Part shown: positions 1 through 64,000 of the stretch, piece after piece
Position numbering within the stretch: position 1 is the stretch's first letter
How the letters are laid out: every line of letters begins with the position of its first letter
Assembly: GCA_001464795.1 (NCBI GenBank)
Contig: LNEB01000003.1
Coordinates: 186,001-250,000 of the forward strand
DNA length: 64,000 bases
Direction of reading: 5' to 3'
Origin: Bdellovibrionales bacterium Ga0074139
GTDB taxonomy: Bacteria > Bdellovibrionota > Bdellovibrionia > Bdellovibrionales > Bdellovibrionaceae
Translations under genes and position numbers: made by a program
The notes under the pieces: generated by a model
What the model was told of the DNA's origin: nothing
The model's input: the letters and a program-made list of their open reading frames with translations, nothing else
Database searches by the model: none

Positions 1-820
1 CTTTAGCCGCATACGAGGCATCACCAACAGCAGAACCCACGGCATCCGCTGAAGGCACCCAGTTTGTTCCATCAAATTTTAAAACTTGGCCAGTGGTAGG
101 AGCTGTTGCAACGACATTTGTGCCACGGATTCGTGAAACGACTGTCGCGTTCGAAGGACCTGTGACATCACCTGCAAAGTTGTCTGATGGTCGTAAATAA
201 TTCGTCGCCGTACCATTGACCAATCCAAGCAGCGTGTCCACTTGGGTGTTGGATAAAACAGTTTGTGAAGGGTAACTTGCAATTTTTAAAAACTCATCGG
301 TATTGCGGTTACCTAATTTTTCGGCTTGATAAGCCAGTGGCACATAATTCACTTTCATCGAAGGCACATCTTCCCAAACTCCAGAATTAGCGACTTCACT
401 AAAAGACATTTCCACAATTCGGCCATGCTGAGAAAGTGCATTGTAACTTGAGCCACTGGCGCAAGATAGGCCTGTGTAATTCACGCCGTTCGCAAAAACT
501 TCTGCTAACTGAAAAGGTAAAGTTGTTACAGAGTTAGTAATCGAAGTTTGTGTTCGAACTGTAGGAACTGCCAATGATTGATCACCCACAGTCAATGTAA
601 ACACTCCATTATCAGCGGGTGCCATGGGACGAATTTGAGTTTCTTCCCATAGTAAACAATTTTCTACTCCAGGAGATTTAATACGGATTCGAAACTGAGC
701 GGTCGGTGCCACCAAAGGATTATCAGTGGAATCCACGATCTTTCCATGCAAAGTAATGCCAGAACTAGCATAAGTCCATTCGGACATAAAAAGGAGGTTA
801 ATAACTAAAAATATTTTCAC
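1..820 (-). CDS. Surface fibre protein (MAT-like), N-terminal part only
   Basis: Only the first 273 codons are present; the rest lies beyond the left window edge. The N-terminus is a signal peptide reached from a GTG start at 820, ending near 'TYASSG'. I prefer GTG to the internal ATG at 787 because it gives the full hydrophobic segment and aligns with the intact fibre encoded at 5163-9455. The next ~250 residues match that fibre closely: 'RFRIRIKSPG'-like strand, 'LLWEETQIRPM', 'YLRPSDNFAGDVTGPS', 'VVSRIRGTNVVATAP'. This is the N-terminal module of the long trimeric fibres known from Bdellovibrio as mosaic adhesive trimers (family assignment by recognition). It follows the propeller gene on the same strand but has its own sigma-28-like box and an upstream palindrome, so it is probably transcribed separately. 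Confidence 0.8.
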   Translation of the reverse strand, partial: MKIFLVINLLFMSEWTYASSGITLHGKIVDSTDNPLVAPTAQFRIRIKSPGVENCLLWEETQIRPMAPADNGVFTLTVGDQSLAVPTVRTQTSITNSVTTLPFQLAEVFANGVNYTGLSCASGSSYNALSQHGRIVEMSFSEVANSGVWEDVPSMKVNYVPLAYQAEKLGNRNTDEFLKIASYPSQTVLSNTQVDTLLGLVNGTATNYLRPSDNFAGDVTGPSNATVVSRIRGTNVVATAPTTGQVLKFDGTNWVPSADAVGSAVGDASYAAK

Positions 821-828
821 TCTTTAAT

Positions 829-836
829 TTATCGGT
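829..836 (-). promoter_or_regulatory. Sigma-28-like -10 box (ACCGATAA) for the fibre gene at 820
   Basis: On the minus strand ACCGATAA differs by one base from the FliA -10 consensus GCCGATAA. It ends 8 bases before the GTG start, so a transcript would have almost no leader. No convincing -35 (TAAA-like) is visible 15 bases further up; TTAG is the nearest. Confidence 0.45.
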
Positions 837-882
837 ATGAGTTCGATTGGACTAAAACAGCTAAGTGTTTAATGACTGGTCC

Positions 883-905
883 AGTTGTTTCAATTTGAAA
901 CAACT
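883..905. repeat. 23-bp perfect palindrome containing TTGTTTCAA / TTGAAACAA
   Basis: Two 11-base arms (AGTTGTTTCAA and TTGAAACAACT) flank a single T at 894. It lies between the end of the propeller gene and the sigma-28-like box of the fibre gene. There is no U-run after it on the minus strand, so it resembles an operator more than a terminator. A near-copy occurs at 30310-30328. Confidence 0.6.
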
Positions 906-929
906 TATGGAAAAAAGATGCACAAAATC

Positions 930-3900
930 TTAAAAAGAATTCAGCAGGACTTCAGCCGTATTAATATCAAGCGCCCCGAAGCGAGACTTGGTCTTTGTGG
1001 TAACTCCCATCGTGCTAAACGAACCTCCGACGTAAATTCTTGAACCAGATACTTGCAAATGAACGACGACACCATTCACATTGGGGTTCCAAGCTGACAC
1101 AAGACCTGAGGTCACTTCTAAACTTGCAAGTGAATTTCTTAGCAAGCTTCCCGCTCGACTAAAAAAACCGCCGACATAAATATTTGCACCCACTAATTCC
1201 ATGGAGTTCACACCACCATTGAGTTGAGGATCCCATGGCAACGCAGTGGCAGAACTTGAATCAAGAGCTGCTAAATACAATCTAAAACTTCCACCAATAG
1301 TTGAAAAATTTCCACCCACATAAATAGTAGCTCCAGAAACCACGATGGATTTAACTGAACTATCTGCGCTAGGATTCCAAGCTGTTGCTAAACCTGTTGT
1401 TTTATCAAGAGCAACAATTCGGTTTCTTGACTCTCCACCAATTTGAGTGAAACTTCCCCCCGCATAGACTAAGGGTCCTTCAACAACTATAGTACTGACT
1501 CCAAAATCGGCATTAGGATCCCAGCTTGTTAAAAGTCCAGTAGTTAAATCGACAGCTGCTATATTATTTCTTACTTGTCCACTGATCGTGGTGAAGTCAC
1601 CGCCGATATAAAGAGTAGATCCATCAATAGTCAGATCGTTAACAAAATACCCAGGATTGGGATTCCAAACTTGCACAGCAGAGGTTTTAGCATCAATTGC
1701 AGCTAAATAGTTTCTTGATTGCCCACCGATGCTAGTAAAGCCTCCACCGATATACAAAAGATTGTTATAGCGAATCATTTTATTAATAGACGCATTCGCA
1801 CCAGGGTTCCAAGTTGTTGCTAAACCAGTCAAAGTATCAATAGCAGCCAGACGGTTTCGAAATTGTCCACCAATAAAAGTAAATGTACCACCCACATATA
1901 TATTAGATCCTGAAACAGCTACGGTGTTGACACCAGAGTTGGTTTCAGGATTCCACGAACTAGCAAGACCCGAGATTACATCCACAGCCGCAGCCCCACT
2001 TCTTTCTTGCCCCCCAATGGTGTTAAAACTACCGCCCACAAACACATTGGTTCCTGAAACGCTAATTGCACTGACGTAACTATCGGGACTCGGATTCCAA
2101 GCTGTGGCTAAACCTGAAGTGGAATCTAAAGCTGCTAAACTATTTCTCGTTTGTCCACCGATGGTTGAAAAAAAGCCACCGGCAAAGACTGTTGAACCCG
2201 ATACAGCTAATGCATAGACTGATGAATTTGCCCCTGGACTCCAGGTCAGTGCATTCCCGTTAGTATTATTTAAAGCTGCAATTCTAGTTCTTGCTTGTCC
2301 ACCGATGGTGGTAAAATCACCGCCAGCATAGATCGTAGTGCCCGAAGCCACTAAAGTTCTGACTCTCGATGATGCATTGGTGTTCCAAGCCGTTAGCGCA
2401 CCTGTCGTGGCATCCATGGCAGCGGCTCGGTTTCGAGTGGTTCCATTGATGTTAGTAAATTCACCACCTGCATAAATATTAGCACCCAATGAAGTTAACG
2501 TTAAAACCACTGAATTAGGTCTTGGATTCCAGGCTTGCATAGCTCCTGTTGTGGCATTCACAGCAGCTAAATTAACTCTTGTTTGAGCTCCCATGGATGA
2601 AAAAGTGCCACCAGCATAAAGACTGGTCCCATTCAATGCTAAAGTAAATACACTTTGATCAGGATCAGGGATCCATGTGGAGGCAAGCCCCGTGGTGGTG
2701 CTAAGTGCTGCCAAATACCTTCGGGGCTGTCCACCGATGGTTGAAAAAGACCCGCCCACAAACACGGTTGTGCCAGAAACCACAAGATCAATAACAGTAC
2801 TACTGGCATTGGGATTCCAAGTGGTGGCGGCTCCAGTGGTATTATTCAAAGCGGCAATTCGGTTTCTAGCTAAGCCACCTACGTTCGTAAAATTTCCACC
2901 CACATAGATTGTAGTTCCTGATACCACTATGACATTGGCACCATTATTAGAATTAGGATTCCAAGCGGTCGCAAGACCTGTTGAACTATCCAGTGCCGCA
3001 AGATCATTTCTGGATTGACCTCCGATATTTGAGAAAAATCCTCCTACATAAATCAAGGATCCCGAGGCCGTCATCGTTGTGACTTGATCATTGGAATTTG
3101 CGTTCCAAGCGGTCGCAAGACCTGTGGTAGCATCAAGGGCAGCGATTCCCACTCGCTCCGTTCCGCCCGCAGAATCCACATATCCGCCAGCATAAATAAA
3201 GGATCCCGACAAAGCCATGGCTTGGACCTGATCATCCAAACCTGGATTCCAAGCGGTCGCAAGACCTGTGGTAATATCAAGAGCTGCTAGATTCGTTCTT
3301 ATTTGCCCCCCGATGGTGTCAAAACCACCAGCTGCGTAAACCAATGAACCTGAAACAATGATTGAATTCACAATATTATCTGCACTCGGATTCCAAGTGG
3401 TGGCATTTCCTGTTGTGTTGTTTAATGCAGCGATTCGATTTCGTGGTTGACCACCAATATTTAAAAAATTTCCACTCGCATAAATAGTTGCTCCCGAAAC
3501 AAACAAACTTGTAACAATGTCACTTGCATTTGCATTCCAAGCCGTTGCAAGTCCTGTGGTCGCATCAAGGGCTGCGATATTATTTCGCGGCTGGGCTCCG
3601 ATATTACTAAACACTCCGCCTGCATAAACAATTGAGCCAGAAATAAACAAACTATAAACAATAGAGCCATTATTGGCGCTGGGATTCCAAGTGGTGGCAA
3701 GTCCTGAAGTCGCATCAAGGGCTGCAATATAATTTCGGGGTTGTCCACCGATACTGGTAAATTGTCCGCCCACATAAACGTTAGTCCCATCAACTTTGAT
3801 GACCTGTACCCTGTCATTGGGATTGGGACTCCATGCCGTGGCATTTCCTGTAGCACTATCAACTGCTGCTAAATACCTTCTGTTTTGTCCACCGACAGTA

Positions 3901-5162
3901 AAAAAATCTCCGCCCACATAAACGTGAGTTCCCGACACAGCTAAACTTCTAACGGCATGACTGGGATCGGGGACCCAGGCCAAGTCCACACTGTTATCAG
4001 CTAAAATTCGAGCTGCATTTTTTCTAGGTAAACCACCCACTTCAGTAAATTCTCCACCGATGTACCACCCCCCCACACCATCAGGGGTGACTGCAAACAA
4101 GGTCCCGTTCACTTTGGGATTTAAAACCTCAGGCAGACCCGTTGTTGTATCAACAAGAATTCCTTTGGATTCAAAATAAGGCACATTCACTCGTCGAAAA
4201 TTACCTGCAACTAATATATCACCTAAATCATTTTGCTCGATGTCGATAACCCCGTCAGGAATGGCAGCTGTCCACGAAGTTAAGGCTCCAGTTGCCACAT
4301 CAATGGCCGCCAAATTGTAACGAGGACTTCCATCCACTTCAGTGAATTCACCACCGATATAAAGTACGCCGCTGATGAGCTTCAAAGTTCTAACGGCTCC
4401 AGTCACCGTTACATCAAAAGTATTATCCAAAGTTCCATCTGCATTCAGCCTAGCTAAACCCGCTCTTGCAAATCCTTGCACTGCAGAAAAACTTCCCGCT
4501 ACAAACCATCCTCCTGAACCATCATGGACAACGGCTTCAACACTGCTATTAAAGGGTGTTAACTGATCAGGAATCAATTGCCCCTGAGGAAATAGTGAAA
4601 TAGCTGAAGTCGTATCAAGCGGTGATCCAAATGCAGCACTGTTCACTCGGAAATCTCCACCGATATAAAGATTTCCCGAAGACAGTGTTAATGCTTTTAC
4701 ACTTACATTCCAACTCTCGCTTATGACTCCAAAGTCAGGGTCAAATGTTAAATCAAGAGCTCCTGTGGGTAAAATCCTTGCCACTTTATTTCGTACAACT
4801 CCGCCCACAGAGGAAAAATTGCCGCCAATGTACCAACCATCAGCTCCATCAGAGATAACAGTATTAATATCACCTTGAACGTCCATGGTGGATCCATCAA
4901 ATGTGGCAATAGCTTTACCATCAGCACCAACAGGAACCCCAGAGCCCATGCATGGACCCATTTTCGAGAAATCACCGCCCACAAAAATCCGGTTCCATTC
5001 GGGAACTTCTAGGATGGCATTTACTGAATCATTAAAACATAAATTATTTAAACCATTAATTGTTTGCCCACCAAAGCTTTGTGAACTTCCACGGTTAAAT
5101 GGCCCCGAGAAAGGAGCCTGTGACCAAGCGAGCGATAAAATAAAAAAAATGAATGCAATCAT
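930..5162 (-). CDS. Secreted 28-repeat beta-propeller protein (DUF5122/delta-60 type)
   Basis: A 1410-residue protein with a signal peptide (hydrophobic residues 2-14, cleavage likely after 'AWSQA'). The rest is one long array of ~45-residue repeats with the pattern '[YF][VIA]GG.F..IGGQ.RN.[LI]AALD..TGLAT.WNP'. I count 28 copies of the '[YF].GG.F' core. This matches the DUF5122 / delta-60 beta-propeller repeat. No enzyme motif is visible; a structural or adhesive surface role is inferred. The ATG directly follows the TAA of the upstream fibre gene (TAA|ATG, no gap), so the two are almost certainly co-transcribed and translationally coupled. The repeats are uneven near the N-terminus and most regular in the middle, suggesting expansion by duplication. 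Confidence 0.85.
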   Translation of the reverse strand: MIAFIFFILSLAWSQAPFSGPFNRGSSQSFGGQTINGLNNLCFNDSVNAILEVPEWNRIFVGGDFSKMGPCMGSGVPVGADGKAIATFDGSTMDVQGDINTVISDGADGWYIGGNFSSVGGVVRNKVARILPTGALDLTFDPDFGVISESWNVSVKALTLSSGNLYIGGDFRVNSAAFGSPLDTTSAISLFPQGQLIPDQLTPFNSSVEAVVHDGSGGWFVAGSFSAVQGFARAGLARLNADGTLDNTFDVTVTGAVRTLKLISGVLYIGGEFTEVDGSPRYNLAAIDVATGALTSWTAAIPDGVIDIEQNDLGDILVAGNFRRVNVPYFESKGILVDTTTGLPEVLNPKVNGTLFAVTPDGVGGWYIGGEFTEVGGLPRKNAARILADNSVDLAWVPDPSHAVRSLAVSGTHVYVGGDFFTVGGQNRRYLAAVDSATGNATAWSPNPNDRVQVIKVDGTNVYVGGQFTSIGGQPRNYIAALDATSGLATTWNPSANNGSIVYSLFISGSIVYAGGVFSNIGAQPRNNIAALDATTGLATAWNANASDIVTSLFVSGATIYASGNFLNIGGQPRNRIAALNNTTGNATTWNPSADNIVNSIIVSGSLVYAAGGFDTIGGQIRTNLAALDITTGLATAWNPGLDDQVQAMALSGSFIYAGGYVDSAGGTERVGIAALDATTGLATAWNANSNDQVTTMTASGSLIYVGGFFSNIGGQSRNDLAALDSSTGLATAWNPNSNNGANVIVVSGTTIYVGGNFTNVGGLARNRIAALNNTTGAATTWNPNASSTVIDLVVSGTTVFVGGSFSTIGGQPRRYLAALSTTTGLASTWIPDPDQSVFTLALNGTSLYAGGTFSSMGAQTRVNLAAVNATTGAMQAWNPRPNSVVLTLTSLGANIYAGGEFTNINGTTRNRAAAMDATTGALTAWNTNASSRVRTLVASGTTIYAGGDFTTIGGQARTRIAALNNTNGNALTWSPGANSSVYALAVSGSTVFAGGFFSTIGGQTRNSLAALDSTSGLATAWNPSPDSYVSAISVSGTNVFVGGSFNTIGGQERSGAAAVDVISGLASSWNPETNSGVNTVAVSGSNIYVGGTFTFIGGQFRNRLAAIDTLTGLATTWNPGANASINKMIRYNNLLYIGGGFTSIGGQSRNYLAAIDAKTSAVQVWNPNPGYFVNDLTIDGSTLYIGGDFTTISGQVRNNIAAVDLTTGLLTSWDPNADFGVSTIVVEGPLVYAGGSFTQIGGESRNRIVALDKTTGLATAWNPSADSSVKSIVVSGATIYVGGNFSTIGGSFRLYLAALDSSSATALPWDPQLNGGVNSMELVGANIYVGGFFSRAGSLLRNSLASLEVTSGLVSAWNPNVNGVVVHLQVSGSRIYVGGSFSTMGVTTKTKSRFGALDINTAEVLLNSF

Positions 5163-8100
5163 TTAATTGAATCCTGTGCTCCAGGCGATAAAACATAAAG
5201 TATCCGAACCGTCCACCACTGTGGTGATGGTGTAAGAAGATCTAAAAGTGGTCGCCGAATTGGCAGGGCTAAAAAAAGTATTGGTGCACCCAGAAAAAGT
5301 ATAGGTTTGTGAAGTCGTATCTGTGATAAATAAAGTATAGGTTCCGCCGTCCACCATATTCTGTAATGTCAGACTTGCAGTCCCTGGACTTTTCAATAGG
5401 TGAGTATTACTCAATGATAAATCAATGACGCCTCCAGAATTAATAATATTTGTCGTCGACACAACGGCCCCTTGCACAGCCATTCGCGTGTTGGCAGCCG
5501 GTGCTCGCCCCACTCCAATTTGTCCTGAAGAATTAATTTGTACCCTCGAGGATCCAGCGGTTTCCAAATTCAAACCAAAACCATCATTGGTACCGATGGT
5601 CACATCAGCCGTTAATGAATTACCATTATTTAAAATGTCACCGGATCCACCGCCCGCACCCACAAGATCTGCGTAAGCTCCACCATTTTGGGAAACTCTA
5701 AATTTATTCGAAGTAGAATCAAAATAAATTCTTCCTGTACCGGCAGCGGAAACTGCAGGTGCCGCGATGGATCTGACCGTCATCGCTCCTTGATAATCTA
5801 ATTTGGAAGTGGGAGCTGTGACCTCTGAGATTCCTAAGTTCACGTTATTTCCACCAAGAACCACGCTGTTACTGGCATCCACATTGGCATTGTAACCAAT
5901 GGCCGTTGCATTATTCAAAACTGTTCCCAAAGTTGTGGTTCCCGTTCTTCTGCCGATGAAAGTATTAGCTGATCCACCTTCCGTATTTTTTCCAGACTCA
6001 CCGCCCACAAAAACACTCCAGGCCACCGAACTACTTCCACTCTTGGGACCAGCTGCATAACCAATTGCCACGTTATCACTACCGCCCGTGGTGTTAGCCG
6101 CCATGGCTTGGCTTCCCACAACAGTATTTCTAAAACTTCCGCTTTGAATGGCCGAGGCAGCTGAAAAACCGACCGCTGTATTTTCTCCGCCTGTGGCATT
6201 ATTATTATGAGCATTGAAACCAACGGCTGTGTTTTGCCCTGTGGTAGAAGCGTTATTAGCGCCGGTTCCAACAGCCAAACTATCGGTGTTATGAATTCCT
6301 AAGACTCTTGAGCCATTGATTTGATAATTCTGTCCTGTGGCCACACTAATGGGTCTGGTCGAACTCACAACGGTCCCATTATCAGAAATGGCTGAATCAC
6401 CCAATGTTGTGCTGGCCGTGAACCTTGGAATCACATTGGTCGTTCCCGTTCCTGAAACTCCTCCGCCTGCGCCCACTAAATCCACATAGGCCGCACCATT
6501 TTGTGAAACCTTAAATTTATTTTCCGCCGTACTAAAATAAATTCTTCCCTGTCCAGCAGCAGAAACCGCAGGGGCTGCCATGCCTCGCATATCAAAAGCA
6601 GAGCCAAACGAAACAGGGGCTGTTACATCACTTGTGTAAATGGACCATTTATTTGTTCCTTGAATGGTATCCACATACAAACCGTAGGCATTGGTAACAA
6701 AACCATCCCCCACTATACTAACAGAGGCATTCATAGCTTTAGCGTTTGATATTGTTTTTGAAAAAAATCCGGAATCATTTTGAGTGACATTAAAATCACC
6801 ACCAAATGCATTTGTTGTCGTCGAGGCTCCGTTTACGACATTAGCTCTGATACCGTAGGAATTATTCACATTACCAAAACCACCATTAATAGCCGATGAT
6901 TGTGAACCCATAAGTGTCTGAGCAGTAACTGTATTGTTAGAGGCTTGATAGGTCGCTTGGCTAAGACTGCCTGAAAGATCAAAAATATTTCTTGTCGTAT
7001 TGAACAACACAAGATTTTCGTGTGCCCTCATGTATCCAGAAGTTTGATCACCAGCGGCAAAGATGGCACTTAATATGGATCTAGAGGTTGCAATATTATT
7101 ATTGAGATTTGAACCACCATTTAATGATTTAGAAGCAGTAAAAGTTGTTTCGGCTCCGGAATTTCCAGTCGCTGAAACTTCGCCGTTGGCTGCAATACTT
7201 AACTTCGTTGTCCCATTGGTTTCAAAATTAAGCCCAAAATTATCATTCGTTCCAATGGTGATAGCAGCTGCATTCGTGTTACCGTTATTTAAAATATCAC
7301 CCGAACCACCAGCCCCCACAAGATCAGTGTAAGCCGCTCCGTTTTGTGACACGCGAAATTTATTCGAAGTAGAATCAAAATAAATTCTTCCTTGACCTGC
7401 GGGTGAAACAGCAGGAGCTGCCATACCGCGAACGGTTGTTGCACCACTGATGTCAAGTTTCGATGAAGGATTGATGTTTCCCATTCCCACATCACCAGAA
7501 TAAATAATAAAGGCATCAGGCTGAGTGATCGTCACTGGAATCAAAGAATGACCCCAAGCAAAGGTTCTATCCGCGGCCGCACTGAGCTGCATATTTCTTC
7601 CACTTGAAACTGAATAATCACCAGCTGCATTGTTAGAGGATCCACCCAGAACACTTGCATAAAGTCCGATGGAGTTATTTAAAGATCCTCCAATGGTGGA
7701 TCCATAATTCGAGGCACTATTACCAAATCCACCCGATACGGTCGCATAAAGTCCGCTCGCCAAATTGGAAGATCCTCCAGAAACGGTCGAAGCCAATCCC
7801 GAGGCAGTAATGTTATTTCCACCCGCAGCCACCGCTGAATCACCAGAAGCTGTGATATTAAAACCACCCGAAACAGTTGAGTAAGGCCCTGAGGCCTCGT
7901 TATTAAATCCAAAGGCCACGGAATCATCACCGATATTGGCATCATCCCAGTCAGCCCCTGACACAGTTCCAGCCCGAAAAGCACTTTTTGCAGGGATCCA
8001 CATCATCCGAGTGCCCGCACCTGAAGCAGGAGTGGCGCCTGATGTGCCGCTAAGTAACAAAGCGCCATCAGCCGTTAAACTCATTCTTGTTGCATTGTTC

Positions 8101-9455
8101 GTTTCAAAATTAAGACTGTTTAAATCATTGGTTCCAAGTGTTGCAGCAGCAGCAAAACTATTTCCATCTTGCACAAAGGCATTCGATGCTGCGCCAGAGG
8201 CACTCCAGGATAAAATTCCTGCACCATTGGTGGTTAACACCTCACCAGGAGCTCCATCATCAGCTGGCAAAGTCAGTGCGTAACTTGCAATGATATCTGC
8301 AGGCGTTCTGATCGTTACTGTGTGAGTATCATTATCATTCAAAACTAAATTTCGCCCTGAAAAATTCGTTGCAGCCACCGAATTAATATTAGTGATATTT
8401 TGATTTCCCATATTAATGGCACCACTCATGGTTCCACCGGCCAAGGGAAGTTTACTGGTGTCATCAACAGCGGCCGATGTGACACTTGTGATTCTACCTT
8501 TGGTATCATAGCTGATCACAGGAACTAAACTTGCTGAGCCCGCACTTCCTGCAGTGATTAAATTGGGTAAAGAAATCACTCCTGAGACAAGCCTGATTCC
8601 GCTGGTGGCCTCATCGGTTAAACCTTGCACCACACCTTTTGCTGAGTAACTAGCATCCGACAGGGCACCGCCCGTGTCGTCAGCTGACGGCACCCAGTTG
8701 GTACCATTAAATTTTAAAACTTGGTTGATGGTCGGAGCGGTTGCCACCACATTCACGCCTCTGATTCGTGAGACCAAAGTGGCCGTCGAAGGCCCTGTCA
8801 CATCACCTAAGAATGCATCCGATGGACGTAAATAATTTGTGGCCGTTCCATTCACAAGTCCCAAAAGTGTGTCCACTTGCGTGTTCGATAAAACAGCTTG
8901 CGAGGGATAGCTTGCGATTTTTAAAAACTCAGTGGCTGACCTGCCACCTAATTTTTCCGATTGGTAGGCCATGGGCACATAATTAATTTTCATCTCAGGA
9001 ATTTCTTCCCACAAACCCGAGCCTGCGGTTTCACTGAAAGCCACCTGCATGACCCGACCGTGCAAACTTAACGATGCATAATTGCTGCCCGAAGCACAGT
9101 TAAGTCCCGTATAATTGGGGCCATTGGTGAAAACCTCAGGCAATTGAAACACCAAAGAAGTGGCTGAGTTAATAATTGAAGTTACATTTCTGACAGCCGG
9201 AGACGGCAAGGAATCATCACCGATGGTTAAAGTAAATGACCCTCTCTCAGCGGCCGGCATGGGACGAATTTGAGTTTCCTCCCACAGCAAGCAACTTTCA
9301 GCTCCAGGAGATTTAATACGAATGCGAAACTCAGAGGCCACAGAAATAAGAGGCGTGTCATCAGCTTTAATGATGCGTCCATGGAATGTGATTCCAGAGC
9401 TAGCCTCGGCCCAACTCATAAACCAAAAAACGTACAGGAAGAGGAGGTTCTTCAT
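5163..9455 (-). CDS. Mosaic adhesive trimer-like surface fibre, 1430 residues
   Basis: The signal peptide is residues 1 to ~19 (ends 'SWAEASSG'). The N-terminal module runs to ~250 ('FRIRIKSPG', 'LLWEETQIRPM', 'YLRPSDAF.GDVTGPS', 'SRIRGVNVVATAP'). Two YadA/Hep-Hag-like head arrays follow, at ~500-630 ('ASG..STVSGG' repeats) and ~1055-1195 ('NTAVGF', 'DNVAIGYAAG'). A connector with 'APAVS.AG.GRIYF..NKF.VSQNG' occurs three times, at ~675-710, ~955-990 and ~1225-1265. The C-terminal ~100 residues ('GGVIDLSL' to 'CFIAWSTGFN') form a distinct tip. The architecture fits the trimeric mosaic fibres that Bdellovibrio uses to contact prey (family knowledge); the ligand cannot be read from sequence. There is no membrane-anchor barrel. 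The start sits 8 bases after a perfect GCCGATAA box. The propeller gene follows with no gap. Confidence 0.85.
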   Translation of the reverse strand: MKNLLFLYVFWFMSWAEASSGITFHGRIIKADDTPLISVASEFRIRIKSPGAESCLLWEETQIRPMPAAERGSFTLTIGDDSLPSPAVRNVTSIINSATSLVFQLPEVFTNGPNYTGLNCASGSNYASLSLHGRVMQVAFSETAGSGLWEEIPEMKINYVPMAYQSEKLGGRSATEFLKIASYPSQAVLSNTQVDTLLGLVNGTATNYLRPSDAFLGDVTGPSTATLVSRIRGVNVVATAPTINQVLKFNGTNWVPSADDTGGALSDASYSAKGVVQGLTDEATSGIRLVSGVISLPNLITAGSAGSASLVPVISYDTKGRITSVTSAAVDDTSKLPLAGGTMSGAINMGNQNITNINSVAATNFSGRNLVLNDNDTHTVTIRTPADIIASYALTLPADDGAPGEVLTTNGAGILSWSASGAASNAFVQDGNSFAAAATLGTNDLNSLNFETNNATRMSLTADGALLLSGTSGATPASGAGTRMMWIPAKSAFRAGTVSGADWDDANIGDDSVAFGFNNEASGPYSTVSGGFNITASGDSAVAAGGNNITASGLASTVSGGSSNLASGLYATVSGGFGNSASNYGSTIGGSLNNSIGLYASVLGGSSNNAAGDYSVSSGRNMQLSAAADRTFAWGHSLIPVTITQPDAFIIYSGDVGMGNINPSSKLDISGATTVRGMAAPAVSPAGQGRIYFDSTSNKFRVSQNGAAYTDLVGAGGSGDILNNGNTNAAAITIGTNDNFGLNFETNGTTKLSIAANGEVSATGNSGAETTFTASKSLNGGSNLNNNIATSRSILSAIFAAGDQTSGYMRAHENLVLFNTTRNIFDLSGSLSQATYQASNNTVTAQTLMGSQSSAINGGFGNVNNSYGIRANVVNGASTTTNAFGGDFNVTQNDSGFFSKTISNAKAMNASVSIVGDGFVTNAYGLYVDTIQGTNKWSIYTSDVTAPVSFGSAFDMRGMAAPAVSAAGQGRIYFSTAENKFKVSQNGAAYVDLVGAGGGVSGTGTTNVIPRFTASTTLGDSAISDNGTVVSSTRPISVATGQNYQINGSRVLGIHNTDSLAVGTGANNASTTGQNTAVGFNAHNNNATGGENTAVGFSAASAIQSGSFRNTVVGSQAMAANTTGGSDNVAIGYAAGPKSGSSSVAWSVFVGGESGKNTEGGSANTFIGRRTGTTTLGTVLNNATAIGYNANVDASNSVVLGGNNVNLGISEVTAPTSKLDYQGAMTVRSIAAPAVSAAGTGRIYFDSTSNKFRVSQNGGAYADLVGAGGGSGDILNNGNSLTADVTIGTNDGFGLNLETAGSSRVQINSSGQIGVGRAPAANTRMAVQGAVVSTTNIINSGGVIDLSLSNTHLLKSPGTASLTLQNMVDGGTYTLFITDTTSQTYTFSGCTNTFFSPANSATTFRSSYTITTVVDGSDTLCFIAWSTGFN

Positions 9456-9463
9456 CTCTCAAC

Positions 9464-9471
9464 TTATCGGC
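9464..9471 (-). promoter_or_regulatory. Sigma-28-like -10 box (GCCGATAA) for the fibre/propeller operon
   Basis: This is an exact match to the FliA -10 consensus, ending 8 bases before the ATG of the 1430-residue fibre. There is no Shine-Dalgarno between box and start, so a leaderless mRNA is likely. A good TAAA-type -35 at the expected 15-base spacing is not visible. Confidence 0.5.
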
Positions 9472-9589
9472 AGTTTGCTAAGCTTACGATAACCTTGAAG
9501 AACTGATTGCCTAAAATAGTATTTGATCGCGAAAAATTAACGATGAACTGCCCCAAGTCGATACGTTTTTAACTTGTTTTCATCCCATC

Positions 9590-9619
9590 TTGATCTAGTG
9601 GTCTCGAAGGTAGTATAGA
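9590..9619 (+). promoter_or_regulatory. Sigma-70-like promoter for yceD
   Basis: TTGATC (9590-9595), an 18-base spacer and TATAGA (9614-9619). The -10 is only 6 bases from the ATG at 9626, so transcription would begin at or near the start codon. It marks the start of the yceD-rpmF-fab transcription unit. Confidence 0.45.
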
Positions 9620-9625
9620 AGTGGG

Positions 9626-10192
9626 ATGCACAAATCTATCATCCGCTTATCTGAACTCCCTCCTGAAGGTCGCAGCTACAACTGGGACCGCAAATCTGGT
9701 GAACTGAATCTGATCTTGGAAGACATCATTAAAAAACAAAACTACAAGGTGGACTTTGAAATTAAGCCCATCAATTCCCGTGATTTCATGATGACAGGAC
9801 TGATCCAAACCGAGGCCCCTGAAAATTGTTCCCTCTGTGGACTGGATTTTAATTTACCAATTAAGATTAAAATTCATGAAATTTTAATTCCTTTTCAGCC
9901 CCAGGAAAGAACCTCTCAGTACACAAAAGTGAATCACGTCTCTGACGCGCCAGAGTACGGACCTCAATCCGTGGAATACGAAGAAAATGACACTTTTAAC
10001 ATGGGTGCCTATATTCATGAAGCCATCGGAATCACTTTGCCTTTCAATCCCCGTCCAGCGGCCGATGACAAAGGTGATTGCATCATGTGCGGGGTCAATT
10101 TCGACACCCATAACTTTGGTTTTGATGAGCCCATGGAAGTTCAGCAGCCCGAAAGCCCCTTTGCCGTCTTAAAAAAGCTCAAACTTCAATAA
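9626..10192 (+). CDS. yceD: YceD/DUF177 family protein
   Basis: A 188-residue cytoplasmic protein of the YceD (DUF177) family, usually encoded immediately before ribosomal protein L32 and linked to 23S rRNA/L32 accumulation. Two CxxC pairs typical of many members are present: 'CSLC' near 71-74 and 'CIMC' near 152-155, the second close to the 'GDC..CG.NFD' signature. The position before rpmF is the main support. There is no Shine-Dalgarno before the ATG; a promoter ends 6 bases upstream, suggesting a leaderless message. Confidence 0.85.
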   Translation: MHKSIIRLSELPPEGRSYNWDRKSGELNLILEDIIKKQNYKVDFEIKPINSRDFMMTGLIQTEAPENCSLCGLDFNLPIKIKIHEILIPFQPQERTSQYTKVNHVSDAPEYGPQSVEYEENDTFNMGAYIHEAIGITLPFNPRPAADDKGDCIMCGVNFDTHNFGFDEPMEVQQPESPFAVLKKLKLQ

Positions 10193-10198
10193 AAAGCC

Positions 10199-10224
10199 TT
10201 TTACTCAGTAAAAAGCCTTTTTAC
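10199..10224 (+). other. Nested AT-rich palindromes between yceD and rpmF
   Basis: Two overlapping, mutually exclusive inverted repeats: TTTTACT-C-AGTAAAA (10199-10213) and GTAAAAAG-C-CTTTTTAC (10208-10224). They could be a weak attenuator or processing site adjusting L32 and fab expression relative to yceD. The stems have almost no GC and there is no clean U-run. Confidence 0.3.
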
Positions 10225-10311
10225 CAATAACTTGAGGGTTGATTTTTTTTAAAAAGAAGTGCAATGATGCTCCCTTGCAGATTGATTTGATAAAATTTAA
10301 ACGAGGTTAAA

Positions 10312-10506
10312 ATGCCAACTCCTAAGAAGAAAACATCACGCTCTAAACGCGGAATGCGCCGGTCACATGATTCAATTACTACACCGGGTCTTGCGATTGA
10401 TAAAAAATCAGGCGAACTTGTTAGACCACACAGAGCTTTCAAAGCGGCTGACGGTGCTTATTACTATAAAGGTAAACAGATCACTGCTGCCCGTTCAGAA
10501 GCCTAA
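10312..10506 (+). CDS. rpmF: 50S ribosomal protein L32
   Basis: A 64-residue basic protein starting '[19 protein letters not shown]', the hallmark of L32. It lacks the four zinc-binding cysteines present in many L32 proteins, so it is the zinc-independent (C-minus) form. A GAGG-like ribosome binding site precedes the ATG. It sits between yceD and fabH; the plsX gene often found at this position is absent here. Confidence 0.97.
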
Positions 10507-10524
10507 TTTAACAAGGGGTTTTCC

Positions 10525-11520
10525 ATGGCAGGAAGATTTAGAACCAAAATCGCAGGCACTGGAAGCTATTTACCTGAAAAATTACTTACCAATCACGATT
10601 TAGAAAAAATGGTGGACACCAACCACGACTGGATCGTGGAACGAACCGGTATCCACCGAAGGCATATAGCAAGCCCCGATCAATGCACATCAGATCTTGC
10701 TTACCATGCGGCCATCGACGCTCTCAAAGATGCACAAATGAAGCCCGAAGATCTGGACGCCATTTTCTTTTGCACAGTCACCCCCGATCAATTGATGCCA
10801 GCCAGCGCTTGTTACTTACAAGCAAAACTTAAATGCCGAAACATTATGGCGGTCGATATGAACGCAGCCTGCAGTGGCTTTTTGTATGGCCTGACTGTGG
10901 CTGATCAAATGATTAGAACCGGATATTATAAAAATATTTTAGTCATTGGAGCTGAATGCATCAGCCGGTACTTGAATTATAAAGACCGGGAAACTTGCAT
11001 TCTTTTTGGTGACGCCGCAGGCGCCTGGATCGTGTCTCAAACCGATGAAAATGATCCCAATATTATCATGACCTCTCACCTTCATGCGGAAGGCACTTTG
11101 TCTGAACTGTTGACCATGGAAGTGGGCGGATCTAAGCGACCTTTTAGTCAAACAGCATTGGATAACAACGAGCAATTCATGAAAATGAAGGGCCGAGAAA
11201 TTTTTAAAAATGCCGTCAGAACCATGGCCACCACCTGCAAAGAAGCACTGTCTGCCAACAGTATGACTTTGGATCAAGTGGACTGGCTGATTCCTCATCA
11301 AGCTAATCTTCGCATCATGGAAGCGGTGGCTGATCAGTTTGATTTTCCAAAAGATAAAGTCATTCAGTTTGTTCATGAAACGGGAAACACTTCAGCCGCT
11401 AGCATCCCCACTGCCTTTCAAAATGCAAAAAATGAAGGCAAAATAAAAAAGGGTCAGCTTCTGCTTCTCACGGCTTTTGGTGCGGGACTGACTTCTGGCT
11501 CCCTTCTTATGAGGTACTAA
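10525..11520 (+). CDS. fabH: 3-oxoacyl-ACP synthase III
   Basis: A 331-residue FabH, the initiating condensing enzyme that joins acetyl-CoA and malonyl-ACP in type II fatty acid synthesis. The Cys-His-Asn triad is visible: C116 in 'NAACSGF', His in 'PHQANLRI' and Asn in 'ETGNTSAAS'. It ends with the family-typical 'GAGLTSGSLLMRY'. It lies 18 bases after rpmF and 3 bases before fabD, so it belongs to the operon. Confidence 0.97.
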   Translation: MAGRFRTKIAGTGSYLPEKLLTNHDLEKMVDTNHDWIVERTGIHRRHIASPDQCTSDLAYHAAIDALKDAQMKPEDLDAIFFCTVTPDQLMPASACYLQAKLKCRNIMAVDMNAACSGFLYGLTVADQMIRTGYYKNILVIGAECISRYLNYKDRETCILFGDAAGAWIVSQTDENDPNIIMTSHLHAEGTLSELLTMEVGGSKRPFSQTALDNNEQFMKMKGREIFKNAVRTMATTCKEALSANSMTLDQVDWLIPHQANLRIMEAVADQFDFPKDKVIQFVHETGNTSAASIPTAFQNAKNEGKIKKGQLLLLTAFGAGLTSGSLLMRY

Positions 11521-11523
11521 AAA

Positions 11524-12501
11524 ATGAAAAATTGGGCTTTTGTTTTTCCTGGCCAAGGCTCTCAAAGCGTTGGCATGGGACGTTTTCTTTATAATGAATT
11601 CGACATTGCTAAAAAAACTTTTGAAGAAGCCTCTGAGGCTTTGTCGATGGATGTAAAAAAACTTTGTTTTGAATCCACAGAGCAAGAACTGCAACTGACG
11701 GCAAACACCCAACCAGCCCTTTTAACTGTATCAACCGCTACTGCCCGAGTTTTAAAAAATCAGTTTGGCTTTGCTCCCCAATTTACAGCTGGACACTCCA
11801 TCGGAGAATACGCAAGCCTGGTGCTAGCGGAAGTGATGCCTTTTTCCACAGCCATGAAAGCCGTTAGGCTTCGTGGTGAATCCATGCAGGCGGCAAGTCC
11901 AGCAGGCACCGGATCCATGATGGCTTTAATGGGCCCCACAGAAAGTCAGGTCGATAAAATCTGCCAGTGGGCGAACTCAAATTCTGGCTTTGGCCCCATA
12001 CAGGCAGCTAATTTTAATAGTCCCGGGCAAATTGTGATCAGTGGTGATGCCAAGACTTTACAGTATCTAAAAGACAATTTTGAAAGTGAAAAAGTACTGG
12101 GCGAAACGCAAAGGGTGAAAATGATTCCTTTAAACGTATCAGCTCCCTTTCATTCTGAAATGATGAAGCCCGCAGAAGAAAAAATGCAAAACTTTTTCTC
12201 TCATGTGGAATTTCAAGATGCAAAAATTCCTGTGGTGCAAAATTTAACGGCATTCGCTGAAACAAAAGCTGAGATCTTAAAGTCTAATTTAATTAAGCAA
12301 GTTTCAGGCTCTGTGCGCTGGATGCAATCCATTGAAAATTTAAAAACTAAATACGCATGCACACAATTTGTCGAGTGTGGTCACGGGGCTGTTTTAAAAG
12401 GTTTAATAAAAAAAACAGATCCTGAGTCTCAAGTTTTAACCACCCAATCCATGGAAGACCTCACAATTATTGAAAGTCATTTGAAAGCAATGGGTCATTA
12501 A
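11524..12501 (+). CDS. fabD: Malonyl-CoA:ACP transacylase
   Basis: A 325-residue FabD that loads malonate on acyl carrier protein. Motifs: 'FPGQGSQSVGMG' at the N-terminus, nucleophile serine in 'GHSIGEYASL' and catalytic His in 'APFHSEMM'. It starts 3 bases after the fabH stop. The length is slightly above the usual ~310, mainly through a longer C-terminal segment. Confidence 0.97.
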   Translation: MKNWAFVFPGQGSQSVGMGRFLYNEFDIAKKTFEEASEALSMDVKKLCFESTEQELQLTANTQPALLTVSTATARVLKNQFGFAPQFTAGHSIGEYASLVLAEVMPFSTAMKAVRLRGESMQAASPAGTGSMMALMGPTESQVDKICQWANSNSGFGPIQAANFNSPGQIVISGDAKTLQYLKDNFESEKVLGETQRVKMIPLNVSAPFHSEMMKPAEEKMQNFFSHVEFQDAKIPVVQNLTAFAETKAEILKSNLIKQVSGSVRWMQSIENLKTKYACTQFVECGHGAVLKGLIKKTDPESQVLTTQSMEDLTIIESHLKAMGH

Positions 12502-12543
12502 AATATCTTGTTTTGGTCTCTGTTTTAGCACAAGTTATTTGCC

Positions 12544-13287
12544 ATGTTAGATTTAAAAAATAAGTCCTTTTTTGTAACGGGTGGCGGCCGTGGAATCGGT
12601 CAAGCCATCGTTCAAAAATTAGCTCACTCAGGTGCAAGCGTTGGATTTTCTTATGCTAGCAACGAAGCCTCAGCCCAAGCTGTTTTAGAATCTCTACCTG
12701 GTACCGGTCACTTTATTACTCCCCTGCAATTGCAAAATCCTGAAAGCATTCACCAAGCGGTTGAAAAAATTAATACTCACTTCCCCTTACTTTCAGGTCT
12801 TGTGAACAACGCAGGACTAACTAAAGACGGACTGCTTTTAAGAATGAAAATGGAAGACTGGGATTTGGTAATGAATTCCAATCTCCGGGGTAATTTTTTA
12901 CTCACCCAAGCTTTACTGAAAGGCTTTGTGAAAGCCCGCTCTGGTTCCATTGTGAATATTGCTTCTGTCATTGGTCGCACAGGAAACGCAGGCCAAGCTA
13001 ATTATGCGGCCAGCAAAGCGGGACTTATTGGATTTACAAAATCACTCGCCAAAGAAGTGGGATCTCGGGGCATTCGGGTGAATTGTGTGGCTCCTGGATT
13101 TATCAAAACTGATATGACCCAAGGTTTAAGTGAAGATTTACAAAAACAAATGCTCACCCAAATTCCTTTAGGCTACTTAGCTGAGCCCATGGAAGTGGCC
13201 AACTGCGTGGCATTTTTACTTGGTGACGAATCCAAATACATCACGGGGCACACTTTAGACGTGAACGGCGGGATGTATATGAACTAA
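12544..13287 (+). CDS. fabG: 3-oxoacyl-ACP reductase
   Basis: A 247-residue classical short-chain dehydrogenase carrying the NADPH site 'GGGRGIGQAI', 'NNAG', Ser near 141 in 'NIASVIG' and Tyr154/Lys158 in 'YAASKAG'. Its place between fabD and acpP identifies it as FabG, reducing 3-ketoacyl-ACP in each elongation round. The C-terminal 'GHTLDVNGGMYMN' is typical. The glycine motif is GGGRGIG rather than the more common TGASRGIG, without loss of key glycines. Confidence 0.95.
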   Translation: MLDLKNKSFFVTGGGRGIGQAIVQKLAHSGASVGFSYASNEASAQAVLESLPGTGHFITPLQLQNPESIHQAVEKINTHFPLLSGLVNNAGLTKDGLLLRMKMEDWDLVMNSNLRGNFLLTQALLKGFVKARSGSIVNIASVIGRTGNAGQANYAASKAGLIGFTKSLAKEVGSRGIRVNCVAPGFIKTDMTQGLSEDLQKQMLTQIPLGYLAEPMEVANCVAFLLGDESKYITGHTLDVNGGMYMN

Positions 13288-13418
13288 TAGAATTTGAGCA
13301 AAAAAAATTGCACCCAAATCCTAAAAAATGAAGTAAAACTAGGGCTTAATTTAAATAACTTAAGTGAAATTGAAATAACTTACAGGAGATAAATATGAAC
13401 GAAATTTTAGGAGGACAA

Positions 13419-13655
13419 ATGTCAATCAACCCCAAAGTAAAAGATATCATCGTCGATCAACTCGGTGTGGATCCAGAAAAAGTAAAAGCAGAGGCTTCTT
13501 TTATCGACGATCTCGGCGCTGACAGCCTTGATATCGTAGAACTTGTTATGGCCATGGAAGAGGAATTTAACCTCGAAATCCCTGACGAAGACGCTGAAAA
13601 GCTCAAAACAGTTCAAGACGTTGCTAGCTACTTAACTGCTAAAGGCAAAGTTTAA
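13419..13655 (+). CDS. acpP: Acyl carrier protein
   Basis: A 78-residue acidic ACP with the 4'-phosphopantetheine site Ser36 in '[12 protein letters not shown]'. Two in-frame ATGs exist. The first, at 13395, follows GGAG and would add eight residues ('MNEILGGQ'). The second, at 13419, follows GGAGG at good spacing and gives the standard ACP length, so I use it; both may be used. The 107-base gap after fabG is AT-rich and may hold a separate promoter, as expected for a highly expressed protein, but I see no clear consensus. Confidence 0.95.
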
Positions 13656-13660
13656 TCATC

Positions 13661-14932
13661 ATGAATCCATCGCTAACACGAGGACAAATCAGTCTTAAGC
13701 GAGTGGTCGTCACAGGGATCGGAGCTGTCTCTCCCCTGGGTAACACTTGGCAAGACACTTGGTCTCGTGCATTAGCTGGCGAAAGCGGGATAGCTAATAT
13801 TACCCGCTTTGACGCTGCCGCATTTGATACAAAATTTGCCGGCGAAGTGAAAAATTTTAATTCCGATCTCTACATTGAAAAAAAAGAACAAAAGAAAATG
13901 GATCTTTTTATCCATTTTGCCCTGGCTGCCACCAAAATGGCTCTTGAACAAGCAAATCTCACAATCTCTGATGAATTAGCACCAAGAACTGGTGTGATGG
14001 TAGGCGCTGGCATGGGTGGCCTTCCCTGGATCGAAGAGCAACATACAAAACTCATGGAGCGCGGACCCTCAAGGGTGTCTCCGTTTTTTATTCCTTCTGT
14101 TATTTCCAATTTGGCTTCTGGCCAAATTTCTATGATGTTCAATACGAAAAACGTGAATTATTCCATCACCAGTGCGTGTGCGACCGGTGTGCACAGTATC
14201 GGTGAAGCTTTTAGATACATTATGTACAACCACGCCGATGTGATGATTGCGGGCGGAACCGAAAGCGCTGTGTGTCCTTTGGCCATGGCAGGTTTTGGTA
14301 ATATGCGGGCCCTTTCCACCAATAACGAAAATCCCACCCAAGCCAGTCGTCCTTTTGATCAGGCCCGTGATGGCTTTGTTTTAGGCGAAGGCTCTGCGGT
14401 TTTAATTTTAGAAAGTTTAGAACACGCGATCAAGCGTGGTGCAAAAATTCTTTGTGAAGTGACTGGCTACGGAGTCAGCTCAGATGCCTATCATATGACG
14501 TCCCCAGCTCCTGAAGGTGCGGGTGGTGCGCAAGCGATGCGGCTTGCTGTGAAAGAAGCTGGTATCAATCCAGACCAAGTGAACTACATCAACGCCCACG
14601 CCACCGCCACACCCATGGGTGACGGCTTAGAAACGGCAGCTATTAAAACTGTGTTTGGTGATCATGCAAAAAAATTAATGGTGTCATCAACGAAATCCAT
14701 GACAGGCCACTTGTTGGGTGCTGCCGGCGCCATTGAAAGTGCTTTTTGTGTGCAAGCCATTGTGGATCAAATAGCACCTCCTACAATTAACCTAACAAAT
14801 CCAAGTCCTGAATGTGATTTGGATTATGTATCTAAGGGTGCAAAAAAAGCTAAAATTGATCACACGGTGAATAACAGTTTTGGTTTTGGTGGCACCAACG
14901 GAACCTTGGTTTTTTCTAGGTATCTTCCGTGA
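13661..14932 (+). CDS. fabF: 3-oxoacyl-ACP synthase II
   Basis: A 423-residue elongating ketoacyl synthase with the Cys-His-His triad: 'SACATGVHSIG', 'NAHATATPMGD' and 'STKSMTGHLLGAAGAIE'. The ATG at 13661 adds about ten residues before the conserved 'KRVVVTGIG' compared with most FabF proteins and has a poor ribosome binding site. A GAGGAC motif lies inside the extension, but the codon at the right distance is ATC, so I keep the ATG. It starts 5 bases after the acpP stop. Confidence 0.95.
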   Translation: MNPSLTRGQISLKRVVVTGIGAVSPLGNTWQDTWSRALAGESGIANITRFDAAAFDTKFAGEVKNFNSDLYIEKKEQKKMDLFIHFALAATKMALEQANLTISDELAPRTGVMVGAGMGGLPWIEEQHTKLMERGPSRVSPFFIPSVISNLASGQISMMFNTKNVNYSITSACATGVHSIGEAFRYIMYNHADVMIAGGTESAVCPLAMAGFGNMRALSTNNENPTQASRPFDQARDGFVLGEGSAVLILESLEHAIKRGAKILCEVTGYGVSSDAYHMTSPAPEGAGGAQAMRLAVKEAGINPDQVNYINAHATATPMGDGLETAAIKTVFGDHAKKLMVSSTKSMTGHLLGAAGAIESAFCVQAIVDQIAPPTINLTNPSPECDLDYVSKGAKKAKIDHTVNNSFGFGGTNGTLVFSRYLP

Positions 14933-15357
14933 AAGTATTAATAGCCTCGGATCATGCAGGCTACGCTTTAAAACAAATATTGGTAAAAAAATGTCCCCAC
15001 TTCCAAGATTTGGGTCCCTTTGCTGAAGCATCGGTTGATTACCCCGATTTTGCTAATCTTGTGGCCTCACAAGTGAATCAAGATCCAAGCATGACCCATG
15101 GAATTTTGATTTGTGGCTCGGGCCAAGGCATGTGCATGCGGGCCAATAAGTTTTCAAACGTCAAAGCTGCATTATGTTTCACAGAAAACCAAGCCGAGCT
15201 TGCAAGATTACACAATGACGCAAACATCTTATGCTTGGGTTCCCGCGTGACGGACAGTGAATTATCGATTTTAATTACATTGAAGTTTTTCTCGACTCCC
15301 TTTGAAGGGGGTCGGCATCAAAGCCGAGTCCAAAAGCTTATAGCACCTGCGACTTAA
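14929..15357 (+). CDS. rpiB: Ribose-5-phosphate isomerase B
   Basis: A 142-residue RpiB/LacAB-family sugar isomerase (ribose-5-phosphate to ribulose-5-phosphate). Seen: 'IASDHAGYALK' at the N-terminus (Asp-His phosphate-binding pair), 'VDYPDFA', and the active-site Cys in 'ILICGSGQGM'. The GTG start lies inside the last codons of fabF (4-base overlap), implying translational coupling. Confidence 0.93.
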   Translation: MKVLIASDHAGYALKQILVKKCPHFQDLGPFAEASVDYPDFANLVASQVNQDPSMTHGILICGSGQGMCMRANKFSNVKAALCFTENQAELARLHNDANILCLGSRVTDSELSILITLKFFSTPFEGGRHQSRVQKLIAPAT

Positions 15358-15385
15358 GGCTTTTTAAAAAGTCAGGGGTACGCGT

Positions 15386-16591
15386 ATGAATAACCAAAGT
15401 CTCATCGAAGCCGATCCAGAGATTTTCCAAACCATTCAAAAAGAATCCGTTAGACAAAAAAATGGCCTGGAAATGATCGCAAGCGAAAATTACGCAAGCC
15501 TCGCTGTCATGCAAGCGCAAGGTAGCATCATGACTAATAAGTATGCGGAAGGCTATCCCCACAAACGCTACTACGGTGGTTGTGAATTCGTCGATCAGGC
15601 GGAAATTTTAGCCATCGATCGCTTAAAAAAACTTTTTAATGCGCCATTTGCAAACGTGCAACCGCATTCAGGGTCACAAGCGAACCAAGCTGTTTTTTTA
15701 GCAAATCTTAAGCTTCATGACACGATTCTTGGTCTTGATTTATCAAACGGTGGCCACTTAACTCACGGAAGCCCTGTGAATTCTTCAGGTATTTTTTACC
15801 GTGGTGCCACTTACAAAATTGATCCTGAAAGCGAGGCAAAACCAAAACTTATTATCGCAGGCTACAGTGCTTACCCCAGGTTTTTAGATTTTGAAAAATT
15901 TAAAAATATTGCAGACGACGTGGGCGCAGAACTACTTGTGGATATGGCCCACTTTGCAGGCCTTGTGGCCACAGGCCACCACCCTTCCCCTTTTCCCTAT
16001 GCGGATTATGTCACATCCACCACTCACAAAACTTTACGCGGTCCTCGGGGTGGAATCATTTTGACTCAAAAAGAAGAAAAATCAAAACTCGTGAACTCAA
16101 GAATTTTTCCTGGCATTCAAGGTGGACCACTTATGCATGTGATAGCAGCAAAAGCCGTCGCCTTCGGTGAGGCATTGAGACCTGATTTTAAAACCTACAT
16201 TGGAAACGTGATTTTAAATGCGAAAACCTTAAGTGAAGAACTCCTCAGTCAAGGTTTTGAGCTTGTCACCGGCGGCACTGATAATCATCTTTTACTTTTG
16301 GATCTCTCTAAAACAGAAGTCACAGGAAAACTCGCAGAAACAGCTTTAGATGAATCAGGAATCACTGTGAATAAAAACACGGTGCCCAATGAAAAAAGAT
16401 CACCCTTTGTGACCAGTGGAATTCGCATCGGAACTCCAGCTCTTACCACCAGAGGCATGGGACCCAATGAAATGCGACAAATTGGAAAGTGGATCACTAA
16501 AGTCTTAAAAAATCCCGAGGACTTAAAAGTGAAAGCTCAAGTCAAAGCTGAGGTCGAGTCTTTAACTCAGAGTTTTCCGCTTTACACATAA
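15386..16591 (+). CDS. glyA: Serine hydroxymethyltransferase
   Basis: A 401-residue PLP enzyme making glycine and methylene-tetrahydrofolate from serine. The PLP lysine lies in '[13 protein letters not shown]' (about residue 215), with 'MIASENYAS', '[14 protein letters not shown]' and 'HSGSQAN' also conserved. It is 28 bases downstream of rpiB, the usual rpiB-glyA pairing. Length is slightly short of the usual ~415. Confidence 0.97.
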
Positions 16592-16609
16592 ATGTGTTAG
16601 CCTAACTGT

Positions 16610-17197
16610 ATGAACTCTCGACTGCTTCTTAAAACCCTGGGACTTTTGTCTGTGCTTGCAACCTCATCGTGCGCGATGTTTTTAACTCCCACTCACCGTG
16701 AAGTTTCAAACACTGCAAATGACAACATGACCTACAGCAAAAGCTCTGGAACTTCAGGGGTAACACCACAAACTTATTCAAGAGCGCAATTTGATTGGCC
16801 CGTGGACCGGGCCCGTTTAACCAGAGGTTATGACGTCACGAAACGAAGACCCCATTTAGGAATTGATCTGGCCGGGCCCAGGAAAACGCCCATCATGGCT
16901 GCTCACTCGGGCCTTGTGATCTATGCTGGAAGGGATTTTCGAGGCTTTGGCAATATGATTATGATCGAAACAGGCACTGGCTGGGCCACGCTGTATGCTC
17001 ATTTGGATAAAATTTTAGTTTCTGAAGGCCAAAGAATCGGCCAAGGTAGCACCATAGCACTGATGGGAAACACCGGAAGATCCACTGGCACTCATCTGCA
17101 CTTTGAAATTCGCCGGGACAAAGTGGCCATCGATCCTTTGTCATATCTACCGGGGGGCTCTGAAGCCTCTAGAAAATTAGCCAGCCAATCGAAGTAA
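16610..17197 (+). CDS. LytM/M23 peptidoglycan peptidase, lipoprotein
   Basis: A 195-residue lipoprotein: signal peptide with Cys21 in 'LATSSC', a Ser/Thr-rich linker to ~60, then an M23 domain. Zinc and catalytic residues are intact: H82 and D86 in 'HLGIDLAGP', and 'THLHFEIR' near 164-170. It is therefore likely an active endopeptidase cutting peptide cross-links, anchored in a membrane. It follows glyA by 18 bases and ends just before a strong bidirectional hairpin, so it may be the last gene of the fab-glyA unit. Confidence 0.9.
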   Translation: MNSRLLLKTLGLLSVLATSSCAMFLTPTHREVSNTANDNMTYSKSSGTSGVTPQTYSRAQFDWPVDRARLTRGYDVTKRRPHLGIDLAGPRKTPIMAAHSGLVIYAGRDFRGFGNMIMIETGTGWATLYAHLDKILVSEGQRIGQGSTIALMGNTGRSTGTHLHFEIRRDKVAIDPLSYLPGGSEASRKLASQSK

Positions 17198-17211
17198 AGT
17201 TAAACTTAAAA

Positions 17212-17245
17212 AAAAGGCCCTTAAGTTTTACCTTAAAGGCCTTTT
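17212..17245. terminator. Bidirectional intrinsic terminator
   Basis: AAAAGGCC (17212-17219) pairs with GGCCTTTT (17238-17245); an inner TTAAG/CTTAA extends the stem across one mismatch around a 6-base loop. A/T runs on both sides let it serve the converging genes ending at 17197 and 17268. Confidence 0.85.
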
Positions 17246-17267
17246 GATGGTTATTTAAATTAACAAC

Positions 17268-18251
17268 TTAGAATACGTTGATGTTAGCTGAGAGAGCCAC
17301 ATTCGTTAACTCAGCTCTGCGGTTTTGCGGCAAGAACTGAATGTTAGGGTATAAGAAAATATCACGTGTAACAGATATTCCTAAGCCCATTGATTGCTGG
17401 ATAACTGCTTGTCTGAAATCATCACCAAAGCGCTTATTGAATGAAAACCAGTTAAATACAGTTCTGAAATTGTATTTATCGTTGATCGCGTACTCGTAGA
17501 ACGGAGAAGCATAAGCCACTGATTCCATTCTTCTTGAACCACGAGAGTCAAAGTTAGATTCGTCTTTGTAAATGTAGCCTACATAAGCGAAAGCCATTCC
17601 AAAGCCGTTGTTACCAACGTTATGAATCAAGCTGTGCTGTAAAGCCGCTGAGTACTCACGACCGATTACGTCTGTAATGAACGAGTCTGTATAAAGACCG
17701 GCAGATACAGCTGTGTAGTTTTGTAAACCACCCAATTTGTAAGCGTAGTTAAACTCTGCATAAGGGTCAGAGATATTCGCATTTCGACGAACATTTCCTT
17801 TTTCATCACGCTTATTAGAATCTAAATCGGCGTTCACTGATTCACTGAAAGTTCTATGAAATAAACGGTCTACGTTGATTCCAGTACCGAAATTTAAGCT
17901 TGTTCGCTCGCTAGTTCTGTACTTGATCGCAACGTCAGCTGATAATCCCACAACTCCGTCTTCTTCGCCCTCGGCTCGGATTTCAGGTCGCTCTTCGTTG
18001 AAAGCTCTTTGAATAGTTCCACCCTGGTAATTAACAACAGAACGTAAAGACCACTTCGAATTTGATCCCAACTCAGCACGAAGCTTGTTGTTTGTGATCT
18101 CATCATCGATGCTTTTCATTTGTTCATCTTTTTTCTGCAAGCTCTCGATTTTGCTGGTCGACTGGTTCGCAGTCTGATCACTTGTCGCCTCTGTGGTCTG
18201 CGCGTTGGTTATGCATCCGAGCGCCAACATCGCGATAATTAGATTTTTCAA
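17268..18251 (-). CDS. Outer-membrane beta-barrel-like protein
   Basis: A 327-residue exported protein of unknown family. It has a signal peptide (cleavage likely near 'ITNAQ'), a polar, possibly coiled segment at 30-60, then alternating aromatic/polar strands and a C-terminal phenylalanine ('NINVF'), the pattern of outer-membrane barrels. The strands 'FNYAYKLGG', 'FGMAFAYVGYIY' and 'FRTVFNWFSF' support this. 'LALGC' in the signal peptide could instead be a lipobox. The start is TTG at 18251, preceded by a GGGGGAGGGG ribosome binding site. A sigma-70-like promoter lies upstream. Confidence 0.7.
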   Translation of the reverse strand: MKNLIIAMLALGCITNAQTTEATSDQTANQSTSKIESLQKKDEQMKSIDDEITNNKLRAELGSNSKWSLRSVVNYQGGTIQRAFNEERPEIRAEGEEDGVVGLSADVAIKYRTSERTSLNFGTGINVDRLFHRTFSESVNADLDSNKRDEKGNVRRNANISDPYAEFNYAYKLGGLQNYTAVSAGLYTDSFITDVIGREYSAALQHSLIHNVGNNGFGMAFAYVGYIYKDESNFDSRGSRRMESVAYASPFYEYAINDKYNFRTVFNWFSFNKRFGDDFRQAVIQQSMGLGISVTRDIFLYPNIQFLPQNRRAELTNVALSANINVF

Positions 18252-18275
18252 AAACCCCTCCCCCTAATTGAATAG

Positions 18276-18304
18276 GTTAATAAATGGTGTCACTTAATTG
18301 TCAA
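18276..18304 (-). promoter_or_regulatory. Sigma-70-like promoter for the barrel protein
   Basis: On the minus strand a perfect TTGACA (18304-18299) is followed after 17 bases by a weak -10 (ATTAAC). The gene's GGGGGAGGGG site and TTG start follow about 20 bases later. Confidence 0.4.
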
Positions 18305-18364
18305 ATGACTACCATAGCAAAAAAAGTACCAGGACCTTGGTGCCATTTCAACACTATTGCTGGA

Positions 18365-18943
18365 TTACTTGCTGTTGAGTGTTAACTCTACCCATTTCTT
18401 CAAATCGAAATTCTCTGGGGTGGGATAAAAAAAGGCAGATTTTACAGGATCTTTTTTAAGCTTCGAGAGCTCGATGATCATCACCAATGAGGAACTTTTT
18501 TCACTGGCTCCGGTTTCACGGTTCTCGAATAAAAAATGCAAAGCTAAGTGATCTTTTTTATCAGTGCTTTGAAAGCGGTAAGCCTCAAATTTAAGTCTGG
18601 AATCAGGGGTCAGGTCATACTGACTGTTATCAAAAGTAAGGGTTTCATCTTTTTGGATGTTAAAAGTATAGCGCCTAAAACCTGCGACATTTTTTTGATT
18701 TAATAAAAATTGTAAGCCTAATTGAATCTCAGAAGGTTTCACTTCAGTGATTCTTAAACTTTGCTTCTCAAGTAGAAGAAGGGTTTTAGCTTTCAAAGCC
18801 TCTTGCTGTGCTTTTTCGGAAACCCCTTGTTGGGGCTTTTGTTGCACACTGGATTTGGCTGATTTCACACTGCGGCTTTTGCCGGTGTCACCACAACCCA
18901 CAATCAAGACCAGAGCTAGAAAAACAAAAAAAAGTTTACTCAT
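18365..18943 (-). CDS. Lipoprotein, paralogue of upstream neighbour
   Basis: A 192-residue lipoprotein with lipobox 'LIVGC' at Cys17, then a Lys/Ser/Gln-rich segment and a mixed alpha/beta domain. No known family recognised. It overlaps the previous gene by 8 bases, so the two are co-translated. By eye it resembles that neighbour: 'FLLNQ..V...R.YTFNIQKDE' against 'YSFNQEAVRSR.VTVSIKKGE', and both end with a 'F.....ELR.WL/WVELTL' stretch. The function is unknown; a paired envelope role is inferred only from context. Confidence 0.7.
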   Translation of the reverse strand: MSKLFFVFLALVLIVGCGDTGKSRSVKSAKSSVQQKPQQGVSEKAQQEALKAKTLLLLEKQSLRITEVKPSEIQLGLQFLLNQKNVAGFRRYTFNIQKDETLTFDNSQYDLTPDSRLKFEAYRFQSTDKKDHLALHFLFENRETGASEKSSSLVMIIELSKLKKDPVKSAFFYPTPENFDLKKWVELTLNSK

Positions 18944-19499
18944 TGAGCCACACTCTTAATTCTGATTTTGCAGGAAATTCAAATTTTGATTTTAAAATTT
19001 GCACTGTGGGACGGCTTCCAGCCTCAGAAATAAAAGCCTTCACCATGGCTTGGGACTCAGTACTAGAGACTCCCTCAGCGCCTTTTTCAGTGATGAAAGC
19101 AAATCCAAACATATCACCGGCTTCGTACTTGGCTCGTGACCTGAACACAAGCATCTCAAGCCGAGCACGGTTGCTTGAGCCTAACCACTCGGATACATTT
19201 CTATCGGCCGCTTCGCCTTTTTTAATGGAAACTGTCACTTGTCTGGAACGCACGGCCTCTTGATTAAACGAATAGCTCACTCTTAAGGTCACAGTTTCAT
19301 CCGTCATGGCCACAGGAACCATGGATTTCACTTCAAACAAAACGCCACTGGCAAAAGCACTGTTTTTTTGCGCTTGCTCGGCGTTGCTAGGTTTTTGAGG
19401 ATTACCATTGCCACCATCATTTGCGTTTTCCTGATTGGCTTTACAGCCTAAAAAAAGAACAGCAATAAGACTTAACAGCACGGGTTTAAATGAAATCAT
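18936..19499 (-). CDS. Lipoprotein, first of a tandem pair
   Basis: A 187-residue lipoprotein with lipobox 'LFLGC' at Cys19 and an Asn/Gly-rich linker before the domain. No family recognised. It shares spaced motifs with the downstream lipoprotein (see that entry), suggesting tandem duplication followed by divergence. The 150 bases upstream, up to the divergent phospholipase gene, show no clear consensus promoter. Confidence 0.7.
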   Translation of the reverse strand: MISFKPVLLSLIAVLFLGCKANQENANDGGNGNPQKPSNAEQAQKNSAFASGVLFEVKSMVPVAMTDETVTLRVSYSFNQEAVRSRQVTVSIKKGEAADRNVSEWLGSSNRARLEMLVFRSRAKYEAGDMFGFAFITEKGAEGVSSTESQAMVKAFISEAGSRPTVQILKSKFEFPAKSELRVWLNE

Positions 19500-19649
19500 T
19501 CATCATCCTTTGGTTGAGCGTTGATTATTATAATTCAAAAACAAGTCCCAATGTCGAGGAAAATCACTTTTAGAAATATCGACCAAAGGCTGGCTGAAAA
19601 TTGTCACTTTCGTTGACCAAGGCTTTGCTGAAACCTGATTATATTAACT

Positions 19650-20758
19650 ATGGATCAAAAAACAGCCTTAGTTCTATCAGGGGGCGGTGCCCGCGGTGCT
19701 TACCAAGTGGGTGTCATTCAAGCTTTAAGTTCATTATTTGATGACTGGAAAATCCCTCATCCATTTCCTATTTATACTGGCGTCAGTGCAGGCGCCATCA
19801 ACACATCTTTTATGGCCAGCCACGCCGATGATTTTTCAAATGGTGCAAAACAACTGGTGGATCTTTGGAGTCAACTGACGAGTGAGCAAGTTTTTAGAAC
19901 CGATGCTTTATCTTTAGGTAAAATTGGTTTTCAGTGGGCCCGCGAACTTTCCTTTGGTAGCATCACAGGCTCCACACCTGGAAAAGCCCTTTTAGACACT
20001 TCACCTTTAAGAGTATTAATCGAAGAAAGATTAGCTCTGCATAAAATATCCAGAAACATTGAAACCAAACACTTGGAAGCTTTGGCCATCACTGCCATGG
20101 ATTACCGAGATTCCACGGCTGTCACATTTCTTGAGACTCAAAATGATGAAAAGTCTTGGGTGAAACCTAGAAAAGTCAGTGAGCCCACAAAAATCACAGT
20201 GGATCATGTGATGGCATCAAGCGCGATCCCTTTGTTGTTCCCACCTGTATTGGCCAGTGGCAGATACTTTGGTGATGGTTGTGTTAGAAACACTCACCCC
20301 TGCAGCCCCGCTATTTACCTTGGAGCACAAAAATTGGTTATCGTGGGTGTGAGATCTCAAAACACCACGGCAGACCCCCATCGACGGCTCGTGTGATTAA
20401 TGTACTTTTGAATTCTGTTTTATTGGACGGTGTCGACTTGGATGTGGAAAGAATTCGTAAAGTGAACGATATGGTCAATTGGATCCCTGAGGATCAAAAA
20501 CTGAAAGCTCCTTATAAGGCCATTGATTATGTATGGATCAGCCCTTCTAAAGACATCGGAGCCCTTGCCACTGAGAAAAGCCGGTCACTACCTAAAATCA
20601 TTCGCTTTCTGATTAAAAATTTAGGCTCTGTGGAAGAGGCCAGCGAGATTATTTCTTATTTATTATTTGAAAAAGTTTTTACTTCAGAGTTGATTAACTT
20701 GGGCTTTGAAGACGGCATGAGAGCCAAAGAGCAATTGAAAAGAATGTACCAGGTTTAA
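19650..20758 (+). pseudogene. Patatin-like phospholipase, frameshifted
   Basis: Two reading frames make one patatin. The 5' part (19650-20396, 248 residues) has the oxyanion motif 'GGGARGAYQVG', nucleophile Ser in 'GVSAGA' and catalytic Asp in 'GDGCVRNTHP', then ends in an off-frame tail 'HRRLV'. The 3' part continues in the other frame: reading across 20375-20379 with one more C gives 'DPPSTARVINVLLNS', the normal continuation, then 'LDGVDLDVERI' to the stop at 20758. So one base is missing from a C5 run. All catalytic residues lie before the break, so the short product could be active. It may be a real mutation, a slippage (phase-variable) site, or a sequencing error. Intact members of this ~370-residue family hydrolyse membrane lipids. 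Confidence 0.8.
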
Positions 20759-20766
20759 TTGGGTTA

Positions 20767-22662
20767 TTAAATTTCGACTTGAATTCCCACTTCAATCACT
20801 TGATTGGGTGGAATTCTAAAAAAGGCCGTGGGTCTTTGAGCATTTCTACTCATGATGGCAAAAATCTTTTCCTGCCACAGCGGCATGCTGGGATTGGCAC
20901 TGGGTAAAATGGTTTCCCGGCCTAAAACAAAAGTGGTTTCATTCACTTTAAAATGCAAATCCTTTTCCCTGCAGGCTTCTAAGATATGACGCATTTTGGG
21001 AATTTCCATGAAGCCATATTTAACAATAATTCTAAAAAGGTTAGGAATTATTTCCTGCACTTCCACCCGAGTGTCTTTGTTCACAGTAGGTACATCCAAA
21101 GTTTTGATGGTCAGAATCGCAACTCTTTCGTGCAAAACTTTATTGTGCTTCAAATTATGTAAAAGCGGAACTGGGACACCCCATGGGTCTCCCGCCATGT
21201 AAACGGCTGTTCCTGAAATACGAATGGGTGGAGATCTTAAAAGGGTCTGACAAAAATCTTCTATGCTGACAGATCTTTCTTTTAATTTTTTATAAAGAAT
21301 TTTTCTTCCCTTTTGCCAAGTCAGCATCAAGGTAAACAAAACTCCACCTAATGCTAAAGGCACCCAACCCCCGTCATTGATTTTTGTAAGATTGGCTGCA
21401 AAAAAACCAAAATCCAAAAATAAAAACGGTAAGAACACCAGGCAAGACTTCAGCCAGCTCCACTTCCATTTTGCATGGGCCACAAACAAGGCTAAGAAAG
21501 TGGTAATAATCATGGTGCCTGTGACAGCTATTCCGTAAGCCCCTGCCATTTGGCTGGAGCTTTTAAAAGTCATCACAAACCAAATCACACCCACAAATAA
21601 AGACCAATTGACGAAAGGAACATAAATTTGACCCACTTCAGATCTTGAAGTGTGAATGATGGTAAGCCTTGGAATAAGTCCTAATTGGATCGCCTGACGG
21701 GTGATGGAAAAAGCCCCCGAAATCAAAGCTTGTGATGCGATCACAGAGGCCATGGTACTAAGTAAAACCAAGGGAATCAGAAAGCCTTTGGGAGCTAGTA
21801 AATAAAACGGATTTGAGATGGTTTCAGGATCACTTAATACAAGCGCACCTTGACCGAAATAATTGAGTAACAAACCTGGCATCGCAAGAAAAAACCAACC
21901 CACCCGAATGGGATCACGACCGAAATGCCCCATGTCTGCATAAAGGGCTTCACCACCTGTGACCACGAGGAAAACCGAGGCCATCACAATAAAAGCATGG
22001 GCTCCGTTTTCAAATAAAAAATTCCAAGCATAAAGGGGATTAATGGCAAGTAATACATCAGGATTCATCATGATTCCGCGGGCACCCAGGGCCCCTAAAA
22101 CCAAAAACCAAATAATAATAATGGGACCAAAAACTCCACCGATCAGGCCTGTGCCAAATCTTTGCACAAGAAAAATGGCGTTGATGATAAAAATGGCGAT
22201 GGGAATAACGTAAGGCTCAAACACAGGGGTGATATATTTTAAACCTTCGACGGCTGAAACAACCGTAATGGCCGGAGTGATCACACCATCTCCGTACAAC
22301 AAAGCGGCTCCGAAAACTCCTAGGGATAAAAAGATAAGCCTTAATCTAGAATTTCTTTCGCCCTCTAAAGTCATTGAGCGCATGGTTAAAGCCATTAAAG
22401 ATAAAATTCCACCTTCACCTTTATTATCAGCCCTTAAGACGAGAGCTACGTATTTTACACCAATCACAAGTGAAAGCGTCCAAAAAATAAGCGAGAGAAC
22501 TCCTAGAACATTTTCTGTGTTTAGTAAAATTCCAGCTTCATTAATAAAACACTCGCGGAAAGCATAAAGCGGACTGGTACCGATATCGCCAAAAACAACA
22601 CCTAATGCCCCTAAGGTGAGTAAGAAAAAAGCATTTTTAGAACGAGCATCAGTTGAAGACAT
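20767..22662 (-). CDS. kup: KUP-family potassium transporter
   Basis: A 631-residue Kup/TrkD: about twelve membrane segments up to ~440, then a soluble C-terminal domain. The signature 'GVVFGDIGTSPLYAFRECF' lies at the N-terminus, with 'YGDGVITPAITVVSAVEGL' further on. I use the ATG at 22662 because it aligns with E. coli Kup; an in-frame GTG at 22701 would add 13 residues. It carries out low-affinity K+ uptake with protons. It converges with the broken patatin gene (8 bases between stops). Confidence 0.93.
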   Translation of the reverse strand: MSSTDARSKNAFFLLTLGALGVVFGDIGTSPLYAFRECFINEAGILLNTENVLGVLSLIFWTLSLVIGVKYVALVLRADNKGEGGILSLMALTMRSMTLEGERNSRLRLIFLSLGVFGAALLYGDGVITPAITVVSAVEGLKYITPVFEPYVIPIAIFIINAIFLVQRFGTGLIGGVFGPIIIIWFLVLGALGARGIMMNPDVLLAINPLYAWNFLFENGAHAFIVMASVFLVVTGGEALYADMGHFGRDPIRVGWFFLAMPGLLLNYFGQGALVLSDPETISNPFYLLAPKGFLIPLVLLSTMASVIASQALISGAFSITRQAIQLGLIPRLTIIHTSRSEVGQIYVPFVNWSLFVGVIWFVMTFKSSSQMAGAYGIAVTGTMIITTFLALFVAHAKWKWSWLKSCLVFLPFLFLDFGFFAANLTKINDGGWVPLALGGVLFTLMLTWQKGRKILYKKLKERSVSIEDFCQTLLRSPPIRISGTAVYMAGDPWGVPVPLLHNLKHNKVLHERVAILTIKTLDVPTVNKDTRVEVQEIIPNLFRIIVKYGFMEIPKMRHILEACREKDLHFKVNETTFVLGRETILPSANPSMPLWQEKIFAIMSRNAQRPTAFFRIPPNQVIEVGIQVEI

Positions 22663-22747
22663 GATTCTTAAAACACTAAAAGAAGAGTGAGGCTTCGTCA
22701 CGTCATTTCTCTTGTCCTATTGAAACACTCATGACAGGATTTTAGAT

Positions 22748-23452
22748 GTGGATATTAATAAAAAATGGTTTTTCCTTCATCAAAACACAGTCACAGGCCC
22801 ACTTTCTGAAACTCAATTGACCAAGCACCATGAGCAACACCCGGAAGGCCTCATATGGGGCCAAGGACTTAGCGAGTGGCAATCTTTTTCAGAATGGCAA
22901 GAAAAGCTGAACCTTTTAAAGGAAGTCTTAGATTCTCTACAAACCGATATGACACCTGTTTGGTGGATGCGTGATGATCAGGCCCAATCAGGACCCATGA
23001 CTTATCACAAGCTGATTCAACTTTTAAAAAATTCCACGGCAGCTGGAGACATAGAACTGAAACAAGATCCTGGACATGATTGGCTGAGCATCTATGATTT
23101 TCCCACCATCGTCGAAGAAGTCGGAGTTTCAAGAAGGCAGCACGACCGAGCTCCTTTTTCAGGGATTTTTCGCTTTGAAAAAGCAGGACAAAGCTTCGAT
23201 GCCGAAGTGAATTCGATCAGCGAGGGTGGTATTGGCATCACTTACGCCCCCTACCTTAGCGCTGGAGATATTTTAAAAGGATCACTGGTAAGTCCATTAT
23301 TAACCACTGAGATTTTTTTCGAAGCTGAAGTGCTTTATCAACGCCGAGACACCACATGGGGCTTAAGATATTATCAAATCTCTCATGAGAACAAAAGCCT
23401 GGTGCTGTCTTACATTAAAAAGTTCTTAGTTTTGCATCAAACTGCTGAATAA
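22748..23452 (+). CDS. GYF-like and PilZ domain protein
   Basis: A 234-residue cytoplasmic protein. Two GYF_2-like segments ('WFFLHQNTVTGPLSETQL' at 7-24; 'WWMRDDQAQSGPMTYHKL' at ~73-90) precede a PilZ domain (from ~128). The PilZ domain keeps the arginine motif 'RRQHDR', but the second c-di-GMP motif reads 'SISEGG' instead of D/NxSxxG, so the usual Asp/Asn is Ser and binding may be altered. PilZ proteins are abundant c-di-GMP effectors in Bdellovibrio. The start is GTG at 22748; the overlapping ATG at 22746 is out of frame. The 3' end overlaps the converging methyltransferase gene by 38 bases. Confidence 0.8.
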   Translation: MDINKKWFFLHQNTVTGPLSETQLTKHHEQHPEGLIWGQGLSEWQSFSEWQEKLNLLKEVLDSLQTDMTPVWWMRDDQAQSGPMTYHKLIQLLKNSTAAGDIELKQDPGHDWLSIYDFPTIVEEVGVSRRQHDRAPFSGIFRFEKAGQSFDAEVNSISEGGIGITYAPYLSAGDILKGSLVSPLLTTEIFFEAEVLYQRRDTTWGLRYYQISHENKSLVLSYIKKFLVLHQTAE

Positions 23453-24263
23453 TTTCCTCTGGTTTTAAAATTCCCAGGGTGGTGGCCATGGTGCAATTTC
23501 TTTTTCCATGAAACCCAGGTCTGACATAAAGTTGAAAGCCAGCGGCCTTCACTGATCTTTTTAAAGGTCCCAGGCTTGCGTAACTGGCAATACTACAAAA
23601 CTTTTCATCACAGGCTTGAATGAGGTTCAGCAAAAATTCATCACTCCACAAATCAGGATTGGTTTTTTTACTAAAAGCATCTTGGCAAATCAGCTGATAA
23701 TCTGATTTTTGTAATGCATATTTTGTCAGATCCCCGTGAAGTTGAAGTCTATTTGTTTCAATCGCACTTTTAAGTTCTTGATGAATAAGATCCACACCGA
23801 CTGAAAATGACTGGCTCATGCGGTTTAAAATATCATGGTAAGGATGGGCGTTTTTATTATTCAAGCAGAACTCGAAAAATTCCTGCCTAAGACCTTCCAC
23901 GATTTCAAAGGAATCCAGTTTCCATTGGGTGTTTTTTGTCACCACAGCTAAAGTGGCATTTAAAATTTCCACATACCCAAGACCCAATCCAATGGATAAA
24001 ATTTTAGGACTTGGATGATGGATAAGCCCCCACTCGAGCTGGGGCCCGTAGATATAGCAAGTTTCTGAAAAGGCTCCACCACTGTGGTGCATGCTTTCAC
24101 CGGATCTTGGCTCAAGCGGGCTAGAATCTACGCTTTTTTGCATCCTTAAGGTCCACGAAAGATCAGCGGTTTGTTCCAGATCAAAACCCATTTTTTGAAA
24201 GCCTTGCATGACTAAATCCTTTGAGCGGTTGACAGTTGCCCTTGTATTTGAGAACCCCTTCAT
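23415..24263 (-). CDS. mnmD: MnmD-type tRNA methyltransferase (MnmC N-domain like)
   Basis: A 282-residue SAM-dependent methyltransferase of the DUF752/MnmC(m) type without the FAD oxidase half of MnmC. Seen: 'SGESMHHSGGAFSET' (family motif near the N-terminus), the SAM loop 'ILSIGLGLGYVE', 'QDAFSKKTNPDLWSDEF' and the C-terminal 'AGFQLYVRPGFHGKRNC'. Known members methylate nm5(s2)U34 of tRNA to mnm5(s2)U34. The start is uncertain: ATG 24263 lies only 6 bases from the divergent start of the radical SAM gene, and later in-frame Met codons (e.g. 24209) are possible. Its head-to-head neighbour is a plausible partner. Confidence 0.8.
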   Translation of the reverse strand: MKGFSNTRATVNRSKDLVMQGFQKMGFDLEQTADLSWTLRMQKSVDSSPLEPRSGESMHHSGGAFSETCYIYGPQLEWGLIHHPSPKILSIGLGLGYVEILNATLAVVTKNTQWKLDSFEIVEGLRQEFFEFCLNNKNAHPYHDILNRMSQSFSVGVDLIHQELKSAIETNRLQLHGDLTKYALQKSDYQLICQDAFSKKTNPDLWSDEFLLNLIQACDEKFCSIASYASLGPLKRSVKAAGFQLYVRPGFHGKRNCTMATTLGILKPEEIIQQFDAKLRTF

Positions 24264-24269
24264 AGAACT

Positions 24270-25217
24270 ATGTCACAATTTGCTCAAGGACTTCCTTTCA
24301 ATCCTATCTCTCAGCATTATAAGCAACTTTTCGGCGAAAAAGTTTATAAGATTCCCGTGGCCGTTGTGGAAACTTGTCCCAACCGGGAAGGCTTAAAAGG
24401 CATGGAAACCTGCTTGTTTTGTGATGTCTGGGGTTCAGCCGCCCGCAGTGAAGCCTTTGATCTCGAATTGAATCAGCAAATTATTAAATACAAAGCTCAC
24501 ATTAAAAATAAATATAAAGCGAATCTTTTTTTGGTCTATTTTCAAGCCTACACCAATACTTTTACGAAACTGCAAACATTAAGAAATAATTTTGATGTGG
24601 CACTTGTCGATCCTGATATTAAAGGTCTTGTTGTGGGCACCCGCCCCGATTGTTTATCGGCGGCTGTTTTAGATCTTTGGAATGAGTACCACCAAAAATC
24701 CTTTGTGGGCGTTGAAATCGGCGTTCAAAGTTTTTTTAATGATCATTTAGAATTTATGAAACGTGGCCACACCCGCGAGCAAAGCTTGAAAGCTCTTAAT
24801 CAAATTTCCAATAAAACGGCCGTGGATTTAGGCATTCATTTGATGTTTGGTTGGCCTGGTGAAACCAAGCAGCACATGATTGAAACAGCTCAAATTTGTA
24901 ATGATCTGAATATCACCAATATTAAGCTTCATAACGTCCATGTTTTAAAAAACACAGGCCTTGAAAAGCTTTACAATCAAAACTTGTTTACACCATTAGA
25001 AATTGATGCTTATGCAGATCTGATGCAGGTTTTTCTGGAGCATTTGAATCCTCGAATCTTTGTTCACAGGTTATCGGCCTACGCCTCTCGGTGGGAGGAG
25101 TTGATTGCTCCTGATTGGACGAAAAATAAAATGGGATCTCACCAATATCTGATTGATCACATGAACAAAAACAGCTCCTTTCAGGGTTTGAATTGGGCTT
25201 GTCAATCAGGACCTTAA
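24270..25217 (+). CDS. Radical SAM protein, YhcC/YtqA (MnmL) family
   Basis: A 315-residue TIGR01212-type radical SAM enzyme. The 4Fe-4S cluster cysteines lie in 'ETCPNREGLKGMETCLFC' (spacing typical of this subfamily), followed by 'GTRPDCLS', 'VEIGVQS' and 'GIHLMFGWPGE'. The Bacillus YtqA member (MnmL) acts in the cmnm5U to mnm5U branch of wobble-uridine modification. The divergent MnmD-type methyltransferase 6 bases away makes the same role likely here (inference). The ATG has no clear ribosome binding site. Confidence 0.85.
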   Translation: MSQFAQGLPFNPISQHYKQLFGEKVYKIPVAVVETCPNREGLKGMETCLFCDVWGSAARSEAFDLELNQQIIKYKAHIKNKYKANLFLVYFQAYTNTFTKLQTLRNNFDVALVDPDIKGLVVGTRPDCLSAAVLDLWNEYHQKSFVGVEIGVQSFFNDHLEFMKRGHTREQSLKALNQISNKTAVDLGIHLMFGWPGETKQHMIETAQICNDLNITNIKLHNVHVLKNTGLEKLYNQNLFTPLEIDAYADLMQVFLEHLNPRIFVHRLSAYASRWEELIAPDWTKNKMGSHQYLIDHMNKNSSFQGLNWACQSGP

Positions 25218-25331
25218 ATTTGCTGAAATGATCAGCAGCATAATTTAAATTGACAAAAATCGGTCCAGTTTCAAGATTGTCTCTTGATTTATTTCTCAAT
25301 TCTGTTCAATCTTTAAAACAAGAGATGAACA

Positions 25332-25349
25332 GGCCTTATGGATAAGGCC
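25332..25349 (+). repeat. Hairpin/palindrome GGCCTTAT-GG-ATAAGGCC
   Basis: Eight-base arms are perfectly complementary around GG. As RNA it would form a 7-bp stem with a TGGA loop. It is 28 bases (centre to centre) upstream of the NrdR-like box, so it may be a second regulatory site or part of a structured leader. Confidence 0.5.
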
Positions 25350-25361
25350 ACTGCAACTAAC

Positions 25362-25375
25362 CACTACATCTAGTG
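25362..25375. promoter_or_regulatory. NrdR-like box upstream of nrdAB
   Basis: CACTACATCTAGTG matches the core of the NrdR consensus (CACTATATATAGTG) at 12 of 14 positions and is an inverted repeat CACTA/TAGTG. NrdR represses ribonucleotide reductase genes through such boxes, usually in pairs; only one clear box is seen here. It lies ~280 bases before nrdA, implying a long leader if the promoter is here. Confidence 0.5.
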
Positions 25376-25426
25376 CAAAACCACGAAGATGCAATGCGAA
25401 AAGCAGGCAACAAGGAGGAACCATTT

Positions 25427-25498
25427 ATGCATTGGATCACTCTCGTTCGGCAGGATTCGCCACTTCTCGACTTAAGTAAAACTAACGTTGATTGTTAA
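25427..25498 (+). CDS. Possible 23-residue leader peptide/small protein
   Basis: An ATG-initiated 23-codon ORF preceded by GGAGGA 8 bases upstream, one of the best ribosome binding sites in the window. The peptide starts 'MHWITLVRQ' and ends 'NVDC'. It lies in the nrdA leader, downstream of the NrdR-like box and 152 bases before nrdA. No homologue is recognised. It could be a regulatory leader peptide, a small protein or chance. Confidence 0.35.
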   Translation: MHWITLVRQDSPLLDLSKTNVDC

Positions 25499-25650
25499 AG
25501 ATTAGCGGCATTTTTAAGCACTTGTTTTAAAAATGTTGGCTTTGAAAAATGATCATGAAACAAATTGAGACCTCTTAAAAACTGACTCAGGGGTGAAACA
25601 CAGTTTTTAAGGGAAATCTTATACACTTTGAAAATGGGGGGCTCTTTTAC

Positions 25651-28095
25651 ATGAGCAACATGGAAAATATTTATCAAGATTCTGAACTGATCCAGGCGAC
25701 CACAGCCAATTTGGGTCAAAACGTCATGCGCGTTAAAAAAAGAGACGGAAGCCTTGAGCCCGTGGACGTCACAAAAATCGTAGAACGTGTGACTCACCTT
25801 TGCCAGGATTTACGCTCTGTGGATCCTTTGCGTGTGGCCACAAAAGCCATCAGTGGTCTTTATGACGGTGCCACAACCAAAGAACTTGATAATCTTTGCA
25901 TTCAAACAGCTTCACTTTTAATTGGTGAAGAGCCCGAGTACTCCAAACTCGCCGCTCGTTTGTTATCCACTTATATTGATGAAGAAGTAAGATCACAAAA
26001 AATCCAAAGTTTTGCAGAAAGTGTAAACGTGGGTTTCAAAAACGGAATTCTAAGCCAAGAACTTTTTATGTTCGTGCAAACTCATAAAGCAGCCCTTTGT
26101 GCAGCGATCGAGCCCTACAGAACCGACCGCTTTGAGTACTTTGGACTCAGAACAGTTTATGATCGCTACTTATTAAAAAATCCCACGTCTCGTCAGGTGT
26201 TTGAAACGCCTCAGTATTTTTTCATGCGTGTGGCCTGTGGTCTTGCCACTCACGTGGATGAGGCCATCGAATTTTATCGATTGATTTCATCCCACGATTA
26301 TATGGCGTCCACTCCTACACTGTTCAACTCAGGAACTTTGCGTCCTCAGATGAGCTCTTGCTACTTACTTGATTCTCCCATTGATGATTTAAAAGCCATT
26401 TACGATAAATACACAGACATCGCACTGCTCTCAAAATTTGCAGGCGGAATTGGTGTGGCTTACTCACGGGTCAGATCTCGTGGATCTTTAATCAAAGGCA
26501 CCAATGGACATTCCAATGGAATCATCCCTTGGCTCAAAACCATGGACTCATCTGTTTCGGCCGTGAACCAAGGTGGAAAACGTAAGGGTGCTGCTTGCGT
26601 ATACCTCGAGTCTTGGCACGCGGATATCGAAGAATTTCTAGAGCTCCGTGAAAACACAGGTGATGAAGCTAAACGCACTCACAACATTAATATCGCAAAC
26701 TGGGTGCCTGACCTTTTCATGAAGCGCGTGGAAACCGATCAAATGTGGTCTTTATTTGATCCAAGAACAACACCGCAATTTGTGGATCTCTTCGGTGAAG
26801 ACTTTGAAAAAGCCTACGTGGAAGCAGAAAGCAAAAAACAATTTGTAAAACAAATGCCCGCCCGCGAACTTTATTCTCGAATGATGAAGTGCCTCGCACA
26901 AACTGGTAACGGTTGGATGACATTTAAAGATGCATCGAATGTGAAATCAAACCAAACTGGTAAACCTGAAAACGTGATTCACCTCTCCAATTTGTGCACA
27001 GAAATCTTAGAAGTCACAAACGAGAAAGAAACAGCCGTTTGTAATTTAGGTTCTGTGAACCTCGGCCGACACATCACCAATGGTGATTTCGATTTTGATA
27101 AGCTCGCACGAACTGTCAGAACCGCTGTTAAGTATTTAGACCGAGTCATTGATATTAATTTCTACCCTATCGGTTCCGCTGAAGCTTCCAACAATAAATG
27201 GCGTCCTGTTGGCTTAGGTTTGATGGGTCTACAAGATGCTTTCTTTCAAATGAAGCTGGCTTTTGATGATCCCAAAGCTCGCGAGCTTTCCATGAAAATT
27301 CAAGAAGAGATTTACTACAATGCTCTTTTAACAAGTGTGGAACTGGCTGAGAAAAATGGTCCCCATGCCAATTTCGCTGACACCCGAGCCGCACAGGGTC
27401 AGTTGCAATTTGATTTCTGGGGTGTGACACCCACAGACACAAAACGTTGGGACGCATTGCGAGCACGAATTAAAAAGTCAGGCCTTAGAAACTCACTATT
27501 GATTGCCATTGCACCGACGGCCACTATTGCTAGTATCGTGGGCTGCTACGAAGCCACAGAGCCTCAGATCAGTAATCTTTTTAAACGTGAAACTTTAAGT
27601 GGTGAGTTCTTACAAGTGAATAAATATCTTGTGAATGAACTGAAAAGTTTAGGTCTTTGGAATGATCAGTTGAAAAACGAGATCAAAATTTCTGAAGGAT
27701 CCATCCAGCATTTGCCGCAAATTCCTCAATCTCTAAAAGATATTTTTAGAACGGTTTGGGAAGTTCCGATGAAGAGCCTGATCGAAATGGGCGCTGACCG
27801 CGGTGCCTTTATCGACCAATCACAAAGTCTTAACTTGTTTATGGAAGCACCTACGATTGGTAAACTTTCAAGCATGTATATGTATGCTTGGAAAAAAGGT
27901 CTGAAGACGACTTATTACCTTCGCAGTCGCCCTGCCACATCCATTGCTAAGACCACTGTGACCAAAGTGAATCAAAGTACCAACACACCACCCACAACAA
28001 TAACCACAACAACTGCAGCTGCGAAAACTTACACGGATACGGAAGTGATCGCTTGCAGTATCGAAAACCCAGAAGCTTGCGAAGCTTGTCAATAA
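25651..28095 (+). CDS. nrdA: Class Ia ribonucleotide reductase, alpha subunit
   Basis: An 814-residue NrdA reducing ribonucleoside diphosphates to deoxy forms. An N-terminal ATP-cone ('RVKKRDGSLEPVDVTKI') is present, so dATP inhibition is expected. Active-site parts: 'MSSCYLLDS' and 'AVCNLGSVNL' (redox Cys pair), 'NLCTEILE' (Asn, thiyl Cys, Glu), and 'TTYYLRSRPA' (radical-transfer Tyr pair). A Thr-rich flexible linker leads to the C-terminal 'CEACQ' pair that is re-reduced by thioredoxin or glutaredoxin. nrdB follows after 16 bases with its own AGGAGG. Confidence 0.97.
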   Translation: MSNMENIYQDSELIQATTANLGQNVMRVKKRDGSLEPVDVTKIVERVTHLCQDLRSVDPLRVATKAISGLYDGATTKELDNLCIQTASLLIGEEPEYSKLAARLLSTYIDEEVRSQKIQSFAESVNVGFKNGILSQELFMFVQTHKAALCAAIEPYRTDRFEYFGLRTVYDRYLLKNPTSRQVFETPQYFFMRVACGLATHVDEAIEFYRLISSHDYMASTPTLFNSGTLRPQMSSCYLLDSPIDDLKAIYDKYTDIALLSKFAGGIGVAYSRVRSRGSLIKGTNGHSNGIIPWLKTMDSSVSAVNQGGKRKGAACVYLESWHADIEEFLELRENTGDEAKRTHNINIANWVPDLFMKRVETDQMWSLFDPRTTPQFVDLFGEDFEKAYVEAESKKQFVKQMPARELYSRMMKCLAQTGNGWMTFKDASNVKSNQTGKPENVIHLSNLCTEILEVTNEKETAVCNLGSVNLGRHITNGDFDFDKLARTVRTAVKYLDRVIDINFYPIGSAEASNNKWRPVGLGLMGLQDAFFQMKLAFDDPKARELSMKIQEEIYYNALLTSVELAEKNGPHANFADTRAAQGQLQFDFWGVTPTDTKRWDALRARIKKSGLRNSLLIAIAPTATIASIVGCYEATEPQISNLFKRETLSGEFLQVNKYLVNELKSLGLWNDQLKNEIKISEGSIQHLPQIPQSLKDIFRTVWEVPMKSLIEMGADRGAFIDQSQSLNLFMEAPTIGKLSSMYMYAWKKGLKTTYYLRSRPATSIAKTTVTKVNQSTNTPPTTITTTTAAAKTYTDTEVIACSIENPEACEACQ

Positions 28096-28111
28096 TTAGG
28101 AGGACACACAT

Positions 28112-29110
28112 ATGATACTCGATCCTGGATTCAACCTGACTTTAAGACCTATGAAGTACCCGCTTTTTTACGAAATGTTTAAAAACGGAATTAAAAACAC
28201 ATGGACTGTGGAAGAAGTGGATTTTTCAACAGATCTTGTCGACCTTCACCAAAAATTAAGCCCCAGCGAAAGACATTTGATCGGAAGACTTGTGGCTTTC
28301 TTTGCCACTGGCGACTCCATCGTCGGCAATAACTTGGTGATTAACCTTTATCAGCATGTGAACTCTCCGGAAGCTAGACTTTATTTAAGTCGTCAGCTTT
28401 TCGAAGAGGCCTTGCATGTTCAGTTTTATCTAACCCTTTTAGATAACTACATTCCAAACCCTGACGAGCGCGAAAAAGCATTTTCTGCCATCGAAAACAT
28501 TCCTTCGATCCAAAGAAAAGCCCAATTCTGTTTCAAGTGGATGGATTCGATCAACGAGCTACAAAAACTGAACACCATCGAAGATCGCAGAAAATTCATG
28601 CTCAATATGGCGTGCTTTGCGACTTGTATCGAAGGTCTCTTCTTCTTTGCTGCTTTTGCTTACGTTTACTTCTTACGTTCAAAAGGCCTTCTATCAGGCT
28701 TAGCAGCTGGAACTAATTGGGTTTTCCGTGATGAAAGTATGCACATTGCATTTGCAACAGAAGTGATCAAAACAGCTCGTCAAGAAGAGCCTGCTTTGTG
28801 GAACGAGCAAATGAACGAGATGATGTATCAAATGCTAGAAGATGCGATCGATTGTGAAATGGCTTTTGCTGAAGACATTCTTAAGATGGGTGTGGCAGGG
28901 CTTTCATTAAAAGATATGCGTCAGTATTTAGAATACATCGCAGATATGCGCCTTGAGTCTTTAGGAATTGCATCCAGATACAATGTGAAAAATCCGTTCA
29001 CATTCATGGAACTTCAAGATGCTCAAGAACTCACAAACTTTTTTGAGCGCCGTGTATCGGCTTACCAAAAAGGTGTTTCAGGACAAGTCTCTTTTGATGA
29101 GGCTTTCTAA
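28112..29110 (+). CDS. nrdB: Class Ia ribonucleotide reductase, beta subunit
   Basis: A 332-residue radical-generating subunit. Metal ligands are recognisable: D68 in 'ATGDSIV', E99/H102 in 'EEALHVQFY', Glu in 'CIEGLFFF' and the pair in 'RDESMHIAF'. The radical tyrosine is Y106, four residues after H102 as in E. coli, so it is a Tyr-radical di-iron enzyme. The C-terminal tail 'GQVSFDEAF' would dock on NrdA. It begins after a strong AGGAGG and is followed by an intrinsic terminator. Confidence 0.97.
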   Translation: MILDPGFNLTLRPMKYPLFYEMFKNGIKNTWTVEEVDFSTDLVDLHQKLSPSERHLIGRLVAFFATGDSIVGNNLVINLYQHVNSPEARLYLSRQLFEEALHVQFYLTLLDNYIPNPDEREKAFSAIENIPSIQRKAQFCFKWMDSINELQKLNTIEDRRKFMLNMACFATCIEGLFFFAAFAYVYFLRSKGLLSGLAAGTNWVFRDESMHIAFATEVIKTARQEEPALWNEQMNEMMYQMLEDAIDCEMAFAEDILKMGVAGLSLKDMRQYLEYIADMRLESLGIASRYNVKNPFTFMELQDAQELTNFFERRVSAYQKGVSGQVSFDEAF

Positions 29111-29138
29111 ATTTAAAGTTTCTTTAAGTCGAATCAAG

Positions 29139-29176
29139 CAAAGCTCTGTACCAATGGTACGGAGCTTTGTATTTTT
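29139..29176 (+). terminator. Intrinsic terminator of nrdAB
   Basis: A 14-bp stem with one G-U pair (arms 29139-29152 and 29156-29169, loop AAT) followed by TATTTTT. The 3' arm contains the likely ATG (29154) of the next gene, so terminator and start codon overlap. Confidence 0.85.
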
Positions 29177-29786
29177 AATCATTGTGCTCGCAAGCCTTTT
29201 TGTAGGTCTTGAAATAAATAAAAGCATGTTACCCACTTTTCAATCCGAACAACAGACCGCAGTGATCTATACCGAAAGTGAAGCTCTGGCCATGGGAGTT
29301 CAGGGACTTGTTTTCTCTGATTGGAAATTAGATGTGGTAATCATCGATGAGCCCACCGAATGGGAAATAAAAACCTTGGCTGGCCGAGGCGCTCACTTGA
29401 TTTTAGTGGATTACAAAAGAATGGAAGATCTCAACAAAAAAGGATTACTTGAAAAAGCGAATCTTCGAGTGCCCTTGTTTTCTTATTTAGCCACTGATTT
29501 TAAAAAAGCGGGTTGGGAAAAAGTATTTTTACCTTTGTTTTGGAAATCAGTAACAAATCGATTAAGTGAAGTTGAAATCTGGGGACTCTCTGTACCTCGA
29601 AACACACCGGATCGAAAACTCTCTTGGAAGGCCTTTTATGAAATTGTGGGTCATCCCCTTTTTAAAGCCAAGCTTGCGGGAACAAACTTAGGTTTAACCC
29701 TCGAAGAGTTCGAAGACTCACCCATTCCACAAAATCGAAAACCTGGATTTGTAAGACAAAAATCTACGGTCGATACAAATAAGTAG
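29154..29786 (+). CDS. Membrane-anchored or exported protein, unknown
   Basis: A 210-residue protein with one N-terminal hydrophobic segment ('FVFLIIVLASLFVGL'), then a soluble alpha/beta region. The stretch 'LILVDYKRMEDLNKKGLLEKANL' faintly recalls polyamine-type periplasmic binding proteins, but the protein is far too short for one; a remnant or a distinct family is equally possible. I choose ATG 29154; an in-frame ATG at 29097 would overlap nrdB by 14 bases. The start lies in the nrdAB terminator hairpin, so expression probably depends on read-through or an unseen promoter. The 3' end overlaps the converging lipoprotein by 23 bases. Confidence 0.6.
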   Translation: MVRSFVFLIIVLASLFVGLEINKSMLPTFQSEQQTAVIYTESEALAMGVQGLVFSDWKLDVVIIDEPTEWEIKTLAGRGAHLILVDYKRMEDLNKKGLLEKANLRVPLFSYLATDFKKAGWEKVFLPLFWKSVTNRLSEVEIWGLSVPRNTPDRKLSWKAFYEIVGHPLFKAKLAGTNLGLTLEEFEDSPIPQNRKPGFVRQKSTVDTNK

Positions 29787-30249
29787 CCGCCACCGTTTTA
29801 AAGGGTGGACGGATAATTTGCCCAAGATCATTGATCACTTCAAAGGTCAGGCTCACAGTGTAAGCACCTGCCGGCTGACCCGTTAAAGAAATGGGAACGT
29901 AAAACCGACCTTCCACACACCTGGGAACAAAGCTAGCTGGCAAAACAGCAGCAGAACTAATCACGGCCCCACTAGGAGCTGTAACAGTTAATGCAAATTG
30001 ATTTTGTGGAAAAAGTGATGCGTAACACTCACCGCTGACTTCCGCTAAAGAATTTCCGGCGGGCATGGCCACACTGATCGGTGTTGATAAAATCACTCTG
30101 GTTTCAGTGGCATCAGCCACGCCTTGGGCGCAGCTACTTTCAGGACAACTCGAAGGGCTCACATTATCATTAAGTAAACTTCCGGTGCTTGTGGGAGTAC
30201 AGGCAGATAAAAAAGCAAAAAGACTTAAAAAAATAAGCTTTAAAAACAT
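29764..30249 (-). CDS. Small lipoprotein, unknown
   Basis: A 161-residue lipoprotein with lipobox 'LSAC' at Cys17, an early 'CPESSC' and two further cysteines ('GECYA', 'PRCVEG') that may form disulfides. The rest looks like a beta-rich Ig-like domain ('GAYTVSLTFEVIND'). No family recognised. It has a GGGGGAG ribosome binding site; upstream are an ACCGATAC box and a palindrome almost identical to the one before the fibre gene at 820, suggesting shared control. Confidence 0.7.
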   Translation of the reverse strand: MFLKLIFLSLFAFLSACTPTSTGSLLNDNVSPSSCPESSCAQGVADATETRVILSTPISVAMPAGNSLAEVSGECYASLFPQNQFALTVTAPSGAVISSAAVLPASFVPRCVEGRFYVPISLTGQPAGAYTVSLTFEVINDLGQIIRPPFKTVAATYLYRP

Positions 30250-30267
30250 GAACTCCCCCTATGATTA

Positions 30268-30275
30268 GTATCGGT
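30268..30275 (-). promoter_or_regulatory. Sigma-28-like box (ACCGATAC)
   Basis: On the minus strand, 18 bases before the ATG at 30249; two mismatches to GCCGATAA. It is weaker than the boxes at 829, 9464 and 42337, and supported mainly by the nearby shared palindrome. Confidence 0.3.
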
Positions 30276-30309
30276 CATTTGCTTCTAGGGATCAAATTTC
30301 AGTGATTGC

Positions 30310-30328
30310 TTGTTTCAAATTGATACAA
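30310..30328. repeat. Imperfect palindrome TTGTTTCAA-A-TTGATACAA
   Basis: Same arm sequence and one-base centre as the perfect palindrome at 883-905; only one arm base differs. It sits between the scpB stop and the lipoprotein start, ~60 bases upstream of the latter. Confidence 0.55.
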
Positions 30329-30332
30329 AAAA

Positions 30333-31436
30333 TTAAGCTTGAGCTTCAGGCTCGGGCTCTGGTGTGAATTCAGTGACCACAACTTCTTCCACCACGGTCA
30401 CTTCCGTATCATCAGCCTGTGCGACAACCACAGGTACCGCCATTTCCGCATCATACTTGGCAAGCCAGCGAATGTCTTTTTTATCCACTGTTTCACCAAC
30501 ACTTAATGCTTCGCGAATATTTTGCGCTTTCGCACGGTTTTCTTCAGCTTTAATACGAAGCTTTTCTTCTTCAAAGAAAGCAGTCGTTGTGTCCACGTTC
30601 GATAAAGCATTTTGGATTCTTTCGAGATCTTCTTCGGCTTCCGAGTAAGTAGAAGAAATCACTTGAGCCATGCCGTCTGTGATATCAGCCAAAGTTTCTT
30701 TCTTGGTTTCTTCTTCAGACCCGATGCCTTCTGGTAGAAGCTCATCAATTTGAGAAAGCGTGGGAAGTTCTTTTAAATTTCTAAGACCAAAAATTTCTAA
30801 GAATTTTTTTGTCGAAGAATACAGCATGGGGCGTCCAGGCAATTCACTTTTGCCTTCAAAGGTCACAAGTCCCTTTTCCATAAGTGCCCTTAACAAATGC
30901 CCTGATTCCACGCCGCGAATTTCATCAATTTCAGCTTTGATCACAGGTTGTTTGTAAGCGACGATCGAGAGAACTTCTAAAGCAGGGCCAGAAAGCCTGA
31001 ATGACCGGCCTTTTAATAATCTTCTTAAAAAACTCATGTTATCAACTTTGGTGCGAAGCTGGTAACCACCGGATACATCTTCTAATACAACACCCCTACG
31101 AGAGCCTGCGTATTCCACAGCTAATTTATCTAAAGCCCTTTTAAGATGGGTCTTTGTCACATTGGTGCCTTTAAAAAGATCCTTCATTGTTTGAAAGCTG
31201 ACGGGCTTATCGGATGCAAACAAAAGACTTTCTAAAATGCTTTCAATTTGTTCTTCCTCAATAAAAAGAAGCTCTTCGATGTCAGCGGGAGCAAATTGAT
31301 CGAGCTCTGTGCCGTCGATGTCGGCTGATTCCGTTAGACCTTCGGTTTCCTCTAAGGTTTGAACGGCTTCTTCGGATTCTTCAGAGAATAAAGAAACTTC
31401 AAGTTCATCAATTTGATTTTCATCTTGTTCAGACAT
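30333..31436 (-). CDS. scpB: Segregation and condensation protein B
   Basis: A 367-residue ScpB, partner of ScpA and SMC in chromosome condensation. The core winged-helix pair lies at ~55-240 ('ESLLFASDKPVSF', 'GPALEVLSIVAYKQPVIKAEID', 'GLVTFEGKSELPGRPMLY'). Typical ScpB is ~180-200 residues; this one has an acidic N-terminal ~50 residues and a ~120-residue C-terminal extension with a charged helical part and an acidic Val/Pro/Glu tail. The start overlaps the scpA stop by 8 bases. Confidence 0.93.
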   Translation of the reverse strand: MSEQDENQIDELEVSLFSEESEEAVQTLEETEGLTESADIDGTELDQFAPADIEELLFIEEEQIESILESLLFASDKPVSFQTMKDLFKGTNVTKTHLKRALDKLAVEYAGSRRGVVLEDVSGGYQLRTKVDNMSFLRRLLKGRSFRLSGPALEVLSIVAYKQPVIKAEIDEIRGVESGHLLRALMEKGLVTFEGKSELPGRPMLYSSTKKFLEIFGLRNLKELPTLSQIDELLPEGIGSEEETKKETLADITDGMAQVISSTYSEAEEDLERIQNALSNVDTTTAFFEEEKLRIKAEENRAKAQNIREALSVGETVDKKDIRWLAKYDAEMAVPVVVAQADDTEVTVVEEVVVTEFTPEPEPEAQA

Positions 31437-32412
31437 GAGGCTCTTCTCCTGGAGTTTCGGTTAAGGCATTTTCAGCATTCATAATTTCTTCGTCGCTAGC
31501 CATTTCGCTGGATGAAAATAAAGATTCTTCTTCATCACTGTCAGCGAAATCACCGTCTTTTAAAATAAATTCGTCTTCCGATTGTTGCTCTTGCTGTTGT
31601 TGCTGAGAGCTGGATTTTGCAAACAACAGATTGGCCGCTTCGTCACCATTACCGATTTGGTTGTACTCTTCTACCCGAGACACCACATCGGTTTCGATGG
31701 GCTTAATGGTTTCCACCCAAATATCTTGATAATTTTCTGACTGGTAAAGGTTTGCAAAACCCAATTTGCCAAGTTCAAGCAAGGATAAAAAAGTGATCAA
31801 AGTTTGTTTGGTTTTATCTTGAGCCCTAGATAACAAAGAAAAAAAGCTGACCCTTTGGCCAATGATTAAAAACTCTTTCAGTTCTAAAATCCGGCTTGCG
31901 ATACTTTGAGTCTTAGCTGTGACCTCGTGGACTTTTTTCTTAGCGGCCCGCAAAACTTTTCTATACATGGCAATCAAACTAAAAAGGCCATTGTCTTCGA
32001 TAATGATTTCTTCTTCGCGCTCGCCGAAGGATTCCCGGGTTCCACGAGTCCAAATATCACGGCCTAACCAAGGACGGGATTCCAATGCTTTAGCGGCCTC
32101 TTTGTATTTTTCGTATTCTAAAAGTCTTTGTACCAGTTCTTTTCTTGGATCTTCCGTTTCAACAATTTCGCCAGCTTCATTGTAAGTCGGAAGCAAAAGT
32201 CTTGATTTAATTTGCAAAAGTGTGGACGCCATGGCGATGAATTCACCCGCCACTTCCAGGTCTAATTCCTTCATCAACTGAATGTATTCTAAATACTGAG
32301 CTGTGATTTTATGGATTTCAATATCCATAATATCCATTTCTTCCTTACGAATCAGATAAAGAAGTAAATCAAGTGGGCCTTCAAATTGAGAGAGCTGAAT
32401 GTGATAACTCAT
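31429..32412 (-). CDS. scpA: Segregation and condensation protein A
   Basis: A 327-residue kleisin: N-terminal 'FEGPLDLLLYLIRKEEMDIMDI', then 'TAQYLEYI' and 'AMASTLLQIKSRLLLP', the SMC-binding region. The C-terminal winged helix is followed by a Gln-run and a long acidic tail ('QQQQQEQQ', 'DSDEEESLFSSSE'), unusual for ScpA and matching the acidic extension on ScpB. It is the first gene of scpA-scpB, divergent from trpS. Confidence 0.93.
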   Translation of the reverse strand: MSYHIQLSQFEGPLDLLLYLIRKEEMDIMDIEIHKITAQYLEYIQLMKELDLEVAGEFIAMASTLLQIKSRLLLPTYNEAGEIVETEDPRKELVQRLLEYEKYKEAAKALESRPWLGRDIWTRGTRESFGEREEEIIIEDNGLFSLIAMYRKVLRAAKKKVHEVTAKTQSIASRILELKEFLIIGQRVSFFSLLSRAQDKTKQTLITFLSLLELGKLGFANLYQSENYQDIWVETIKPIETDVVSRVEEYNQIGNGDEAANLLFAKSSSQQQQQEQQSEDEFILKDGDFADSDEEESLFSSSEMASDEEIMNAENALTETPGEEPHV

Positions 32413-32496
32413 ACTTTTACAATTTCACCTAACCCACAGAAGTTTCAAGGTATTTTCCTCGTGCCTAATGCAAAAAGTCATGCCATATTATTGATC

Positions 32497-33492
32497 ATGA
32501 AAAAAACAATTCTCAGCGGAAGCACCGTTACCGGCGACCTTACTTTAGGTAATTATATTGGCGCGATCCATAACTGGAAGCAAATGCAAAATGACTATGA
32601 TTGCTTGTATTTTCTAGCGGATCTGCATGCTTTAACAGTGACCCAAGATCCAAAGATTTTGAAAAATAGAATTTATAGTTTTTTTGCTCAATATTTAGCC
32701 TTAGGCTTGGATCCTCAGCAAAATACGATCTTTGTTCAATCCCAAATTCATGAACATGCCGAGCTCAACTGGATTCTGACCTGTTTGACACCTATGGGAT
32801 ATTTAAACCGTATGACGCAGTTTAAAGAAAAATCAGAAAAAAATGTGAAAAACATCAACGCAGGTCTTTACACCTATCCAGTACTGATGGCGGCTGACAT
32901 CCTGCTTTATCAAGCGGACCTCGTTCCCGTGGGCGAAGATCAACGTCAACACCTTGAGCTGGCCCGGGACATCGTGGGCTTTTTTGATAGGGCCCATGCA
33001 CCAGGGGTTTTAAAAATGCCAGAAGCTTTTATTCCAAAATCGGGCGCAAGGATCATGTCTTTGCAAGATCCAACAAAGAAAATGTCCAAGTCCGATGACA
33101 ATGAAAAAAACTTTGTCTCGATTATTGATGATCCCAAAAAGATCGAGAAAAAAATTAAATCAGCGGCGACGGATTCCGACACTGTGATCAAGTATAACCT
33201 GGAAAACAAACCAGGGCTTTCCAATTTGCTCACGATCTATTCAGTTTTAAGCGGAAAAACTGTGGCTCAAATTGAAGCTGACTATGCAGGCAAAATGTAC
33301 GGACACTTGAAAGTAGATTTGGCGGCGCTCGTCGTTGAAACTTTAGCCCCCGTTCAACTGAAGTATCATGATTTAATGAAAAACCAAGATCACTTAGAAA
33401 TGCTCATGAAACAAGGGGCTGAAAAAGCCAAAGTTCGCGCTGCTAAAACTTTAAAATCCGTTTATGATGCTGTCGGCTTGGTGAGGGTTTAA
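32497..33492 (+). CDS. trpS: Tryptophanyl-tRNA synthetase
   Basis: A 331-residue class I synthetase. The HIGH-equivalent region is 'TGDLTLGNYIGA' and the KMSKS loop is intact ('KKMSKSDDNEKN'). Start at ATG 32497 ('MKKTILSG'): the longer frame from 32386 would overlap scpA and adds residues not found in TrpRS. The Thr in 'TVTGDLTLG' replaces the usual Pro-Ser-Gly context but keeps the Gly. Confidence 0.95.
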   Translation: MKKTILSGSTVTGDLTLGNYIGAIHNWKQMQNDYDCLYFLADLHALTVTQDPKILKNRIYSFFAQYLALGLDPQQNTIFVQSQIHEHAELNWILTCLTPMGYLNRMTQFKEKSEKNVKNINAGLYTYPVLMAADILLYQADLVPVGEDQRQHLELARDIVGFFDRAHAPGVLKMPEAFIPKSGARIMSLQDPTKKMSKSDDNEKNFVSIIDDPKKIEKKIKSAATDSDTVIKYNLENKPGLSNLLTIYSVLSGKTVAQIEADYAGKMYGHLKVDLAALVVETLAPVQLKYHDLMKNQDHLEMLMKQGAEKAKVRAAKTLKSVYDAVGLVRV

Positions 33493-33495
33493 AAA

Positions 33496-34065
33496 CTACT
33501 CTCTGCTGCGTTTCATATTTTTGATTCGCTGACACAAAACGGAAAGTTTATATTCCAAAGTGCCAACCAAATCAGCACACTCCAATTGCTCCTTTGGAGT
33601 TCCTGGTTTCTTCCAGCATTGAGCCAAATCATCATTTAAAAAACGCCCTGAATAAAAATAGTCCTCTGTTTCAAGTTGTGCGGCTCTGAAATACTCGTGA
33701 GCGGCAAGAACAAGTTTTTGCTTGCAGCTCATCTCGTCCCATTTAGTCGGTACAAACAATATGACATTTTGCAATTGATCATAATGGGCGTCCTGGCAGT
33801 ACTCATGATTATAAACAGGCTCTTTATAACAAAGATGAGGAACTGGTATCACTTTTGTATTTGCAATTTTTTGATTAATTTCAGCGAGTGACAGCTTTGG
33901 ATCGCCTTGAGTTAGCAATTCAATGGCCGAGCGGCCGACCGTTGCAAATTCAGCAGAAAGAACGATGCCTCCACCGCTGTCATTGCCTCGAAAGGTTCTA
34001 GCATTGGCTAAACTTGCTAAAAATAATAATGATAAAATAAGCTGTACCCTTGCACTATTTTTCAT
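33496..34065 (-). CDS. Secreted HEYxR-motif protein B
   Basis: A 189-residue exported protein. Start at 34065 because GGAG lies 6 bases before it; the longer frame lacks a site. The signal peptide ends near 'LANA', then 'RTFRGNDSGGG', shared exactly with the upstream gene. A conserved core 'KLVLAAHEYFRAAQLE' (H123-E124...R127) resembles a metallopeptidase HExxH helix with Arg as last residue; three cysteines align with its paralogue. Family unknown. It overlaps that paralogue by 11 bases and is the last gene of a TIGR02147-HEYxR-HEYxR unit. Confidence 0.75.
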   Translation of the reverse strand: MKNSARVQLILSLLFLASLANARTFRGNDSGGGIVLSAEFATVGRSAIELLTQGDPKLSLAEINQKIANTKVIPVPHLCYKEPVYNHEYCQDAHYDQLQNVILFVPTKWDEMSCKQKLVLAAHEYFRAAQLETEDYFYSGRFLNDDLAQCWKKPGTPKEQLECADLVGTLEYKLSVLCQRIKNMKRSRE

Positions 34066-34552
34066 TTCTAGCTCCTTGTTCATTACAAATGGCAACAAGC
34101 TCCATTTTTGATCTTTCGCTTATTCCATGACCTAAAAAAAGACTGGAATTGATGTAGTTGGCGTCCTCTAAACCTGCCACTCTAAGGTACTCGTGAGAGG
34201 CTATAACAAACTTATCTACGCAAGACTTTTGGCTCCATCTTTTTCGATCAAAAATTATTTTTTGACCATCTGAATTAAAGTAAGCATCCAAGCAATTAAT
34301 CTCACCCGAATTGTGATCGGTAAAACAAATTTGATTCACATCAAAAACTTCAACCTGATTAAGAATGGATTCAACATTTGAAATTCCTAAGTTGGGTCGA
34401 TCAAACATAAGAATCTGTAAAGCATATCTTCCGATGGAAACAAACTCTGCAGATAAACTGGATCCCCCACCGCTGTCATTACCGCGAAATGTTCTTGCAT
34501 GACTCATTTGTGCCAAGATCATTATAGTTAAAAGTATCGATTTCATATTCAC
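34055..34552 (-). CDS. Secreted HEYxR-motif protein A
   Basis: A 165-residue exported protein: signal peptide to ~19 ('AQMSHA'), then 'RTFRGNDSGGG', Cys pair 'ICFTDH..GEINCLDA', 'KSCVDKFVIASHEYLRVAGLED' with H120-E121-Y-L-R124. The HE pair after a hydrophobic helix suggests a zinc-peptidase relative, but no third ligand is evident, so enzymatic activity is unproven. It starts 21 bases after the TIGR02147 gene and overlaps protein B. Confidence 0.75.
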   Translation of the reverse strand: MNMKSILLTIMILAQMSHARTFRGNDSGGGSSLSAEFVSIGRYALQILMFDRPNLGISNVESILNQVEVFDVNQICFTDHNSGEINCLDAYFNSDGQKIIFDRKRWSQKSCVDKFVIASHEYLRVAGLEDANYINSSLFLGHGISERSKMELVAICNEQGARNEK

Positions 34553-34573
34553 CTCTTTTTTTGTATTTAAAAT

Positions 34574-35341
34574 TTATTTTTTAAAATTTGTTAGTGGAAA
34601 CAGAGCCACACTGACTTGATAAACTTCGTCGGCCTCTTGAGCTTGATCAAACTCGAGTAGAAATTCCTTTCGGAACTGAGAGATTTTTTCTTTGGCCCTA
34701 TCTAAATCACTGATCTTCAACGCCAGTGTCACGCCTGTGTGATTTCGTTGTTCAAATTTAACTTCAGTGATGGAACTCAGTGCTTTTTCAAAAAATTGAA
34801 TTTGATTGAGCCTGGCCGCCTCACTGAACTTTTTATTGTTCGTGTGACTGGTGAATTGGTTAGAAAGATCATGCCATCCCTTTTCATCAATTCTAAGAAG
34901 TCCCACCTTTTGCAGTCGCTCGGTGGCTGAGTAAACCTGTCCTAAGCTAATGCCTAGGCGCTTAGCGACCCATGAAGCTCGTGGCTTAAAAGCCTTCACT
35001 CGCAAAAGATTCAGAATTGCATAATGATACCACTCTTTGATGATTTCAAAGCGGTCCTGATCAATAACCTGATAACTTCGAGCTTGAGTCTTAGAGCCCA
35101 CAGGCCCCAAGATGTCCAATTGGTATTTTTGAACTTGAGATTCACTGAGTTTTAATCTGGGAGCCACCTTTCGAATGAATAAGGGACTCACAGGATTTTT
35201 TCCACTCAGCAATGAAGAAAGTCCTGAAGCAGAAACCCCAAGGTATCTCGCAAAGGATCTTAAGGAATAATTAGGGTTGGCCTCGACTCTTTTTTTGAGT
35301 TCATCCCTTAAGTAGTATTTAAAATTTTGTTGATCTTGCAT
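34574..35341 (-). CDS. TIGR02147/DUF4423 family putative regulator
   Basis: A 255-residue cytoplasmic protein. The N-terminal ~70 residues form a helix-turn-helix ('YSLRSFARYLGVSASGLSSLLSGK'); a second winged-helix-like region follows ('ASWVAKRLGISLGQVYSATERLQKVGLL'), then the DUF4423 tail. TIGR02147 proteins are numerous in Bdellovibrio and Fibrobacter and are presumed transcription regulators. A 10-bp-arm inverted repeat 40 bases upstream could be its operator. It is first in a three-gene unit with the HEYxR proteins. Confidence 0.85.
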   Translation of the reverse strand: MQDQQNFKYYLRDELKKRVEANPNYSLRSFARYLGVSASGLSSLLSGKNPVSPLFIRKVAPRLKLSESQVQKYQLDILGPVGSKTQARSYQVIDQDRFEIIKEWYHYAILNLLRVKAFKPRASWVAKRLGISLGQVYSATERLQKVGLLRIDEKGWHDLSNQFTSHTNNKKFSEAARLNQIQFFEKALSSITEVKFEQRNHTGVTLALKISDLDRAKEKISQFRKEFLLEFDQAQEADEVYQVSVALFPLTNFKK

Positions 35342-35380
35342 GGACTCTTAGTTGCCTATCCCTAGATCAAAAGGCAATCA

Positions 35381-35405
35381 TTTTTTGAACAAAGTGTTCA
35401 AAAAA
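35381..35405. promoter_or_regulatory. Inverted repeat TTTTTTGAAC-N5-GTTCAAAAAA
   Basis: Ten-base perfect arms lie between the stop of the 140-residue secreted protein (35425) and the TIGR02147 start (35341). It could be a bidirectional terminator of the former or an operator of the latter. A second, looser repeat TTGCCT-N13-AGGCAA lies at 35352-35376. Confidence 0.55.
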
Positions 35406-35424
35406 TCTGAACAGTTTGCTACAA

Positions 35425-35847
35425 CTACCGGCTGACCCTACAGGAATAAATTGCGTTTTTACTTTCAGGAAAAGCGACGACTAAAGAGTCAGAATTCACA
35501 CTTCGCTTCAACACAAAAGAGGGAAATTTTTGCGATAGGGCTTGGGGACTTTCGAACTTAGTGGAAGGCGTGTACTTCATAAATCCGTCATAGCGACCTT
35601 TATGCACATTGGCCGAGTGAGCATAAACCCCAGGTGCTGAAAACTGAAGTGGCTGCTGAGCTTTGGAAACTACAACTGAAAAAAGAACACGCCCTTTATA
35701 AATTCCTTCACCGAATGTGAGGTGAAACCACTCAACACCGTGTCTCGCCTGACTGCCGCTCTCACGCTGGCAATAATAATCCGAGTTTTCAAAAGCAGAT
35801 GCTAGTGAACAAAGTGTTAACATCAGGGAAGCTATGATCATTTTCAT
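35425..35847 (-). CDS. Small secreted protein, unknown
   Basis: A 140-residue exported protein; start at ATG 35847 after GGAG, with signal peptide 'MKMIIASLMLTLCSLASA'. The mature part is beta-rich with two cysteines ('YYCQRES' and 'IYSCRVS') near the ends, probably forming a disulfide. No family recognised. It stands 40 bases downstream of the 402-residue secreted protein on the same strand and may be co-expressed. Confidence 0.65.
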   Translation of the reverse strand: MKMIIASLMLTLCSLASAFENSDYYCQRESGSQARHGVEWFHLTFGEGIYKGRVLFSVVVSKAQQPLQFSAPGVYAHSANVHKGRYDGFMKYTPSTKFESPQALSQKFPSFVLKRSVNSDSLVVAFPESKNAIYSCRVSR

Positions 35848-35887
35848 GGTGGGTCTCCTAAGAAGTCCCACCCTTATCACAACCCAA

Positions 35888-37096
35888 CTATTTTTTGTGA
35901 GTATTTGAATTTTTTTCTACCAATTTAAACACATGCAAATAGGTCTCAGCTAAGACCTGCAAGGCCGAGATCTGTTGATCCGACATACCAGCATGGGGAT
36001 TGTGCTCAGGCTTCTTAAAGCCAAATTTCACCATCATGGAAGACATCGGGCATCGGCTTTTGGGTTTTTGGTTTTTGACCATAATCTTCACTAAATTGGA
36101 AAGTGTTTGAGTCAGAGTGTCTGACAAAACAAGGCGGCCCTCGGGACCTATTTTAACGGGATTAGAAAAATAAAATCCACCGTGAGTCATGGGACCAATG
36201 ACACCTAACGGAAGTCTAGATGTAAATTCCGCTGTTAAGCCCATAGACTTAGACTGCCCTCCGTCGATGATGGCTTGTAAAGCCTCAGAACCCGTTTCAA
36301 TTCCAGGAATTTTTTCAGCTAGTAAACTGCTGACCACCTGATTAAACGACACCACACCTTCTAGCACACCTGCTAAAGGACCGTAGGCCTGGGACTCTCT
36401 GACTCGGGTCATGTGGTGCATACTTAATGTGGGGTAACCATAATAGATTTTTTGTGAAATTGTCGTCATCTCGCGGTCGCTCGCAATGATGTCCATCATA
36501 AGGGCTGTTGTGATTAATAAATTTTGAGAGAATTCTTTTCCGTAGGCATTCACAGGCGTCACAGCTGCTGATAAAAACTGCATGAATTGACCAATGCTAT
36601 AGTCGGGGCTTTTATTGGGAGCTAAAAATAAAAACTCAGGATTTGAGCGAGCTTCAAAACCAGGGTTTCTATAAAAATTCATATGCTCAACTTGGGCTGC
36701 GTTCTTCGTGATGTTGTACTCAGCCACTCGTTTGATATCTTTGTAGCCTTCAGCTTTAGGTAAATAATATCCCTCTTGGGTCAGTTTAAAATTACCATTC
36801 AAAATTTTAAATCTTTGCTGATCATTTTTAAGTTGGATCTGGACCATCTCAGGAGTGAGATTCATAAAAAGTTCTTCAAGCCTGCCTGGAACATCCCTGA
36901 GCACACTTGATAGGAGCTGTTGAACTTGCAAAACTTCCCTTTGGCTTTCGGCGTAGGTTTTGTTTGGTTTTGATTTTTCAAGCAATTCTAAGTAGGCCCC
37001 TTCGGCTGAAATTGAGACAGTTTCCTTGCAGGTTTGACTGGCCAGGGCGAGGCCAGAGAAAAAAAGACCAAACAGAGTGATAGTTAAAATATTCAT
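35888..37096 (-). CDS. Secreted protein of unknown family, 402 residues
   Basis: The start is taken at ATG 37096 ('MNILTITLF'), which gives a clean signal peptide ending 'GLALA'; the longer frame begins with TTG at 37114. The mature protein is mostly helical, with 'TCKET' at its start and 'KSRCPMSSMMVKFGF' near 360, followed by 'PEHNPHAGM'. The CPM segment recalls heme-thiolate sites only superficially. Function unknown; periplasmic location inferred. Confidence 0.65.
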   Translation of the reverse strand: MNILTITLFGLFFSGLALASQTCKETVSISAEGAYLELLEKSKPNKTYAESQREVLQVQQLLSSVLRDVPGRLEELFMNLTPEMVQIQLKNDQQRFKILNGNFKLTQEGYYLPKAEGYKDIKRVAEYNITKNAAQVEHMNFYRNPGFEARSNPEFLFLAPNKSPDYSIGQFMQFLSAAVTPVNAYGKEFSQNLLITTALMMDIIASDREMTTISQKIYYGYPTLSMHHMTRVRESQAYGPLAGVLEGVVSFNQVVSSLLAEKIPGIETGSEALQAIIDGGQSKSMGLTAEFTSRLPLGVIGPMTHGGFYFSNPVKIGPEGRLVLSDTLTQTLSNLVKIMVKNQKPKSRCPMSSMMVKFGFKKPEHNPHAGMSDQQISALQVLAETYLHVFKLVEKNSNTHKK

Positions 37097-37191
37097 CTCA
37101 ATTGAGATGAGCAATCCAAGTGCCAGTTATGAGGCAAATTAAAGCTATTTCACGTGTTGAAAGCCATTTTTTGTAATACCATTATCTTTGT

Positions 37192-37482
37192 ATGGCTATA
37201 AAAACGAAACGCGCTAACATTCGCTTCGAACCCGATATCGGTGATTACGCCGTCCTGTTGATTGAAGACAAAAAAACGAAAAAAATATCTCCGCATGTGG
37301 CCCTTTTGGTAGAAGAATCTTTTTCAGGTTGTCAGATTGCAGTGAATGCTTTTTTGGCTCCTAAAATTGGAGCACTCATCAGAATTAAAGTGGGCCGACT
37401 TGAGCCCTGCATGGCCGAAGTGATGTGGGTCAAAAAACTAAGCCCCAAAGTCACTGCCATCGGTATGAAATACGCTATTTAA
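37192..37482 (+). CDS. Small PilZ-like domain protein
   Basis: A 96-residue cytoplasmic protein resembling a stand-alone PilZ fold: 'RANIRFEP' at the start, 'VALLVEESFSGCQIAV' in place of the D/NxSxxG strand, and 'KVTAIGMKYAI' at the end. Canonical c-di-GMP residues are mostly absent, so it is a degenerate or non-binding member if the assignment holds. Confidence 0.55.
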   Translation: MAIKTKRANIRFEPDIGDYAVLLIEDKKTKKISPHVALLVEESFSGCQIAVNAFLAPKIGALIRIKVGRLEPCMAEVMWVKKLSPKVTAIGMKYAI

Positions 37483-37498
37483 ATCCAGCCTGTTGGTA

Positions 37499-38149
37499 TT
37501 AAATCCAGCCAGTTAGTAAACTGTGCATCCACATCACGGGCCATCTTAAAATGGCCAAAGCCCCTGTGAAGATCAGAACCATTAAAATAATTCCTGTCAT
37601 CATTTCGTTTTGTTCCAGCCAATCATTCCAAGCTCTTGGAAGAAAACGTGCAAGCACTTTCCCGCCGTCCAATGGGTGCACCGGGATCATATTAAACACA
37701 GCCAAAAATAAATTAATCATGATGAAGGCGTTGAGCATTTTGTAAGCCGCTGGAAAAGCCCCCGACATTCCAAAGGTGTGGGCCATCAGACCAAAAGCCA
37801 AAGCTGCTAAACAAGCCATGATAATGTTAGATCCTGGTCCTGCCAGAGCAATCCAAAACATGTCTGTTCTTGGTGTTTTTAAATTTCTAGGATCCACAGG
37901 AACCGGTTTTGCCCAACCAAAGAAAATAGGAGAGCCAAAAACAATTGATAAAATCGGAAGAGCGTAGGTCCCGATGGGATCCGCGTGAGCCATGGGGTTT
38001 ACTGTTAGTCTGCCTAAAGATTCGGCTGTGCGGTCTCCGCGAAGTTTTGCCACCCAACCGTGGGCGAATTCATGCACACTGAGAGCAAATAAAAAAGGGA
38101 TAAACATGGTTGCTAATTTGTAGCCGATTTCTAATAGATTTAAGTCCAT
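37499..38149 (-). CDS. Site-2 protease family (M50) membrane peptidase
   Basis: A 216-residue integral membrane metalloprotease of the small M50/SpoIVFB-like group. The zinc motif H26-E-F-A-H30 lies in the first membrane helix and the third ligand Asp in 'HPLDGGKVLARFLP' (HPLDG for the common NPLDG). No PDZ or CBS domain. It would cut substrates within the membrane. It ends 17 bases from the PilZ-like gene, convergently. Confidence 0.88.
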   Translation of the reverse strand: MDLNLLEIGYKLATMFIPFLFALSVHEFAHGWVAKLRGDRTAESLGRLTVNPMAHADPIGTYALPILSIVFGSPIFFGWAKPVPVDPRNLKTPRTDMFWIALAGPGSNIIMACLAALAFGLMAHTFGMSGAFPAAYKMLNAFIMINLFLAVFNMIPVHPLDGGKVLARFLPRAWNDWLEQNEMMTGIILMVLIFTGALAILRWPVMWMHSLLTGWI

Positions 38150-38239
38150 AATTGTATTGTATCAATGAGGCTTGACCCTTTGCAAGGGCGTCCTATAACC
38201 TTGAGCAACTAAGACATGACATATCAAGGAGATAACCCT

Positions 38240-39388
38240 ATGCGACCAGCTTTGACCACATTATCTGAAGATGAAGTTCAATTTCGTGATGCCGTTCGTG
38301 GTTTTGCTGAAAATGAAATTAAACCTCATGTCCATGATATGGATCAAAAAGCCAAAATGAATCCTGACATTGTTAAAAAACTTTTCGAGATGGGACTGAT
38401 GGGAATTGAATCCCCCGAAAAATTTGGCGGGGCTGGATCCTCATTCACAATGGCCTGCCTGGCTGTTGAAGAAATCGCTCGCGTGGATGGATCCGTGTCA
38501 GTTCTCATGGACGTACAAAACACTTTAGTCACCAATGCCTTTATCAAGTGGGGATCACCTGCCATTCAAGAAAAGTATATGCCAAAACTCGCAACCGAAT
38601 GGGTGGGAGCTTACGCTCTTTCAGAAAGTGTGTCGGGATCCGATGCCTTTGCTTTGAAAACCCGTGCGGAACTCAAAGGGGATAAATATATCTTAAACGG
38701 CTCAAAACTTTGGATCACTAACGGTTTAGAAGCCAATGTGTTCATCGTGTTTGCCACAGTTGACGCTTCGAAAGGCTACAAAGGGATCACCGCTTTTATC
38801 GTAGAAAAAGATTTTAAAGGTTTTGTGGTTGGAAAAAAAGAAGACAAACTGGGAATCAGAGCTTCCAGCACCTGTGAATTGTTGTTTGAAAACTGTGAAG
38901 TGCCAGTCTCAAATATTTTAGGTGAAGTGGGTAAAGGTTATAAAATTGCGATTGAAACTTTAAACGAAGGTCGCATCGGAATTGGTGCACAAATGCTAGG
39001 AATCGCGCAAGGGGCCTACGAAGCAGCACTTGGTTACATCAAATCCCGCGAACAGTTTGGTAAACCCATCGCTGAATTTCAAGGTGTGCAATTTCAAATC
39101 GCACAAATGCGAGTGGATTTAGAAGCGGCAAGGTTGATGGTTTACAATGCTGCTCGACTTAAAGATGCAGGCCTTGATTTCATCGAAAGTGCCGCCATGG
39201 CAAAACTTTATTCATCAAAAGTAGCTGAAAAGTTAACATCTATGGCCATTGATTTGTTTGGTGGAAACGGTTTTACAAAAGAATACCCAGTGGAAAAATT
39301 CTGGCGGGATGCTAAGATCGGTCAAATCTATGAAGGCACCAGCAATATGCAACTGCAAACCATTGCAAAGATCGAGCTTGGTTCTTAA
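38240..39388 (+). CDS. Acyl-CoA dehydrogenase, short/branched-chain type
   Basis: A 382-residue flavoprotein oxidising acyl-CoA to enoyl-CoA. The start is ATG 38240 after AAGGAG; the frame from 38216 lacks a site. Key parts: 'IARVDGSVSVLMDVQNTL' (close to mammalian ACADSB), FAD segment 'YALSESVSGSDAFALKT', 'LWITNG', and the catalytic Glu in 'IYEGTSNMQLQ'. Likely role: branched-chain amino acid or short fatty acid breakdown. A strong terminator follows. Confidence 0.92.
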   Translation: MRPALTTLSEDEVQFRDAVRGFAENEIKPHVHDMDQKAKMNPDIVKKLFEMGLMGIESPEKFGGAGSSFTMACLAVEEIARVDGSVSVLMDVQNTLVTNAFIKWGSPAIQEKYMPKLATEWVGAYALSESVSGSDAFALKTRAELKGDKYILNGSKLWITNGLEANVFIVFATVDASKGYKGITAFIVEKDFKGFVVGKKEDKLGIRASSTCELLFENCEVPVSNILGEVGKGYKIAIETLNEGRIGIGAQMLGIAQGAYEAALGYIKSREQFGKPIAEFQGVQFQIAQMRVDLEAARLMVYNAARLKDAGLDFIESAAMAKLYSSKVAEKLTSMAIDLFGGNGFTKEYPVEKFWRDAKIGQIYEGTSNMQLQTIAKIELGS

Positions 39389-40807
39389 GGTTTTATTTTT
39401 AATTTTTTTAATTAAAGAAGCAGCCATAGCTGCTTCTTTTTCATTAAGCTTGTCAGACGTTCCAAAAAGTTTTGATCCTCACAGCTTGAGATCTTCCAGT
39501 GGTCAGTATGTTCAGCAACAGATTTACCGAAACTTTTACCGCTTGGATAAAACCAATCAGTTGATCCCGGAACTTGGTAAGGCTTGCGATAAAAAAGCCA
39601 ATGCATGGGTATGTGAAATTAAGTCTGATGCAAAATGGAGCGACGGCTCAGACATCACAGCTAATGATTTTTTAAAATCCTTTATCAGGATCCTGACTTT
39701 GCCATCGCCCAGGGCCGATTTGTTGTTTGCGATTAAAAATGCGGAAAGTGTGTTTAACAAATCAAAGCCCGCAACTGATTTAGGGGTCAAGGTTTTAGGC
39801 CCTAAAAAATTTCAAATTCTGTGGGAAAATAAAAATCAGCCTGCTGAATTTTTACTGATGTCCCCGCTGTTTGTGCCACTTAAAAACGGTGATCAGCACT
39901 CCAAAATTTTTTCTGGTCCCTATAAAATTGAATCTTTAAAACCCACCGAAATAAAAATGACGATGAACGAGTTTTATTTCAAAAAAACCGGATTTTGTTT
40001 GACGAGAATCTGGCCTACCAAGCCTATGAGAATCAAAAACTCGATTTCCTAAGACGAGTCCCCACGTCTCGAATACCTGAACTTAAAAAAAATCCCGACT
40101 ATTTTGAAAACCCCGTTTTTAGACTTGATAGTCTTTTTTTTGGGCCTGGGCTCTCTGAAGATGCAGGCTTAAGATCAGCACTGATAAGCTCTTTAGATTA
40201 TGAACAGATGCAAAAACTTTTTAATTCAAGCTCTAGGCCTGGATGTGTGGGTGTACCTTTAGAATTCTACTCAGGGCCTGAGCTTTGTTTTGACAATAAA
40301 AAAGTGATTAACAAAACTTTTAAAAATAAAAAAATCAATTTCACTTATTCAAGCCTTGGCGGAGAGGACCACCGAAGGCTTAGCGAATGGTTGCAGTCCC
40401 AGTGGAAGAACGCCTTGGGCCTTAATATTCAAGTCCGAGGCCTCGAGAACAAAATATTTTTAAATCAAATTCGCAATAACCCCTCAGAGGTTTTTCGTCG
40501 GGGACTAAGCCCTGAGAACCCCTCTTGCTATGGCATTTTAGAATCCTTTCATTCCAAAAGTGCAGATAATCTTTCACTGTTGAAGGATGCAAAGTTTGAT
40601 CAATCCTTGATGGAGCTTAAAACCAACTCTTCCCCAAAAAAGTGCCGAGAAGTTTTACAAATTTTATTGGATAAAAATATTATGATACCCACGGGGCGGA
40701 TCTTTTTTAGCTACAGAATGTCTCAAAAGTGGCAAGGCCTCGAGCTTAACCTATTGAATCATATGGATTTAAGCGAACTTCAGCTGAAATCGAAGGAATC
40801 CCTATAA
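39378..40807 (+). pseudogene. Peptide ABC transporter substrate-binding protein, frameshifted
   Basis: An OppA/SBP_bac_5-type protein split in two frames. The 5' part (from TTG 39378) has a signal peptide ('VLFLIFLIKEAAIA'), 'SFDPHSLRSSSGQYVQQQIYRNFYRLD' typical of the family, and runs correctly to 'MNEFYFKK' near 39986, then goes off frame to a stop at 40052. One more A in the A7 run at 39981-39987 restores 'KKNRILFDENLAYQAY', and the 3' part (to 40807) completes the C-terminal lobe. The acyl-CoA dehydrogenase terminator lies inside the signal-peptide codons, so expression is doubtful as well. It could be a real decaying gene or a homopolymer sequencing error. Confidence 0.75.
39414..39441 (+). 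terminator. Intrinsic terminator after acyl-CoA dehydrogenase
   Basis: An 11-bp perfect stem (AAAGAAGCAGC, 39414-39424; GCTGCTTCTTT, 39429-39439) with a CATA loop and a T run. It overlaps the signal-peptide region of the next, frameshifted gene. Confidence 0.88.
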
Positions 40808-40877
40808 AGATTCACAGACCATAGTCCGATAGGACCTTAGTGGGGTTAAAATATTCATCCACAAAAGGGGCTTACAA

Positions 40878-41117
40878 ATGGCTGAAAAAAAAGACAACAA
40901 ACAACCAGTACAAACTCAAGTACCAGGCAAAGTGATTTCCATGGATGACTATCGCTGCCACGCAGAAGGCTGCAAAGCCAAAAGCACAAAGGCAGGATTC
41001 TGCGAAGAGCATTTCGCATGGTTCAAAGCAGGCTTGATCACTAAAGAGGGTGCTAAGGCTCAAGACTTTGAGAAAAAGTTTTACCAGTACCAAGCGACTC
41101 ATAAAAAAGCCGCTTAA
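40878..41117 (+). CDS. Small zinc-finger-like protein
   Basis: A 79-residue soluble protein with a compact Cys/His cluster 'CHAEGCKAKSTKAGFCEEH' (C-x4-C-x8-C-x2-H), a plausible zinc site, followed by 'FAWFKAGLITKEGAKAQDFEKKF'. No named family recognised, although similar small proteins seem common in this group. An intrinsic terminator follows 44 bases after the stop, so it is a single-gene unit. Confidence 0.7.
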   Translation: MAEKKDNKQPVQTQVPGKVISMDDYRCHAEGCKAKSTKAGFCEEHFAWFKAGLITKEGAKAQDFEKKFYQYQATHKKAA

Positions 41118-41161
41118 TTTAAGCTGCATTGTACCAATCAACTTTTAATACTCGTGAAAAG

Positions 41162-41186
41162 CCTAGCACCTCATGCTAGGTTTTTT
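41162..41186 (+). terminator. Intrinsic terminator abutting the SDR gene
   Basis: CCTAGCA (41162-41168) and TGCTAGG (41174-41180) around CCTCA, then six T. The run ends 6 bases before the ATG of the next gene. Confidence 0.88.
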
Positions 41187-41192
41187 CACATT

Positions 41193-41903
41193 ATGAAAGC
41201 AGCTATTATTACAGGCGCAGGTTCTGGCATCGGCCGAGCCACAGCCCTTATGTTTGCTAAATTTAATTATCACGTGTTTTTACTAGGCCGTGACACCCGA
41301 AAACTTCGCATCACCCATCTCGAATGCGGAGATGCCACTAGCATCGGATGTGATTTAACGAAGCCTGAAGAAATTGATCAGGCCGTTAAACAAATTTTAA
41401 ACACCAATAAAACCATCGAAATTTTAATTAATAACGCAGGCACATTTACTTATAATACTTTTGAAAACACCACAGAAGACGATTGGATGAATCAGTACCA
41501 AATCCACGTCATGGGCACCGTTCGCATGACCAAACAACTGTGGCCGCATTTTGTGAAAAATAAAAAAGGCTCCATCGTGAATGTAGCCTCAACTCTTGGG
41601 GTCCGCCCGACCGCTGGAACTTCAGCTTACTCAAGCATGAAAGCCGCTCAAATAAGCCTTACACAAACTTTAGCTCTTGAAGGGGCTCCTCACGGAATTC
41701 GCGTCAATTGCGTAGCACCTGGAATTGTGGACACCCCGATTCACCCACCCGGAGCGGTCAGTGGAATGGCGCAAGCTCAACCCTTAGGGCGCGTCGGTCG
41801 CCCTGATGAAATTGCGGCCAGCGTTTACTTTCTTGCCTCTGATAGCTCGCCTTGGACCACCGGCGCTGTTTTGCATGTGGACGGCGGCATCAACTTATTA
41901 TGA
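41193..41903 (+). CDS. Short-chain dehydrogenase/reductase
   Basis: A 236-residue classical SDR: 'TGAGSGIGRAT' cofactor loop, 'NNAG', Ser in 'NVASTLG', Tyr/Lys in 'YSSMKAA', C-terminal 'HVDGGINLL'. The start is ATG 41193; the longer frame runs back through the terminator. The substrate cannot be read from the sequence. It overlaps the pterin synthase gene by 4 bases (ATGA), so a pterin-linked reductase role (sepiapterin-reductase-like) is possible but unproven. Confidence 0.85.
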   Translation: MKAAIITGAGSGIGRATALMFAKFNYHVFLLGRDTRKLRITHLECGDATSIGCDLTKPEEIDQAVKQILNTNKTIEILINNAGTFTYNTFENTTEDDWMNQYQIHVMGTVRMTKQLWPHFVKNKKGSIVNVASTLGVRPTAGTSAYSSMKAAQISLTQTLALEGAPHGIRVNCVAPGIVDTPIHPPGAVSGMAQAQPLGRVGRPDEIAASVYFLASDSSPWTTGAVLHVDGGINLL

Positions 41904-42259
41904 TGTGGGCTTTGGAATTTCATTTCTCTAGTGCTCATTTTTACGATCAACCCAAGTGGTCTGAGACAAAAAACAAATCAGAATTTGGCCTTTGTTATTC
42001 CCAATTTGGACACGGCCATAACTATAAACTTGTGGTGGAAGCTGAAGGCGATGCAGTCATGCTTCGTCGTGAAATTCAAAAAGTGGTGAGCCTTCTTGAT
42101 CATAAGCACCTCAATCATGAAGTAGATTTTTTTAAAGATAAGATTCCTACTTCTGAAGTGATTGTGGAATTTTTTGCTCAAAATCTAGAGTCTATCAAAC
42201 CCAAGCAAATTATTGTTTATGAAGAAGACACTCTGGGTGCCTTTCACATATCAAATTGA
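41900..42259 (+). CDS. 6-pyruvoyl-tetrahydropterin synthase/QueD family protein
   Basis: A 119-residue enzyme of the PTPS/QueD family. Zinc ligands: His in 'SSAHFY' and the pair in 'GHGHNYKL'; catalytic Cys in 'GLCYSQFGHGH', with C-x5-HGH spacing as in animal PTPS rather than the C-x3-HGH usual in QueD; 'LLDHKHLN' supplies the Asp-His pair and 'YEEDT' the Glu. It could make a biopterin-type product or the queuosine precursor. Start ATG 41900 or 41903, coupled to the SDR. Confidence 0.85.
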   Translation: MMWALEFHFSSAHFYDQPKWSETKNKSEFGLCYSQFGHGHNYKLVVEAEGDAVMLRREIQKVVSLLDHKHLNHEVDFFKDKIPTSEVIVEFFAQNLESIKPKQIIVYEEDTLGAFHISN

Positions 42260-42262
42260 AAT

Positions 42263-42285
42263 TTGTCTCAAGTTGATTGTCTCAA
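42263..42285. repeat. Two direct copies of TTGTCTCAA upstream of the GLUG lipoprotein
   Basis: Copies at 42263-42271 and 42277-42285. The first is followed by G and TTGAT, echoing the palindromes at 883 and 30310. Reverse-orientation copies occur at 54490 and 54521. Confidence 0.5.
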
Positions 42286-42317
42286 AAAAATCCGCATAAC
42301 ATTTCCTCACTTTTTAC

Positions 42318-42344
42318 TCAACTAACATCCAGTTATACCGATAA
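42318..42344 (+). promoter_or_regulatory. Sigma-28-like promoter (TCAA-N15-ACCGATAA)
   Basis: This is the best complete sigma-28-like match in the window: TCAA at 42318-42321, a 15-base spacer and ACCGATAA at 42337-42344. The ATG is 6 bases after the box; no ribosome binding site. Confidence 0.55.
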
Positions 42345-42350
42345 GTTGTC

Positions 42351-45350
42351 ATGATCTTTAAAAAACCGCTATTAAAATTCATTTTCATATTTGGGCTTGT
42401 AGGCATGAATGCCGCTTGCTCAATTGATAGCTCCATGAGCCAGCGAATTCTTGAATCTCTTAACCTAAGTAAAAAACCAGAAATCAATTCTGTGACTCAT
42501 TTGAGTTTTTATAATTCACTCACCTCTAGCCCCAACATCAACTGGTCGTCAGATTCTGATTCAGTGGTAACAGAGTATTACTTTGCTTTAGGAACAAGTT
42601 CTGGCAGCACCGATATGATCTCTTGGACCAGCGCCGGTATGAGTACGAATTTAAATCTCAATTCTTTATCATTAGTTGAGGGGCAAACTTACTACGTCTC
42701 TGTGAAGGCGGACGGTGAAACAGATGATTTGGTTTCAGATGTTATGACCAGCTCGGGTTGGCTTGTGGATATGACTCCACCGACGGCTCCAGGAATTCCA
42801 GACGACGGAACTTTACAAATCAATCTGTCAGAAACCAATACTTTAACTTGGACGGCGAGCACAGATTCTCTTAGTGGAATTTCCCATTACGAAATTGCAC
42901 TTGGCACAACTCCCGGTGATCAAAACACTCTTTCTTGGACAAATGTGGGAAATGTAACAAGCCGTAAAATGACGGGTCTGACTTTAGCTTCAGGAACCAC
43001 TTATTATGCATCAGTTAGAGCTGTTGACCGAGCTGGCAACATAAGTGCTGTTAGCAGCAGTGATGGCTGGCTGGCAGGTCCCTATTGCTCTAACAAATCC
43101 AGCTGGCTCACTTACAATGCTTCGGGCGCAGGAACAGATGCTGATCCCTATTTAATTTGTAATGCGGCTCAACTGGCCTCTATTGGTGTGGTCCCGGCCG
43201 CTTTATCTTCATCTTATAAATTAATGGGAGATATTGATCTGGCTCCTTATTATGCAACACCCAATCCACAATTTAAAATTGGAGCCTGCGGAGCTGGTGG
43301 TTGCGCTGTTTGGGATACGGGCAGTTTTCTATTCACCGGGCGCATCAATGGTAATGGGCACACCATATCTAATTTTAGTTTTGTGAGCCCCGGCACCCGC
43401 GGTGCTGGATTTATTTCAGGCACTTGGTCTGGAGCTAAAATACATAATTTAGTGTTATCAAATCTCACCGTTTCTGGTGGAGAGCAAACCGGTGGCCTGA
43501 TTGGCTCATCACAGTTCACAGCCGCCCATCAGATCACGGTATTAGGTTCCATCACTGCTAACGGCGTGGGAGTCGGTGGAATCATCGGTACCTCCTATCA
43601 CGTTGTTCTTGGAAACTCGAGCTTCAGTGGAAGCGTTAACTCCACTCATGCTTCAGCCGGTGGGGCCATCGGGATCATGGAAGAATCCAGTTTATTTTCT
43701 TCAAAATCCACAGGTTCTGTGACCTCCACTGATTACAGAATCGGCGGTTTGGTGGGATTAACCAGCGGCCGAGCACCTTCGCGGATAGCGAATTCCTTTT
43801 CATCGAGTTCCGTCAGTGGAGGCTCTAGTGTTGGCGGTCTTGTGGGTGAACTCTCCGGTGAGCGCTCACTGATTCTTAAAGCCTATTCCTCAGGAAGCGT
43901 GACTGGAGCCACTTCCCACGTGGGTGGTTTAGTCGGAAGGCTCACAAATCTTACGCAAATCAAAGACTCCTTCACAACAGCAGCTGTTAACGGCACCAGT
44001 GGCTCTGGCTCCATAGGATACTTAGTGGGTGTCAATTCAAGTGGAGTAATCTCTAACTCCTACTACTTCAGCGGAGCTTTATGTGACAGCACAGGCTCTG
44101 GTGGAGCTTGCGGCACCGAGGGCCTCAGCCATGGGGCTTTGGCTACATTTTTTAGTCATTCCAGTGCACCCATGAATAGCTGGGATCAGCTTTCAAATTC
44201 CGCTGATGGAAATGATGATGCTTGGGCTTTTGATGGCACTCAGCTTCCGAAAGTTTGGTTTGAAACAGATCCCACTTTCACACCTGCTTTCACAGCAGGT
44301 ACTGGTAGCCAAACAGATCCTTATTTAATATCCACAGCTGTTGATTTTAATAAAATCAGTCAAAACCCAAGGTACATGAATGCAAGCTTCAGACTTTCTA
44401 ATGACATCGACTTTTTGTCTGCTGATTTTAAACAAATTGGTGGAAGTTTGGCGGCCTTCACGGGTCAGTTTTTTGGCAACAGTAAATCATTATCAAATAT
44501 TGTGAACTCTCGGCCTAATGACGATGCCGTCGGAGTCTTTGGCGTTCTCGGCTCCGGTGGCCTTGTTGAAAATCTATCAATCATTAACGTCTCGATCGCA
44601 GGAAAATCTGATGTGGGTGGAGTGGTGGGTATTATTGATGCCTCGACCGTTAATGACGTTGTGGCCACGACTGGCTCAGTCACAGCTACAGGTGACTTTG
44701 CCGGCGGCTTTTTTGGTCGTGCCGCCAAATCAGGCCCCACTCGCTCGGGTAATAATTTATCAGTGTCTGGACAAAATTATGTGGGCGGTGTCGGCGGAGA
44801 AATTTACGCAGGCGGCGTCAGAGAATCCTATTCAAAAGGCAGTGTCAGTGGAATTGACCGTGTTGGTGGAGTTTTGGGTTATCAAATTGCAGGAAGTACT
44901 TCTGATTCTTACGCCACTGGGAATATCACCTCCACAGGTATTGAAGCTGGAGGACTCATTGGTCGATCCGATCACTCGGGTGTTTATAGAAGCTATTCCA
45001 CTGCCAATGTTACGGGCCAATTGGCTGTGGGTGGAGCCTTTGGAGAAGCAGGTAACACAACCATTGAAAGTGTTTTTGTCACAGGGGAAGTATCAGGAAC
45101 TGGTGGTTCAACAGAAGTGGGATTTTTTGCAGGTAAATCTACGAGTAACACAGTTAGCGAAGCTTATTATTGGACTGGAGCAACTTGTGATAGCACAGGA
45201 GCTGACGGAGCTTGTAACACTTTAATTGCATCAGCCGTTATCAATGCTGATGATTTTAAATTACCAGCCAATGCGCCACTTAATGATTGGGATTTTAGTG
45301 ACGTTTGGGAAGCCGTGATCAGTCAATTTCCAAAGCTTCGCTTTGAGTAG
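42351..45350 (+). CDS. Surface lipoprotein with FnIII and GLUG repeats
   Basis: A 999-residue lipoprotein: signal peptide with Cys23 in 'MNAAC', two FnIII-like domains (~40-235, 'YYFALGTSSG', 'TYYASVRAVDRAGN'), then two solenoid halves (~243-645 and ~646-999). Each half begins with a 'GT..DPYLI' and '.DIDL' segment, runs through GLUG-type repeats ('VGG.VG') and ends with 'YY.GA.CDSTG..GAC' and 'P.NSWD/NDWD'. That makes an internal duplication. GLUG repeats are common in bacterial adhesins; attachment to prey or matrix is inferred. The gene is preceded by a sigma-28-like promoter and probably leaderless. Its stop touches the converging DUF455 gene. Confidence 0.85.
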   Translation: MIFKKPLLKFIFIFGLVGMNAACSIDSSMSQRILESLNLSKKPEINSVTHLSFYNSLTSSPNINWSSDSDSVVTEYYFALGTSSGSTDMISWTSAGMSTNLNLNSLSLVEGQTYYVSVKADGETDDLVSDVMTSSGWLVDMTPPTAPGIPDDGTLQINLSETNTLTWTASTDSLSGISHYEIALGTTPGDQNTLSWTNVGNVTSRKMTGLTLASGTTYYASVRAVDRAGNISAVSSSDGWLAGPYCSNKSSWLTYNASGAGTDADPYLICNAAQLASIGVVPAALSSSYKLMGDIDLAPYYATPNPQFKIGACGAGGCAVWDTGSFLFTGRINGNGHTISNFSFVSPGTRGAGFISGTWSGAKIHNLVLSNLTVSGGEQTGGLIGSSQFTAAHQITVLGSITANGVGVGGIIGTSYHVVLGNSSFSGSVNSTHASAGGAIGIMEESSLFSSKSTGSVTSTDYRIGGLVGLTSGRAPSRIANSFSSSSVSGGSSVGGLVGELSGERSLILKAYSSGSVTGATSHVGGLVGRLTNLTQIKDSFTTAAVNGTSGSGSIGYLVGVNSSGVISNSYYFSGALCDSTGSGGACGTEGLSHGALATFFSHSSAPMNSWDQLSNSADGNDDAWAFDGTQLPKVWFETDPTFTPAFTAGTGSQTDPYLISTAVDFNKISQNPRYMNASFRLSNDIDFLSADFKQIGGSLAAFTGQFFGNSKSLSNIVNSRPNDDAVGVFGVLGSGGLVENLSIINVSIAGKSDVGGVVGIIDASTVNDVVATTGSVTATGDFAGGFFGRAAKSGPTRSGNNLSVSGQNYVGGVGGEIYAGGVRESYSKGSVSGIDRVGGVLGYQIAGSTSDSYATGNITSTGIEAGGLIGRSDHSGVYRSYSTANVTGQLAVGGAFGEAGNTTIESVFVTGEVSGTGGSTEVGFFAGKSTSNTVSEAYYWTGATCDSTGADGACNTLIASAVINADDFKLPANAPLNDWDFSDVWEAVISQFPKLRFE

Positions 45351-46160
45351 TTAAATTTTTCTAGGGGCTTCCAAATCTTTCACGAACTGATCGCGTAGCT
45401 TCATTAGTAGCTCAATTTCTGAATCAATAAAGCCTGCTTCTTTGCGGGCTTTTAAATCAAATTTTTCCACACGCTTAGGTAGTCTTACTTTTAATTTCTC
45501 AATTCTGAGTGGAAAATCAGTCACGGGATCTAGGCCTTTCAACTCACAAATTTTTCTGTACCAGCGAGATCCAAAATCCACATGACCAATCTCTTCGTCG
45601 TGGATAGTCGTCATAATTTTTTGGATACTCACGGCCTGACAACTACGAAGTTTATCAATAATTTGGTTACCCGCATCCAGACCACTGGCTTCTAAGTATC
45701 TGTGAACAATCACAATTCTATCCAGCAGGGAATCATCACAGCTCACCGTTTTCCATAGATTCAAATGAATGGGCCAATGCCCGAACTCAATATCAAAAGT
45801 CTTCAGACCATCCAAACAAAGCCCCAAGTGCCTGGCTTCATCAAGGGCAAGCCTTGCTAATTCCAAACGAAATTGAGCCGGAGCCTGTGGATACTCAAGG
45901 TAAGTTCTTAAACATAATTCCATGGCCTGCATTTCGATGTTAGCTAGCTCATGAAGTAGCCTGGCTTGGCCTTGGGGGGTTGAGATCTTTTCCTTAGGTC
46001 CACGGATGGTGTCTAAAACCATCCCCGATCTTCCAGGAAGTTCCGGGATCTGAAAAATCTCAGTGGAAGCCAAATCCATTGGCAAACACAGGATTTTTTC
46101 TCTGGGGTCAGAGGTTTGGTAGGTTTTTGGGAGCAGGGGCTCAAGGCTTGTCATCGGCAT
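45351..46160 (-). CDS. DUF455 ferritin-like protein
   Basis: A 269-residue protein with the four-helix, di-metal pattern: 'ELANIEMQAMEL', 'LDEARHLGLCLD' and 'TIHDEEIGHVDFG' each supply Glu/His ligands of a ferritin-like fold. DUF455 proteins are widespread; their reaction is not established, though a tRNA-hydroxylase-like (MiaE-like) chemistry has been suggested by fold. It is divergent from yebC, with only 24 bases between starts. Confidence 0.82.
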   Translation of the reverse strand: MPMTSLEPLLPKTYQTSDPREKILCLPMDLASTEIFQIPELPGRSGMVLDTIRGPKEKISTPQGQARLLHELANIEMQAMELCLRTYLEYPQAPAQFRLELARLALDEARHLGLCLDGLKTFDIEFGHWPIHLNLWKTVSCDDSLLDRIVIVHRYLEASGLDAGNQIIDKLRSCQAVSIQKIMTTIHDEEIGHVDFGSRWYRKICELKGLDPVTDFPLRIEKLKVRLPKRVEKFDLKARKEAGFIDSEIELLMKLRDQFVKDLEAPRKI

Positions 46161-46184
46161 CTTCTTTTGGAATACTTTCTCACT

Positions 46185-46889
46185 ATGGGTAAGTCATGGA
46201 AAAATCCGTCTAAAGTCGCCAATGCTCAAAAAAAGGGCCTTATTTTCACTAAACTCGCACGCGAAATTCAAGTCGCTGCCAAATCCGGTGGACCTGATCC
46301 CGCGATGAATGCCAGACTTCGTTTGGCCATTGATAACGCAAAAAAAGAATCCTGTCCCAACGACACCATTGATCGCGCGATCAAGAAGGGTGCGGGCCTG
46401 CTTGATGATGGATCCATCATCGAAGAGCTCACCTATGAAGGCTACGGCCCTCATGGGGTCGGCGTGATCGTCGAGTGCCAAACTGATAATAAAAACCGAA
46501 CAGCCTCTGTGATTCGTGGCATTTTTAAATCCCACGAAGGCAATATGGGTGAAACCAATTCCGTGGCTTGGATGTTTAAGCGCGTGGGAACCATCACCGC
46601 TTCAAAACCCGGGGATTTTGATCCTGAAGAAGAGGCCATCGAAGCGAGCGCTGATAACGTAGAAAAAAATGATGACGGAAGTTTTGAGTTCACATGTCCC
46701 GTTGAAAGCTTATCAAGCGTGCAAGAAGCACTGACTGGCCGTGGTTGGAAAGTGGCTTCCGCTGAAATGTCTTTTCAGCCTACGAATCCTACGACTTTAA
46801 CGGATGAGCAGCGAAAAGATGTGGAAGAATTTTTAACGGATCTTGATGACAGTGATGATACTTCTAAAGTTCATGCAACTCTGGGGTAA
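46185..46889 (+). CDS. yebC: YebC/PmpR family protein
   Basis: A 234-residue YebC-family protein. The start at 46185 gives the canonical 'MGKSWKNPSKVANAQKKG'; the frame from 46116 overlaps the divergent gene. Conserved 'FTKLAREIQVAAKSGGPDP', 'NPRLR'-like 'NARLRLAI' and 'YEGYGPHGVGVIVE' are present. Known roles: transcription regulation (PmpR) and, more recently, relief of ribosome stalling at polyproline. Confidence 0.95.
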   Translation: MGKSWKNPSKVANAQKKGLIFTKLAREIQVAAKSGGPDPAMNARLRLAIDNAKKESCPNDTIDRAIKKGAGLLDDGSIIEELTYEGYGPHGVGVIVECQTDNKNRTASVIRGIFKSHEGNMGETNSVAWMFKRVGTITASKPGDFDPEEEAIEASADNVEKNDDGSFEFTCPVESLSSVQEALTGRGWKVASAEMSFQPTNPTTLTDEQRKDVEEFLTDLDDSDDTSKVHATLG

Positions 46890-46921
46890 GGATTAACTAC
46901 GTATAGCTTATAACTTTAAAA

Positions 46922-46955
46922 TTGACGAGCTGAACTTTTAAAGTATAAAGTTCAG
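46922..46955 (+). promoter_or_regulatory. Promoter TTGACG-N16-TATAAA with overlapping inverted repeat
   Basis: TTGACG at 46922-46927 and TATAAA at 46944-46949. An inverted repeat CTGAACTTT (46930-46938) / AAAGTTCAG (46947-46955), 9-bp arms 8 apart, covers the spacer and -10 and ends one base before the ATG at 46957. It looks like an operator over a leaderless promoter. Confidence 0.65.
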
Positions 46956-46956
46956 T

Positions 46957-48591
46957 ATGTTTATAATCTCAAATCTACTGATTCTTTTTTTCATAATTTC
47001 ACCCATTCGGGCTCAAGAGCCTATTCCAACAAAAACCGAATCGCCCCCCATAGTCAGCTGCAAGTTGAATCAGGAAAAGTATTCTAATGTTTTGGAAATT
47101 ATTAAGTTTGACTCAAAATACGTAAAACATTTTGAAGCCACTAGCGAGCTACAGCACGCTCAATTTATCAAAATAGGCTCTATAACCAAAGGTCCTTGCG
47201 CTGGTGGTGATCTCTATAAAGTCGTCATTGATGTGCTTGCCGCTTGCGGTAAAACAGGTGGGCAATCAGATGAAATTTTTGCTGATGACCATATCTATGA
47301 GCCCTCTGAAAAATTTATTTTTCCTGACTGTCACCGTGCGTTTCATGCAGTTAAGCTTGAAAATAAAGCCATTTTTTTTGGTTATTACCCTTCTTTAGAT
47401 TCTGAGATAATCAATAAACTTAAGGAGCGAGCTAATATCTCAATCGTGGTCACGGATGAAACAATGACCTGGGCACAAGTTCTATTTCCCAATGCTAAAG
47501 TTAAAATTGATACCAAAGAGTATTTAATTAAATCCCCAGAGTATTCAACCACTTTCGATGAAAACAGTTTCAAAAAAGAAGCGGAAGTTGTTCGTAAACT
47601 TAAACTTCTTAAAACACTACCTGGACCGATAAAACTTTATCAAGACGGTCGGCAAATTATTCTAGAAACTCCCGATCAATTGTTTACGAATGCTGTGGAT
47701 CTGGGTTTATTCATTAATCCACCTTCCGGTTACACTTTCATCACCTATTGGGATTCTTTTGCAAAGAAAAATAAATTGAGTGACAAAAATTTATTTAACA
47801 ATCAAGACGGTGGAAACTTTGTCATCGATCCGAAAAGCTCTTTTATAAAAAAATCCTACGATGTTTACATAAAAAATATGAAGGCGATATATTGGGATCA
47901 ATATAAGTTTATCAAATCGACACCACCGATAAAATATAAGGACTTTATATATTCGAAACCTTTTTTAGTGATGACTGACCCTTTTGGTCAAAAACAGGTC
48001 TTTAAAAAATCACTGCTTACTCTGCCTGCAATGTCAGAGCCATTGATTTATCTCTATTCCAATAAGCCCATAAATGTAAAAATAAAACTAAGTCCTAAGA
48101 TTGAACTCACAAGAACAAATCCTGACTATCCAGGGCAATGGAATGTTCAGATTGTTCCACCCAATCAAATAAAAGATCTCTCAACAGATCGTCATTACAG
48201 CAGTTTATTCTGGGAAGGCAGGTCTTTTTTAACACCTCCTTGGGAAGAAGGCTGGATCGTGAAACGATCTGATATCAAAACATTCTTAGATAGGATGCTT
48301 GAAGAGCAAGGTCTTAATCAGCTCGAAGCAAAAGAGTTTAAAAGATACTGGGTGCCACGGATGCAAAAAAGTCCCTACTACAAAATTCGTTTCTTTAGTG
48401 AGGAGTTTTTAAATTTCTACGCACCACTTTTAATCGAACCAAATCCAGATGTTCTCATTCGAGTTCATATGGATTTTCATCCCATTGACCAATCTGAAGA
48501 ATTAAAAATGCCTGAAAAAAGAATCTTACCAAAAAGAACTGGATTTACTTTTGTTGAATGGTCAGGTTTTACTTATCAATTTCAAAATTAA
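46957..48591 (+). CDS. Secreted protein of unknown family, 544 residues
   Basis: A signal peptide ('LLILFFIISPIRA') is followed by a Pro/Thr-rich start and a large soluble domain with few cysteines (near 35, 87, 101 and 134) and many Tyr/Lys. No enzyme motif recognised. It is transcribed from a strong promoter that lies against the ATG and is overlapped by an inverted repeat, with no ribosome binding site. It converges with the serine protease gene (4 bases between stops). A tightly regulated periplasmic or secreted role is inferred. Confidence 0.65.
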   Translation: MFIISNLLILFFIISPIRAQEPIPTKTESPPIVSCKLNQEKYSNVLEIIKFDSKYVKHFEATSELQHAQFIKIGSITKGPCAGGDLYKVVIDVLAACGKTGGQSDEIFADDHIYEPSEKFIFPDCHRAFHAVKLENKAIFFGYYPSLDSEIINKLKERANISIVVTDETMTWAQVLFPNAKVKIDTKEYLIKSPEYSTTFDENSFKKEAEVVRKLKLLKTLPGPIKLYQDGRQIILETPDQLFTNAVDLGLFINPPSGYTFITYWDSFAKKNKLSDKNLFNNQDGGNFVIDPKSSFIKKSYDVYIKNMKAIYWDQYKFIKSTPPIKYKDFIYSKPFLVMTDPFGQKQVFKKSLLTLPAMSEPLIYLYSNKPINVKIKLSPKIELTRTNPDYPGQWNVQIVPPNQIKDLSTDRHYSSLFWEGRSFLTPPWEEGWIVKRSDIKTFLDRMLEEQGLNQLEAKEFKRYWVPRMQKSPYYKIRFFSEEFLNFYAPLLIEPNPDVLIRVHMDFHPIDQSEELKMPEKRILPKRTGFTFVEWSGFTYQFQN

Positions 48592-48595
48592 ACGA

Positions 48596-49489
48596 CTACT
48601 CCAAATAAGTAACAGCATGGGGCACATTCTGCACCAGCGCATCTTGCACGTAACTAATGTGAGTCACGTCTTCTCCCCGACATCCTTGCATCGAGCAATA
48701 GTTGGAAACATTACAAGATAGCTGTGAATCGTAAACAAAATCTCGCTCACCACGAACTAAAATCCCCATCACTTCTAAAGTCTCGGAATTAAAAACCGCA
48801 CTGCCTGAGTTTCCACCGTAAGTATCAAGGTTCGTTACAAAGTAACCTGTTTGTGTTCTACGGACCTGGGCTCCGTCCGCTACTTTTGTGGGAAGTCCTG
48901 CAGGATTTCCGATCACAGTGACTTCAGTGCCAACAGTTGGATAGGTCGTGGATAATTTTAACGGATCACGGCTTTTCACTTCGCGGTCCAGTTGGATCAA
49001 TGCGTAGTCAACACTTCCAGTGTACTCGCGCTTGATGATGCGACTGCAGTAGTAAACGTTATCGACGGCTAAGCGTCTGGCTTGCTCAGGGTCATTAGAG
49101 CTCATCAGTGCGTAGTCAAAAACAAAGGCTGTGGTCGCACAATCAGTGACTTTAAGGCAGTGCCCTGCTGTGGCCACTAAATCTTTACCCACTAAAAAAG
49201 CCGAGCAAAAGGCCGCCACTGGCTGATCTGCGAAGGGTTCAGTGTCGCACATTTTTCGCTCGGTTTTAAAATTTCCCACAAGCACTTCAAAAAAAGCCCC
49301 TTGGCTTTTTAGTCTTCGAGTGGAAATAACAGCTGCTGTACTTTTTGCTGCATTAAGAACCGCTTGATTTTGAATTTCATAAAGATCCACCCGGTTGTCT
49401 TCTCCGTAGATGACATTGGGTTTGTAGACAGAAAATGCAGTGTTAATAAATAAAAGAGTGCTTACGACAAAAACTGAAATCCATTTCAT
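48596..49489 (-). CDS. Trypsin-like serine protease, secreted
   Basis: A 297-residue exported S1-type peptidase: signal peptide to ~19 and intact triad, with His in 'VATAGHCLK', Asp in 'SVDYALIQLD' and Ser in 'TYGGNSGSAVF'. Several cysteines ('FCSAF', 'GHC..TDC', 'YYCS', 'LSCNVSNYCSMQGC') suggest disulfides. The S1 pocket residue is not clear by eye. Predatory bacteria secrete many such proteases; a prey-digestion role is inferred. Confidence 0.88.
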   Translation of the reverse strand: MKWISVFVVSTLLFINTAFSVYKPNVIYGEDNRVDLYEIQNQAVLNAAKSTAAVISTRRLKSQGAFFEVLVGNFKTERKMCDTEPFADQPVAAFCSAFLVGKDLVATAGHCLKVTDCATTAFVFDYALMSSNDPEQARRLAVDNVYYCSRIIKREYTGSVDYALIQLDREVKSRDPLKLSTTYPTVGTEVTVIGNPAGLPTKVADGAQVRRTQTGYFVTNLDTYGGNSGSAVFNSETLEVMGILVRGERDFVYDSQLSCNVSNYCSMQGCRGEDVTHISYVQDALVQNVPHAVTYLE

Positions 49490-49559
49490 TTTTTTAGCCT
49501 TTATGCCTCAAATCCTTTTGAGTGCATACTTAATTGAAGCAAATCAATCTATCCGTTGT

Positions 49560-49991
49560 CTACGCTTTATTTTGAAAAAGATAAGCGTCCATCACCACTT
49601 TTTTAATCATGGAAAATAATCCGTTGGTTCTGCTGGGACTTAGATGAGTTTCAAAACCCAATTCTTTGATGAAATCTGGTGGTGTAGATAAAATTTCTTG
49701 CGGAGTACCACCTGAGTAAATTCCTAACACCAACGCCACTAAGCCTTTTGAAATCAGTGCGTCACTATCACCTGTGTATTCAACATAACCATCTTGATTT
49801 TTTTTTGAAATAATCCAGACCTGAGACTGGCAACCTTTAACAATATTGGCATCCACTTTTTCATTTTCAGCCAGCGGTGGAAGTTTTTTTCCAAGCTCAA
49901 TCAGTTTTTTATAACGATCTTCCCACTGGTTAAAGGCATTAAAATCCTGAATCAGTTTTAGTTTTTTTTCCTGAGGACTTAATCGCTCCAT
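49560..49991 (-). CDS. sufE: SufE-like sulfur acceptor
   Basis: A 143-residue SufE: the sulfur-accepting Cys54 in 'VKGCQSQVW', with 'LPPL', 'GDSDALISKGLVALVL' and 'LSPSRTNGLFSMI' conserved. It receives persulfide from a SufS desulfurase for Fe-S cluster assembly; no other suf gene is in the window. It overlaps the upstream Cys-rich gene by 13 bases, so both are probably co-expressed. Confidence 0.93.
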   Translation of the reverse strand: MERLSPQEKKLKLIQDFNAFNQWEDRYKKLIELGKKLPPLAENEKVDANIVKGCQSQVWIISKKNQDGYVEYTGDSDALISKGLVALVLGIYSGGTPQEILSTPPDFIKELGFETHLSPSRTNGLFSMIKKVVMDAYLFQNKA

Positions 49992-50782
49992 ATTGCACCT
50001 GACTTTAAAAAATCATTTTCTAACTTTTCACCTAAATCGCCCATCAGCTCTTGAACTGCTGGTCTTTCCATCTTTTTCACAATTTCATAGCACTTAATAT
50101 AAAAAGCCTGTTTATCTGTATAGTGATTCCAAAGCTTCTGGTCCAGCTTTGCGTCTAAATAATCCTGCTTCAACTCTTCTCTCGTGGCTTTTTTTCGGTT
50201 TAAAAAATCCAGCTGTTCAGAAACCTGCCGGGGGCTAAAATCCAAATTCACCAAAGCCTCTTCAGCGAACGCCATCTCAATATAGCTTAAATAATTAAGT
50301 GATTTTTCCCAAAACACTTTCCCCTTTTTCCCTTTTGAGCTTTCGCAATAAAAACTGGTGCAAACAGAGCCTTTGTTTTCCCAGATCCCGCAGTTTTGAT
50401 TTTGAAGATTATAATAGGGACATAACCAGTCAGGATTTTTGCCAAATTTCTTATCTTTATATTTGTTAAAATCTACCTGGTAACTGATGGGGGCCGTGAT
50501 CCCGATGGGTAAGGCATACACGCGGTTTGAAATCTTATGTTTCATTACGTTTGAAATGAAACTGGGGGACTCTTGCTCTTCTAATAAAATTTTGCCGACT
50601 AAATAATTAGGTAAAAAAGGGTGAAATGTGCAGCACTTAAGGTGATTTTCATAACGTGGCACTTGAATACAGGCCCCACAGGTGGCTTTTGATTCAATAA
50701 TAGGCAAGCTTAAGACCTTAGGATTTAAAAGCTTATGATAAACACTTGATATCAGGTGAGAATATTCAGACAGCCCTGTCAT
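49979..50782 (-). CDS. Cys-rich YkgJ-like protein, unknown
   Basis: A 267-residue cytoplasmic protein. The start is taken at 50782 ('MTGLSEYSH') after GAGGGG; a longer frame begins at 50812. The first half holds cysteine clusters 'TCGACIQVP', 'LKCCTFHPF', 'WLCPYY', 'NCGIWE' and 'SVCTSFYCES', reminiscent of YkgJ-type metal-binding clusters; the second half is helical. Overlap with sufE hints at an Fe-S or metal-related function (inference). Confidence 0.7.
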   Translation of the reverse strand: MTGLSEYSHLISSVYHKLLNPKVLSLPIIESKATCGACIQVPRYENHLKCCTFHPFLPNYLVGKILLEEQESPSFISNVMKHKISNRVYALPIGITAPISYQVDFNKYKDKKFGKNPDWLCPYYNLQNQNCGIWENKGSVCTSFYCESSKGKKGKVFWEKSLNYLSYIEMAFAEEALVNLDFSPRQVSEQLDFLNRKKATREELKQDYLDAKLDQKLWNHYTDKQAFYIKCYEIVKKMERPAVQELMGDLGEKLENDFLKSGAIWSD

Positions 50783-50931
50783 TTTTTGCACCCCTCGTTC
50801 AGTTTTTAACATCTCATCTTGATAGGCCTTAAAATGAGACCTGTAAAGCCTTGAAACTTTTTATGTATTTAAGAAATGCCTCATATCAAGACTGGGCCCG
50901 GCTCTTGCTATACCTAAGTGCAGGAGTACAT

Positions 50932-51207
50932 ATGAAACACAACTTACAAACCCTGAGCTTTATCTTTGTTATGACTTTTATCATGGTTTCCACCACCATG
51001 GCTGCGACCCCTGAGGCGACAAAAAACTTTGATCTCAAGTATTTATCCCATGTCAGCCACGGAAAACTGGTCCATTCATTAAAAGTGAAAGCTTCTAGTT
51101 TTGAACAGGCCATTTCAGCGTCACGAAAACAATGCGTAAGCGACCTGATGGATAAGCGTTTTTCAGATCAAGACATTTTAGATCTTTGCAATAACCCAAG
51201 ACTTTAG
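50932..51207 (+). CDS. Small secreted protein
   Basis: A 91-residue exported protein; start at ATG 50932 after CAGGAGT, although the frame is open from 50851. The signal peptide ends 'STTMAATP'. The mature part has two cysteines ('KQCVSDL', 'DLCNNPRL') and a helical 'FEQAISASRKQC' segment. No family recognised. Confidence 0.65.
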   Translation: MKHNLQTLSFIFVMTFIMVSTTMAATPEATKNFDLKYLSHVSHGKLVHSLKVKASSFEQAISASRKQCVSDLMDKRFSDQDILDLCNNPRL

Positions 51208-51246
51208 GATTTGACTGAAGCAACAAAGATTCTGTAATTTGGCGGA

Positions 51247-51450
51247 ATGGGAATATTAAAAACAGTTGGTGATTTTTTGTTCGGTAAAGACCCTGATATC
51301 TTTGATGAAAAGGGCCGGGTCATGCACAAATTCCCTAAGAAAAAATGGGACGCTTGGAACAACAGAATCAAGCTAGATCCAGACTACAACTGGCGCCACC
51401 ACACAGGGCTTAGCGGTTCACGCAGCCAAACTGATCAAAAAAATAAATAA
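51247..51450 (+). CDS. Small conserved-looking hypothetical protein
   Basis: A 67-residue basic, soluble protein ('FDEKGRVMHKFPKKKWDAWNNR') with no cysteine. No family recognised. Its stop codon overlaps the ATG of the hemolysin III gene by one base (TAATG), so the two are translationally coupled, which supports it being real. Confidence 0.65.
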   Translation: MGILKTVGDFLFGKDPDIFDEKGRVMHKFPKKKWDAWNNRIKLDPDYNWRHHTGLSGSRSQTDQKNK

Positions 51451-52070
51451 TGTACCCGGGCGAAAGATTTAACTCCATCACGCATTTGGTTGGTGTTTTC
51501 TTGGCAGTTGCAGGCGTCAGCGTACTGATGACCTTAGCGGTCCTCACAAAGGACCCTTGGAAAATCACCAGTTGCGCCATCTTTGGTGCGGCCATGATTT
51601 TTCTTTATGGCTTCTCCACTTTGTATCACTCCATGAAGGGTGTTTCGAAAAAAGTTTTTCAAATGCTCGACTACATCGCGATTTATTTAATGATCGCTGG
51701 TACCTACACCCCTTTCACTCTTGTGACTTTAAGGGATAAGATGGGTTGGTGGGTTTTTGGTGCTGTTTGGGGTCTAGCCCTTTTTGGAATTCTTCAAGAG
51801 ATCTACCGAGTTCCGTCAAATAAAAGAAAATTAAGTTTAAGTCTTTATCTGATCATGGGCTGGCTGATTTTAACCGTCAGCAAAACTTTGTTTAGCTTGA
51901 TGGCACCACCTGCCATGTTTTTTATGGTCTTAGGTGGAATCTTTTATACCAGCGGAGTTTTATTTTTCGTCAACGACGACAAATGGAAACATGCCCACGG
52001 CATTTGGCATTTGTTTGTTCTGGCGGGTTCCACTTGCCATTATTTTTGCGTTTTACTGTATGTTATCTAA
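51450..52070 (+). CDS. Hemolysin III/PAQR family membrane protein
   Basis: A 206-residue, seven-helix protein. Family motifs: 'ERFNSITHLVGV' at the start, 'STLYHS' after the second helix and 'HGIWHLFVLAGSTCHY' near the end, supplying the Ser-His-His-Asp-type metal residues of the CREST/PAQR superfamily. Bacterial members are poorly understood (lipid homeostasis or putative hemolysin). The 3' end overlaps mutS by 18 bases. Confidence 0.88.
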   Translation: MYPGERFNSITHLVGVFLAVAGVSVLMTLAVLTKDPWKITSCAIFGAAMIFLYGFSTLYHSMKGVSKKVFQMLDYIAIYLMIAGTYTPFTLVTLRDKMGWWVFGAVWGLALFGILQEIYRVPSNKRKLSLSLYLIMGWLILTVSKTLFSLMAPPAMFFMVLGGIFYTSGVLFFVNDDKWKHAHGIWHLFVLAGSTCHYFCVLLYVI

Positions 52071-54464
52071 ATCTCTTTGCCACTTTTGCAAAGCTTGTAA
52101 GCTTTCAAGTGGGCTTTTTTCCAACAGCTTATAATCCTTAATTTCAAAGGCGATCTGCTTCAACTTTGTCACCTCTGAAGTCTCAGTTAGAAAACTGAGC
52201 TGCTGATGGGACTCTTGAGTTTGGTTTTGAACCCCCCGCTTTTTAAGATTTTTAAAAGCAAGCTCTATCACTGCATCAGGCAGGCCTGCTAATTTGGCCA
52301 CTTGAATTCCGTAGGACTTTCCAGCGGGTTTCAACACAAGTGAATGTAGAAATTCAATTTTTGACTCACTCTCTCGAACACTCATGTGCGCATTGATAAG
52401 ATTAGGATACTTCTCTGATAGCTCTGTGATCTCATGATAGTGGGTCGCAAAAAACACCTGAGAGATTTTTTTATTCACTAAATATTCCAGAATGGCTTCG
52501 GCCAAACTTAATCCATCATAGGTGGAAGTTCCCCGACCGATCTCATCTAAAATAACCAATGACTTAAGTCCTGAATTTTTTAGTAACTCTGAAGTTTCTG
52601 TCATCTCAACCATAAAAGTAGAAAGTCCGTCGCTCAGCTGATCTTGCGCACCTATGCGGGTAAATATTTGCTCATAAATGGGGAGTGTTGCAAGGCTAGC
52701 AGGAACAAAGGATCCCATTTGCGCCATCACTGAAATCAAAGCCACTTGCCGCATCAATGTACTTTTTCCTGCCATATTAGGACCCGTTAATAGCAAGCAC
52801 TCTTGTTGTTTAAGGCTTACGTTGTTGGCCACAAAACGGGAGACCGATTTTTCCACCACAGGATGCCTGGAGGCTTTTAAATCTAATGTTTGGTCAAGAC
52901 TAAATGTGGGTCTAACAAAATCACCTTCTAAAGCTAGCCAAGCAAGGGCCAGGTAAGCATCCAATTCAGCTGTGATTTGCGCAAGCCACGAAATGGGAGC
53001 TGATAATTTTAAAGCTTCCGATTTAAGTTCTTGAAAAATTTCGTACTCAAGTTCTGATTTTTTTATATCAGCTGATAGAATCTTTTTTTCTAATTCTAAA
53101 AGCTCGTCGGTGTAGTATCTCTCGGCGTTGGTCAAAGTTTGTTTTCGCTTGAAATGAGCTGGTACTTTATCTTTATGAGTATGAGTCACTTCAATGTAAT
53201 AACCGAAAACATTGTTATATCTAATTTTAAGTGAACTGATCCCCGTTTCACTTTTTTCCTTGGCTTCCATATCAGCTAAAATCTGGTGCGCGTTGAGACT
53301 TAAATTCATCAATTCATCTAACGTGGGGCTTACACCTTTATTAATCAATCCACCGGATTTTAAAGTCAAAGCTGGCTCATCCACCAAGGTACTTAAAACC
53401 TTCCGGCCCCAAGCTTCTAAGATTTGATGGTCATTAAACTTTTTTCCAGCCATCTGGATTCCAGATAGAGCAATCAAAACTCCTTCAGCTAAACTTTGTA
53501 AATCCCTGGCATGTCCTGAACTTTGAGAAATTCTAGACAGCCTTCTTTCTAAATCCCCTAGTTTTGCTAAATGCTCTCGCAGTCTTTTAAGAAGTGTCAG
53601 ATCACTTTTGAAATGCTGAACCTGATCAAGTCTGGATTCAATTTCTTCTTTTTGAATCAATGGAAATTGTAACCATTCCCTTAATTTACGAGATCCGGCT
53701 GAAGTTTTACTTTGATCGATTCGGTGAAACAAAGAGCCCTTCATTTCATTTTTTGAATTATAAAAAAGTTCCAAGTGTTTTTGCGTGGTCGAACTGAGTA
53801 ATAATTTTGAGCCCAGTTGTTTTTCTGTAAATTTTTGTAAGTATCCTAGATCCTGATTGAGGTTATTGGATTTTACATAATCCAGTAAAAACTCTGTGGC
53901 TTCTATTTCAGCGCTTTCAAAAACACTTTTTGTGATTTGATCAGGCAGCACAAAGTCTTTTTGCTGCGAAGTCAATACCACTTCCACCACAGGAAATTTC
54001 AGTAAAGTCTTTAACGGCTCAGAGGTTAAAACATAAAAGGCTTCACCTGTGGTGAGATCTAAAAACGCAGCCTTTTGGTGATCAAAACTGCAAAGATAAT
54101 AGGGTCTTGTTTGATCAAGTGAATCCACATCGTAAACCATACCAGGAGTCAAAACCCGTGTGACCGCACGCTTGACGATGCCTTTAGCCATTTTGGGATC
54201 TTCGACTTGATCACAAAGGGCCACTTTTATTCCTAGGCTTAAAAGCTTATTGATGTGCCCTGCCACTGAAAAATGCGGCACTCCGCACATGGGGGTTTCT
54301 TCTTCCGCTTTTTTATTTCTTGAAGTTAAAGTAATGCCAAGAAGTGGTGCCGCTTTTGTGGCATCGTCATAAAAAAGCTCGTAGAAATCACCCATCCGGA
54401 AAAACAGAATTTTATCGGTGTGCCCGGCTTTGATTTCCCAGTACTGCTTCATCAGTGGTGTCAT
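52053..54464 (-). CDS. mutS: DNA mismatch repair protein MutS
   Basis: An 803-residue MutS. The mismatch-binding Phe-x-Glu lies in 'GDFYELFYDDA' (residues ~26-36), the Walker A in 'GPNMAGKSTLMRQ' (~555), Walker B/'DEIGRGTSTYDG' and 'ATHYHEI'. The length is a little below E. coli's 853, with a short C-terminal tail. No mutL in the window. It is divergent from the fibre-locus lipoprotein, 102 bases apart. Confidence 0.97.
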   Translation of the reverse strand: MTPLMKQYWEIKAGHTDKILFFRMGDFYELFYDDATKAAPLLGITLTSRNKKAEEETPMCGVPHFSVAGHINKLLSLGIKVALCDQVEDPKMAKGIVKRAVTRVLTPGMVYDVDSLDQTRPYYLCSFDHQKAAFLDLTTGEAFYVLTSEPLKTLLKFPVVEVVLTSQQKDFVLPDQITKSVFESAEIEATEFLLDYVKSNNLNQDLGYLQKFTEKQLGSKLLLSSTTQKHLELFYNSKNEMKGSLFHRIDQSKTSAGSRKLREWLQFPLIQKEEIESRLDQVQHFKSDLTLLKRLREHLAKLGDLERRLSRISQSSGHARDLQSLAEGVLIALSGIQMAGKKFNDHQILEAWGRKVLSTLVDEPALTLKSGGLINKGVSPTLDELMNLSLNAHQILADMEAKEKSETGISSLKIRYNNVFGYYIEVTHTHKDKVPAHFKRKQTLTNAERYYTDELLELEKKILSADIKKSELEYEIFQELKSEALKLSAPISWLAQITAELDAYLALAWLALEGDFVRPTFSLDQTLDLKASRHPVVEKSVSRFVANNVSLKQQECLLLTGPNMAGKSTLMRQVALISVMAQMGSFVPASLATLPIYEQIFTRIGAQDQLSDGLSTFMVEMTETSELLKNSGLKSLVILDEIGRGTSTYDGLSLAEAILEYLVNKKISQVFFATHYHEITELSEKYPNLINAHMSVRESESKIEFLHSLVLKPAGKSYGIQVAKLAGLPDAVIELAFKNLKKRGVQNQTQESHQQLSFLTETSEVTKLKQIAFEIKDYKLLEKSPLESLQALQKWQRDLDNIQ
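52079..52120 (+). terminator. Terminator of hemolysin III, inside the mutS 3' end
   Basis: An inner stem AAAGCTT/AAGCTTT and an outer GCCACTT/AAGTGGGC (one bulge), followed by six T. It is encoded entirely within mutS codons on the other strand. Confidence 0.7.
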
Positions 54465-54489
54465 AGGAAAATTTCATAACATATCTATT

Positions 54490-54529
54490 TTGAGACAGCA
54501 GCATTTTGCTTTGCGTTAAAATGAGACAA
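54490..54529. repeat. Two copies of TGAGACA upstream of the second fibre locus
   Basis: TTGAGACAG (54490-54498) and ATGAGACAA (54521-54529) are reverse-orientation relatives of the TTGTCTCAA copies at 42263-42285. They lie between the divergent mutS and fibre-locus starts. Confidence 0.4.
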
Positions 54530-54533
54530 TCCA

Positions 54534-54561
54534 TCAAGATACTCATGATTTCGCCCGATAA
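54534..54561 (+). promoter_or_regulatory. Sigma-28-like promoter (TCAA-N16-CCCGATAA)
   Basis: TCAA at 54534-54537 and CCCGATAA at 54554-54561, one mismatch to GCCGATAA. The first ATG is 5 bases later, again leaving no room for a ribosome binding site. Confidence 0.45.
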
Positions 54562-54566
54562 GCCCA

Positions 54567-55178
54567 ATGTCTATGTTGAACATTTTGGTTTCTATTATTT
54601 TAACTGCAATATTAGCAGGTTGTACGGCAAGTACTCCTGAAATCACATCTTTAGCCAGTGACTTTAGATTTTTCCAAATTGATAGAAAAGAAATGCGTCT
54701 ACAAACAGCTGCGGACCTCACCACCATCACCATCACCGCGAAATGCCTGATGAATCAAACTGAATTTTGGTATGAACTTCCTGATCTTGCGGCCCCTGTT
54801 CCGTGGACTCTGGTTCCCACTGCGCCGTCAGCTCCTTTTGTCAGTGTCACCAACAACTGTGCTTCTTCAAGATCTGTGGAATTTGTTCTAGATCTTTCAA
54901 GCTACTCTGATTTCACAGCTCTTTTATCCAACTCAAGTTTGAAGCAAGTTATACGTTTCCGAGACACCAACATCACAGGACTTTCCACCGAGCAACAAAT
55001 TGAGTTTTATTCCAGCTCCAAGGCCCCCACCGAGAGATTTATTTTAGGTGGAGGAATTAACAATCCCGTTGATTCTGGAACTTTTAGATTGCGTGGGCGA
55101 ATCACAAGTCTAGCAGTGAACCAAGAAGCTGTAAGTGGAACCTACTCATTACGCGGACGCGTGGTGGTGGACCAATGA
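54567..55178 (+). CDS. Lipoprotein partner of the second fibre
   Basis: A 203-residue lipoprotein with lipobox 'ILAGC' at Cys19. The body is beta-rich ('RDTNITGLSTEQQIEFY', 'GTFRLRGRITSLAVNQ', 'GTYSLRGRVVV'). No family recognised. Its last codon overlaps the start of the fibre gene (ATGA), so the two are made together; a membrane anchor or assembly partner for the fibre is inferred. A second ATG at 54573 is an alternative start. Confidence 0.75.
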   Translation: MSMLNILVSIILTAILAGCTASTPEITSLASDFRFFQIDRKEMRLQTAADLTTITITAKCLMNQTEFWYELPDLAAPVPWTLVPTAPSAPFVSVTNNCASSRSVEFVLDLSSYSDFTALLSNSSLKQVIRFRDTNITGLSTEQQIEFYSSSKAPTERFILGGGINNPVDSGTFRLRGRITSLAVNQEAVSGTYSLRGRVVVDQ

Positions 55179-58100
55179 TTTTAATTTTGTTGGTTTTATC
55201 TCAATCTTTGTTTGCTCAAACAGTGCTTCGCTACGAAGGCTATTTGGAAAATAGCGGAAGCCCGGTTGATGCACTTTCGCAAAATTTTAATGTCAGCATC
55301 ATGAAACCAGGGTGTGCGACACCACTAATGGCTACAACCGCAACAGCTGACATCGTGGCTGGTGAATTTAATATCGCCCCTTCGTTTACGGATTCTAACT
55401 TATTTTCTGAGCGCATGAATCCCAACTACATTTTTGGTGCGGGTGCTTGTGCCGTTGCTGGACCAGCACGAGAAATGCAGATCGTTTGGAGTGGTCAAAC
55501 TTTCAATGTGGCTATCAACGATGCTGTCAGAGCTAGTTTTGCTAATCGTTCTGCACTTTTGGGAGCTAGAAGTGAAAGTGAATTTTTACGAATTGTGACC
55601 AATACAGGGTACTCACCATTAAGTACTGCACAAGTGTCCACACTTTTGGATTTAGTTTCAGGCAATTATCTCAATTCTTCATCAGCTTTTGCTGGTGACG
55701 TGACAGGTAGTTCTGGTGCCACAGTGGTTTCCAGGATTCGTGGAGTGAATGTGGTAGCGACGGCTCCCACACTTAATCAGGTTCTCAAATTTGATGGAAC
55801 AAATTATGTGCCTTCAACTGATGCGACTGGTGCCAGTGGTCCTGCTGGTTACGGGACTGCGGGATTAGTTAGTGTTCTAACGAATCAAACAGTAAGTGGT
55901 TTAACTATTGATGCAGCTGGTGTGCTATCAATGCCGAATTTAGGAACTCCAGGAACTTACGGGTCTAATTCCCAAGTCCCTGTTTTTACAACTGATACAA
56001 AGGGTCGCGTAACAGGGGTTGTGAACACGACAATTGATGATTCAACAAAGCTTCCATTAGTGGGAGGGACTTTAACTGGTCCGTTGACGATTGGTGCAAG
56101 TAACATTTCAAACGTTGGTTTTTCAGGAACAAGTTTTCGTGGAAGAAGTTTGATTGTTGATGATGACGACAGTTCTAATAATGCCACATTACGAGTGCCA
56201 TCCAGTTTAGCAACTAATTACACTTTGACATTACCACCTAATGTTGGTGCTGCTGGTGAAGTTTTAACAACCAACGGAGCAGGTGTTTTAAGTTGGACTG
56301 CACCAATCGGTGGTGGAAGTGATGTTACTGCTTTACCGTTTAACTACATAACGACTCTAAACAACTATAACATCTCAGTTGGGATACAGACAGAAAGCAA
56401 AACAGGTATCGGCTTTTATGGTCGAATTCTAAGAGCAGATGGTACACCAGTTAGCAGCGCAACTACTGAATTTAGAATTCGAATTAAGTCACCTGGCTCT
56501 GAGGGATGTTTACTTTACGAAGAATTCCAGACGAAAAATTTAACCTTAAGTAGCGGAACATTTTCAATCAATGTTGGTGATACTGATGAACCTTCTCGAG
56601 TTCCTATTAACATTACAAATCCACTCACAGCTTCTCCCTTTACATTAACTCAAGTTTTCTCGAACAGGTTTCCATTTGTTTCTGGATTAAACTGTGATGA
56701 TGCCTCTGGCACTTACACACCTGCTTCTAACCACGGCCGAGTTATGGCAATCCAGTTCCGTGAAAGTGCAATTGATATCTGGGAATCAGTCCCCAATTTA
56801 CCATTTAATGCTTTAACTTATGGGAGTCAGTCACTTGAGGGCTTCAGAGCTAATGAATTTTTGAAAATTGATCCCTTGGCAACATATCCAACATTAACCC
56901 CTGGGAATGTGAATTCACTAATTGATTTAGTGACTGGTGCTAGTAATCTTTATTTAAGGCCAACAACAGCATTTAGCGGTGACGTATCAGGAACTTTTAA
57001 TACAACAACTGTTATCCGGTTAAGAGGCCGTGAATTATCAACAGCAGTACCCAACACTGGCGATGTGCTGACTTATAATGGGGCTCAATGGATTCCTCAA
57101 CCACAAGTTGCTACTGGAGTTACAAACGTGACTTCAACAAACAGCTATTTAACAGTAGCATCAGGTTCAACAATTCCAACTCTTACCTTAAATGTTGGAA
57201 CAGCTTCCAATATGGTGGCAGCTGGTGATGATGTTAGAATAGTAGGAGCCTTGCAAAGCAGTGATTACAACGCTGATGTTATCCCTGCAGCTTCTTGTAC
57301 ACCTTCACAAACTTCCTATTGGAATACAGTATCTGGAACTTGGGCCTGTCAGAGTATCAATATAAATATTGGTGGAATACCTTTAATCAATGGCTTGGGT
57401 CTTGATATTAATGGCTCTATCACACAAAGAGGCATGACAGCACCTGCTGTATCTCCTGCTGGCCAAGGACGAATATACTTTGATTTTATATCCAACAAAT
57501 TTAGGGTTTCTGAAAACGGTGGGGCCTACGTTGATCTTTTACCAACGGCCACACCTCAAGGTGTTAGATTCCCCACTTCAGACACAATTGGAGCTTCAAT
57601 CGCGATTGGTGATAATGCACTCGATGGACAAACTGTTCCAGCCATTTACAGCAATATTGCCATTGGTTACTTATCCATGTCTTCACCACTCAGCTCAACA
57701 GCTGATGAAAACGTAGCTGTTGGTCGACAAACTTTGGCTGCAGTATCTAGCGGATTTCAAAATACAGCCATTGGCACTCGCTCAATGCTTACGAACACTT
57801 CAGGTAGCCAAAACACTTCTTTAGGATTTGAATCAGGGCAATTTTTAGTTGGAAGTGGGAACACAGCTTTAGGCAATAGAACTTTAGAGTCCACAGCGGG
57901 TGATGCTAACTCTGCCGTCGGATCAAATTCACTGCGATATGTCGATAATGGAGATTTCAATACCGGAATCGGAGCTGACTCAGGGCTTAATTTAATTAAT
58001 GGCTCAAGAAATACATTTTTAGGTTTTGCTGCAGGAAGCTCTGCAGCTGGTGGAAACAACAATGTGTTTATTGGAAATGAAGTGGGTGGATCAGTACCCT

Positions 58101-58864
58101 CAACTGGTAGTAATAATATTTTAATTGGAACAAATGATTTAGTTGTTTTGCCTTCTGCTTCAACAAATAATCATCTTAACATCGGCAATCTTTTATTCGG
58201 CGTTCTTTCTCCAGCTAATGAAAAGAAACTCAAAATTGATGGTGGACTTGTTTTAAACGGAAGACCCAATGCTGATGTGAATTCGAATATATCATCAACA
58301 AATGAAGCTAATTTATTTTATGATCAAGATTTAAACAGAGTCCGAGTTTCAACTAATAGCTCTGTATTTGCTGATGTTTTGGTTTCTAATCAACCTGCAA
58401 CTGCACCCAATTTTATTTCTGGCAACTCTGGTTCGGCTACCAGCCCTGTATTTCGAGGCCCCAGCTCAGCAAATACAGGAATTTATTTTCCCCCATCAAA
58501 CACAATTGCATTTAGTAATAGTGGAACAGAAAGTATGGTACTTGATCCGGGTGGAAACGTAGGTATCGGTATAAGCTCACCACTAGCAAGGCTGCACGTT
58601 AACGGCCCTGTGAGAATTGGAAACACCGGTACAAACATTTCTGCCATAAGAGTTTGTAGTAGTCCAGCCATCTCTAATTCACCAGCTGTTTTTATAAATT
58701 GCTCTGGAAACACAACTTCTTCCACTTGTAATTGCCAGTGGCACATACCACCCGCACAACCTATCACCTATGTCGAGCCAACAGGCAGTGGTGTAACAGT
58801 CAATTTTCCAGCTAACGCTATGGGTGTTCCTGCAAACGCAATTCGCTGCGTCTGCTATAACTAA
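55175..58864 (+). CDS. Mosaic adhesive trimer-like fibre with two N-terminal modules, 1229 residues
   Basis: A signal peptide ('LVLSQSLFA') is followed by a divergent N-terminal module (~15-230) ending in 'GDVTGSSGATVVSRIRGVNVVATAP'. A second, more canonical module starts at ~410 ('GFYGRILRADGTP', 'FRIRIKSPGSEGCLLYEE') and ends near 640. The connector 'APAVSPAGQGRIYF' lies at ~755, a YadA-like head array at ~810-990 ('NTAIGTRSM', 'NTSLGFESG', 'NVFIGNEVGG') and a C-terminal tip with five cysteines ('CSSPAIS', 'NCSGN', 'CNCQW', 'CVCYN'). The duplication of the N-module sets it apart from the 5163-9455 fibre. The target is unknown. Confidence 0.85.
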   Translation: MILILLVLSQSLFAQTVLRYEGYLENSGSPVDALSQNFNVSIMKPGCATPLMATTATADIVAGEFNIAPSFTDSNLFSERMNPNYIFGAGACAVAGPAREMQIVWSGQTFNVAINDAVRASFANRSALLGARSESEFLRIVTNTGYSPLSTAQVSTLLDLVSGNYLNSSSAFAGDVTGSSGATVVSRIRGVNVVATAPTLNQVLKFDGTNYVPSTDATGASGPAGYGTAGLVSVLTNQTVSGLTIDAAGVLSMPNLGTPGTYGSNSQVPVFTTDTKGRVTGVVNTTIDDSTKLPLVGGTLTGPLTIGASNISNVGFSGTSFRGRSLIVDDDDSSNNATLRVPSSLATNYTLTLPPNVGAAGEVLTTNGAGVLSWTAPIGGGSDVTALPFNYITTLNNYNISVGIQTESKTGIGFYGRILRADGTPVSSATTEFRIRIKSPGSEGCLLYEEFQTKNLTLSSGTFSINVGDTDEPSRVPINITNPLTASPFTLTQVFSNRFPFVSGLNCDDASGTYTPASNHGRVMAIQFRESAIDIWESVPNLPFNALTYGSQSLEGFRANEFLKIDPLATYPTLTPGNVNSLIDLVTGASNLYLRPTTAFSGDVSGTFNTTTVIRLRGRELSTAVPNTGDVLTYNGAQWIPQPQVATGVTNVTSTNSYLTVASGSTIPTLTLNVGTASNMVAAGDDVRIVGALQSSDYNADVIPAASCTPSQTSYWNTVSGTWACQSININIGGIPLINGLGLDINGSITQRGMTAPAVSPAGQGRIYFDFISNKFRVSENGGAYVDLLPTATPQGVRFPTSDTIGASIAIGDNALDGQTVPAIYSNIAIGYLSMSSPLSSTADENVAVGRQTLAAVSSGFQNTAIGTRSMLTNTSGSQNTSLGFESGQFLVGSGNTALGNRTLESTAGDANSAVGSNSLRYVDNGDFNTGIGADSGLNLINGSRNTFLGFAAGSSAAGGNNNVFIGNEVGGSVPSTGSNNILIGTNDLVVLPSASTNNHLNIGNLLFGVLSPANEKKLKIDGGLVLNGRPNADVNSNISSTNEANLFYDQDLNRVRVSTNSSVFADVLVSNQPATAPNFISGNSGSATSPVFRGPSSANTGIYFPPSNTIAFSNSGTESMVLDPGGNVGIGISSPLARLHVNGPVRIGNTGTNISAIRVCSSPAISNSPAVFINCSGNTTSSTCNCQWHIPPAQPITYVEPTGSGVTVNFPANAMGVPANAIRCVCYN

Positions 58865-60270
58865 CCCCCCAGCGCCCCTAAAAGCTTCGTATAAATCCCA
58901 TCAAAGCCCCCGTTCGACATAATCATCACCATATCCCCCGACTTTGCACCGCTCGATATATCTTTGATAATCCCATCCACACCACTATAAACCTTGGCGT
59001 GTTTACCTGATTTCGAAATATCACTCACCAACTCTGCAGAAGAAAATCGATCGGTCTCATTCAGCTTTGATTGATCAAAGGCCTCTGCGATTAATACTTC
59101 ATCAGCCAGTGAAAAGGCTTTTGCGTATTCAGCTTGAAAGATCTTTCTTCTTGAGGTGGCAGACCTTGGCTCAAACACGGCCCATAGTTTTCTTGTGGGG
59201 TATTTGGCTTTAATTCCCTTGATGGTTTCTTTCACCGCCGTGGGATGATGGGCAAAATCTTCGATCACTAAAACTCCGCGGGGTTCACCCAAGACTTCTT
59301 GTCTTCGTTTAATACCTTTAAATGTCTCAAAGGCTTTCTTCACATCATTTTGGTCGATTTTTAATAGATAACTTGTGGCAATCACGGATAACGCATTTAA
59401 CACATTATATTCACCCGACAAAGGAAGCTTGTAGACTCCCCAATCCGTATTTTTAAATGTGACTTGAAATTCCGTAGAGCTTTCCGTGGTTTTTAAAATC
59501 TTAGCCTGCAAATCCCCTTTATTAAGACCGTAACTAAATCCAGGAGCTTTCAAATTTGGCAAAATCGATTTGATGTTTTCATCTTCGGCCCAGTAAATCA
59601 GACTGCCATTTTGTGGAATTAGTTTTAGAAGCATGGTGAAGGCTTCTTTGACATGATCCAGATCGCGGTAAATATCAGCATGATCAAATTCGATAGAAGT
59701 GAGAATTCCAAATGTCGGCTTATAGTGGATAAATTTTGGGACTTTATCAAAAAAGGCTGTGTCATACTCATCGCCTTCGATGACAAATAAATCACTTTCT
59801 GGATTTCTAAAACTTTGAGCAAAGTTTTTTGGAATGCCGCCAATCATGTATCCTGGTTTTTTGTTTGCCACTTCGGACACCCAAGTCATCAGTGACGAGG
59901 TTGTGGTTTTCCCGTGCGTGCCTGATACACACACGCAGGTTCTGTGATCAATGATCACATCCCCCATAGCTTTAGGCAGTGATGTGTAATCAATTTTAAG
60001 TTTTAATAACTCTTCAGCCTCTGGATTATTTTTTGAGATCACATTTCCTACGATCACAAAATCAGGGCGAGGATTTAAATTTTCAGCTTTGTAACCAATT
60101 TGAATGGTGATGCCTAAACTTTCAAGCTGTGTCGACATTGGTGGATAGGGATTTTGATCAGAGCCTGTGACATGAAACCCTCGGTCTTTCAGCAATCCTG
60201 CAAGGCTTGCCATGGCTGTTCCACAAATTCCCATCAAATGAATATGCGCCCCTTTTTTTAAATTTTTCAT
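58861..60270 (-). CDS. mpl: UDP-MurNAc:L-Ala-gamma-D-Glu-mDAP ligase
   Basis: A 469-residue Mur ligase of the Mpl type, attaching recycled tripeptide to UDP-MurNAc. The start is ATG 60270 after AAGGAAG. Features: 'HLMGICGTAMASLAGLL' (MurC/Mpl Rossmann start), ATP loop 'VSGTHGKTTTSSL', 'FVIEGDEYDTAFFD' (Mpl signature) and 'EDFAHHPTAVKETI'. Its start overlaps the serine hydrolase stop (ATGA). Together with LdcA upstream it forms a muropeptide-recycling unit. Confidence 0.93.
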   Translation of the reverse strand: MKNLKKGAHIHLMGICGTAMASLAGLLKDRGFHVTGSDQNPYPPMSTQLESLGITIQIGYKAENLNPRPDFVIVGNVISKNNPEAEELLKLKIDYTSLPKAMGDVIIDHRTCVCVSGTHGKTTTSSLMTWVSEVANKKPGYMIGGIPKNFAQSFRNPESDLFVIEGDEYDTAFFDKVPKFIHYKPTFGILTSIEFDHADIYRDLDHVKEAFTMLLKLIPQNGSLIYWAEDENIKSILPNLKAPGFSYGLNKGDLQAKILKTTESSTEFQVTFKNTDWGVYKLPLSGEYNVLNALSVIATSYLLKIDQNDVKKAFETFKGIKRRQEVLGEPRGVLVIEDFAHHPTAVKETIKGIKAKYPTRKLWAVFEPRSATSRRKIFQAEYAKAFSLADEVLIAEAFDQSKLNETDRFSSAELVSDISKSGKHAKVYSGVDGIIKDISSGAKSGDMVMIMSNGGFDGIYTKLLGALGG

Positions 60271-61325
60271 GCGGACTTCCTTAACCCTTCCACTAACCAA
60301 TTATGAATCTTAGGTCGTAGATTTTTAAAGCCTGTGTTTTCCCGGCCGTAAACCAAGCGGTTACTTAATACACAAACAGCCAAATCGATTTTTGGATCAT
60401 ACCAAACGCTTGTACCTGTAAAGCCCGTGTGCCCTATGGATGATAAATCAAAATAATGACCGCAGCTACTAGCCCCAGGAGTAGGCATCATAAATCCTAA
60501 GGCCCAATCACCCTTACCCTCTTCCACCGCTCTTTTTGCAAACAACAAAGCTGTTTTTTGTCTGATTTCGTATCTGGCAATTCCCATCATCTGTGATCTT
60601 AAATGAAGAACATACCATCCCAAGTCCTCAATGGTCCCAAAGAGTCCCGCGTGTGAACTTACGCCCCCCAAGGCCCACGTGTTTTCATCGTGAACTTCTC
60701 CTTGCAGAAGTCTTTTTCTCCAGGGGCATTCTTCCGTGGGTGCATAGTGTTCTTTTTTAAAAAGTGGAATGTTGTTTTCATGAAAATCCATAGTAGTTCC
60801 GTTGTAGAAAAGATTTTTCACATCTTTCCACACATCAATCATAGGTTTTTGATAAATCTCTTCCAATACAAAACCTAAAAGCAAAAAATTGAGATCTGAA
60901 TAAAGGGATTTATCGAAATTTTTGAGCGGACTGGCTTCTAGTAGCAAACGCTTAAGATCTTGTCTTTTGTCGCTAATGGAATGATTGACGTTTATATTTT
61001 TATAAAATGGAAACCAAGCCTGATAGCCCGTGTAATGGGACATCAAATCTTTTATTAAAAAATCATGGGGAAACCACTTCAAGCGCTCACTGACTTTGGT
61101 TTTTAAATTCCAAAGGCCCTTATCAAAAGCCAGCATCATGGCTTGAGTGGTGAAAATGATTTTAGTTAAGCTTGCAAAATCATAATAAGGAAAGGTTTGT
61201 CCCAAAGCGATGTCACAAACGATTTTTCCATTTTGATAGGCCCTCACCTGCACACCAGGAGTCACGTCTTTTAATTCTTTTTCAATCACTAAGGATAGAT
61301 TTTTTTCCATTGTGGTCATTCGCAT
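60267..61325 (-). CDS. Class-C beta-lactamase-like serine hydrolase
   Basis: A 352-residue protein of the penicillin-binding/AmpC fold. Catalytic motifs: S52-L-T-K55, 'YSDLNF' (YxN) and 'HTGFTG' (KTG equivalent). No signal peptide is seen, so it probably acts in the cytoplasm on peptides, e.g. as a D,D-peptidase/esterase on muropeptides, rather than as a beta-lactamase. It has a GGAG ribosome binding site and overlaps ldcA by 10 bases and mpl by 4, fixing it in the recycling operon. Confidence 0.88.
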   Translation of the reverse strand: MRMTTMEKNLSLVIEKELKDVTPGVQVRAYQNGKIVCDIALGQTFPYYDFASLTKIIFTTQAMMLAFDKGLWNLKTKVSERLKWFPHDFLIKDLMSHYTGYQAWFPFYKNINVNHSISDKRQDLKRLLLEASPLKNFDKSLYSDLNFLLLGFVLEEIYQKPMIDVWKDVKNLFYNGTTMDFHENNIPLFKKEHYAPTEECPWRKRLLQGEVHDENTWALGGVSSHAGLFGTIEDLGWYVLHLRSQMMGIARYEIRQKTALLFAKRAVEEGKGDWALGFMMPTPGASSCGHYFDLSSIGHTGFTGTSVWYDPKIDLAVCVLSNRLVYGRENTGFKNLRPKIHNWLVEGLRKSA

Positions 61326-62239
61326 GGCTTAACTCCTGTTGGAACAATCAATGATGATTTTTTTCCAAGCTGTAATGTGGCTTTTGTTCCAAGTGGCAAA
61401 ATTCTTTGATTGATGTCATGCCCGCACTCAAGCCCCTGAAGCACAGGAAAACTTTGCAAACTCGCCCATTTCTTTAGTAACTCAGGTGTTTTTGAAGGCT
61501 TACCTTCGGGTTCAAGATCTTGTATGAAATGCCCTAGTACAACAGCTTTACAATTTTTAAAAGCTCCTGCTTGTTCGAAATGAAACAGCATTCTGTCCAC
61601 TCGGTAGGCTCGCTCTCCGATTTCTTCAAACATCACTATTTTATTTTGAAACTTCAAAGCCTCTTTTGTTCCCAAATGGGATTCAATGACTTTTAAATTT
61701 CCACCGACCACAGCAGCTGTTAGCTTTTTATTTGTTTTTGCCGCTTGATTCAGTGGCACTAAATTTTCAAAGTGAACCTGATTGGTTTTACCAGTGATAA
61801 CATTTAAAGTTTCAGCTAAAATATTCTCTGGTACCAAACCCTTTGCGATTCTATCCAAAAGAGGTCCGTGAAAGGTGCTCCATTTCCATTTTTGAATGGC
61901 GTAACTATGCAAAGATGTGATGTCGCTGATACCAATCAGAATTTTTTTATGAGGCTTACAGTTTTTTAAAAAAGGCAGCAATCGGTTACTGCCGTAACCT
62001 CCACGTAAAAACCAAATGGCTTCAGAATCTTTTTTTTCGAATGCTGTGATTAAATGCTTGGCTCGAATGGCATCCGAGTTCGAATGCAATAAGTCAGGCC
62101 CTAACAAATTCTTTGGCACACGAGTTCTAAAACCTAAATTTTCAAGCCAACGAACTCCGGCTTGTAATTCTTCAGTTGAGCACCCAAAACCAGGTGCCAC
62201 AATATCAATCAAACTGTTTTTTTTTAAATGAGGGTGCAT
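61316..62239 (-). CDS. ldcA: LD-carboxypeptidase (S66 family)
   Basis: A 307-residue LdcA: 'FLRGGYGSNRLLPFL', nucleophile S105 in 'GISDIT', Glu in 'FEEIGERAYRVDRML' and His in 'GLECGHD', the Ser-Glu-His triad of S66. It removes D-Ala from cytoplasmic murein tetrapeptides, making the tripeptide that Mpl uses. It sits 33 bases after purF with a GAGGG-type site at the start. Confidence 0.92.
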   Translation of the reverse strand: MHPHLKKNSLIDIVAPGFGCSTEELQAGVRWLENLGFRTRVPKNLLGPDLLHSNSDAIRAKHLITAFEKKDSEAIWFLRGGYGSNRLLPFLKNCKPHKKILIGISDITSLHSYAIQKWKWSTFHGPLLDRIAKGLVPENILAETLNVITGKTNQVHFENLVPLNQAAKTNKKLTAAVVGGNLKVIESHLGTKEALKFQNKIVMFEEIGERAYRVDRMLFHFEQAGAFKNCKAVVLGHFIQDLEPEGKPSKTPELLKKWASLQSFPVLQGLECGHDINQRILPLGTKATLQLGKKSSLIVPTGVKPCE

Positions 62240-62272
62240 CCCTCAAATTGTGCCACTAGATGGGGCTTTGAA

Positions 62273-63652
62273 TCAATCTCTCACTCGTGTGGGATATTTC
62301 TCATCAAAACAGGCTGCGCAAAACCCAGCTGGCCCTTCGCCTAGGCTTTCAAACATCCCCTCTAAACTTAAATACGCAAGCGTATCGGCCCCTACCATTT
62401 TTCTGATTTCATCCACACTTTTATGAGAGGCCACCAACTGAGATTTTTCAGGCGTGTCCACTCCATAGTAGCATGGGCTTTTTGTTGCAGGGCTTGCGAT
62501 TCTTAAGTGCACTTCTTTGGCTCCAGCTTCACGAAGCAGCTGAATAATTTTTTTCGATGTGGTGCCTCTGACCAAAGAATCATCGATCACAATAATTTTT
62601 TTATTTTTTAATAAATTCATTTGTGGATTCAGCTTGATTCGCACTCCTTGATCCCTTGAACCTTGCAAAGGCTGAATGAAAGTACGGCCCACATAATTAT
62701 TTTTTGTAATCCCCCACTCAAAGGCAATCCCACTTGCTTTTGCGTATCCGATGGCTGCCGCCACCCCACTGTCAGGAACAGGAATGACCATGTCGGCTTC
62801 CACAGGAAATTCCTTGGCCAATTGGGCGCCAAATTTTTTCCTCGATTCATATACACTGTGACCAAAAACATAGGAATCAGATCTGGAAAAGTAAATCATT
62901 TCAAAGACACATCTGGCTTTCTTCGAGTCATTTTTAAATTGAATCGATTCCAAACCTTGATTAGATATGATCAGCATTTCACCGGGCTCAATTTCACGGA
63001 TGTATTTTGCACCCACCAAATCAAGGGCACAGGTTTCAGAAGCCACCACATAAGAGCTGTCACCTATCTGACCAAGTACGAGAGGTCTAAAGCCCATGGG
63101 GTCCCGAATGGCCACCATCTGATCGGCTCCCAACCACACCAAGCTATAAGCCCCTTGTACCCATTCTAAAGTTTGCGGCAAAGTTTTGGCCCAGTTGGCC
63201 CCACCGATCCGAGATAATAAATGCAAGAAAATTTCCGTATCCGATGTGCCTTGAAAAAGAGCTCCTTGTTTTTGCAAGTTTTCCCTGAGCTCTTTTGAAT
63301 TCGTTAAATTTCCGTTATGAGCCACAGCCAAGGGTCTTCCTCTGACATCCGCTTTTAAGGGTTGAGCATTCATCAGTAGATTTTGCCCTGTGGTCGAGTA
63401 CCTGACGTGTCCGATGGCAGCCTTACCTTTTAAACTGGACCAATTAAACTGATCAAAAACTTCGCTCACAAGGCCTAAGTTTTTATAAATTTTTAAATCC
63501 TGTCCGTCGGTGGAAACAATGCCTGCGGATTCTTGACCTCGGTGTTGCATGGCAAACAGACCAAGATGGGTGAGCTCTGCACTTTCAGGATGATTCCATA
63601 TTCCAAAAACTCCGCACTCATCATGAAACACATCATCATTTTCTTTTAACAT
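62273..63652 (-). CDS. purF: Amidophosphoribosyltransferase
   Basis: A 459-residue PurF, first step of purine synthesis. A short propeptide precedes the nucleophile Cys13 in 'DECGVFGIW'; the glutaminase 'QHRGQESAG' and PRPP loop 'VIDDSLVRGTTSKKI' are intact. Cys residues in 'SPCYYGVD' and 'GFCAACF' fit the Fe-S-containing Bacillus type. It overlaps the upstream gene by 7 bases. Confidence 0.96.
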   Translation of the reverse strand: MLKENDDVFHDECGVFGIWNHPESAELTHLGLFAMQHRGQESAGIVSTDGQDLKIYKNLGLVSEVFDQFNWSSLKGKAAIGHVRYSTTGQNLLMNAQPLKADVRGRPLAVAHNGNLTNSKELRENLQKQGALFQGTSDTEIFLHLLSRIGGANWAKTLPQTLEWVQGAYSLVWLGADQMVAIRDPMGFRPLVLGQIGDSSYVVASETCALDLVGAKYIREIEPGEMLIISNQGLESIQFKNDSKKARCVFEMIYFSRSDSYVFGHSVYESRKKFGAQLAKEFPVEADMVIPVPDSGVAAAIGYAKASGIAFEWGITKNNYVGRTFIQPLQGSRDQGVRIKLNPQMNLLKNKKIIVIDDSLVRGTTSKKIIQLLREAGAKEVHLRIASPATKSPCYYGVDTPEKSQLVASHKSVDEIRKMVGADTLAYLSLEGMFESLGEGPAGFCAACFDEKYPTRVRD

Positions 63653-63996
63653 TCAAGATCCCAATGCTGGTTAAAATTTTTCGCTGCTATCTGAGGCTGG
63701 TATTTATTTTCTTGATCTAACTTTTTTGTAAACCCAATGAGTTCAAATTCAAGATTTAACTTTTTCCAAAATCCATCCTCAGCGGCCACAAGCATACGGT
63801 AAAGCCCTTCTTGGATGGGATCCGTTAGGTCACAGTAAAATCCCCCTTGGCGCATTTCATAAAGGGCGTACTCAATTCCTTTCTCTGTCACAAGCCTAGC
63901 TGAATTGACATTTTCGCACACACTTAAATAATGAAGAGCTTTTTTATAAATGTCTTGAGGACTGAACGGTTGATCCAGCTTTTGAAAATGAATCAC
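63646..63996 (-). CDS. Hypothetical protein upstream of purF, possibly cut by window edge
   Basis: The visible frame gives 116 residues from a GTG at 63996. The frame stays open to the right edge, so the true start may lie outside. It is soluble and helical ('PQDIYKKALHYLSVCENV', 'EEDGFWKK'-like 'AAEDGFWKKLNLEFEL'). No family recognised. It overlaps purF by 7 bases and is probably in the same operon. Confidence 0.6.
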   Translation of the reverse strand: MIHFQKLDQPFSPQDIYKKALHYLSVCENVNSARLVTEKGIEYALYEMRQGGFYCDLTDPIQEGLYRMLVAAEDGFWKKLNLEFELIGFTKKLDQENKYQPQIAAKNFNQHWDLEC

Positions 63997-64000
63997 ACCC

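Follow-up and report, generated by a model that had tools for sequence, protein, structure and literature searches.

A TIGR02147 regulator with a predicted private palindromic operator and exported zincin-like partners: an apparently undescribed module repeated across the Bdellovibrionota

The cassette lies on the minus strand of the window, the whole stretch of 64,000 nucleotides from Bdellovibrionales bacterium Ga0074139 that was analysed, and comprises three genes in the order R, A and B (Table 1). It is flanked on one side by a tryptophanyl-tRNA-synthetase-like gene and on the other by genes for small exported proteins. A preliminary description of this DNA had proposed a three-gene unit, a TIGR02147 regulator followed by two overlapping exported paralogues sharing RTFRGNDSGGG and HEYxRxAxLE, and all of these parts are present. 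A and B are 36% identical over 142 residues (E 3.6e-29) and their genes overlap by 11 bp (34055-34065). In each the sequence indicates a Sec-type signal peptide that ends just before RTFRGNDSGGG, and from residue 101 of the mature proteins run HEYLRVAGLE in A and HEYFRAAQLE in B. The gap of 21 bases given between R and A holds for a start of A at GTG 34552, but the ATG at 34546 is the more likely start and leaves 27 bases. Neither A nor B matched a Pfam or NCBIfam family, while the partner-family profile A4 matches A with an E of 8.6e-36. Upstream of the cassette, in the same direction, the window also encodes a small exported protein of about 140 residues (35425-35847), which ends 83 bp before R and has no family match. 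No known RNA elements were found in the window, nor any tRNA, and a tRNA-borne island was rejected accordingly. The PADLOC defence models gave marginal, mostly HTH-like matches and none for B, and a defence or phage system was rejected for want of a convincing family match.

Table 1. Coordinates of the genes and sequence features of the cassette in the window.
Feature	Position	Strand	Description
R, regulator	34574..35341	-	255 aa; TIGR02147 / DUF4423 family matches
A, exported zincin-like paralogue	34055..34546	-	163 aa; signal peptide 34496-34546; mature 34058-34495
B, exported zincin-like paralogue	33496..34065	-	189 aa; signal peptide 34000-34065; mature 33499-33999
HEYLR of A	34181..34195	-	His-Glu of the active-site-like helix; second zinc His replaced by Arg
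HEYFR of B	33685..33699	-	within predicted helix 92-106 of mature B
Operator, predicted	35380..35406	-	perfect palindrome ATTTTTTGAACA-CTT-TGTTCAAAAAAT; centred 52 bp before the start of R
-35-like element TTGCCT	35372..35377	-	TTG exactly 16 bases past the operator centre
Expected -10 position	35349..35354	-	17-bp spacer; local sequence a weak match

R exceeds the curated cut-offs of TIGR02147 (122.3 bits, cut-off 50), DUF4423 (127.9, cut-off 30) and HTH_3 (23.7, cut-off 23) and is thus a member of the TIGR02147 (Fsuc_second)/Pfam DUF4423 family, the models of which are silent on operator, partner and function. The predicted structure (pLDDT 90.6, pTM 0.67) is composed of an XRE-type HTH domain (residues ~7-78), a winged HTH domain (~95-158) and a C-terminal part made up of a helix and an alpha/beta region. 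The N-terminal domain matches HigA and other XRE-like folds, DdrO among them, and the middle domain matches ArsR/MarR-like folds including CzrA and CadC; no known sensor domain was recognised in the model by the fold search.

The inverted repeat reported upstream of the genes, with arms of 10 bp, is indeed there, although its arms are in fact 12 bp and it lies just beyond the interval first assigned to the unit. The palindrome is perfect around a 3-base centre and was reached by none of 300 shuffles. At 0 mismatches its core is a single exact site in the genome, and the sole other strongly palindromic near-match, on the same contig, precedes another TIGR02147 gene. A related half-site, TGTTCAA, lies upstream of two close homologues of R (52% and ~49% identity). 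The pattern extends to the family, with perfect palindromes with arms of at least 9 bp in 32 of 132 distinct upstream regions (1.6 expected) and CANNNTG with at least 5/6 palindromic flanks in 31 of the 132 (0.6 expected). Read in the orientation of the gene the centre is CACTTTG in 27 cases (2.2 expected) and CAAAGTG in 5, and the flanks of the operator differ between cassettes. The median distance from palindrome centre to start codon is 52 bp, and the computed spacing to the promoter is fixed: TTG stands at +16 from the centre at 21 of 47 sites, no other offset between 5 and 30 accounting for more than 4, and TA is enriched at 39-40 past the centre, as befits a sigma-70-type promoter whose spacer is 17 bp long. 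Given the palindrome before R, the family-wide pattern and the fixed -35 spacing, R very probably binds at 35380-35406, as judged from sequence and model. A terminator was considered in place of an operator and rejected. Read on R's strand, the palindrome opens with a run of T and closes with a run of A, so that the stem lacks a T-run after it whichever strand is read, and palindromes of the same class occupy a constant position ahead of the -35 in other cassettes.

Private operators combined with this promoter spacing suggest autoregulation, and activation is favoured over repression because the operator is placed just upstream of the -35 element. Most small autoregulators of the XRE or MarR/ArsR kinds repress and are then released, and in the same module R might instead be a repressor that holds the operon off at the operator until freed by a ligand or stress, in keeping with the likeness of its N-terminal domain to HigA-type and DdrO repressors, that of its middle domain to the repressors CzrA and CadC, and the private palindromic operator itself. 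However, an operator upstream of the -35 in a fixed 16-bp phase, with a core that is asymmetric with respect to the promoter (CACTTTG 27 against CAAAGTG 5), has a geometry better suited to touching RNA polymerase than to obstructing it, and repression would seem unlikely, though well worth bearing in mind. Two observations count against the reading favoured here: the centre of the operator is ~51 bases before the inferred transcription start, between the classical activator positions, where a repressor is possible, and the window's own -10 is weak. If the -35 and -10 elements are read correctly the message of R would start at about its ATG and be leaderless, as would those of many TIGR02147 genes. 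Shine-Dalgarno-like motifs precede 3 of 23 of these starts and 26 of 132 of all the regulators, so that their scarcity is not specific and a leaderless message is put forward as a suggestion from sequence.

Layouts in which a regulator gene is followed by an exported product are familiar from Rgg, ComR and PlcR. An exported product directly after the regulator and an activator-like operator upstream of the -35 resemble these, and weak rows for PrgX appear in the fold search with R. By analogy with RRNPP-type peptide signalling, the exported partner, whole or as a fragment, might re-enter the cytoplasm and bind R. This is very improbable, given that the partners are large folded proteins with a conserved His-Glu pair and that the model of R, with its XRE and winged HTH domains and short C-terminal part, shows no array of TPR repeats in its secondary structure.

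A confident model of mature B (pLDDT 92.6, pTM 0.86) predicts a zincin fold. All the top-ranked matches in the PDB are zincins, with middling Z scores of up to 7.3; scores below 8, the tool warns, can reflect a common arrangement. The first nine matches in Foldseek are minigluzincins (selecase and abylysin); the VIA rows likewise have selecase/abylysin on top (Z 7.3), then deuterolysin (6.7) and snapalysin (5.4), and further fold matches in the PDB include Acel_2062, SPRTN, YbeY, BepA and matrixins. The His-Glu pair of B is located in a helix placed in the model as the HExxH-bearing helix of zincins. The HExxH motif is, however, absent from both proteins: HEYLR in A and HEYFR in B keep the His-Glu and lack the second zinc-binding His. 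The earlier label of metallopeptidase-like suits the predicted fold, while the second His of the motif is Arg in A and B alike. The minigluzincins (selecase, abylysin and jannalysin) are the best fold matches of B, with ~76-91 residues aligned, and are in the same size class, but they have HExxH where A and B have HExxR together with a signal peptide and an N-terminal GGG, and there is no match in sequence. Metzincins are also fold matches of B (snapalysin, 4hx3, at Z 5.4 and MMPs at ~4.7). The sequence HEYLRVAGLED of A is in register with the metzincin HExxHxxGxxD, and sister partners with HExxH match metzincin chains weakly by sequence; relative to metzincins the second His is replaced by Arg, Gly or Ser, and the Asp at the third position is partly conserved, B having Thr. 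DUF4360 is matched by two A3 members (best E 1.8e-13), the match presumably falling in the C-terminal extensions of these proteins, and by neither A nor B. A sequence search of solved structures with A4 or A7 returned unrelated chance matches only.

Sister partners elsewhere have HExxY, HExxR/G or an intact HExxH. Among 85 partners with a detected motif, the fifth position is Tyr in 31, Arg in 13, Gly in 11 and His in 11, with other residues fewer. The His and Glu are invariant over the 19 sequences in A4, most of them only 13-23% identical to B, and this alignment also has cysteine pairs suited to oxidised compartments. The HEYL proteins show essentially no variation in the GG, His and Glu and commonly have a Tyr and a Ser downstream, and in the LHExxY proteins two Asp, the His and the Glu are invariant in 41 of 41, with the GG nearly so. 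Iterating profiles from the HEYL proteins at E 1e-4 linked these with a large GNGGD-LHExxY group, and comparison of the two subfamilies with hhalign gave homology at 96% and E 3e-9. The HExxH partners join the HEYL profile weakly (E 0.077). They do match known zincins by sequence, with E 0.002 for Acel_2062, and as Acel_2062 is also a fold match of B the partner family is best read, from sequence and model, as descended from zincins, most members having lost or changed the canonical zinc triad. With the second zinc-binding His replaced, by Arg in A and B, these proteins would be enzymes whose site is non-canonical or else protease-derived binding proteins. That the partners are pseudo-proteases, using the zincin fold without catalysis as a scaffold to bind peptides, prey molecules or an envelope protein, is a serious contender, if short of an even chance: a His at the fifth position in no more than 11 of 85 motifs speaks for it, and the invariance of His and Glu in the 19 sequences and in the 41 LHExxY members with their two Asp, more typical of a working site, speaks against it.

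The preliminary description had suggested that such a cassette of regulator and secreted proteins may be an undescribed system, a claim that was to fall if the genes did not co-occur elsewhere; they are strikingly linked in other genomes and the claim stands. With B alone as the query against 148 relatives, matches were found at five loci in four other genomes, all five adjoining a TIGR02147 gene, and a weak third match in its own genome led to a second cassette (contig C2), also with a TIGR02147 neighbour. The own genome has 15 TIGR02147 genes, nearly all of them neighbours of an exported protein whose N-terminus is Gly-rich, and most of these proteins have a His-Glu helix. DUF4423/TIGR02147 genes were present in all 60 Bdellovibrionota genomes checked, up to 40 per genome. 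Whole-genome counts, which rest on profile searches, gave 19 matches of A4 in five genomes (the own genome, G036, G004, G031 and G072), all within ~1.5 kb of a DUF4423 gene. In G036 there are cassettes near 680756-681708 and 2688277-2689253. Across 192 genomes of the phylum A4 has matches in 75, and 27 of 27 further loci taken from this search carry a DUF4423 regulator. The total is 46 of 46 A/B-family profile loci with the regulator within ~1.5 kb, a figure to be read with the proviso that the loci behind A4 were largely regulator-linked ones, so that remote homologues without a linked regulator may have escaped it. In 400 kb picked independently of the module there were one regulator and one His-Glu partner, adjacent to each other and 55 bp apart. 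At a density of 15 regulators in 2.9 Mb, only a few percent of random genes would fall this near to one. Chance adjacency is rejected by the 46 linked loci and this unselected sequence, and the linkage, as computed, is close to absolute.

When GTDB genomes were scanned with a regulator alignment, 80 loci were found, and almost all bear the label Bdellovibrionota or a related one. A profile-recognised partner lies within two genes of 53 of 82 regulators, and many of the regulators without one adjoin an exported HExxH protein. A same-strand gene follows within 250 bp for 118 of 139 distinct regulators, usually overlapping (57 by 4 bp); by a crude rule 109 of these 118 products are signal-peptide-like, and the His-Glu helix motif is found in 85. 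The secreted pair first described does exist at this locus, as a local detail, most cassettes having one partner. Distances among regulators and among partners are correlated (Mantel r 0.33, reached in 0 of 2000 permutations); regulator and partner have diverged together, as long vertical linkage alone would also produce. Each genome apparently carries several to dozens of units that, from their sequences, would be separately switchable. No description of a unit of regulator and exported zincin-like partner was found in the literature searched, where TIGR02147 is without mention, DUF4423 appears in passing and a function for either or for their neighbours was not found. The DUF4423 protein Bd3700 is reported to be more abundant during growth in prey (PMC12546842).

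The zincin-type proteases ImmA and PprI are cytosolic and have an intact HExxH. Each belongs to a pair in which an XRE-type regulator stands beside a zincin-type gene, as in ImmR/ImmA (PMC10233336) and DdrO/PprI (PMC8072749). The same juxtaposition is found here, with the DdrO fold among the matches of R, and the partner might by analogy cleave or bind R, its export setting the amount left inside. Here, though, the partner is exported and has HExxR: the signal peptides (109 of 118 signal-like) and cysteine pairs, and the want in A and B of the HExxH of those proteases, make such a pairing improbable.

We therefore return to the reading we prefer and hold to be reasonably probable, that of a self-contained switch-and-effector operon in which R controls itself through a private operator and the products are exported and zincin-like. 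As a one-component regulator, R would bind the palindrome just upstream of the -35 of its own promoter and would control, most likely activate, its operon on a cytoplasmic signal. The operon would yield one protein, or here two, exported by Sec to what we infer to be the periplasm or beyond. These are predicted to be small zincins with an N-terminal GGG/GGD motif and a helix, a small sheet and the His-Glu helix, and their substrate would probably be a peptide, a protein or wall material. A part in prey sensing, which the preliminary description offered as an example, is conjectural. The more ambitious proposal, that the partners are a large family of working enzymes without the canonical second zinc His, each under a self-activating regulator with a private operator, so that a predator genome holds many orthogonal on/off switches for exported effectors, is rather unlikely as a whole; the enzyme family would then be marked by its invariant Gly-Gly and His-Glu, one branch having also Tyr, two Asp, Ser and Arg.

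Taken singly the parts are familiar; what sets the module apart is their combination, its scale, the private operators and the altered motif. The module is apparently undescribed and much repeated in this phylum of predatory bacteria. Under the rule of a regulator, an exported zincin-like partner and a private operator, dozens of 'hypothetical' genes per genome that had looked unrelated become a single module, which can now be tested in the laboratory strain Bdellovibrio bacteriovorus HD100. Should the His-Glu site prove to work in the absence of the second zinc ligand, a classical protease fold would be seen with a new arrangement of its active site.

Several other arrangements were seen among the loci. 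In the own genome (C12, C14 and C15; loci L015, L017 and L023) there is a second clade of regulators without the RSFA-type N-terminus; regulators of this clade are often divergent from the exported partner and lack the CACTTTG operator. Locus L097 (13084-18183) holds a cluster of DUF4423-linked exported proteins with an intact HExxH, including two near-duplicates of 356 and 368 residues. At L101, L103, L105, L106 and L112 a DUF4423 regulator is followed by a gene for a lipoprotein-like product of ~220 residues (CASxHPG) and then by one for a short GNGG-LHEIIYEH protein. Finally, at L118 two divergent DUF4423 regulators share a 154-bp gap (4771-4926) with operator-like palindromes, each regulator being followed by its own exported partner.
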